The position numbers were made by a program, and so were the translations under genes. This document shows, one piece after another, positions 1 through 28,668 of a DNA stretch of 28,668 nt; positions within the stretch are counted from its first letter, which is position 1; the number at the start of each line of letters is the position of its first letter. Origin of the DNA: a virus; IMG/VR virus record IMGVR_UViG_3300036861_000151, positions 1 to 28,668 of that record; one strand, 5' to 3'. The notes below the pieces were generated by a model that saw only the letters and a program-made list of their open reading frames with translations, was not told the DNA's origin and did no database searches.

Positions 1-127
1 CGACGCCGAGGATGTACCGGGCGCCGTCCATGTAGAGGCGCCACAGTGAGATGGTGCGCTTCACGCTGCTCTTGCCGTTCTGGCGGGCGACCAGCACGAC
101 GACCGTCCGGAACCTGTAGGTGCCGTC
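1..127. repeat. Terminal overlap, left copy
   Basis: The first 127 bases are identical to bases 28542-28668. An exact overlap of 127 (a common assembly k-mer size) is what a circular molecule leaves when it is linearised by an assembler. The repeat lies wholly inside the large terminase gene, whose reading frame continues unbroken across the join, so it is a closure artefact and not a biological terminal repeat. Confidence 0.95.
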
Positions 128-325
128 GGGGTTCAGCTCGAGCGCGTGCTTGCAGAGCCACTGCTGCCAGGGCATGAGCGGTTCGCCGATCATCTCGGCG
201 AAGGAGATGACCTCGTAGCCGCGGCTGGTCTTGCGGTTCAGTGGCCGCAGCGGCGGCGTGAACAGCCGCGGGGTCTGCTTACCGATGAGCTTCTCGGAGC
301 GCCTGGAGGCGGTTCGGGCCGGCAC
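1..325 (-). CDS. terL: Terminase large subunit, N-terminal part (continues at 28541 downward)
   Basis: N-terminal end of the packaging ATPase/nuclease that cuts concatemeric DNA and pumps it through the portal. The GTG at 325 is chosen as start because GGGGGAGG lies 5 nt upstream; another in-frame GTG is at 331. It overlaps the small terminase gene by about 47 bp, as in translationally coupled pairs. The frame is open from 325 to base 1 and continues in the same frame at 28541, giving a protein of about 481 residues. The segment has the features before the ATPase: a GYEV...SFAEMIGEPLMPWQQW region (residues about 37-56), then FRTVVVLVARQNGKSS, where ARQNGKS (residues 80-86) is the Walker A loop typical of actinophage large terminases. 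Confidence 0.93.
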   Translation of the reverse strand, partial: MPARTASRRSEKLIGKQTPRLFTPPLRPLNRKTSRGYEVISFAEMIGEPLMPWQQWLCKHALELNPDGTYRFRTVVVLVARQNGKSSVKRTISLWRLYMDGARYILGV

Positions 326-563
326 CGGCACCTCCCCCGACCTTGACCTTGGAACGGGCCGCTGGGGTGGCCTGGAGCGCCTGGAGGGTGGCGAGCAGCT
401 TCGGGCCGAGGTCGGTGAGCGCGTCGCCTTCCTCGTCGGTGTCGATGGCGGCGGCGTAGGCCTGCGCGAGGGTGGCGACCGCGTCGTCGACGGTGCCGAG
501 TTGGAGCTCGCCGAGGGTCCGCTCGACGGCGGGGGCGAGCAGCTTGTCCGCGTCCCGAAGCAC
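279..563 (-). CDS. terS: Terminase small subunit (actinophage type)
   Basis: Likely DNA-recognition subunit that brings the large terminase to the packaging site. The protein is 94 residues if it starts at GTG 563, which has AGGTGG 5 nt upstream; an upstream GTG at 572 would add three residues. It has the pattern of small actinophage TerS proteins: a mostly helical body (VERTLGELQLG, AVATLAQAYAAAIDTDEE), the LGPKLLATLQALQATPAARSKV segment and a basic tail ending LQALREAHR. It overlaps the start of the large terminase, which supports the assignment. Recognition rests on sequence pattern and position, because this family has no catalytic residues to check. Confidence 0.75.
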   Translation of the reverse strand: MLRDADKLLAPAVERTLGELQLGTVDDAVATLAQAYAAAIDTDEEGDALTDLGPKLLATLQALQATPAARSKVKVGGGAGAGPNRLQALREAHR

Positions 564-644
564 TCTGACCACCTATCATCAGCGTGAACTATCGCACGAG
601 CCCTTTGGATAGGATATCTTGATGGCACCTTCGAGGGGTGATGC
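564..644. promoter_or_regulatory. Divergent intergenic region between terminase and head operons
   Basis: This 81-bp gap separates the minus-strand terminase-portal unit from the plus-strand protease-capsid unit, so it must carry or pass promoters for both. It is more AT-rich than its surroundings in the middle (AGGATATCTTG around 612-622). I could not pick a -35/-10 pair with good spacing on either strand. The GAGGGG box at 634-639 is the ribosome binding site of the protease gene. Confidence 0.4.
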
Positions 645-1370
645 ATGAAGCCGAGAACCGCGCGCCCGGTGGCCAGGCTCCGGCAGGGCCGCACCGACTG
701 GTACCGCATCAAGGCGCAGGCCGGCACGGCTGAGATCGCCATCTACGACGAAATAGGATATTTCGGCGTCACGGCGGGGGACTTCCTCGCCGAGCTGAAG
801 GCCCTCGACGTCCGCCAGATCGACGTGCGGATTAACAGCCCCGGGGGCGACGTCTGGGATGGCCTGGCGATCTACAACAGCCTCCGCGACCATCCGGCCG
901 AGATCACGACCTACGTGGACGGGCTGGCCGCCAGTGCCGCGTCGATCATCGTGCAAGCCGGCAGCCGGCGGGTCGCCGCGAAGGCCTCCGAGCTCATGAT
1001 CCACGAGGCGTGGGGTCTGGTCGTCGGCAACGCCTCCGACATGCGGGACACCGCCGCCCGGCTCGACCAGGCGTCCGGGATGATCGCCGGGGTGTACGCC
1101 GACCGGGCCGGCGGGACCGTGGACGGATGGCGTGAGGCGATGCGCGCGGAGTCCTGGTACACGGGCACCGAGGCCGCCGACGCTGGCCTGGTCGACGAGG
1201 TCGCAGGCTCGACGGCGGCACCGTCGAGCAACTCGTGGGACCTGTCCATCTACAGCTACGCCGGCCGCGAGCGCTCGCCGGCGCCAGTCATCCAACCGCA
1301 GGCCGACGAGTTCGACGTCGACGCGATCGTCAAGGCCATGGAAGGGGCGTTTGCATGCCAACCGCAGTGA
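645..1370 (+). CDS. ClpP-like prohead protease
   Basis: Serine protease of the ClpP/S14 fold that trims capsid and scaffold sequences during head maturation. The 241-residue protein has the ClpP core: INSPGGDVWDGLAIYNSL (residues about 64-80), the nucleophile segment GLAASAAS with Ser97 as probable catalytic serine, and LMIHEAW with His120 as the catalytic histidine. A WYTGTEAADAGLVDEV motif near residue 175 is the usual end of the protease domain. The last 50 or so residues are an acidic and Pro-rich tail. GAGGGG upstream of ATG 645 sets the start. It is first in the plus-strand head operon and its end overlaps the capsid gene by 16 bp, the normal protease-capsid pairing. Confidence 0.92.
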   Translation: MKPRTARPVARLRQGRTDWYRIKAQAGTAEIAIYDEIGYFGVTAGDFLAELKALDVRQIDVRINSPGGDVWDGLAIYNSLRDHPAEITTYVDGLAASAASIIVQAGSRRVAAKASELMIHEAWGLVVGNASDMRDTAARLDQASGMIAGVYADRAGGTVDGWREAMRAESWYTGTEAADAGLVDEVAGSTAAPSSNSWDLSIYSYAGRERSPAPVIQPQADEFDVDAIVKAMEGAFACQPQ

Positions 1371-2764
1371 AGCCGGGCCTCGACGAGCTCGAGGCGACCC
1401 TGCGCGACCAGGGCCAGATCACGGCCATGCTCAAGAACGGCCAGTTCCCCCAGTTCCTTCGCGACTACGCTGAGGCGAAGGCAGCGTCGGACACCTCGAT
1501 CAGCAACCAGATCCGCGACGAGACGCAGCGGACCCTGGCGCAGATGCTCCGCGACAACGGCCAGGGCAGCAATTTCAAGCTCGACCTGACCCCAGACGGC
1601 GGCGCGCCCAGGGTGGTGAACGCACCACCGGCACTGTCGGAGCGGGACCGTCAGGTCCGCAAGAACCGCCTCTACAACAAGCTCGCCCCCGGTGCGGCGG
1701 TGAACAAGCTGTTCGACGAGCAGGCCGACTTCTACCGGGCGCTGTCGCTGCGGTGCAACGCCGTCGGCCGCCTCCCCGACGGGCCCGAGCTGCTCGAGAA
1801 GCTCGGCGAGGACGAGCGGATCCGCAACAGCTTCGGCACCAACGTCCCCGCCGACGGCGGGTTCCTGATCCCCGAAGAGTTCAGAAGCGACCTGCTCCTG
1901 GTCGCGCTCGAATCCTCGATCATCCGGTCCCGCGCCACCATCATCCCGATGGGTGGGCAGCGGGTCTCGATCCCCGCGGTCGACTCGACCACCGACCAGA
2001 CGTCGGTGTTCGGCGGGATCGTCTGCACCTGGGTCGACGAGGGCACCCAGCCGACCGAGGTGCAAGGCCGGTTCTCCGCGGTCGCCCTGGACGCCAAGAA
2101 GCTGATGGCCTACCTGACCGCCCCCAACGAGCTCGTCGCCGACGCGCCCGCGTTCGGCGGCTACCTCGACGCGACCCTCCCCCAGGCGATCGCGTTCGAG
2201 GAGGACTACCGGTTCATGCAAGGCACCGGGGCGGGCGAGCCGCTCGGGTTCGTGAACTGCCCCGCCGCGGTCATCGTCACCGCTGTGTCCGGGCAGGGCG
2301 CGAACACCATCATCGTCGACAACCTCGCCGCGATGTTCGCCAGGATGCTCCCCAGCTCGCTGAATAGCGCGATCTGGCTCGCCAGCATCGACACGTTCCC
2401 GCAGCTCGCGCTGATGGCCGTGTCCGGCACGCTCGGCAACTCGAGTCCGGTGTGGATGAACAACGGCGTGATCGGCGCGCCGCCAATCAGCATCTACGGC
2501 CGGCCGGTGTACTTCACCGAGAAGCTCCCGACCCTCGGCACCACCGGGGACATCTGCTTCGTCGACCCGGCGTTCTACCTGATCGGGGACCGGCAGACGA
2601 TGCAGGCGTCGGCCAGTCCGCACTTTGCGTTCAATGTGGACAAGACGGCCTACAAGATCATCGAAAGGGTGGATGGTCGCCCCTGGATGCAATCGGCGAT
2701 TACGCCGAAGAACGGCGGCAACACCCTTTCGCCGGTAGTGCAGCTCTCCTCGACCCGCACCTGA
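1355..2764 (+). CDS. HK97-type major capsid protein
   Basis: Forms the icosahedral shell. ATG 1355 follows GGAAGGGG, overlaps the protease end and gives 469 residues. Residues about 1-150 are hydrophilic and helical (DELEATLRDQGQITAML, ISNQIRDETQRTLAQML), as expected for an N-terminal delta/scaffold domain removed by the protease. The HK97 fold begins near residue 160 with the signature PADGGFLIPEEFRSDLL, followed by an SIIRSRATIIPM strand, WVDEGTQPTE, the GTGAGEPLGF loop and a C-terminal FNVDKTAYKIIERVDGRPW segment. Family and role are secure. The exact cleavage site cannot be read from the sequence. Confidence 0.95.
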   Translation: MPTAVKPGLDELEATLRDQGQITAMLKNGQFPQFLRDYAEAKAASDTSISNQIRDETQRTLAQMLRDNGQGSNFKLDLTPDGGAPRVVNAPPALSERDRQVRKNRLYNKLAPGAAVNKLFDEQADFYRALSLRCNAVGRLPDGPELLEKLGEDERIRNSFGTNVPADGGFLIPEEFRSDLLLVALESSIIRSRATIIPMGGQRVSIPAVDSTTDQTSVFGGIVCTWVDEGTQPTEVQGRFSAVALDAKKLMAYLTAPNELVADAPAFGGYLDATLPQAIAFEEDYRFMQGTGAGEPLGFVNCPAAVIVTAVSGQGANTIIVDNLAAMFARMLPSSLNSAIWLASIDTFPQLALMAVSGTLGNSSPVWMNNGVIGAPPISIYGRPVYFTEKLPTLGTTGDICFVDPAFYLIGDRQTMQASASPHFAFNVDKTAYKIIERVDGRPWMQSAITPKNGGNTLSPVVQLSSTRT

Positions 2765-2789
2765 TCCTCTTTCGGGCGAGCCCTACCCA

Positions 2790-2811
2790 GCCCGGCAGTA
2801 ACGCCCCGGGC
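2790..2811 (+). terminator. Short hairpin after the capsid gene
   Basis: GCCCGG at 2790-2795 pairs with CCGGGC at 2806-2811 across a 10-nt loop, in the 64-bp gap after the capsid stop. No T-run follows, so at most it is a leaky terminator or RNA-processing hairpin that sets capsid above the later genes. Confidence 0.35.
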
Positions 2812-2828
2812 AGAAAGAAGGCAATGAC

Positions 2829-3248
2829 GTGAGTGCAAGAGAAGGGCTTGGCGACCTGTTCAACCTCGCCACGTCCGCGACCACCGCCAAGGTCCGCGCC
2901 AACCTGAAGAACGCCACCGGTGTCACGATCGTACTCATCGGGGCGACCTCCGGGAACGCGACTATCAACGAGGCCAACGCTGCCACGGGCGGCACCGAGC
3001 AGACCCTCCCGCTCATCACCAAGTACTACACGCAGAACAACGGGGTGTGGACCAAGGTCACCCAGGCGGCCGCCGCGACGGTGACCGCCGCGACCGGTGG
3101 GCTGCTCGCCGTCTACATCCCGGCGGTGGCGCTGTCGGATGGGTTCACCTACATCGACGCGAGCCACGCGTCCGGGTCGTTCGTGTACGTCCTGCATGGA
3201 CTCCAGGTCAAGCGTGACCCGGCCAACCTGGTGGATGTGAGGGCCTGA
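2829..3248 (+). CDS. Small structural protein of unknown function (post-capsid)
   Basis: The 139-residue protein starts at GTG 2829, with AAGG 7 nt upstream; an ATG at 2824 is out of frame and stops at once. After a short helical N-terminus the sequence is strand-rich in Ala, Thr, Val and Gly (TGVTIVLIGATSGNATI, AAATVTAATGGLLAVYIPAVAL), with no cysteine or catalytic motif. Position directly after the capsid gene, composition and size fit a head decoration or head-fibre protein, but I do not recognise a family. It is followed after one base by the next gene. Confidence 0.75.
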   Translation: MSAREGLGDLFNLATSATTAKVRANLKNATGVTIVLIGATSGNATINEANAATGGTEQTLPLITKYYTQNNGVWTKVTQAAAATVTAATGGLLAVYIPAVALSDGFTYIDASHASGSFVYVLHGLQVKRDPANLVDVRA

Positions 3249-3249
3249 T

Positions 3250-3723
3250 ATGCCGACTCCAGCGCAGAACAGTCAGCTCCGCAACGCCGAGATGGGCTTC
3301 CGCGTGCAGGGTGCCGCGAAGACCGTGCCGCAGGCCGCGACCTCGACGATCTTCACGGTGTCGGGTGGGCGGATCTCGGTCGGCCTGCTCTACGGGGTGG
3401 TGACTACGGTCATCGGTGGGACGACCCCCTCGGCGAAGCTGGTCGCCACGCCCACGGTGGGCACCGCGAACGACATGTGCACCGCGGTCGCGATCACGGC
3501 CTCCGAGGTGGGCACGCAGATGGCCTGCCCCCTCGCCACCGGCTCAGCCCTGATCGTCGTCATCTCCAAGTCCGGCTCGGTGTCCGGGCCGGGCCTCGGC
3601 GGGCAGATCGTCGCGCCAGGCACGATCGGTGTGAACGTGTCGGCGGCGGATGCGACCGGCGCGATCCAATGGACGCTGTTCTACGTGCCGCTGGACCCCG
3701 CCAGCGTGGTGGTGGCGAACTGA
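3250..3723 (+). CDS. Small structural protein of unknown function
   Basis: The 157-residue protein starts at ATG 3250 behind the GAGGG near the end of the preceding gene. It is strand-rich with many Thr, Val, Gly and Ala (STIFTVSGGRISVGLLYGVV, TGSALIVVISKSGSVSG, GAIQWTLFYVPLDP). The alternation suggests a beta-sandwich, in keeping with a decoration or minor head protein. It lies between the post-capsid protein and the head-tail region, with a TGATG overlap to the next gene. No specific family is recognised. Confidence 0.72.
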   Translation: MPTPAQNSQLRNAEMGFRVQGAAKTVPQAATSTIFTVSGGRISVGLLYGVVTTVIGGTTPSAKLVATPTVGTANDMCTAVAITASEVGTQMACPLATGSALIVVISKSGSVSGPGLGGQIVAPGTIGVNVSAADATGAIQWTLFYVPLDPASVVVAN

Positions 3724-4079
3724 TGGCCAAGGCCAACGCGGTCACCGGGACCACGGTCTACGTCGCCCTGGGCGGGCCTGTCCCGGACCTGCCTGGTGTC
3801 CGCCTGGTCGGCCCGGGAGCCCCGCAGGATGCCTCCGGGGTGGGCATGGCGCCTGGGTCCACCTCGGAGGCTGTTGGGGAATTTCCCCAACTGGAAGAGG
3901 GTGAGCAGCCACGTCCTTCGAGCAGCTCCTCAGCATCTACCGGCAGGCAGCCGAGCAGCGACGAGACGAACTCTCTCGGCCGCCGGCCGCCTGCCCGAAC
4001 GACGGGACGCCGCTCATCGAAGTCGGCGGGATCCGATTCTGTACGCATGACGGATGGTCCTGGCCTCGAGACGACATGA
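3723..4079 (+). CDS. Hypothetical 118-aa protein, C-terminal half overlaps another gene
   Basis: ATG 3723 overlaps the previous stop (TGATG), which argues for translation. Residues 1-60 look like a small phage protein (TVYVALGGPVPDLPGVRLVGPGAPQ, then an acidic QLEEGEQ). From about residue 60 on it is low-complexity Ser/Arg/Pro sequence because it reads a second gene (3911-4093) out of frame. Related small head-region genes usually end near the start of that second gene, so the tail may be an extension created by loss of an earlier stop or by an indel. A 9-bp-arm palindrome (3873-3891) lies inside it. Function unknown. Confidence 0.5.
   Translation: MAKANAVTGTTVYVALGGPVPDLPGVRLVGPGAPQDASGVGMAPGSTSEAVGEFPQLEEGEQPRPSSSSSASTGRQPSSDETNSLGRRPPARTTGRRSSKSAGSDSVRMTDGPGLETT
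3873..3891. repeat. Perfect palindrome, 9-bp arms
   Basis: GTTGGGGAA and TTCCCCAAC face each other across a single T. It lies just upstream of the presumed ribosome binding site (GAGGGTG, 3896-3902) of the zinc-motif gene at 3911, where an RNA hairpin could affect that gene's translation. Confidence 0.5.
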
Positions 4080-4093
4080 GGCCGGCCGTCTGA
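3911..4093 (+). CDS. Small Cys-motif protein with apparent ACG start
   Basis: This frame encodes a recognisable small actinophage head-region protein: SFEQLLSIYRQAAEQRRDEL, then PPAACPNDGTPL and FCTHDGWSWPRDDMRP, ending at TGA 4091. The CPNDG and FCTHDGW motifs are the signature of a small, probably metal-binding protein often found just before the head-tail connector genes. The frame is closed by TGA at 3902 and has no ATG, GTG or TTG before the conserved part. Relatives begin M-(S/T)-F-E-Q-L-L, and here that first codon is ACG at 3911, with GAGGGTG 8 nt upstream. Either ACG is used as a weak start or a T-to-C change has silenced the gene. A one-base deletion at 3909-3910 would instead connect it to GTG 3901. 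Function unknown. Confidence 0.55.
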   Translation, partial: TSFEQLLSIYRQAAEQRRDELSRPPAACPNDGTPLIEVGGIRFCTHDGWSWPRDDMRPAV

Positions 4094-4114
4094 TAACTGC
4101 ATAGACCGCGTCCC

Positions 4115-4130
4115 GTCACCCGAGGGTGAC
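4115..4130 (+). repeat. Short inverted repeat upstream of HNH gene
   Basis: GTCACCC and GGGTGAC form a 7-bp stem with a 2-nt loop in the 61-bp gap before the first HNH gene. It may be a hairpin limiting expression of the endonuclease from the structural transcript. No T-run follows. Confidence 0.35.
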
Positions 4131-4154
4131 TGAGCCAGAAAGCGAGTTCGAGGG

Positions 4155-4691
4155 ATGCCGAAGGGTGGATCGCAGCCATGCACCGAGGGCTGCAAGTGCC
4201 GGAGGCACATCGGTTATGCGCGCACAGAGGATATGTGCGCGGCGGCCAGCGCGCGGCAGAGGGGCATCCCGCAGAAGCATGGCCATACCTGGCGCGGCGG
4301 GGAAACCCCCACGTACCGATCCTGGGTGTCTATGCGGAATCGGTGTTCGAACCCGAGCAACCGAAATTGGGGCGATTACGGCGGCCGGGGTATCACGGTT
4401 TGCGAGCGGTGGCAGTCCTTCGCGAACTTCCTGGCCGATATGGGCGAGCGCCCCCCGGGCATGACCTTGGATCGGGTCGATAATGACGGGGGCTACGAGC
4501 CCAGCAATACCCGGTGGGCATCACCTGCCAGCCAGAGCCGCAATCAGCGCTCGACCAAGCTCGCTCCGCAGGTGGTGGCGTGGATTCGCTCGCAGGCAGG
4601 GCGAACTTACCAGTCAATCGCGGAGGAGCTGGGGGTTAGCCGCCATCTCGTTTCTCTGGTCGTGAGGGGCAAGAGGTGGGCCAATGTCTAG
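4155..4691 (+). CDS. Free-standing HNH homing endonuclease
   Basis: Predicted mobile endonuclease of 178 residues that would cut endonuclease-free relatives and copy itself by repair. Residues 9-18 hold a [10 protein letters not shown] knuckle also found in the second endonuclease gene of this genome. The central part (about 52-128) has the phage HNH pattern [57 protein letters not shown], with the Asp/Asn-rich segment as metal site, and [10 protein letters not shown] after it. The C-terminus ([24 protein letters not shown]) is a helix-turn-helix, probably for target binding. The gene interrupts the head-tail operon and its end overlaps the next start by 8 bp. Confidence 0.85.
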
Positions 4692-5730
4692 CATCCTCTA
4701 CTGCAACCTCGAGGACACGAAACGCGCCCTCGATGTTGCAGAAACCGCAAGGAGTGATGCCCAGGTCCTCCGGGCGATCGAGTCGGGCGCCCGCTCGATC
4801 GAGGGGCTGACCCACCGCCGCTTCTATCCATGGACGGGCACCCGCTACTTCCCATGGCCGCACTCCCGCTACCGGTCGGCGTTTCGGCTGTGGCTGGACG
4901 CCGACGAGCTGATCAGCCTCACCACGCTGGTCGCCGGCGGCGTGACGATCCCGGCGGCCGACTACTTCCTGGAGCCGGTGAACACCGGCCCGCCGTTCAC
5001 GTCGATCGAGATCGACCTTGGCTCCAACGCGGCGTTCTCGTCGGGGTCGACGTGGCAGCGTGCCATCGCGGCCACCGGGGTGTTCGGGCACTCCGCGGAC
5101 GAGGCGCCCGCCGGCGCGTTGGCCGGGGCGATCAGCTCCACGACGGCCACCTCGGCAGGCGTCACCGACTCCTCGCTGATCGGTGTCGGCACGATCATCC
5201 GGGTCGAGGGCGAACGCATGAACGTGACCGCCAAGGCGATGGTGAGCACGGGGCAGACCAGCTCGGCACTGACCGCCTCCAGCTCTGATGAGACGATCAC
5301 CGGCATCTCGGCCGGCACCATCAAGGCCGGCGAGGTGCTCCTGGTCGACGCGGAGCGGATGCTCGTGGTCGACGTCGCCGGCACCACCCTCACCGTCAAG
5401 CGGGCGTGGGATGGCAGCACGTTGGCCAGCCACTCGGCCGGCGCGGCCATCTTCGCCCCGCGGACGCTGACGGTGGAGCGGGGTGCGCTTGGCACCACCG
5501 CGGCGACCCACCTGGACGCCACCGCGGTGGTCAAGCATGTCGTCCCGGCGCTGGTCCGGGACCTCAACATCGCCGAGGCGATCAATCAGCTCCAGCTTGA
5601 GACGTCCGGGTACGCCCGCATCATCGGCGAGGGTGAGAACGCGCGTGAGGGGACCGGCCGGAGCCTGTTCGACCTGCGCCGCGACACCATCACCGCCTAT
5701 GGTCGGCAGGCCAGATCGAGGGCGGTCTGA
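4684..5730 (+). CDS. Head-tail connector (gp6-like adaptor) with inserted beta domain
   Basis: Probable adaptor ring protein that docks on the portal. ATG 4684 lies inside the end of the HNH gene. Residues 1-50 are the helical start usual for this family ([31 protein letters not shown]), and the C-terminus ([28 protein letters not shown] to the end) is the matching helical part. Between them lie about 220 residues of strand-rich sequence with two similar stretches ([16 protein letters not shown] and [16 protein letters not shown]), which suggests a duplicated beta domain inserted into the adaptor. At 348 residues it is far longer than simple gp6-like proteins of about 100-150. The first 90 or so bases have looser codon use than the rest. 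Confidence 0.75.
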
Positions 5731-6158
5731 TGCCGTCCAGGGTGCAGATCGAGCTGGACACGACCGTGCGGGGCGCGTTCCTCGAGGGCCGTGACACCCC
5801 GATCGTGCGGAAGTTCTTCGACGACGCGAAGAAGCTGGTCGCAAAGACCGGCGAGGACGAGGTGAAGCGGCGGATCGGCGCGCGGGCCAAGCATCCGACC
5901 GGCAAGCCTGGCGGGCATTTCGCGGCGGGGATCGTCACCAAAGACTTCAAGAAGGGCCGCACGATCACCGCGGAATACCCCCAGATCCTCCGGGGCCCGT
6001 GGCTGGAAGGCACCAGCCAGCGGAACCAGTCCACCCGCTTCAAGGGATACAAGCTGTTCCGGCTCACCTACCGGCGCTTGCGCAAGGACCTCACCCAGCT
6101 CATCCGCGGGCTGTTCGAGCAGGCGATGCGCGACCTGAACGCGGGGGGTGGGTCGTGA
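5730..6158 (+). CDS. HK97 gp10-like head-tail joining / neck protein
   Basis: The 142-residue protein starts by TGATG overlap with the connector gene and ends by overlap with the next. Its basic, helix-rich sequence (FDDAKKLVAKTGEDEVKRRIGARAKHPTG, then GHFAAGIVTKDFKKGRTITAEYPQI) has the pattern of the gp10/minor tail family that acts at the head-tail junction. The final helix (YRRLRKDLTQLIRGLFEQAM) is also typical. Position between connector and tail terminator supports this. No enzymatic motif is expected. Confidence 0.7.
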   Translation: MPSRVQIELDTTVRGAFLEGRDTPIVRKFFDDAKKLVAKTGEDEVKRRIGARAKHPTGKPGGHFAAGIVTKDFKKGRTITAEYPQILRGPWLEGTSQRNQSTRFKGYKLFRLTYRRLRKDLTQLIRGLFEQAMRDLNAGGGS

Positions 6159-6610
6159 GCCTCGGCACCAAGGCGATCCTGGCCGCGGTCATCTCCCACG
6201 CCAAGGGTTCGGGCCGGTTCGAGCGGGTGCTCACCCACGAGCCGAAGAGCGCGCCGGGCAACGGGCTGAGCGTGGCCGTGTGGGTGCAATCCCTCCGCCC
6301 CACCGACGGGTCCGGCCTGACCAGCACCACTGCGCGGCTGGAGCTGTCGGTCCGGGTGTACACCAATATGCTCGCCGATCCGCAGGATGCCATCGACGCG
6401 CGGCTGCTCGACGCCGTCGACGCGCTGATGGCCGCCTACTCGGGTGACTTCACGCTGGGCGGGCTCATCCGCAACGTCGACCTGCTCGGCGAGCACGGCG
6501 ACTCCCTGTCGGCCGACGCGGGCTACCTCGAGCAGGACTCGAAGTTGTATCGCGTGACGGTCATCACGCTGCCACTGATCGTCAACGACCTTTGGGCGCA
6601 GGCACCGTAG
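6155..6610 (+). CDS. Probable tail terminator / tail completion protein
   Basis: GTG 6155 overlaps the previous TGA (GTGA), giving 151 residues. The sequence alternates strands and helices (NGLSVAVWVQSLRPTDGSGL, ARLELSVRVYTNML, AIDARLLDAVDALMAAYSGDF, SKLYRVTVITLPLIV), the layout of small tail-terminator proteins that cap the tail tube at the head end. It directly precedes the first tail tube gene, the usual position. Assignment is by pattern and order, not by a diagnostic motif. Confidence 0.65.
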   Translation: MSLGTKAILAAVISHAKGSGRFERVLTHEPKSAPGNGLSVAVWVQSLRPTDGSGLTSTTARLELSVRVYTNMLADPQDAIDARLLDAVDALMAAYSGDFTLGGLIRNVDLLGEHGDSLSADAGYLEQDSKLYRVTVITLPLIVNDLWAQAP

Positions 6611-6619
6611 GAGAAGCGC

Positions 6620-7357
6620 ATGCCGAAAAGCACAGGACTCGGTGACCAGCTCTACGTCGCTGGCTTCGACCTCAGTGGCGACATCGGCTCGATCGCCAGC
6701 ATCGGTGGAGGGAACAAGCCGTTGGAGCTCACCGGAATCGACAAGAGCGCCTACGAGCGGGCCGGCGGGGTCCGCGACGGCAGCCTCGAGTTCACCGCGT
6801 TCTTCAACCCCGACACGGGCCAGGCCCACCCGACGCTCTCGGCGTTGCCGACCGCCGACCAGATCGTCTCCTACTTCCGCGGCACCATCCTGGGCAACGG
6901 CGGGGCGAGCATGATCGGCAAGCAGATCGGCTACGACCCGACCCGCAACGAGGACGGCTCATTGACGTTCAAGACCCAGGCGCAGGCCAACGGGTTCGGC
7001 CTGGAATGGGGCCGGATGCTCACCGCCGGCAAGCGGACCGACAGCGCACCGACCAACGGGACCGGGGTCGACTTTACGACCGTGTCGACTTCGTTCGGCT
7101 GGCAGGCGTACCTGCATGTGTTCGCGTTCGCGGGCACGTCGGTCACGGTGACCCTCCAGGATTCCGCCGACGACCTCTCCTATGCCAACCTGACTGGTGG
7201 GGCGTTCACCGCGGCGACCGGGGTCACCAGCCAGCGACTCGCCGGCGCCGCCGGCGCCACGGTCCGACGCTACCTGCGGGCGATCACCTCGGGCACATTC
7301 TCGAACGCGGTGTTCGCGGTGCTGTTCGCCCGCAACGACGTGAGCACGGTGTTCTAG
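6620..7357 (+). CDS. Tail tube protein A with C-terminal beta domain
   Basis: Major tail tube subunit candidate, 245 residues; GGAGAAG upstream of ATG 6620 sets the start. The N-terminal 150 residues are the tube fold, with LTGIDKSAYERAGG, LEFTAFFNPD, HPTLSALP and DPTRNEDGSLTFKTQAQANG. Residues about 155-245 form a second strand-rich domain (WQAYLHVFAFAGTSVTVTLQ, VRRYLRAITSG) resembling the Ig-like or carbohydrate-binding decorations that stick out from siphovirus tails. It is clearly related to the gene at 8296: TG(I/V)DK(S/A)A.ER and FNPD align without gaps at the same spacing. Confidence 0.8.
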   Translation: MPKSTGLGDQLYVAGFDLSGDIGSIASIGGGNKPLELTGIDKSAYERAGGVRDGSLEFTAFFNPDTGQAHPTLSALPTADQIVSYFRGTILGNGGASMIGKQIGYDPTRNEDGSLTFKTQAQANGFGLEWGRMLTAGKRTDSAPTNGTGVDFTTVSTSFGWQAYLHVFAFAGTSVTVTLQDSADDLSYANLTGGAFTAATGVTSQRLAGAAGATVRRYLRAITSGTFSNAVFAVLFARNDVSTVF

Positions 7358-7791
7358 TGGAGCCGTTCCGGGTCGAGCCGCAGCTCCCCGTTGGGGCGAT
7401 GAAGACCTACTCGGTGGTCGCGCCGCTCGCCACCCACTGGCGTGACGGTACCTGCGAAGAGGTCGGCTGCGAGGCGTACCAGCACGGCTGGATGACCGCC
7501 GTGGATGAGTCCACCGACCTCGGCCAGCGGCAGGCCCATTACATCCGCCGCCAGGCCGGCCGGCGGTTCCTGGAGGCCGGCAACGGCGCGTTCACCGAGT
7601 TCACGTTCGAGCCGGGACAGCGGTGCTTCGCCGCCCACAAGGTCCCGCTGGAGCGTGACCCGCTGCTGCTGGTCCGCATGGGCGACTGGCGCGGCTACGG
7701 CCCGGCCAGGGTGCACCGACAGCCGGACGACTGGATCGAAGACATGCAGGAGTCCCTCGACAAGGTCAGGGACCGACAGGAGCGCGGCTGA
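7357..7791 (+). CDS. Conserved actinophage tail-region protein, unknown function
   Basis: The frame begins at GTG 7357, overlapping the previous TAG, and gives 144 residues. A start at ATG 7399 (MKTYSVVAPLATHW) is also possible. Recognisable blocks are the Cys pair in GTCEEVGCEAYQHGW, VDESTDLGQRQAHYIRRQAGRRF, FTFEPGQRCF, RDPLLLVRMGDWRG and DDWIEDMQESLDKVR. This block order is common in tail regions of actinobacterial phages, usually left unnamed. It lies between the two tail tube paralogues. The three cysteines could bind metal, but nothing more can be said on function. Confidence 0.8.
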   Translation: MEPFRVEPQLPVGAMKTYSVVAPLATHWRDGTCEEVGCEAYQHGWMTAVDESTDLGQRQAHYIRRQAGRRFLEAGNGAFTEFTFEPGQRCFAAHKVPLERDPLLLVRMGDWRGYGPARVHRQPDDWIEDMQESLDKVRDRQERG

Positions 7792-8312
7792 TGCCAAGAG
7801 GCCAAAAGTGTCCACCCGGCTGCGCCTGTGGCAAGCACCATGGCTGGCGGTTCAATGACCCGGACAGCCTGAAGGCTTGCAGGCAGTGTGGCATCGAGAA
7901 GCCGCTCTCTGAATTCGGTATCTCCAAGAAGGGCACCGCGACCCGGAACCCGTCTTACCACGGTAACTGCCGGGCCTGCGAGTCAGCGCTGCAATCGGCG
8001 CGCTACCAGCGCCCCGGGAACCGCGAGCGCGCACTAGGCAATGCTCGGCGCGCATGGATCAAGAGGAAGTACGGCATCAGCCAGGAGGAATACGACGATC
8101 TCCTGGCGCGGCAGGATGGCGGTTGCGCCATCTGTGGCAGCAGGGAGCACGCCAAGGACTACCGCCTTCCGGTTGATCACAACCACAAGACCGGCAAGAT
8201 TCGCGGCCTTCTCTGTCACCGCTGCAACCTGGCAATTGGGCAGTTCCGAGACGACGTTGATCTCCTGAGAAAGGCGATCAAGTACCTGGAAGGAAGTGAG
8301 TACGATTCCTAA
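7791..8312 (+). CDS. Free-standing endonuclease VII-like HNH protein
   Basis: 173-residue recombination-endonuclease-VII-type HNH protein, likely a homing endonuclease. The N-terminus has CPPGCACGKHH, the same Cys/His knuckle as in the first HNH gene. A treble-clef-like segment follows (KACRQCGIEKPLSEFG ... NCRACESALQ). The catalytic part is KYGISQEEYDDLLARQ, CAICG, LPVDHNHKTGKIRGLLCHRCN and the closing helix DDVDLLRKAIKYLE, with the DHNH segment supplying the HNH histidines. AGGAG precedes ATG 7791 and the gene overlaps both neighbours by a few bases, so it sits scarlessly between two tail genes. Base composition is less GC-rich than neighbouring structural genes, a sign of recent transfer. 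Confidence 0.9.
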   Translation: MPRGQKCPPGCACGKHHGWRFNDPDSLKACRQCGIEKPLSEFGISKKGTATRNPSYHGNCRACESALQSARYQRPGNRERALGNARRAWIKRKYGISQEEYDDLLARQDGGCAICGSREHAKDYRLPVDHNHKTGKIRGLLCHRCNLAIGQFRDDVDLLRKAIKYLEGSEYDS

Positions 8313-8712
8313 GCAAACCGGCCTAAGCTGGACAACTCTGTCGGTGGATGATTCTAGCGGCGCGGTCAAGGACATCAGAAATGATGTCACTTCGTTCGAT
8401 TTTGCTACGCCGCGGGACGTGCAGGAAGTCACTGGCGTGGATAAGGCGGCAACGGAAAGGCTGCTTTTGCTTGCCGATTTTTCCATCACGCTGAACGGCG
8501 TGTTCAACCCCGACGCCAGCCTGTCCCATGCGGTGTTCTCGACCGTCCCGTCCACCTCGGTGGCGCGGACCGTGTCGCTGGGCATCGGGGGGAAGACGCT
8601 CGCGAACGAGACGCTGTTCACCGACTATGCGCTGAGCAGGTCGGAGAAGGGTGAACTGACCTGGAAGGCGCCGGGCGTGCTCGCCAACGGCACTGTCCCG
8701 ACTTGGGCCTAG
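8296..8712 (+). CDS. Tail tube protein B (paralogue of the 6620 gene)
   Basis: 138-residue tail tube-type protein starting at GTG 8296, 17 bases before the end of the endonuclease gene, with AAGGAA as ribosome binding site. VTGVDKAATER, ITLNGVFNPD and HAVFSTVP align ungapped with tube protein A, but the C-terminal beta domain is missing. The TRSEKGELTWKAP-like segment before the end matches the NEDGSLTFKTQ region of A. The first 180 bases are markedly less GC-rich, with unusual codons (for example ATT CCT AAG, AGA AAT GAT), then composition switches near 8490 to that of the operon. This suggests recent replacement together with the endonuclease gene upstream. Confidence 0.78.
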   Translation: MSTIPKQTGLSWTTLSVDDSSGAVKDIRNDVTSFDFATPRDVQEVTGVDKAATERLLLLADFSITLNGVFNPDASLSHAVFSTVPSTSVARTVSLGIGGKTLANETLFTDYALSRSEKGELTWKAPGVLANGTVPTWA

Positions 8713-8715
8713 ACC

Positions 8716-9153
8716 GTGGGTGGCTACGTCAGGCAGCGGAAGGTCTACCGGCTGCGGTTCGCCGACGAGGATATGGCCGGCCTGGTCGTGCAGGCGCGCT
8801 CGGCGCCGGTGGGGCAGTTCCTCGGGCTGGCCAAGCTCGCGGAACTCAAAGGTGGCGATTTCAAATCGGAGGACGCGGCCAAGATCGACGAGCTGTTCCG
8901 CGGGTTCGCCGCCTGCCTCGTCGACTGGAACCTCGAGGACGAGGACGGCACCCCGGTCCCGGCGACGCTGGAAGGCATCTATACCCAGGAGACCGACTTC
9001 GTCTTGCAGATCATCTTCGCGTGGATCGAGGCCATCGCTGGGGTGTCGGTCCCTTTAGGGCCGCGCTCATCCGATGGCGGGAGGTCCCTGGAGGGTTCGA
9101 TGCCGATGGAGACGTTGTCGCCAAACCACCAGAGCTTGCAAACGCTGAGCTGA
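8716..9153 (+). CDS. Tail assembly chaperone, short form (lambda gpG-like)
   Basis: 145-residue chaperone that binds the tape measure protein while the tail polymerises. GTG 8716 follows the previous stop by 3 bases and has only a weak ribosome binding site, so translation is probably coupled. The sequence (YRLRFADEDMAGLVVQARSA, FLGLAKLAELKGGDFKSEDAAKIDELFRGF, then acidic DWNLEDEDGTPVP) has the usual pattern for actinophage chaperones just upstream of the tape measure gene. It contains the slippery heptamer at 9051-9057, which lets some ribosomes move to the -1 frame. After the slip point the zero frame continues to TGA 9151-9153. Confidence 0.85.
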   Translation: MGGYVRQRKVYRLRFADEDMAGLVVQARSAPVGQFLGLAKLAELKGGDFKSEDAAKIDELFRGFAACLVDWNLEDEDGTPVPATLEGIYTQETDFVLQIIFAWIEAIAGVSVPLGPRSSDGGRSLEGSMPMETLSPNHQSLQTLS

Positions 9154-9275
9154 TCCTCCAGCTGTGCGAACGGTTCGGGTGTCTGCCGAGCGTGCTGCTC
9201 GAGGAGGACGGAGAGCTGTTGCAGCTGCTGGCCATCGAACGGCTAGGACGACCGCGGGAGGAGGTGAACGGGTAG
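8716..9275 (+). CDS. Tail assembly chaperone, frameshifted long form (lambda gpGT-like)
   Basis: Product of the same start with a -1 shift at CCCTTTA. 114 codons are read in the first frame through P-L at the heptamer, then 72 in the -1 frame beginning with AGG at 9057, giving about 186 residues. The extension reads RAALIRWREVPGGF, ELANAELILQLCERFG and ends LQLLAIERLGRPREEVNG. It is a typical T-domain, helical and rich in Leu. It stops at TAG 9273, directly before the tape measure ATG. The extension has no start of its own and its frame is exactly -1, so the fusion is well supported. Confidence 0.85.
9051..9057 (+). promoter_or_regulatory. -1 ribosomal frameshift heptamer CCCTTTA
   Basis: The heptamer fits X XXY YYZ in the reading frame of the short chaperone (C CCT TTA). 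After a -1 slip, translation continues in the 9054/9057 frame, which is open to 9275 and encodes the conserved T-domain. This is the standard mechanism for siphovirus tail chaperones. Confidence 0.85.
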
Positions 9276-10928
9276 ATGCCGAACATCGTCGACATCGTCG
9301 TCAGGTCCAAGGACCAGACCAAGGGCGGGTTCTCCTCCGCGAAGGGGGAGGCGAAGGGGTTCCAGGGCAGCCTCAAACGGGTCGGGGAGACCGCCGCCGG
9401 GTTCCTGTCCGCCAACCTCATCGCCGGCGCGGCCGACCGGATCAAGACGTTCATCTCCGGGTCGATCACCGCCGCATCCAATCTGAACGAGACCATGTCG
9501 AAGACCGATGCGGTGTTCGGGACCAGCGCCGGCAACATCCATGACTGGGCCTCGAACGCGGTCGATTCGATGGGCCTTAGTCGCAACGCCGCGGAGACCG
9601 CCGCGGGGTCGCTCGGGCTGATCTTCACCCAGATGGGCGCCAACGGTCAGGCCGCCGCCGGGATGAGCGAGAAATGGGTGCAGCTCGCCTCCGACATCGG
9701 CTCGTTCAATAACGCCGACCCGACCGAGGTCCTCGACGCGATGCAGGGCGCCACCCGCGGCGAGTACGACGCGTTGCAGAAGTACGTCCCCACCATCTCG
9801 GCCGCCTCCGTGCAGCATGAGGCGCTGGCCCTGTCCGGGAAGAAAAGCGCCAGCGAGCTCACCGCCCACGACAATCTCCTGGCCGTGCAGAAGATCCTGT
9901 TCGAGCAGACCACCAAGGCGCAGGGGGACTTCGCCCGGACCGGCGACCAGAACGCCAACAGCCAGAAGAAAGCCAGCGCCGCCATGGAGAACGCGCAGGC
10001 CGCGCTGGGCAAGGGCCTGCTCCCCGTGGTGACGCTGGGTGCGCAGGTGATGGAGCGGCTCGGGAAGATCATGTCGACCCACCCGGGTCTGATCATGGCG
10101 CTGGCCGCCGTGGTTGGGGGGATCCTGGTCGCTGCGTTCACCGCCTGGGCGATCTCGGCGGGGACCGCCGCGGTGGCGACCCTGGCGGCTGCCGCGCCGA
10201 TCCTGGCGATCATCGCCGTCATCGCGCTGGTCGTGGTGGCCATTCTTCTGCTCGCCAAGCACTGGCATACGGTCTGGAATGGGATCAAGGCTGTTGCCAG
10301 TGCGGTTTGGAACTGGCTGCGGTCGGCGACAGCCGCCACCTGGAACTTCATCACGGGGATCGTCCGCGGGCAGATCAACGCGCTTCGGTCGGCGGTCGGC
10401 GCTGTCGCCGGGTTCTTCCGCTCGGCGTGGGACCGGGCATCCACTGCCGTCAAGACGGTCGTCGGCGGTCTTGTCGGCTTCGTGAAAGGTATTCCCGGCA
10501 AGATCCTCGGCGCGCTCGGCGATCTTGGGTCGCTGCTCTACCAGGCCGGCAAGAACGTGATCCAGGGGCTGATCAACGGGATCAAGGACATGGTCGGGTC
10601 GGTCGGCTCAGCGATCGGTGGGGTCGCGTCCACCATCCGGAACTTCCTGCCGTTCTCCCCAGCCAAAGAGGGCCCGCTTTCCGGCTCCGGGTCGCCGTTC
10701 AAGGCTGGCCAGAAGATTGCGCAGATGGTTGGCGAGGGCATCGGGTCGGGACGCCGAGGGGTCGGCGGGGCGATGGGCGGCATGCTCGGCTCTCCGGCGG
10801 CCGGCGGCGGGGTGGTCCGGCTGGAGATCCATTCCGGCGGGTCCCACCTGGACGACCTCCTCGTCGAGCTGCTCCGCAAGTCCATCCGTTCCCGCGGCGG
10901 CAACGTCCAGGTGGTGCTCGGCGCGTAA
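9276..10928 (+). CDS. Tape measure protein
   Basis: 550-residue protein that sets tail length. Using the usual 0.15 nm per residue, the tail would be about 80 nm, short for a siphovirus. The AGGAGG upstream of ATG 9276 sets the start. The N-terminal half is the phage tape-measure core (GSITAASNLNETMSKTDAVFG, AETAAGSLGLIFTQMGANGQ, SDIGSFNNADPTEVLDAMQGATRGEYDAL). Residues about 270-330 are strongly hydrophobic (LIMALAAVVGGILVAAF, ILAIIAVIALVVVAILLLA), as in tape measures that help DNA cross the membrane. The C-terminal third has the repeated-phage-domain pattern IPGKILGALGDLGSLLYQAG, IQGLINGIKDMVGSVGSAI, FLPFSPAKEGPLSGSG. It follows the chaperone directly. Confidence 0.95.
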   Translation: MPNIVDIVVRSKDQTKGGFSSAKGEAKGFQGSLKRVGETAAGFLSANLIAGAADRIKTFISGSITAASNLNETMSKTDAVFGTSAGNIHDWASNAVDSMGLSRNAAETAAGSLGLIFTQMGANGQAAAGMSEKWVQLASDIGSFNNADPTEVLDAMQGATRGEYDALQKYVPTISAASVQHEALALSGKKSASELTAHDNLLAVQKILFEQTTKAQGDFARTGDQNANSQKKASAAMENAQAALGKGLLPVVTLGAQVMERLGKIMSTHPGLIMALAAVVGGILVAAFTAWAISAGTAAVATLAAAAPILAIIAVIALVVVAILLLAKHWHTVWNGIKAVASAVWNWLRSATAATWNFITGIVRGQINALRSAVGAVAGFFRSAWDRASTAVKTVVGGLVGFVKGIPGKILGALGDLGSLLYQAGKNVIQGLINGIKDMVGSVGSAIGGVASTIRNFLPFSPAKEGPLSGSGSPFKAGQKIAQMVGEGIGSGRRGVGGAMGGMLGSPAAGGGVVRLEIHSGGSHLDDLLVELLRKSIRSRGGNVQVVLGA

Positions 10929-10940
10929 GGAAGGAAGACC

Positions 10941-11453
10941 ATGCACAGGTACAAGACGTGGAACGGTCCGATGCCGACCGCGGCCGCGCAGGCGTCGGAC
11001 GCGACCGGCACGACCATCAAGACGTCGTTGCAGATCGCGACCCCGTCGACCAGGCAGATCCAGCTCCTCTCGTGGGGGTTCACGACCGACACCCCACCCG
11101 GCGCGGACGCCGTGTTCGAGCTGCTGGACACTGACGTCGCCGCGACGGTGACCGCCCATGTCGCTGCCGGGGTCCAGCCCTTGACGCCGGGGCAGCCCGC
11201 GTCGCTGGTGACACTGGGGACAGCGGCGACTGGGTATGCCGCCACCGCGGAAGGCGCGATCGCGAACGTCCGCGTGCATGATGTCGTGGCGGTGTCGTCG
11301 GTGTCGGCGGAGGCCGCGCCGGTCCTCACCTACCGGTATCAGTTCATGCCGGACGAGCGGCCGATCATCGCGGTGTCCCGGTTCGTTCGGGTGCGGGCGA
11401 CCACCCCGACGAGTGGGGTGAACCTCCGCGCGTTCGCAGTCTGGGATGAATAG
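10941..11453 (+). CDS. Conserved distal tail-region protein, unknown function
   Basis: 170 residues starting at ATG 10941 after AAGGAAGGAAG. Blocks recognisable from actinophage and prophage tail regions are YKTWNGPMPTAA, IKTSLQIATPSTRQIQLLSWG, GADAVFELLDTDVAATVTAHV and YRYQFMPDERPIIAVSRFVRVR, ending NLRAFAVWDE. The sequence is strand-rich throughout and cysteine-free, suggesting a beta-sandwich subunit at the tail tip or on the virion surface. It is placed between the tape measure and the large tip protein. Confidence 0.78.
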   Translation: MHRYKTWNGPMPTAAAQASDATGTTIKTSLQIATPSTRQIQLLSWGFTTDTPPGADAVFELLDTDVAATVTAHVAAGVQPLTPGQPASLVTLGTAATGYAATAEGAIANVRVHDVVAVSSVSAEAAPVLTYRYQFMPDERPIIAVSRFVRVRATTPTSGVNLRAFAVWDE

Positions 11454-11456
11454 GTA

Positions 11457-13658
11457 ATGCCGAGCGGAGCTGCCGCCCGGGTCGCCGGGTGGAGACGGCA
11501 GGGGGGAATCTGGCCGGCCACTCAGGCTGGGACTCCCGCGGCTCCGTCATTCCCCGACGTGCCGCTGGACCTCCGCGTCGAGATCTACGTCGACGGGTCA
11601 TGGATCGACATCACCTGGGCCGTGTATCAGCGCGTCGACGTCCAGATCACCCGCGGGCGGTCCAGCGAGGCTGGGCGGGCCGACCCGTCCCGCGCCACGA
11701 TGCAGATCAACAACCGGGACGGCCAGTTCTCCCCACGCAACCCCACCTCATGGCTGTACGGGAAGATCGGCCGGAACACCCAAGTCCGCATCTCGATCGG
11801 CGCGGACGTGCGGTTCTCCGGCGAGATCAGCGAGTGGCCGGCAAAGTGGGACACCACCGGCAGGGACGTGTACACGTCGATCGAGGCGTCGGGGGTGCTC
11901 CGGCGGCTCACCCAGGGCGCCTCACCGCTCAAGTCCACGCTGTACCGGGGGCTCACCAGCCTCGCGAACCCTCCCAAGGCGTACTGGCCATGTGAGGACG
12001 GCGAGCGGGCAACCCAGATCGCCTCAGCGGTCGGTGGACCGCCGATGCTGCTGCGGGGCACCCCATCGTTCGGGCAGTACACCGGCTTCAAATGCTCCGA
12101 GCCGCTCCCCAACCTGAACAACTCGTGGTGGACCGGCACGGTGCCGACCTACCCCGCGACCGGGAACATCCAGGTGTGGTGGATCCAGTTCTTCCCGTCC
12201 GGTGCCGCGACCGCCGGGCAGGACATCATCACCGTGTACACCACCGGGACCGCGTACTCTTGGAAGCTGATCTGGGAGGATGTCAACGGCGCCATACGCA
12301 TCCAGGCTGGCGACTCCACCGGAACCCTCCTGCTGAACAGCGTGATCGGGTTCGTGCTCGCCAACAAGAAGGTGCGGATCGGTCTCCAGCTCATCCAGAA
12401 CGGCGCCAATATCGACTGGTCGATCGACACCCTCGTAGTCGGCGATGGGTTCGCGACCGGGACGGGGGCCACCCTCAACGCGCAGACGGTCGGTCGCGCC
12501 ACCAGCGTTCGGGTCAACGGCGGCAACGACCTGGGCGTCGACCTCGCGATCGGCCACATCGCGGTCCACGACGAGATCCTTGGCCTGTTCAACCTGGCGG
12601 GTGAGCTGAACGCGTTCACCACCTACGGTGCGCATCCTGGTGAGGCGGCAGGCCGGAGGATCCAGCGGCTCTGCCGGGAGGAAGGCATCGGCTTCCGTGG
12701 GGTCGGCAATCTGGACGCGACCGCGCCGATGGGTGCGCAGCTCCCCGACGAGCTCGCCACCATCCTCACCGACGCCGCCGACGCCGACGGGGGCATCCTC
12801 TACGAACCGAGAGACATATTCGGGCTGGCGTACCGGACCCGCGAGAGCCTCTACAACCAGACCGCCGGGCTGGCGCTCGACTATTCCGCGGCGCACCTGT
12901 CGGGGATCGAGCCGGTCGACGACGACCAGCAGACCCGCAACGACATCACCGTCACCCGGACCGACGGGTCATCCGCCCGAACCGTCCAGGAGACCGGCGT
13001 CCTGTCGGTGCTGGCGCCACCTTCAGGTGTCGGCCGCTACGACCAGGCGGTCACCCTGAACCTGGAAGCCGACCCGCAGATCGGCGACGCGGCCGGATGG
13101 CTGCTCCACTTGGGCACGGTCGACGAGGCCCGCTACCCGGTCCTGTCGGTGGACCTGACCCGCGCGCCGTTCGTGGCCGACTCGGTACTGGCGGCGGCTG
13201 TCCAACGGCTGGATGCCGGCGACCGGCTGACCGTGGCCAACCCGCCGGCGTGGCTGCCCCCCGATGCGATCAGCCAGCTCGCGCAGGGATTCGTCGAGAC
13301 GATGAACGCCTTCGTGCACCGGGTTGACGTGAATTGCACCCCCGAATCCCCATGGGGGCAGACCGCCCGCTACAACGACGGCGTCTCCCGCTACTCGAGC
13401 GACGCCAGCACCCTTCAGGCCGGAGTCTCCAGCTCGGCGACGTCGCTTCAGGTGGCGACGACTGGCGTGCGGCTGTGGTCCCACGCCGACGGGGACTTCG
13501 ACATCCGCGTCGGCGGGGAGGTCATGACCGTCACCGCGATCTCAGGTACCTCGAGCCCGCAGACGTTCACCGTTGTCCGGTCGGTCAATACTGTCGTCAA
13601 AGCCCATTCCTCGGGTGAGGCGGTCGCCCTCGACCATCCCCGCGTCTACGTGAGGTAG
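11457..13658 (+). CDS. Large minor tail / tail-tip protein with LamG-like domain
   Basis: 733 residues, starting at ATG 11457 three bases after the previous stop. Residues about 35-160 resemble a distal tail domain (LRVEIYVDGSWIDITWAVYQRVDV, ITRGRSSEAGRADPSRATMQINNRDGQFSP, SIGADVRFSGEISEWP). Residues about 170-380 contain a concanavalin/LamG-like region (AYWPCEDGERATQIASAVGG, WWIQFFPSG, VDLAIGHIAVHDEIL), suggesting glycan binding. Residues about 395-650 fit a baseplate-hub-like domain (AGRRIQRLCREEGIGFRGVG, LYNQTAGLALDYSAAHLSGIEP, YPVLSVDLTRAP). It is the probable tail-tip and host-contact protein. Domain boundaries are estimates from pattern. Confidence 0.85.
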   Translation: MPSGAAARVAGWRRQGGIWPATQAGTPAAPSFPDVPLDLRVEIYVDGSWIDITWAVYQRVDVQITRGRSSEAGRADPSRATMQINNRDGQFSPRNPTSWLYGKIGRNTQVRISIGADVRFSGEISEWPAKWDTTGRDVYTSIEASGVLRRLTQGASPLKSTLYRGLTSLANPPKAYWPCEDGERATQIASAVGGPPMLLRGTPSFGQYTGFKCSEPLPNLNNSWWTGTVPTYPATGNIQVWWIQFFPSGAATAGQDIITVYTTGTAYSWKLIWEDVNGAIRIQAGDSTGTLLLNSVIGFVLANKKVRIGLQLIQNGANIDWSIDTLVVGDGFATGTGATLNAQTVGRATSVRVNGGNDLGVDLAIGHIAVHDEILGLFNLAGELNAFTTYGAHPGEAAGRRIQRLCREEGIGFRGVGNLDATAPMGAQLPDELATILTDAADADGGILYEPRDIFGLAYRTRESLYNQTAGLALDYSAAHLSGIEPVDDDQQTRNDITVTRTDGSSARTVQETGVLSVLAPPSGVGRYDQAVTLNLEADPQIGDAAGWLLHLGTVDEARYPVLSVDLTRAPFVADSVLAAAVQRLDAGDRLTVANPPAWLPPDAISQLAQGFVETMNAFVHRVDVNCTPESPWGQTARYNDGVSRYSSDASTLQAGVSSSATSLQVATTGVRLWSHADGDFDIRVGGEVMTVTAISGTSSPQTFTVVRSVNTVVKAHSSGEAVALDHPRVYVR

Positions 13659-13660
13659 CC

Positions 13661-14122
13661 ATGCCACTCGCAGGAGAGCTGATCAGAGCCTCAGACATCG
13701 GCGGGGACGTCGGCTGCCGCCTCCGCAGAGTCGCCAACCAGTCCATCAACAACATCACCGACACGGCCATCTCGTGGGACACCGAGGACCAGGACACCGA
13801 CGGGTTCATCGCGGTCACCTCGGCCACCATCACCATCCCCACCGGGCTCGGCGGGCTCTACGCGATCACCGCGTTCGCGGCCGCGGCGGCGAACCTGGCG
13901 GGCCGCTGCTACATCGACATCGTCCCCACCACGACAATCACCGGCACGCCAGCCAACCTGCGCGTCACGATCCCGACCGTCGCGAGCGACTCCCGGTACC
14001 TGAACGCGCTCACGATCCCGCTGAACGCCGCCGACACGTTCCAGGTGCACGTGTTCCACACCATCGGCGCGGCGACCAACCACACCGCCTGGCTGTCCTG
14101 CTACCGGATCGCGTCGTTCTAA
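13661..14122 (+). CDS. C1q/TNF-like tail appendage protein
   Basis: 153-residue protein that looks like a compact jelly-roll of the C1q/TNF type: SINNITDTAISWDTEDQDTDGF, ATITIPTGLGGLYAITAFAAA, LNALTIPLNAADTFQVHVFHT, AWLSCYRIASF. This repeating plan (unperturbed-interval, G-x-Y-x-I strand, D-x-F-x-V-x-V strand, final short strand) is common in trimeric tail spikes and receptor-binding appendages. It lies right after the tail-tip gene and two bases after its stop. It may bind the host surface. It is also the last intact gene of the rightward structural operon. Confidence 0.72.
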   Translation: MPLAGELIRASDIGGDVGCRLRRVANQSINNITDTAISWDTEDQDTDGFIAVTSATITIPTGLGGLYAITAFAAAAANLAGRCYIDIVPTTTITGTPANLRVTIPTVASDSRYLNALTIPLNAADTFQVHVFHTIGAATNHTAWLSCYRIASF

Positions 14123-14379
14123 TGACCGTCCCCACCTCCGAATACGTGACCGCCCGCGAGCTGTACGCCTCACTCGGCCAGGCGGAGACGAAAACGCAGG
14201 CCGCGATCGCGGACCTGAAATGGGAGATGCTGCATTAGTTCGAACTCCACGAGACGGCCCACACCGCCGAGGACGCCAAACGCTCATCCCGGGTCCGGTG
14301 GCTGGTCGGGACGGCGTTGACGGTCGGGGGGCTGGCTGGTGGGTTCCTGGGGCATGTGATCGAGCGCGCGCTCGGCTGA
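14122..14379 (+). pseudogene. Small holin-like membrane protein interrupted by an amber codon
   Basis: ATG 14122 overlaps the TAA of the preceding gene (TAATG). The frame reads 38 residues (MTVPTSEYVTARELYASLGQ ... LKWEMLH), then TAG at 14236-14238, and stays open for 46 more residues to TGA 14377. The second part is FELHETAHTAEDAKRSSRVR followed by a clear membrane segment (WLVGTALTVGGLAGGFLGHVI). Together the halves form a normal 85-residue phage membrane protein with a short helical front and one C-terminal membrane span, as in small phage holins or holin-like proteins at this position. CAG to TAG (Gln to stop) is the simplest origin. TAG ends at least seven other genes here, so it is not reassigned. 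There is no start for the second half alone. Confidence 0.7.
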
Positions 14380-14384
14380 CAGCA

Positions 14385-14409
14385 GAGCCTCGGCGCAAGG
14401 CCGGGGCTC
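14385..14409. terminator. Hairpin between convergent operons
   Basis: GAGCCTCGGC (14385-14394) and GCCGGGGCTC (14400-14409) pair over 9 of 10 positions with a 5-nt loop. It sits in the 44-bp gap where the rightward tail operon meets the leftward operon, so it can act on both strands. There is no T-run. Confidence 0.6.
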
Positions 14410-14423
14410 GAGGTGGGCGGGTA

Positions 14424-14609
14424 CTACCAGGTGGTGCGACGTTCCTTCCGCTGGGCCTTCCGGTTGGCGTCGGCGAGCTTCGCGCCGGCGTTGCGGCGCC
14501 GCTGCCACTCCTTCCGGTCCGCCTTGCTGGAGGTGAACCACTGCCAGAAGCTCACCTTCGTGGTCTCGTCGAACGTCGGGTTGGCAGGGTCGGCGGGGAC
14601 TCGGAACAT
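14424..14609 (-). CDS. Small basic protein of unknown function
   Basis: 61 residues. ATG 14609 is chosen because AGGAGG lies 6 nt upstream; the longer open frame upstream of it has shadow-like composition. The protein begins FRVPADPANPTFDETTKVSF with aromatic residues (WQWFTSSKADRKEW), then turns into a highly basic helix rich in Arg, Lys, Ala and Asn, ending QRKERRTTW. It is the last gene of the leftward operon. No family is recognised. The basic tail could bind nucleic acid. Confidence 0.65.
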   Translation of the reverse strand: MFRVPADPANPTFDETTKVSFWQWFTSSKADRKEWQRRRNAGAKLADANRKAQRKERRTTW

Positions 14610-14650
14610 GCTGTACCTCCTATGGTGGGGCTGTGCCAAGATGACGCAAG

Positions 14651-14700
14651 CCGCCCAGGGCATCGGGGCAGGGTGACACCGTTCCGTCCGCCCTGGGCGG
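14651..14700. repeat. Long inverted repeat with 28-nt loop
   Basis: CCGCCCAGGGC (14651-14661) is the exact reverse complement of GCCCTGGGCGG (14690-14700). GACGCA before and TGCGTC after can extend the stem with interior mismatches. It lies between two genes of the leftward operon, so its RNA form would separate the last gene from those upstream (processing or attenuation). A protein-binding role is also possible. Confidence 0.55.
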
Positions 14701-14713
14701 CCCCCTGCGTCTC

Positions 14714-14929
14714 TCAGTCCCCCAGCCGAGAGACGTACCAGCCCCGAAGCACCGTGTAATCGGCCGCTTCGGGGCTGTCGACAGAGATCACGTCGAGGAT
14801 GGCGCCAGGCGCCAGCTCGCCGTGACGGCCGCAGGATGGGGCGACCATCTGGTACAGACCAGGGATGATGACCAGCACCGTGGCGGGGACCGGTGGGCCG
14901 CACTCGGCGCACAGTAGGGCTTCGCCCAT
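14714..14929 (-). CDS. Small Cys-motif protein, unknown function
   Basis: 71 residues from ATG 14929, with CGGAG 5 nt upstream; a start at 14998 would add 23 low-complexity residues. It has a metal-binding look: CAECGPPVP near the N-terminus and SCGRHGEL in the middle, followed by strand-like sequence (GAILDVISVDSP) and YTVLRGWYVSRLGD. Probably a small zinc-ribbon protein of the leftward operon. No known function. Confidence 0.65.
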   Translation of the reverse strand: MGEALLCAECGPPVPATVLVIIPGLYQMVAPSCGRHGELAPGAILDVISVDSPEAADYTVLRGWYVSRLGD

Positions 14930-14994
14930 GGGCGCTCCGTTTTCGGTTGTGGCAGGGTGACGGGTCGGAGCATCCCGCCCCAACCGCGCATTCG

Positions 14995-15216
14995 TCAACC
15001 CCCGCCACTTGACTGCTCACGGAGCCACGCCCGGAAGTCGCGCTTACCGCGACGCCCTGCTCGAGCGTTCTTTACACCCTCCCTTGCCCGTTGCACCAGG
15101 AGCGCAGCGGCCGCAGCCTTCTCCTCGTCGGTCGCGTCGCCCATGCGCACGATGCGCCCGTCAGGCAGCTCCAGCGGCCAGTCCGCCGGCCCCATCTGGT
15201 ACTCCCAATCGTCCAT
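14995..15216 (-). CDS. Small protein of unknown function
   Basis: 73 residues. ATG 15216 overlaps the stop of the upstream gene (TGATG) and has AGGAGG 5 nt before it, so expression is likely. The N-terminal third (DDWEYQMGPADWPLELPDGRIVRM) looks strand-like. The rest is a charged helix (EEKAAAAALLVQRAREGVKNARAG) with a basic end (RRGKRDFRAWLREQ). No domain is recognised. It is third from the end of the leftward operon. Confidence 0.68.
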   Translation of the reverse strand: MDDWEYQMGPADWPLELPDGRIVRMGDATDEEKAAAAALLVQRAREGVKNARAGRRGKRDFRAWLREQSSGGG

Positions 15217-15833
15217 CAGTCCTCCTCGTCGGCGAGCAGGGCGTTGAGCCTGCCCACCCAGTCCCGAATCCGTTCACGGTCTTCCTCGCCGGCCCAGCGC
15301 ATGAACAGGAAGAGCCCCTCGGGATCGGTGCCGGTCAGCTCGAGAAGAGTGTCCAGGCGGGCGTTGACACCAGTCGGCTCGGGCCGAGGCCGGTGCGGCC
15401 TTGGACTGCCGCCCTTGAGGTGGCGGACGAGCGTCTGGGCGTCCTTGGTGGTCATGTCAGGTCGCACGTCGCCCGCCTCAATTGCCAGCTGAAGGGTGTG
15501 GGAAGGGACCTGACTGAGGCTGTAAAGCGCCTCGTAGGACTGAGGGAACACTTTCGACGTCGAAAGTGAATGTGCGATGGTTGGATGCCCTGCGATCGCC
15601 ATGAACTTCGACGCCACCGACAGCGAGATCCCCAAGTCGGACCGCTGAACCCAGTCCTCGAAATTGCCGGGGCCAATGTCGGTCCGGGCCTCGATGAGGT
15701 GCTGGCCGATCAGCAGGATGTCGCCGCGGAGACGCTTCACGTCGGCGCGGATAGTGCGCGCCCACTGCTTGGGCGTTTTCGGCTTCTCCGGTTCCAGAAT
15801 CTCACCGTCGTTCATCTGGTCGAGCTCGCTCAT
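15216..15833 (-). CDS. DUF3102-like protein
   Basis: 205 residues, coupled by ATGA overlap to the gene before it. Residues 20-80 match the DUF3102 pattern: WARTIRADVKRLRGDILLIG, HLIEARTDIGPGNFEDWV and LGISLSVASKFMAIAG, a helical domain frequent in phages and plasmids and often placed with regulatory or partition genes. A middle helical part (YEALYSLSQVPSHTLQLAIE, TTKDAQTLVRHL) resembles ParB-like DNA-binding regions in style but lacks a clear helix-turn-helix. The C-terminus is acidic. The molecular role is unknown. As this molecule may persist as a plasmid, a maintenance role is conceivable but not shown. Confidence 0.7.
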   Translation of the reverse strand: MSELDQMNDGEILEPEKPKTPKQWARTIRADVKRLRGDILLIGQHLIEARTDIGPGNFEDWVQRSDLGISLSVASKFMAIAGHPTIAHSLSTSKVFPQSYEALYSLSQVPSHTLQLAIEAGDVRPDMTTKDAQTLVRHLKGGSPRPHRPRPEPTGVNARLDTLLELTGTDPEGLFLFMRWAGEEDRERIRDWVGRLNALLADEED

Positions 15834-16051
15834 CGCTCCTCCTTAGTGAGCCATTCCTCGACCTCGTCAAGGCTCACGCCGTAGCCGCGTCCATAGGCGA
15901 AGTCCGCCAGCACGAGGACGTTGTTGAAGTCGGTGAGCTGATAGGTGCCGTACAAGTACCCGCGCGGATCGCGCTGCCTGGACTTCTGGAGCCTGTACCC
16001 CTGCCGCTCGGCCATCCGCCGGAGCCGGTTCTCTCTGGTCTTCTCGTCCAT
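15830..16051 (-). CDS. Conserved small actinobacterial/phage protein
   Basis: 73 residues from ATG 16051, with GGGAGG 4 nt upstream. The pattern RENRLRRMAERQGYRLQKSR, RDPRGYLYGTYQL, LDEVEEWL is shared by many small proteins of actinobacteria and their plasmids and phages, usually unnamed. The N-terminal basic helix and the length suggest a small DNA-associated or regulatory protein, but this is not established. First gene after the promoter at 16088-16116. Confidence 0.75.
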   Translation of the reverse strand: MDEKTRENRLRRMAERQGYRLQKSRQRDPRGYLYGTYQLTDFNNVLVLADFAYGRGYGVSLDEVEEWLTKEER

Positions 16052-16062
16052 CGGACCTCCCT

Positions 16063-16107
16063 GGTGATGCTGGACCTTATACCAGAGAGTATACCAGAGG
16101 TGATGCT
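16063..16107. repeat. Nested direct repeats over the leftward promoter (operator candidate)
   Basis: TATACCAGAG occurs at 16078-16087 and 16090-16099, 12 bp apart. GGTGATGCT occurs at 16063-16071 and 16099-16107, 36 bp apart. The inner pair brackets the -10 element and the outer pair flanks it, a layout expected of a repressor or activator binding region. Confidence 0.6.
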
Positions 16108-16116
16108 AGAGAGCAA
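16088..16116 (-). promoter_or_regulatory. Promoter for the leftward operon (15830 to 14424)
   Basis: On the minus strand TTGCTC (16116-16111) and TATACT (16093-16088) are 17 bp apart, a good sigma-70-type pair. The start would fall near 16080, about 30 bp before the ATG of the 16051 gene. Direct repeats overlap it (see 16063-16107), so it is probably controlled by an operator-binding protein. Confidence 0.65.
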
Positions 16117-16137
16117 GCTGGAAGCTGACTAGCCTTC

Positions 16138-16263
16138 TCACCAGCGGATCAGCGACCCGGCGAACCAGGTCCCGACGATGTAGGCGCTGGTCGCCCCCAG
16201 CAGCCACGTCCACCGGCGAGGATTCTGGGGTCGGCCGTAGATGTGGCCGCGGAGCCAGGTCAT
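16138..16263 (-). CDS. 41-residue membrane protein
   Basis: Short gene with ATG 16263 overlapping the preceding TGA (ATGA). The protein has a basic N-terminus (TWLRGHIYGRPQNPRRW), then one membrane span (TWLLGATSAYIVGTWFAGSL) and a short end IRW. Arg/Lys before the span suggests the N-terminus is inside the cell. The role is unknown; small single-span proteins in phage operons include holin-like, superinfection-exclusion and regulatory peptides. It ends shortly before the promoter of the next genes. Confidence 0.6.
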   Translation of the reverse strand: MTWLRGHIYGRPQNPRRWTWLLGATSAYIVGTWFAGSLIRW

Positions 16264-16712
16264 CGTGCCCCCCGCTTGGCGGCCATATAGCGGCTGTGGG
16301 CCTCGATGAACGCGGCGCTGGTGCCTCCCCGGTCAGGGTGGGCGTTGGCTACCTCTGCACGGAGCTCGGACAGGTCGGGTTGGTGCTCACCGAGCCAGAA
16401 CCCGGCCGGCGGGTCGGGGTGCTCGGCGTAGACTTCAGCGTCGCGCTCCCACCATCCGCTCGACCGACGCCAGACCTTCCCGTCGGCTTCGAGCTGCTGC
16501 CGGTCGACGAACCCGATCTTGGTGCGGTCGTATCGCTCGTCGCGTAGGTAGTAGATCCGCTTGGCGGTCTTTTTGGTGATCCGGAGCTTGATGACGTGGT
16601 GATCCCACTTCGCACGGCCGGTCAGGTGGAAGCAGGGACAGTCGGCGCCGTCGAAGCCGCACATGTGGGTGTCGTGGGCGTACAGGTACTCGACCGGCTG
16701 GGGGGCGCTCAT
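16260..16712 (-). CDS. Zinc-motif protein with J-domain-like HPD
   Basis: 150 residues from ATG 16712, coupled by ATGA to the tiny gene upstream. The N-terminus has a possible metal site (Cys18, Cys25, Cys27, His29 in CGFDGADCPCFH). The middle (IKLRITKKTAKRIYYLRDER) is strand-like with aromatic residues. The end (LSELRAEVANAHPDRGGTSA, FIEAHSRYMAAKRG) matches the helix II-HPD-helix III part of DnaJ domains, HPD at residues 125-127. Such J-like ends occur in phage proteins of unknown role. A host DnaK link is possible but unproven. Confidence 0.72.
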   Translation of the reverse strand: MSAPQPVEYLYAHDTHMCGFDGADCPCFHLTGRAKWDHHVIKLRITKKTAKRIYYLRDERYDRTKIGFVDRQQLEADGKVWRRSSGWWERDAEVYAEHPDPPAGFWLGEHQPDLSELRAEVANAHPDRGGTSAAFIEAHSRYMAAKRGAR

Positions 16713-16798
16713 CGGTGCGCCCCGGCCCACCAGAAGATGCCGTAGGCGGTCCAGGAGCCGGCGGCGAACCCGGTCAGGAACACCAGCAGCGCGCTCAT
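16709..16798 (-). CDS. 29-residue single-span membrane peptide
   Basis: ATG 16798 overlaps the end of the gene upstream, and its TGA overlaps the ATG of the gene downstream, so it sits exactly in a chain of coupled genes. The peptide MSALLVFLTGFAAGSW... is one hydrophobic helix ending WWAGAHR. Tight coupling on both sides is the main support. Function unknown. Confidence 0.55.
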   Translation of the reverse strand: MSALLVFLTGFAAGSWTAYGIFWWAGAHR

Positions 16799-17139
16799 CC
16801 GTCGGCCCGCTCGGTCGGTGGCGTGTCGGGGTGTTCGTCGCGGAGCCGGTCGGCCCACCGCCACAGATCGCTCAGGAAGACCTCGTCCTCCACCGCATCC
16901 CGGATCGGGTCCAACCCGGGATCCATCTGGCGTGTCTCGTCCACGGTGGCGTAGAACGCACGGTTGAACCTGGTGGTGAGCGGCTGGATCAGCCGCAGCT
17001 CCGCGCTGGCCAGATGGCCGATCAGGTCGAGCCGCATGGCGACCGCGAAGATGTCCCGGAGGATGGTCGGGTCGACCCGGCTGACCCGCTCGCACCACCC
17101 GGGGATGTCGACGTCGATCAGGTGCTCGTTGTCGGTCAT
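16795..17139 (-). CDS. Hypothetical protein of the leftward operon
   Basis: 114 residues from ATG 17139, with a strong GGAGG box 5 nt upstream. Mainly helical: WCERVSRVDPTILRDIFAVA, LIGHLASAELRLIQPL, DAVEDEVFLSDLWRWADRL, with an acidic Pro-rich end. No motif is recognised. It overlaps the following 29-residue gene by 4 bases and follows the 17456 gene by 2 bases, so the genes are co-expressed. Confidence 0.7.
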   Translation of the reverse strand: MTDNEHLIDVDIPGWCERVSRVDPTILRDIFAVAMRLDLIGHLASAELRLIQPLTTRFNRAFYATVDETRQMDPGLDPIRDAVEDEVFLSDLWRWADRLRDEHPDTPPTERADG

Positions 17140-17141
17140 GG

Positions 17142-17456
17142 CTACCTCCCCTCCCGGGCGGCGGCGCGGGCGGCGAGCTCGTCGAGGAACGCGGCGGTCC
17201 GCTCCGGCCAGATCGTGCTGAGTTCGATGCCCTCCATGCAGCGGCCGTCACTGTCGATGCGGCCGCCGGCGCGCAGCTCCATGGCGGTCTGCTCCGTCAG
17301 CGAGCCGAGCCAGCCCATCAGCCGCTCGATCTCGAAGCCGGTCTTGCAGGTGCGCTTGTCCAGCAGCGCCGCCGCGATCGCGTCCAGCCGGGCGGCGAGC
17401 GTTTCCAGGCCGGCCGTGGACACAGCGCCGTCCGCCGTGGTGTTCTGATCTGGCAT
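17142..17456 (-). CDS. Hypothetical helical protein, first gene of the leftward operon
   Basis: 104 residues. ATG 17456 is preferred, with AGGAG about 10 nt upstream; a start at 17489 would add 11 residues. The sequence is helical (GLETLAARLDAIAAALLDKR, ERLMGWLGSLTEQTAMEL, ERTAAFLDELAARAAAREG) with two lone cysteines. It starts back-to-back with the integrase gene, so it may belong to early or lysogenic expression. Function unknown. Confidence 0.68.
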   Translation of the reverse strand: MPDQNTTADGAVSTAGLETLAARLDAIAAALLDKRTCKTGFEIERLMGWLGSLTEQTAMELRAGGRIDSDGRCMEGIELSTIWPERTAAFLDELAARAAAREGR

Positions 17457-17602
17457 CAGGGCTTTCTCCTGGTGTCGGCCCCGGGACACCGCACGTGTCG
17501 CCGGGGCTTGCCATACCTACTGGCAGAAAGCTTGCGCCGACCCTGGGAAGTTGTCAAGCTCTCGTCCTGATACTGTCCGGTCTGAGACAGGAAGGGAGAG
17601 CC
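17457..17602. promoter_or_regulatory. Divergent region between leftward operon and integrase
   Basis: This 146-bp gap holds several small inverted repeats: GGTGTC/GACACC (about 17471-17490), TGCCA/TGGCA (about 17510-17526) and CTGTC/GACAG (about 17574-17591). Serine integrase attachment sites are short, with imperfect inverted repeats and lie beside the gene, so one of these (or 18920-19340) may be attP. I cannot identify the core. TTGTCA at 17552-17557 is a -35 candidate for the integrase without a well-spaced -10. AGGAAGGGAGAG before 17603 is the integrase ribosome binding site. Confidence 0.4.
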
Positions 17603-18919
17603 ATGGCCGACATAGGATACGCCCGCGTCAGCAAGCGGCTGCAGAACCTCGACCTGCAGATCGACGCGCTTGAGCGCGCCGGCTGCCAGGTGATCTACCG
17701 CGACAAGATGTCAGGCGCCAGGGACGACCGACCCGAGTTCACCAAGGCCCTAGCCGCCACCGGTCCCGGCGACCGGCTCACCGTCTGGCGGCTCGACCGC
17801 GCCGGCCGCAGCCTCCAGCACCTCCTGCAGATCGTCGACGACCTCCAGCAGCGCAACGCCCGCTTCCGCTCGCTCAACGAGAGCATCGACACCTCGGGCG
17901 CGACCGGCCGGCTCATCTTCCACATCCTCGCCGCCCTCGCCGAGTTCGAGCGGGAACTGATGATCGAGCGGGTCATGGCCGGCCTGGAGGCCGCGCGAGC
18001 CCGCGGCCGCGTCGGAGGGCCGGCACCCTATGGGATCGGCCCCGACCACACCTCGATCGTAGAGGCCGAGGCCACGCTCCTCCTCGAGGCCGCGCAGCGA
18101 ATCCTCGACGGCGAGACGGTCAGCCACCTCGTGGACGACTGGAACGACCGCGGCTCCACCACCCGCAAAGGTGGGAGCTGGTCCGTCACCTCCATCCGGA
18201 CACACCTGCTGAACCCCCGGGTCGTCCCGGTCCTCGGCCAGGACACCCACAACCAGCTCAAGATGCTGTTCGGCGACCCCGACCGCCAACACCTCGGCCG
18301 ACCCGCGCAACACCTCCTCAGCGGGATACTGCGCTGCGGCACCTGCACCCAGCCGCTGTACGGCGGTCACGTCACCGGCGACCGCTGGGTGTACCGGTGC
18401 CGGAAGGCGCGCGGCTCCGGCGGCCGTTTCCACGGCTGCGGCGGGGTCACCGTCTCGCTCCCCAAGGCGGACACCTGGGCGGCCGAGGCGTTCATCGTGG
18501 CCATCTGCGGGGAAGAGAGCGCCCTCCCCGGCCACGTCGCCGCGCAGCTCGAGGCAACCCAGGCCGGCGTGCCAACCCCCGTGGAGCTTGCACGCGAGCA
18601 GGAGGAGCTGGCCGAGCTGGAGGCGGTGCTTGCCACCAGGTTCGCCACTCCGGAGCACTGGGCACGGGCGACCAAGCTGGAGACGCGCGCTGCCGCGGCT
18701 GCGCAGCACCAGCGCGCCATGCCGGACCTGGCCGCACTGGCCAGCCTGCCCAGAACCGAAGCCAAGCTCCACGACCGCTGGGACGCCTGGACGGTCCCGG
18801 AGCGGCGCACCTGGCTCAAACGCGTGTTCGAGTATGTCACCGTGGCGCCGGCGCCGGCAGGGACGCACCACCGCGGCAGCGACGTCGGTAGGCGGCTTGC
18901 CCCGGAGTGGCGGTTGTAA
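17603..18919 (+). CDS. Large serine integrase
   Basis: 438-residue site-specific recombinase that would integrate the circle into the host chromosome at attB. ATG 17603 is chosen because GGAAGGGAGAG precedes it and the resolvase domain starts at once. Residues 1-135 are the catalytic domain: IGYARVS with Ser10 as nucleophile, YRDKMSGARDDRPEF, and LTVWRLDRAGRS with the active-site arginines. Residues 140-240 are the recombinase DNA-binding domain (APYGIGPD, STTRKGGSWSVTSIRTHLLN). A zinc ribbon follows (Cys245, Cys248, Cys266, Cys279), then a coiled-coil (ELAREQEELAELEAVLATRF) and a basic tail. Length is at the short end for phage serine integrases. Use as a dimer resolvase in a plasmid state is an alternative. 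Confidence 0.93.
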   Translation: MADIGYARVSKRLQNLDLQIDALERAGCQVIYRDKMSGARDDRPEFTKALAATGPGDRLTVWRLDRAGRSLQHLLQIVDDLQQRNARFRSLNESIDTSGATGRLIFHILAALAEFERELMIERVMAGLEAARARGRVGGPAPYGIGPDHTSIVEAEATLLLEAAQRILDGETVSHLVDDWNDRGSTTRKGGSWSVTSIRTHLLNPRVVPVLGQDTHNQLKMLFGDPDRQHLGRPAQHLLSGILRCGTCTQPLYGGHVTGDRWVYRCRKARGSGGRFHGCGGVTVSLPKADTWAAEAFIVAICGEESALPGHVAAQLEATQAGVPTPVELAREQEELAELEAVLATRFATPEHWARATKLETRAAAAAQHQRAMPDLAALASLPRTEAKLHDRWDAWTVPERRTWLKRVFEYVTVAPAPAGTHHRGSDVGRRLAPEWRL

Positions 18920-18968
18920 CGCCCACTCAGCAGTCCTACCGAGATCCGCAGCTAAGCTTCAAGTGCCC

Positions 18969-18991
18969 CTACTGGAGTTATCCACAGGCCC
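18969..18991 (+). repeat. 23-bp repeat with DnaA box, copy 1
   Basis: It shares 20 of 23 positions with copy 2 at 19062-19084, and the last 15 are identical (GTTATCCACAGGCCC). TTATCCACA at 18978-18986 is a perfect match to the bacterial DnaA box. Confidence 0.7.
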
Positions 18992-19061
18992 ATCGCTGGC
19001 ACTCTCTGCGCCAAAGCGCCAGCGTGTCCCGCAAATGGCCTACGCCGGCACCGTAGCGGCA

Positions 19062-19084
19062 CTACGGAGGTTATCCACAGGCCC
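19062..19084 (+). repeat. 23-bp repeat with DnaA box, copy 2
   Basis: Second copy, in the same orientation, exactly 93 bp from the first. DnaA box at 19071-19079. The CTACGG at its left end also pairs with CCGTAG at 19051-19056. Confidence 0.7.
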
Positions 19085-19261
19085 CGACTCGGATGTAACT
19101 TACACCGTTGTCTTTTTGCTGCTCATAGGCGAAAGAACGGCTTGTGAGAGCAGGGAGCCGCGTGTTACCGTGCCGCCGCCTACCCGGCGGTGGAGCACCC
19201 AGTCCAACGGATCCCGATCAAGAGAAGCGTGAACCAGCGCCCCACCGCCAGGCCCATGCCA

Positions 19262-19275
19262 GTCCCCATGGGGAC
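19262..19275. repeat. 14-bp perfect palindrome
   Basis: GTCCCCATGGGGAC reads identically on both strands, about 135 bp before the HTH gene. Possible protein-binding site. Confidence 0.5.
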
Positions 19276-19288
19276 CGCCAGAACCGGA

Positions 19289-19317
19289 CACGAGTGTTGC
19301 TAGGAACAACATTCGTG
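19289..19317. repeat. Inverted repeat upstream of HTH gene
   Basis: CACGAGTGTTG (19289-19299) and CAACATTCGTG (19307-19317) match at 10 of 11 positions, with a 7-nt spacer. It shares the TGTTG...CAACA core with the repeat at 19351, so the two may be bound by the same regulator. Confidence 0.55.
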
Positions 19318-19350
19318 TGTTTCCGGTCGCGGCATTGTCGCCATGCATGA

Positions 19351-19367
19351 CCGTGTTGTCAACACGG
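19351..19367. promoter_or_regulatory. Operator-like inverted repeat CCGTGTTG-T-CAACACGG
   Basis: Perfect 8-bp arms with a 1-nt centre, 42 bp before the preferred GTG start of the excisionase-like gene. With the repeat at 19289 it makes a plausible pair of operators for the early replication operon. Confidence 0.5.
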
Positions 19368-19408
19368 CAAGCATCGGCCAGGGTGGCAGCGCTTCGGGAA
19401 GGCCCACC

Positions 19409-19606
19409 GTGCCCGAGGTCCAAGACCTCCCCGAGCAGCTCGTCGCCGAAGAGATCGCCGAGCTGTTCCGCACCACCACCCGGACCGTCCACAACTGGAC
19501 CCGGGACCCCGAAAGCCCACTGAAGGGCTACCGGATCGGCCGTCGCTGGCTGTACCCGAGGGCCGAAGTCCTCGCCCTCCTCGAGCAGCGGGCGGCCGCC
19601 AAGTGA
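19409..19606 (+). CDS. Excisionase-like HTH DNA-binding protein
   Basis: 65 residues from GTG 19409, which has GGGAAGG 6 nt upstream. An ATG at 19343 would add 22 residues without a ribosome binding site and would put an operator-like palindrome inside the gene. The sequence LVAEEIAELFRTTTRTVHNW, then GYRIGRRWLYPRAEVLALLEQ is the HTH_17/MerR-like excisionase fold: helix-turn-helix, then a wing with R-R-W-L-Y and a closing helix. In phages such proteins act as recombination directionality factors or small regulators. It leads the replication operon and overlaps the next gene (GTGA). Confidence 0.82.
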   Translation: MPEVQDLPEQLVAEEIAELFRTTTRTVHNWTRDPESPLKGYRIGRRWLYPRAEVLALLEQRAAAK

Positions 19607-19743
19607 TCCCCGCCGAGGTCCGCGACCAGGTGCGCGCCTCTCGCCTCGCGCAGAACCTCCCACCCGTCGTCGAGGACCTGAGGTTCCTCACCGCTCTCGC
19701 CGCTGAGCTGCTCGAGCCGGCCGAGGCGGGTGAAGCCGCATGA
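19603..19743 (+). CDS. 46-residue protein of unknown function
   Basis: A short gene whose GTG 19603 overlaps the previous TGA and whose own TGA overlaps the next ATG (ATGA), so it fills its space exactly. The peptide is IPAEVRDQVRASRLAQNLPP, then helical VEDLRFLTALAAELLE and an acidic end. No motif is recognised. Probably a small partner in the replication operon. Confidence 0.62.
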   Translation: MIPAEVRDQVRASRLAQNLPPVVEDLRFLTALAAELLEPAEAGEAA

Positions 19744-20777
19744 CCACCGAGCCGCTGTCGCCGGCCCGGCCGGAGCCTCGCAGGGACCGGTATGGCCGCT
19801 ACCTGCTCCCCGACCCGAACACCGGCCGCGAGATCCCCTGGACCCGCGTCACCACCCTCGCCAAGACCCTCTCCGACCAGTACGGACTGACGAAGTGGCA
19901 GTGCCGGATGGTCACCAAAGGGATCGCGGCCAGGCCAGACCTGTATGCGCTCGCCGCGGCCACCCCCATCGACGACAAGGCCACGCTGGACCGGCTCGTC
20001 GACGACGCCAAGGAAGCCGCCGCGGCATCCTCCGGCGCCCGCCTCGGCTCAGCGCTCCACTCCTTCACCGAGCAGTTGGACGCCGGAGAGCAGGTCGAGG
20101 TGCCGGCACCGTGGGACAAGGACGTCGCCGCCTATCAGCAGACCCTGCACCAGGCCGGCATCATCATCGACCCGGCACACATCGAACGGATCGTCGTCGT
20201 CCCAGAGCTCGGTGTCGCAGGCACATTCGACCGGATCCTCACCATCCCCGACACCGATGCTCCTGTGGTCGGCGATCTCAAGACCGGCAAAGACCTCTCC
20301 TATGGGTGGGGCGAGATCGCGATCCAGCTCGCCATCTACGCCAACGCCAAGCTCATGTGGGATCCGACGGCTGGCCGGTACGAGCCGATGCCGCCAATGA
20401 ACCGCAGCGACGCGATCGTCATCCACCTCCCCGTCGGACAAGCCAAATGCGACCTGTATTGGGTTGATATTGCTGCCGGGTGGGATGCGGCACAGCAGTG
20501 CGCCGCGGTCCGCCAGTGGCGCGCACGCGACGATCTCGCCGTCAAGTTCACCCCCATCACAGGCGCGCCTGCGCCGGCGGCCAACGGGTGGCTCGCCAGG
20601 GTCGACGAGGCCACCACGGAAGACGACCTGGTCAAGGTCTGGCAGGACGCTGACATCGCCGGCGCCTGGGACCAGGTGCTCTTGGAAGCGTGCAAGCGGA
20701 GGAAGGCGCAACTGCTCACCCCAGGGCGCATACAGGCCGCACAGCGGGAGGCCACCCAGACCCGCAACCGCCTATGA
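19740..20777 (+). CDS. Cas4/RecB-like PD-(D/E)XK exonuclease
   Basis: 345-residue nuclease of the type found next to replication genes in actinophages, thought to process DNA ends in recombination or replication. Motifs in order: a helical front; GARLGSALHSF with His107; GVAGTFDRIL with Asp164; VVGDLKTGKD with Asp179 and Lys181; and QLAIYANA with Gln196 and Tyr200 of the QxxxY motif. These are the complete metal-binding and catalytic residues of the RecB-type nuclease fold. No iron-sulphur cysteine cluster is visible, unlike true Cas4. ATG 19740 overlaps the previous stop. About 87 bases separate it from the next gene. Confidence 0.88.
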   Translation: MTTEPLSPARPEPRRDRYGRYLLPDPNTGREIPWTRVTTLAKTLSDQYGLTKWQCRMVTKGIAARPDLYALAAATPIDDKATLDRLVDDAKEAAAASSGARLGSALHSFTEQLDAGEQVEVPAPWDKDVAAYQQTLHQAGIIIDPAHIERIVVVPELGVAGTFDRILTIPDTDAPVVGDLKTGKDLSYGWGEIAIQLAIYANAKLMWDPTAGRYEPMPPMNRSDAIVIHLPVGQAKCDLYWVDIAAGWDAAQQCAAVRQWRARDDLAVKFTPITGAPAPAANGWLARVDEATTEDDLVKVWQDADIAGAWDQVLLEACKRRKAQLLTPGRIQAAQREATQTRNRL

Positions 20778-20864
20778 GCCGAGCCCGGCCGAGCGCTCGA
20801 GCGCCGCCCAACCAAAGCATCAGCACACGATCCCGCACAACAAGCACAAGCAGAAAGCGAGCAC

Positions 20865-21236
20865 ATGACTGACATGTTCGACGGGCCGGCAGAGCAGGCC
20901 CGCATCACCGACTACGAGGACGATCTGCTCCTCGTCAAGCCGCTGGAGATCGAGAAGGACATCCGCACCGCGTTCGGGGACGCCGACGCGACCGTCTCCG
21001 ACGTCACTGTCCTGGACGGCGACCACGCCGGCCGGGAGCACCGGGGGATGCTGATCTTCCAGAAGGCGCTCCAAGGGCAGCTGAGTGATCGGGTCGGCAC
21101 AGGCCGGATGCTGCTCGGACGGCTCGGGAAGGGGACCGCCAAGGCTGGCCAGTCGCCCCCCTGGCTGTTCTTCGACCCGACCGAGGAGGACCGGGAGACC
21201 GCCCGCGCCTGGATCCGCCAGCACCCACCGTTCTAG
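20865..21236 (+). CDS. Conserved actinophage protein, possibly ssDNA-associated
   Basis: 123 residues. The pattern YEDDLLLVKPLEIEKDIRTAFG, ATVSDVTVLDGDHAG, RGMLIFQKALQGQL, RMLLGRLGKGTAKAGQSPPW, FFDPTEEDRETARAWI is common beside the RecB-like nuclease gene of actinophages. The strand-rich core is compatible with an OB-like fold, and a role in handling single-stranded DNA would fit the location, but this is inference. The start at ATG 20865 has only a weak upstream purine stretch. A strong hairpin follows it. Confidence 0.78.
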   Translation: MTDMFDGPAEQARITDYEDDLLLVKPLEIEKDIRTAFGDADATVSDVTVLDGDHAGREHRGMLIFQKALQGQLSDRVGTGRMLLGRLGKGTAKAGQSPPWLFFDPTEEDRETARAWIRQHPPF

Positions 21237-21246
21237 GCGAACCAAA

Positions 21247-21278
21247 GGGCTGGCCTCCAACCGGTTGGAGGCCAGCCC
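21247..21278 (+). terminator. 32-bp perfect palindrome, terminator-like
   Basis: Both halves (16 bp each, centre AACC/GGTT) are exact complements, containing GGGCTGGCCTCC and its reverse. It lies 10 bp after the 20865 gene. No T-run follows, so it may be an intrinsic terminator of the GC-rich type, an RNA-stabilising hairpin, or a protein site. Confidence 0.6.
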
Positions 21279-21309
21279 TCTCACCCGCACCAGAAAGAAG
21301 GTATAGCAC

Positions 21310-21501
21310 ATGGCCACCAAGACCATCGCCACCGACCTCAAGCTGACCGACAGCGAGGCGTGGTACCTCGTTCTCCTGCTCAACGAGGAGACCCACGACC
21401 GGTGGCGCGAGGACATCGACCCGGTGACGCTGTCGATCCTGGGCAAGCTCGGCGTGTCGACATCGGAGAACGACTACCCCTCCGATCCCGGCCCCGCCTG
21501 A
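21310..21501 (+). CDS. Small acidic protein of unknown function
   Basis: 63 residues from ATG 21310, with AGAAGG about 9 nt upstream. Mostly helical and acidic (TDLKLTDSEAWYLVLLL, EETHDRWREDIDPVTLSILG) and ends in a Pro-rich tail. No family is recognised. It is isolated between two strong hairpins, which suggests expression set apart from the genes on either side. Confidence 0.65.
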   Translation: MATKTIATDLKLTDSEAWYLVLLLNEETHDRWREDIDPVTLSILGKLGVSTSENDYPSDPGPA

Positions 21502-21511
21502 TCATCTCAAC

Positions 21512-21550
21512 GATGCTGGCCGGCAGCAGGATGGGCTGCCGGCCAGCATC
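21512..21550 (+). terminator. Strong hairpin, 16-bp perfect stem
   Basis: GATGCTGGCCGGCAGC (21512-21527) pairs fully with GCTGCCGGCCAGCATC (21535-21550) around a 7-nt loop, 10 bp after the small gene at 21310. It resembles the hairpin at 21247 in placement and in the following TCTC..CCGCAC sequence. Confidence 0.65.
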
Positions 21551-21560
21551 TCTCCCGCAC

Positions 21561-21584
21561 ACGCACAAGCATACGCACAAGCAC
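21561..21584 (+). repeat. Tandem 12-bp repeat
   Basis: ACGCACAAGCAT at 21561-21572 is followed by ACGCACAAGCAC at 21573-21584 (11 of 12 identical), with partial units on both sides, in the leader of the primase-helicase gene. Possible iteron or regulatory site; the number of units is small. Confidence 0.5.
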
Positions 21585-21628
21585 ACGCGCGCAGCTCCAC
21601 CGCCATCCGGTCCTCGACAGGAGCCGCC

Positions 21629-24124
21629 GTGCCAACTATCCCACAAGGCCCCTACGCAAGGGCAGCCCACGACTATCGGAGGATCGGGTGGCCGAACCCG
21701 ATCCCGGTCAGGGGCAAAGATCAGCCACCCAAGGGTTACACCGGCAAGCAGGGCATCGACGTCGATGTCGAGGACATCACGAGATGGTCCCAAGGCCCCG
21801 AGGGCCGCGACAACATCAGCCTGCGGCTCCACGACGGCATCATCGCGATCGACGTCGACGCCCACGACGGCAAGGAAGGCGCCGACACCATCGCCAAGGC
21901 GCAAGCCGACCTCGGCGAGCTCCCTCCAACCTGGTCGTCAACCTCCCGCGGCAAGACCCAACCATCCCGGATCCTGCTGTACCGCGTCCCGCTCGGCCTG
22001 GACTGGTCCCATGCCGAAGCCAACCTCATCGACCGGTACGGCCGCCACGTCGACATCCTCCACCGCGGCCACCGCTACGCCATGGTCTCCCCCAGCCAGC
22101 ATCCCGTCACCGGCGCGGTCTATCTCTGGCACGACCCCGAGGGGGAGCCGAGCGCGCGCGCGCCCGCGCCCACCCAGCTCACCGAACTCCCCCCCGCGTG
22201 GATCAAGGTTCTCATCGAACCCCCACCAACTCACGATCCCGATCCCGGGCCCCGCTCGGCGCAGGAACGGGAAGGCCGCCCCGGCGACGACCTCAACCAG
22301 CGGGGCACCTGGGCGGAGATCCTCGAGCCGCTCGGCTGGACCTGGTGTTTCAAAAGCAGCGGCCTCGATTACTGGCGCCAGCCAGACCATGCCGGCCGTG
22401 GGCACTCCGCCACCACCGGTATCCGCCCCAGCGGGCTCGACCTGCTCGTCAACTTCTCCACCAGCGTCCCCCTGAAGACCAGCAAGGCGATGACCCGGTT
22501 CTCCGTCTACGCCGAGCTCCACCACGGCGGCGACCGGTCGGCTGCCGCCAAAGCACTCGCCGACCGCGGCTACGGCCGCGACCGGAACCAGGCCAACACC
22601 ATCGACGGCGAGCTCGGCGTCATCGACCTGCTGGAAATCATGGGCGAATACCAGCACCTCGACGATCCATGGGTCGTCTGGTTCGTGCTCGCGGTCGCAG
22701 TCTCAGCATTCCTGGACGGCGACCCGCTCTGGGGCATGCCAATCGGGCCCAGCTCAGGTGGGAAAACCGAGGCGATCCGGCTGCTGGACGATCTCGCCGA
22801 GCACCTCGGTGAACTCACAAACGCCGGCCTCCTCAGCTGGACGAAAGGCAAAGACCCCCGGCCATGCGGAGCGCTCCACCGGATTGGCGAGCAGGGCCTC
22901 ATCACCATCTCCGACTTTTCCACGGTCCTGGCCACCAGCGACCGCGGCGGCCGCGACCAGCTGTTCTCCAACCTTCGCCTCGTCTACGACGGAGAGCTAC
23001 CCCGCAACATTGCTGGGCCTTATCCGCTCATCTGGAAAGGCAAGGCCACGCTGCTGGCCGGCTGCACCCCAGCGATTGACCGGTTCTCCAGCTACACCGA
23101 TCAGCTTGGCCCCCGCTGGCTGTTCTTCCGGCTCGCCGAGCAGGACTCCAAGGCCGCACGGCTGCGCGCTGCGCGCGCGCAGCAAGCTGCCGTTGGGATT
23201 GATCAGTACCGTGCCAAGGCGCAGGCCATGGCCGCCGCGATTGTCCGAGGAGCCGTCAAGCAGGCCGGCACGGTCGAGGTCCCCCAGGCCATTCAGAAGC
23301 GGCTCGTCGATGTCGCCTATGTCGCCTGCCTAGGCCGTGCCAGCGTCCCCCGCCATGGCTACGGCCGCCGCGAGATCGACGGGCTCCCCAACATCGAATC
23401 GCCACCCCGCCTGACGCTCCAACTCACCAAACTGGCACGAGGGCTACTTACCCTCGGTCTGGATGAACCCAAGACGCTATGGCTCTGCGAGCATGCCGCC
23501 CTCTCATCCATGCCAAGCATCCGACTCCGCGTTCTCCAGGTGCTCGCCGACGGGGAGGAACTGAGCGTCAGCGAGGCGGCACGCCGCGCCCGCGGAGATC
23601 GCAAACCCATCCGGTTCGCTCTCGAGGAACTCCAGACGATCGGTGTCGCCGGCTGCGACCAGGAGGAGGGGGAAAACGAGTTTCCGGACAAGAGGAACTG
23701 GCGACTCGATGGTCCCGATTCGGCACTCGTCGCTGACGTTATCGCAGGTCACCCTTGGGACGAAAAGTGGGAACAATACACACCAACACACAAAGATAGG
23801 GGTTCAGAACAGACAGAAGATATAAATAAGACTGAGGACGGCTCTGGCTTCAAAGACCATCCCCACACTTCGTCCCAGGCCCCAGAGCCGACAAACCCGA
23901 CTCAGGAGGACGTTGGACCGTCGCCCCCGGTAGGGGGTCAGATCTTCCCCACCACCACCGAATGGGACGCCGCCGGCCGCCCAGGACTCAGCACCGGCCC
24001 ACCCGCCTACCAGTGCGACCGCTGCGGCACCCAGCGGACCGCACTCGTCAACATGGCCGGCCTGCCACATCCCGGCTGTCCCGCCGGCCCCAACGCCCAC
24101 TTCCAACCCGCGAGCGCACCATGA
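21629..24124 (+). CDS. Primase-polymerase/helicase replication protein
   Basis: 831-residue multi-domain replication protein, started by GTG 21629 after ACAGGAG. Residues 1-165 are a prim-pol (AEP) domain: NISLRLHDGIIAIDVDAHDG holds the DxD pair Asp75/Asp77, and VDILHRGHRYAMVSPS supplies the later Asp142 and His. Residues about 335-540 are a AAA-type ATPase with Walker A GPSSGGKT (373-380), LITISDFSTV as Walker B region and KGKATLLAGCTPAID as sensor. A winged-helix-like part (LSVSEAARRARGDRKPIRFALEEL) follows near residue 650. A low-complexity, AT-rich linker (bases about 23760-23870) leads to a C-terminal zinc motif (CDRCGTQ ... HPGC). No separate polymerase is encoded, so it likely primes and unwinds for the host replisome. 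Confidence 0.9.
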   Translation: MPTIPQGPYARAAHDYRRIGWPNPIPVRGKDQPPKGYTGKQGIDVDVEDITRWSQGPEGRDNISLRLHDGIIAIDVDAHDGKEGADTIAKAQADLGELPPTWSSTSRGKTQPSRILLYRVPLGLDWSHAEANLIDRYGRHVDILHRGHRYAMVSPSQHPVTGAVYLWHDPEGEPSARAPAPTQLTELPPAWIKVLIEPPPTHDPDPGPRSAQEREGRPGDDLNQRGTWAEILEPLGWTWCFKSSGLDYWRQPDHAGRGHSATTGIRPSGLDLLVNFSTSVPLKTSKAMTRFSVYAELHHGGDRSAAAKALADRGYGRDRNQANTIDGELGVIDLLEIMGEYQHLDDPWVVWFVLAVAVSAFLDGDPLWGMPIGPSSGGKTEAIRLLDDLAEHLGELTNAGLLSWTKGKDPRPCGALHRIGEQGLITISDFSTVLATSDRGGRDQLFSNLRLVYDGELPRNIAGPYPLIWKGKATLLAGCTPAIDRFSSYTDQLGPRWLFFRLAEQDSKAARLRAARAQQAAVGIDQYRAKAQAMAAAIVRGAVKQAGTVEVPQAIQKRLVDVAYVACLGRASVPRHGYGRREIDGLPNIESPPRLTLQLTKLARGLLTLGLDEPKTLWLCEHAALSSMPSIRLRVLQVLADGEELSVSEAARRARGDRKPIRFALEELQTIGVAGCDQEEGENEFPDKRNWRLDGPDSALVADVIAGHPWDEKWEQYTPTHKDRGSEQTEDINKTEDGSGFKDHPHTSSQAPEPTNPTQEDVGPSPPVGGQIFPTTTEWDAAGRPGLSTGPPAYQCDRCGTQRTALVNMAGLPHPGCPAGPNAHFQPASAP

Positions 24125-24273
24125 CGCACCTCGTGTGCCAGACCTGCGGCTACGAAAACTGGAGCTGGTCCGCCCAGAAGCCCGACCCCATCGCGGCCGA
24201 CTTCCGCGCCGCACACGAGAGCCGCGGCCACCAAGTACTCAACAAGCCCATCCGTTCGAGGAAGACCTCGTGA
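24121..24273 (+). CDS. 50-residue zinc-motif protein
   Basis: ATG 24121 overlaps the end of the primase gene (ATGA) and its own TGA overlaps the next GTG. The protein begins THLVCQTCGYENWSW, with a Cys-x2-Cys knuckle, and has two histidines further on (AHESRGHQ), so a single small zinc site is likely. The end is basic (NKPIRSRKTS). Function unknown; perhaps an accessory nucleic-acid binder. Confidence 0.6.
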   Translation: MTHLVCQTCGYENWSWSAQKPDPIAADFRAAHESRGHQVLNKPIRSRKTS

Positions 24274-24854
24274 CCCGCCGCGGCGAGGTCGAGGTCAGAC
24301 ACGGCTACTCGATCGAACACATTGACAGGTTGACCCGCGTCGCGACCAAACGTGCGTTCGGCGCCGGGCTTGATCCTGACGAGCGGTACGCCGCCGCTTT
24401 CCATGGCATTGTGGTGGCCCTCTGCGAGTCCAGCACCCCACCATCATCGCGAGTGCTCATTCGTGCCGGCGGCCGCGCCATCCTCCAAGCCGAAGAAGCC
24501 GAGCAGGGCTACCTTGGCTATAACCAGAGGGACGTGTGGGCCGGCAGCATGGCCTCCGGCCGGTTCGCCAAGTACTGGACTCCTGGCACCGGCCCACGCC
24601 CCGAGGATTGCGTCGACCCGATCGCCATGCGGCAGATCCTTCCACGCCTCACCGAGACGGAACGCCAAGCGCTCATGCTGCTGGCCCTGCTGGAGTCCTA
24701 CGACGACGCAGCCGCCGCAGCCGGGGTCAGCTACCGCACCTTCCACGCTCGGATCGCCCGCGCCCGTGCCTCGTACTTCCGGTGGTGGCATGAGCATGAG
24801 CAGCCAACCGGGCTGTGGAAGACAGACCAGCGGATCGCCAGGCGGCCAGCATGA
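24270..24854 (+). CDS. Sigma factor-like HTH protein
   Basis: 194 residues from GTG 24270, coupled by GTGA overlap; a start at 24135 reads the previous gene in another frame. The first part (YSIEHIDRLTRVATKRAFGA, PDERYAAAFHGIVVAL, LIRAGGRAILQAEE) resembles the helical region 2 of sigma-like phage proteins. The C-terminal part (LPRLTETERQALMLLALLES, DDAAAAAGVSYRTFHARIARAR) is a sigma-70 region 4-type helix-turn-helix. This is known in actinophages and may switch on late genes or regulate replication genes. Direct promoter recognition is inference. Confidence 0.8.
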   Translation: MTRRGEVEVRHGYSIEHIDRLTRVATKRAFGAGLDPDERYAAAFHGIVVALCESSTPPSSRVLIRAGGRAILQAEEAEQGYLGYNQRDVWAGSMASGRFAKYWTPGTGPRPEDCVDPIAMRQILPRLTETERQALMLLALLESYDDAAAAAGVSYRTFHARIARARASYFRWWHEHEQPTGLWKTDQRIARRPA

Positions 24855-25105
24855 GCAAGGGGTGGGAGAGCGGCAGCACCCGCGCATGGCGCAGGACCAG
24901 ACGTGCCGTCCTCGAACGGGACCGGTACCGCTGCCAGCTCCAGCTCCCCGGCTGCACCACCCGCGCCACCACCGCACACCATGTTAAAGGCAAGGCGATG
25001 GGTGACGACCCCGCCCACCTGGTGGCCGCATGCTCCAGCTGCAACCTCAAGATCGGCGACCCGACCCGACATGACCCCGACCCGAGGCCATGGCACGGGT
25101 GGTGA
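24851..25105 (+). CDS. HNH endonuclease (packaging-associated type)
   Basis: 84 residues from ATG 24851 (ATGA overlap). It has the compact phage HNH layout: RRTRRAVLERDRYRCQLQ, GCTTRATTAHHVKG with the HH pair, and LVAACSSCNLKIGD closing with CSSCN. Such short HNH proteins typically sit beside terminase genes and help terminase cutting at cos sites. Here it is at the end of the replication operon, and the terminase genes lie beyond an inverted block. A role with the terminase is likely but inferred. Confidence 0.88.
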   Translation: MSKGWESGSTRAWRRTRRAVLERDRYRCQLQLPGCTTRATTAHHVKGKAMGDDPAHLVAACSSCNLKIGDPTRHDPDPRPWHGW

Positions 25106-25205
25106 TTCAAAATTGAATCAGCGAATCGGACAAGCCGCCGAAAAGTTACCTCAGCTTCCGGAGGGGCGGACAGGGCGCGGAGGCTGTTTCTCCCTCCCCG
25201 CGTTT

Positions 25206-25218
25206 CCGCAGGTCAGAG
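25206..25218 (+). repeat. 13-bp direct repeat, copy 1
   Basis: CCGCAGGTCAGAG, identical to 25248-25260. The copies are 42 bp apart, four helical turns, so proteins bound to them would be on the same face of the DNA. Confidence 0.65.
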
Positions 25219-25247
25219 GCCCGTACGAATGTTCGACCGCAGCAAAA

Positions 25248-25260
25248 CCGCAGGTCAGAG
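25248..25260 (+). repeat. 13-bp direct repeat, copy 2
   Basis: Identical to 25206-25218. It lies 58 bp left of the parS-like palindrome. Confidence 0.65.
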
Positions 25261-25317
25261 CGCTTCGACCATATGACCGAGTTTGCAATCCGGAGCCGGC
25301 ATGCCGTCTGAGCTGCG

Positions 25318-25331
25318 GTTTCACGTGAAAC
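25318..25331. promoter_or_regulatory. parS-type palindrome GTTTCACGTGAAAC
   Basis: A perfect 14-bp palindrome identical to the parS core bound by chromosomal ParB in Streptomyces and matching 15 of 16 bases of the wider bacterial consensus (with flanking G and A). No ParA or ParB is encoded in the circle, so if it works as parS it must use the host's ParB. It ends one base before the -35 element of the next promoter, so it could also serve as an operator. Confidence 0.7.
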
Positions 25332-25332
25332 A

Positions 25333-25362
25333 TTGGACAAATGGGACTAGGTGTGTTACACT
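25333..25362 (+). promoter_or_regulatory. Promoter for the zinc-finger gene
   Basis: TTGGAC (25333-25338) and TACACT (25357-25362) are 18 bp apart, and AT-rich sequence follows. Transcription would start near 25369, just before the start of the zinc-finger gene. The parS-like palindrome abuts the -35. Confidence 0.6.
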
Positions 25363-25391
25363 TAATTAATATCAGCACCGTGGCGAAAGAA

Positions 25392-25937
25392 ATGGGAATG
25401 GCCGTCATGCACTTGGACACCGACGGGCTCGACGACATCATCGCCGCCATCGCCGACCTTGCCGACAACCCCGTTACGGATAGCTCACATCGGCACCCCC
25501 CGACCAGGGCTCCTCGGCGGACCGTCCCGGCCGTCCCCTGCTTCGCCTGCCAGAAGCCGATCACCGGCGAGCTGTGGGTGCAGCCCGAACACAAGGTCAA
25601 CAAGCACGAGTGGGAGCCGACCTACTTCTGCAAGACGTGCGCGCACATCCCCGTCCCGTCGAAGCATGGTGGTACCCGCACCATCGCCGGCGGCGGGCCT
25701 GGTGTGCGGTGTGAGTGGTGCGGTCGTGTCTTCCACGCTCGGGCGCACTGGCGGGTCTACTGCACCCCGGAGTGCCGTCAGGCGGTCGCCTCCCGCAGCT
25801 ACTACGAGACACACCGGCAGGTCGCCCTGACCTCCCATACCTGCGAGGTGTGCGACCGATCGTTCACGCCGTCCAGGTCGGATGCCAAGACCTGTTCCAG
25901 TGCCTGCCGTCAGAAGGCCTACAGATCACGCCGGTAG
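25392..25937 (+). CDS. Protein with three Cys4 zinc modules
   Basis: 181 residues from ATG 25392, which suits the promoter; ATG 25398 is a close alternative, and starts before 25369 would precede the transcript. The N-terminal 30 residues are an acidic helix (LDTDGLDDIIAAIADLAD). Three four-cysteine modules follow: Cys50/53/80/83; Cys107/110/124/128; and Cys151/154/168/172. The last two share the form C-x2-C-(R)-x-F...C-x3-C-R-Q and are clearly related by duplication. This form is common in small actinobacterial and phage proteins of unknown role, thought to bind nucleic acid. It is a monocistronic unit whose end overlaps the portal gene end by 12 bp, tail to tail. Confidence 0.75.
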   Translation: MGMAVMHLDTDGLDDIIAAIADLADNPVTDSSHRHPPTRAPRRTVPAVPCFACQKPITGELWVQPEHKVNKHEWEPTYFCKTCAHIPVPSKHGGTRTIAGGGPGVRCEWCGRVFHARAHWRVYCTPECRQAVASRSYYETHRQVALTSHTCEVCDRSFTPSRSDAKTCSSACRQKAYRSRR

Positions 25938-27161
25938 AGGCGCGGTCTCCGCGGGGTCGCCGGGCACCGGTGTCGGGGACATGCGCATGGCGGGTAGGCC
26001 GACGGTGGCGGCCGCGTCGTCGGGGTCGACGCCGGCGCCGACCAGGGCCGCGAACGCCGTCGCCCTGGAGTCCCGTTCGGCGTTGTCGCCTTCGCGGTCG
26101 GGTGGTTCCGGGTCGCCGTGGTCCAGCTCGAGGCCCTGGGTGGTGGCGCCGAACAGGGGCAGCAGCCGGCTATTCGCTGCTTCCTTGATACGGCACAGCC
26201 GCGGCCGGACCAGCCACTTCCCGAACGAGGTGGCGCCCGCCTCCGCGTTCGCTTTGTTGATCTCGTCCGAAATGCCGAGCACGTGGCCGTGGATGCCGAA
26301 CGCCTCGCGGATGATCTCGCGGGAGACCTTGCGAAGCTCGGCGAACTGCATGTCCCGCTGGCTGATCGTGCGGTCTTTCCACGTGGCTTTCTCGAGGATG
26401 GCGACCCGATGGGCAGCCGACACGCCCTGGTGCTGCTCACGCCACCGGTCGGTCATCTCGTTGAACTCGTCGTCGGACAGCCGCTCTGGCACTTCGATGA
26501 TGCCGCCGGGTTCCGCGGAGTTGATGAAGAAGTTTCGGTTCCATTGGGCGCTGTAGCGGGCGGCGTCGAGGTCGACGAGGATCGCCTGGACCGGCCCGAG
26601 TCCCCTGTAGGGGTCCAGGGGGTTGGGGTACTTGATCTGCACGACCTCGCCCACCTGCAGGGGGATCTGCTCACCGTCCGGGCCGGTGTAGATGTACCCG
26701 CTGATGAACCGGGTCGGGTGGGGGACCGGGGCCATCCTGTCCGGCCGGACCGTCCACAGCTCCAGCGGCAGGGCCGGGAACCTCGGGTCGGTGGCGATCA
26801 CCCACCACCCTTCCCCGGTCAAATCGAGATGCTGCTGGGTCGCTTCGACGAACGACTGGCGGGTCTCCCACGGGTTCGGCCGGTTCCACAGGTCAAGCGC
26901 GGCATGTCGGGTGACCTGGGTGCGGGTCTCTTCGCCTTCGTAGCGGACCCGCCCGTCCATGGTCTTGCGGTACAGGCTCCAGTCGACCTGTGACGTGCTC
27001 TCGCTGATGCGGTGCACGATTGAGAACAGGGTGCCGACCGACCCGTACGCCTGGAGCTGGGTGGTGGCGGTGTCGGTGCGGAACAGCGGCATGCGCGGCA
27101 CGCTCCGCGGGGCGAGGGGAACGGGGCTCTGGTTGCGGAGGAGCCGCAGGGTGGACTTCAT
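25926..27161 (-). CDS. Portal protein (HK97-type)
   Basis: 411 residues forming the dodecameric DNA channel at one head vertex. ATG 27161 overlaps the previous TGA (ATGA), with AGGTGA upstream. The sequence shows the usual actinophage portal order: VGTLFSIVHRISESTSQVDW, ALDLWNRPNPWETRQSFVEA, LDLTGEGWWVI, LELWTVRPDRM, VVQIKYPNPLDPYRGLGPVQ, NRNFFINSAEPGGIIEVPERL, FAELRKVSREIIREAFGIHG, VLGISDEINKANAEAGATSFG, RPRLCRIKEAANSRLLPLFG. The C-terminus is acidic and Pro-rich. It is transcribed with the terminase genes, away from protease and capsid, which is unusual. Confidence 0.95.
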   Translation of the reverse strand: MKSTLRLLRNQSPVPLAPRSVPRMPLFRTDTATTQLQAYGSVGTLFSIVHRISESTSQVDWSLYRKTMDGRVRYEGEETRTQVTRHAALDLWNRPNPWETRQSFVEATQQHLDLTGEGWWVIATDPRFPALPLELWTVRPDRMAPVPHPTRFISGYIYTGPDGEQIPLQVGEVVQIKYPNPLDPYRGLGPVQAILVDLDAARYSAQWNRNFFINSAEPGGIIEVPERLSDDEFNEMTDRWREQHQGVSAAHRVAILEKATWKDRTISQRDMQFAELRKVSREIIREAFGIHGHVLGISDEINKANAEAGATSFGKWLVRPRLCRIKEAANSRLLPLFGATTQGLELDHGDPEPPDREGDNAERDSRATAFAALVGAGVDPDDAAATVGLPAMRMSPTPVPGDPAETAPLPA

Positions 27162-27406
27162 CGCTCACCTGCCCGCAGCTCGAGGACCAGCAGCGCAACG
27201 CCGGCGACGACCAGGCCGAGGGGGATGGCCACCATGGCGGCGGCCGCGGTGAAGCACCCTCCGGCGAGGATCGTCAGACCATGCTCGGCCGCGATGGTCA
27301 GCAGCCAGCCACGCCGCCTGGCGGCGCCGGCGGTGCGCGAGCGCTGTTCGCGTCGGGCCTGCCGTGCTGCCTTCCAGCCGACCCCGATCAACTCCATCGT
27401 GCTCAT
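27158..27406 (-). CDS. Small membrane protein between terminase and portal
   Basis: 82 residues. ATG 27406 is chosen because GGGAG lies 6 nt upstream; the in-frame ATG 27412 is too close to it. After a basic helical N-terminus (GWKAARQARREQRSRTAGAA) come hydrophobic stretches at about 44-58 and 59-77 (AAAMVAIPLGLVVAGVALLV), giving one long or two short membrane spans. Its end overlaps the portal start. Small membrane proteins at this spot are seen in some actinophages and have no established role. A holin-like function is possible, but the position in the packaging operon argues against it. Confidence 0.68.
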   Translation of the reverse strand: MSTMELIGVGWKAARQARREQRSRTAGAARRRGWLLTIAAEHGLTILAGGCFTAAAAMVAIPLGLVVAGVALLVLELRAGER

Positions 27407-27420
27407 GGGCATCTCCCTCG

Positions 27421-28668
27421 TTAGTAATGGAGGATACGCAGGCCGACCTTGCTCGGCGCTGGCATGGTCTGGGCGGCATAGCAGGCGCCGGCGGCGGCAT
27501 AGGCGGCGTCGACGTGGCCAGCACCTCGGCGGACGAACCGCCATCCGTCGCCGACATGGAGCTTCGAGGCGCCGCTGACGTGGCTATCTAGGAGCGCGTC
27601 GCCGGGGTGCACCACCCGTCGCGCCAGCGCCAGGTCGGCGAGTCCCTGGCATGCCTCCCCGACCTTCCCGCCGGTCAGCTCCACGCTGCCCGGCCGTGAC
27701 CTGAGAAGGGGCGCGAGAGCCGCGGCGGGCCCGCTCGGGTACCAGGCAAGCTGGACGGGCTGGAGCTGGTCCAGGACGCCTGAGATTGCGAACCTGGCTT
27801 CGTCGGTTGAGCGCCACGCCGCGATGATCTGCACCCGGACGCGTCCGTCGTCGGTGACCGCCGCAGCGGCCAGGGTGACGTGGGCCGAGTCGGGCGCCAC
27901 GTCCACGCACGCGGCGATCCGGTCCCGTTTGGTCGCAAGGCTGCCTTGCGGGTCGGCGCACGCCTTCCATGCGCCGATGTCGATGGCCGTGTCGAGGTGG
28001 TCGACCTTCTGGCAGAGGACCTCGGTGCGGAACACCTCGGGGGTGTCGGTGCCGAGCGCGGACCGGATCGCGGGCTCGCCGATCACGTGGCCGAGGCCCG
28101 GGTTGGCCTGCGCCCAGCCTCGCGGGTCGTCGAGCTCGCAGTCTTCGGCGGCGGACCACTCGAACAGTCCGATGGAGGGGTCGCGGCCGACCCGGGCGGC
28201 GTCGCGGAGCTGGTTGAGCACTACACTCTCATCGTCGCCCGCGTTGCTCATGGCCCAGAGTTGCGCGCGTGGCCTGGCCATTGTGGTCTTCGAGACTGCG
28301 CTCCAGGCTTTCCAGTCGTGCTGTTCGCGCAGCTCGTCGATGTTCACCTCATCGAACGGGTAGCCTCGCCCAGCCTTGCGGTTCATCGCCCGGATCAGGT
28401 ACTTGCCCTTGCTGGTCAGCCAGAACTTCTCGTCCCCGTTGACGTTGCGGACCCCACCCCACTCGGCCTCCAGATCGGGGCACTCGTGGATGGTCTCCTG
28501 GCAGAGCGTCCACTGCTCACGGGCTAGGGCGACGTCCTGCGCGACGCCGAGGATGTACCGGGCGCCGTCCATGTAGAGGCGCCACAGTGAGATGGTGCGC
28601 TTCACGCTGCTCTTGCCGTTCTGGCGGGCGACCAGCACGACGACCGTCCGGAACCTGTAGGTGCCGTC
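27421..28668 (-). CDS. terL: Terminase large subunit, main part (joins 1-325 across the circle)
   Basis: Continuation of the large terminase to its TAA stop. Bases 28542-28668 repeat the first 127 of the window. After the Walker A loop (ARQNGKS) the ATPase domain shows a Walker B-like segment ending in NIDE, followed by LRE, and a coupling-motif candidate in LWAMSNAGDD. The C-terminal half (from about AACVDVAPDSAHV) fits the RNase H-like nuclease domain, with acidic residues at the ends of strands and a final GHVDAAYAAAGACYAA helix common in actinophage terminases. The full length of about 481 residues is normal for the family. It is followed on the same strand by a small membrane protein gene and the portal gene. 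Function is secure; assignment of individual nuclease residues is inference. Confidence 0.93.
   Translation of the reverse strand, partial: DGTYRFRTVVVLVARQNGKSSVKRTISLWRLYMDGARYILGVAQDVALAREQWTLCQETIHECPDLEAEWGGVRNVNGDEKFWLTSKGKYLIRAMNRKAGRGYPFDEVNIDELREQHDWKAWSAVSKTTMARPRAQLWAMSNAGDDESVVLNQLRDAARVGRDPSIGLFEWSAAEDCELDDPRGWAQANPGLGHVIGEPAIRSALGTDTPEVFRTEVLCQKVDHLDTAIDIGAWKACADPQGSLATKRDRIAACVDVAPDSAHVTLAAAAVTDDGRVRVQIIAAWRSTDEARFAISGVLDQLQPVQLAWYPSGPAAALAPLLRSRPGSVELTGGKVGEACQGLADLALARRVVHPGDALLDSHVSGASKLHVGDGWRFVRRGAGHVDAAYAAAGACYAAQTMPAPSKVGLRILHY
28542..28668. repeat. Terminal overlap, right copy
   Basis: Exact copy of bases 1-127. Removing one copy gives a circle of 28,541 bp. Position 28541+n is the same base as position n, which is how the two terminase fragments are joined. 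Confidence 0.95.

Follow-up and report, generated by a model that had tools for sequence, protein, structure and literature searches.

Chromosomal ParB recognises the parS palindrome and loads there as a spreading CTP clamp (PMC12704722). In Pseudomonas aeruginosa, ParB bound at intergenic parS represses the neighbouring genes, whereas in Bacillus subtilis the genes next to parS are unchanged upon ParB loss, an observation that runs counter to promoter control (PMC7022226). The parS-like elements of SGI1 hijack the parABS system of IncC plasmids, an effect to which the small protein Sci adds (PMC10954446). Here, we describe an exact host-type parS core in a virus record of the IMG/VR collection (IMGVR_UViG_3300036861_000151), whose whole stretch of 28,668 bp was analysed and is referred to as the window.

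A host-type parS site in a phage record

The window contains the parS core palindrome GTTTCACGTGAAAC at 25318-25331 (no strand assigned) as an exact 14/14 match. About 2e-5 copies per window are expected from base composition, and this is the single match in the window even when up to three mismatches are allowed. The half-sites GTTTCAC and GTGAAAC are found nowhere else in the window, and the longer 16-mer consensus TGTTTCACGTGAAACA is matched at 15 of its 16 positions, the left outer base being G and not T. The preliminary description of this DNA had proposed a perfect chromosomal-type parS core, unlikely to arise by chance and placed in a noncoding region, and our analysis bears out these three points. 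For the last of them, the open reading frame listed at 25341-25937 must start later, since position 25341 falls inside the predicted promoter; its start appears to be the ATG at 25398, so parS lies in noncoding DNA. The same description had the palindrome touching the -35 element, which is not the case, as base 25332 separates parS from TTGGAC (25333-25338). The palindrome was also considered as a terminator and rejected: nothing terminator-like lies nearby, and GTTTC-ACGT-GAAAC would fold into a weak stem of 5 bp that no T run follows. The parS of the window is thus genuine, of host type and not a product of chance. Judging from established ParB-parS recognition, host ParB very likely recognises 25318-25331 in vivo; ParB is, to our knowledge, nearly universal and abundant across bacteria.

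The record has a phage gene set comprising terminase, portal, protease, capsid, tape measure, serine integrase and primase-polymerase. The integrase gene (17495-18919, plus strand) indicates that the virus probably resides as a prophage in the chromosome. The terminase large subunit (27421-28638, minus strand) is encoded close to the end at which the circle is opened; together with the portal gene it forms a block (25926-28638) inverted relative to protease and capsid (645-2764), and relatives such as L122 have the same unusual order. Both ends of the record are identical over 127 bp (1-127 and 28542-28668). This overlap is consistent with a circle of about 28,541 bp, in keeping with the 28.5-kb circle announced earlier, but 127 is also a k-mer length that assemblers typically use. 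Terminase and primase matches are overwhelmingly to actinobacteriophages, which points to an actinobacterium as the very probable host, gene similarity allowing no assignment finer than Actinobacteria. No terminase relatives were found in the genome contigs collection, and neither an Rfam search of the window nor PADLOC, for defence systems, gave a match.

The absence of encoded partition proteins, also put forward in the preliminary description, was confirmed by HMM searches of the record in six frames, which gave no match to ParB_N (PF02195), HTH_ParB (PF17762) or the ParA family AAA_31 (PF13614). With neither ParA nor ParB in the record, the locus is not a phage or plasmid ParABS cassette; a parS in the absence of parAB is the arrangement of an SGI1-type parS mimic. 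The location near oriC with cognate parAB, usual for chromosomal parS, is not that of this phage record.

The parS site and a zinc-protein gene in a variable cargo spot

From left to right, this part of the window is made of an HNH endonuclease gene (24815-25105, plus strand, assigned to PHROG HNH families), a conserved noncoding region just to its right (25133-25289, plus strand, 76-88% identity in L122, L126 and L129), parS, a promoter, the zinc-protein gene, and then the minus-strand portal and terminase genes. A protein encoded just upstream of the HNH gene (24135-24854) gives a weak match to sigma-70 region 4. The noncoding region holds two direct copies of the repeat CGCAGGTCAGAG (R1, 25207-25218, and R2, 25249-25260, both plus strand), and an imperfect inverted third repeat with two mismatches, CGCAGCTCAGAC (25306-25317, minus strand), abuts parS. 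A spread sample was taken of 60 phage records with a match to the block 25133-25289; in 51 of these, mostly mycobacteriophages, the match is located no more than about 165 bp from the right end of the genome. Seven genome ends were inspected, where the repeats occur in either orientation and a Gordonia end has a diverged form. Since the repeats sit at the right genome ends of actinophages, 25133-25289 would be a cos-side packaging region, and the CGCAGGTCAGAG repeats are probably terminase-binding cos repeats. The repeat string was met in a full-text literature search solely in a primer of one Streptomyces phage paper. The preliminary description mentions neither this cos-like element beside parS nor the recurrence of orphan parS in other phages. 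In most actinophage records with a match (L254, L256-L260), some 50-165 bp separate the repeats from the right end of the genome.

The predicted promoter (25333-25362, plus strand) has a -35 element read as TTGGAC or TGGACA and an extended -10, TGT-TACACT (25354-25362). It precedes the gene of a 179-residue protein (25398-25937, plus strand) with three zinc sites, made of 12 conserved cysteines in three CxxC...C..C sets. This protein was found in the window and in one related locus, L314, only. It has no family match above the cut-off, its only match in genome contigs covers 25 residues in a Parasutterella MAG, and its fold, predicted from a two-row alignment only, reaches a pLDDT of 47. No near-exact copy of the zinc-gene promoter pattern was found in IMG/VR. 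An odd palindrome, GTGTTACAC (25353-25361), overlies the -10 of the zinc gene, is unique in the window and has its core kept in L314; it may be a second operator.

The spot between the cos repeats and the end of the portal gene (25926-27161, minus strand), which forms its right border, is variable in content across relatives. It is essentially empty in L126, L315 and L317 and holds different sequence in L129, L122, L316, L318 and L319; in these eight relatives covering the spot, no parS was found there within four mismatches, and the zinc gene is absent too. Apart from the window, the zinc-protein gene was found only in L314, whose portal protein is 77% identical to that of the window. Its zinc protein (L314:4528-5070) is 54% identical, all 12 zinc-site cysteines being conserved, and the two genes differ with a dN of 0.33 and a dS of 0.72 (NG86). 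Just upstream of it stands the identical GTTTCACGTGAAAC 14-mer, while the 30-bp flanks of the site match at 11/30 and 10/30 positions and are otherwise unalignable. Despite these diverged flanks, the -10 core TGTTACACTTA is identical as well. In the window 25 nt separate parS from TACACT, against 5 nt in L314; the spacing differs by exactly 20, or about two helical turns, and parS stays promoter-proximal. If transcription is taken to begin 7 nt downstream of the -10, parS covers approximately positions -51 to -38 in the window and -31 to -18 in L314; it abuts the promoter at 1 bp from the -35 in the former and lies inside the spacer in the latter, the layout expected of a ParB-regulated promoter.

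In the same spot, parS is therefore present in both loci with the zinc gene and in none of the eight without it (Fisher exact, about 0.02), a co-occurrence that rests on two zinc-gene loci. When whole contigs of terminase or portal relatives were searched with up to two mismatches, exact parS was found in L314 and L373 only, and a further contig had a single site with two mismatches. An initial set of relatives had suggested that parS is simply not conserved, a view overturned for the zinc-gene cassette by the portal-based search that found L314. The conservation of the palindrome in relatives, which the preliminary description had made a check on its proposal, is hence not general: it is seen where the zinc gene is present, whereas the eight relatives lacking the palindrome also lack the gene. 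Identity amid diverged flanks, together with absence where the zinc gene is absent, marks parS as a site retained by selection. Since parS tracks the zinc gene and stays promoter-proximal in L314, the two appear from sequence comparison to behave as one cargo cassette, with the cos-like packaging region on its left and the portal gene on its right. In L314 (3884-4531) and L316 (5233-5886), the same spot also holds another cargo gene that is conserved and cysteine-rich, and L316 has it without zinc gene or parS.

These comparisons also bear on two other explanations. A functionless origin, whether as a chance match or as host DNA that came in with the cassette, is nearly refuted: a scan of very many windows would sometimes meet a random 14-mer, and a background of random palindromes is present in IMG/VR, but the identical 14-mer recurs in L314 despite the divergence of the protein, a dS of about 0.72 and flanks that cannot be aligned. 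Alternatively, the palindrome could be the operator of an autoregulator, bound by the zinc protein or by another regulator, the parS match being coincidental. A palindrome at a promoter is the classic operator layout, and site and gene co-occur at both loci; yet such an operator would have to be exactly the universal parS out of 16,384 perfect 14-bp palindromes, in both phages, and its half-sites are absent elsewhere in the window. We regard this explanation as improbable.

The virus probably uses host ParB as a switch or an anchor. As a switch, host ParB would load at parS beside the zinc-gene promoter, where ParB, bound and sliding, would compete with RNA polymerase. This would happen directly in L314, and in the window through adjacency and sliding; such competition is suggested because parS abuts the -35 in one locus and sits in the promoter spacer in the other. 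The zinc gene would be kept low while ParB is plentiful and released when multiplying phage copies titrate ParB, or when the ParB-CTP state changes. Repression, the titration logic and the role of the zinc protein are elements that we infer. The retention of parS at the L314 zinc promoter favours ParB control of the gene, an idea raised in the preliminary description, whose interpretation is thereby supported in part, and the outer base of the 16-mer that differs on one side in the window counts against it. We assign a probability of roughly 0.5 to this reading, in which parS and the zinc gene form a cassette, host ParB occludes the promoter and the gene responds to ParB availability. Whether promoter control is the function for which parS was selected is, in our judgement, an even question.

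Host-type parS across IMG/VR and cultured phages

The 16-mer TGTTTCACGTGAAACA occurs at 120 or more loci in IMG/VR, against 10 in the whole collection for the composition-matched palindrome ACATTGTCGACAATGT, and is thus at least 12 times commoner. Counts of the 14-mer are uninformative alone, parS and the control palindrome each having at least 120 loci. Among the 120 loci listed for each 14-mer, the site is noncoding in 35 for parS and in 3 for the control, and several copies are present in 17 and in none, respectively. The class of the window, with a noncoding site and exactly one matching flank, is represented by 11 parS loci and 1 control locus among the matches listed. A terminase large subunit is encoded in 16 of the 40 contigs with parS that were tested, and in these 16 ParB_N gave one match, weak and below the cut-off. 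Several contigs have clustered sites, with four in G035 and three each in G039 and G072. Proximity of orphan parS to terminase genes was not significant on linear contigs (p 0.23) and gave p 0.005 if these are taken as circular, the latter post hoc, so that there is a hint of clustering close to terminase and capsid genes. The records L102 (G035), L039 (G039), L005 (G072) and L271 (G079) have a terminase, two to four exact parS and no ParB_N domain.

Three cultured phages of Arthrobacter globiformis, Pureglobe5, Beagle and Pointis, also have an exact copy of TGTTTCACGTGAAACA, in each case within the gene of the capsid maturation protease (OP434452.1 13106-13119; L400:2599; L401:2599), which argues against host contamination as the whole explanation of orphan parS. 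No parS was found in AWGoat and SilentRX. The whole record of Pureglobe5 gives a weak ParB_N match only, below the cut-off, and a similar match is found in AWGoat and SilentRX. In L373, whose portal protein is 52% identical to that of the window, a perfect parS 16-mer (8340-8353) lies in the structural region, after a stop codon and ahead of the ribosome-binding site that serves the following gene. As parS is located in structural genes or promoterless gaps in L373, L039 and Pureglobe5, promoter control cannot be its general function.

The main rival explanation is borrowed partition or anchoring, in which the infecting, replicating or episomal phage genome would display parS and thereby be positioned or segregated by the ParB, ParA and SMC of its host, the promoter being incidental and the zinc protein possibly assisting as Sci does in SGI1. 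The recurrence of orphan parS, in part clustered, in phage contigs without encoded ParB, its location elsewhere at promoterless positions, within structural genes or in gaps, and the hijacking of IncC ParABS by SGI1 (PMC10954446) all speak for it. However, the serine integrase makes an integrating prophage likely and hence plasmid-type partition less needed; parS is missing from most relatives, which likewise weighs against partition being a core requirement of the phage, and it tracks the zinc-gene promoter, not the replicon. For the window we therefore consider this explanation unlikely. Multicopy parS could also act as a decoy that titrates host ParB during infection and disturbs chromosome segregation, which would account for orphan and sometimes clustered sites in unrelated phages; with one site on a small genome, a weak sponge, and most relatives devoid of parS, we give it a low probability. 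Returning to the ParB-responsive promoter, the broader proposal is that phages with host-type parS and no ParB form a class for which host ParB serves as a signal or a handle; in this lineage, the zinc-gene promoter would sense free ParB, reflecting phage copy number or host segregation state. We put this forward tentatively, at slightly under even odds.

Comparison with known systems

In the open-access literature searched, no report was found of phages exploiting host chromosomal ParB, the system hijacked by SGI1 being that of a plasmid. Mimicry of parS by a mobile element is thus already known, and the wider pattern of orphan parS in phages is apparently undescribed. Should host parS serve phages as an operator or anchor, phage gene control would be linked to host chromosome segregation, and such promoters would offer a natural test of the effects of the ParB-CTP clamp on promoters. 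The broader claim on orphan parS is already testable in the cultured phages Pureglobe5, Beagle and Pointis.

The 14-bp core of the window is identical to that of the chromosomal parS of Streptomyces and Mycobacterium. However, actinobacterial chromosomal parS lies near oriC with parAB, whereas the site described here stands at a gene promoter, in a phage that has no parAB. Like the parABS systems of the actinobacteriophages RedRock and Miko, it would represent a phage-borne centromere function, here proposed, in actinobacterial hosts, but RedRock and Miko encode both ParA and ParB and have direct repeats of an 8-bp motif (PMC7157519), while the window has neither protein and a host-type site. 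The intergenic position of parS recalls P. aeruginosa, where ParB lowers the expression of neighbours, an effect only predicted here; there, repression is chromosomal, beside oriC and with ParB encoded (PMC7022226), in contrast to its phage setting in the window. The closest likeness is to SGI1, also a mobile element with a parS mimic and no ParA or ParB, which uses the ParB of another replicon. SGI1 depends on the ParB of a helper plasmid and has two copies of an inverted-repeat site, whereas the phage of the window has a single canonical, promoter-proximal parS that we propose to be served by the chromosomal ParB of its host.
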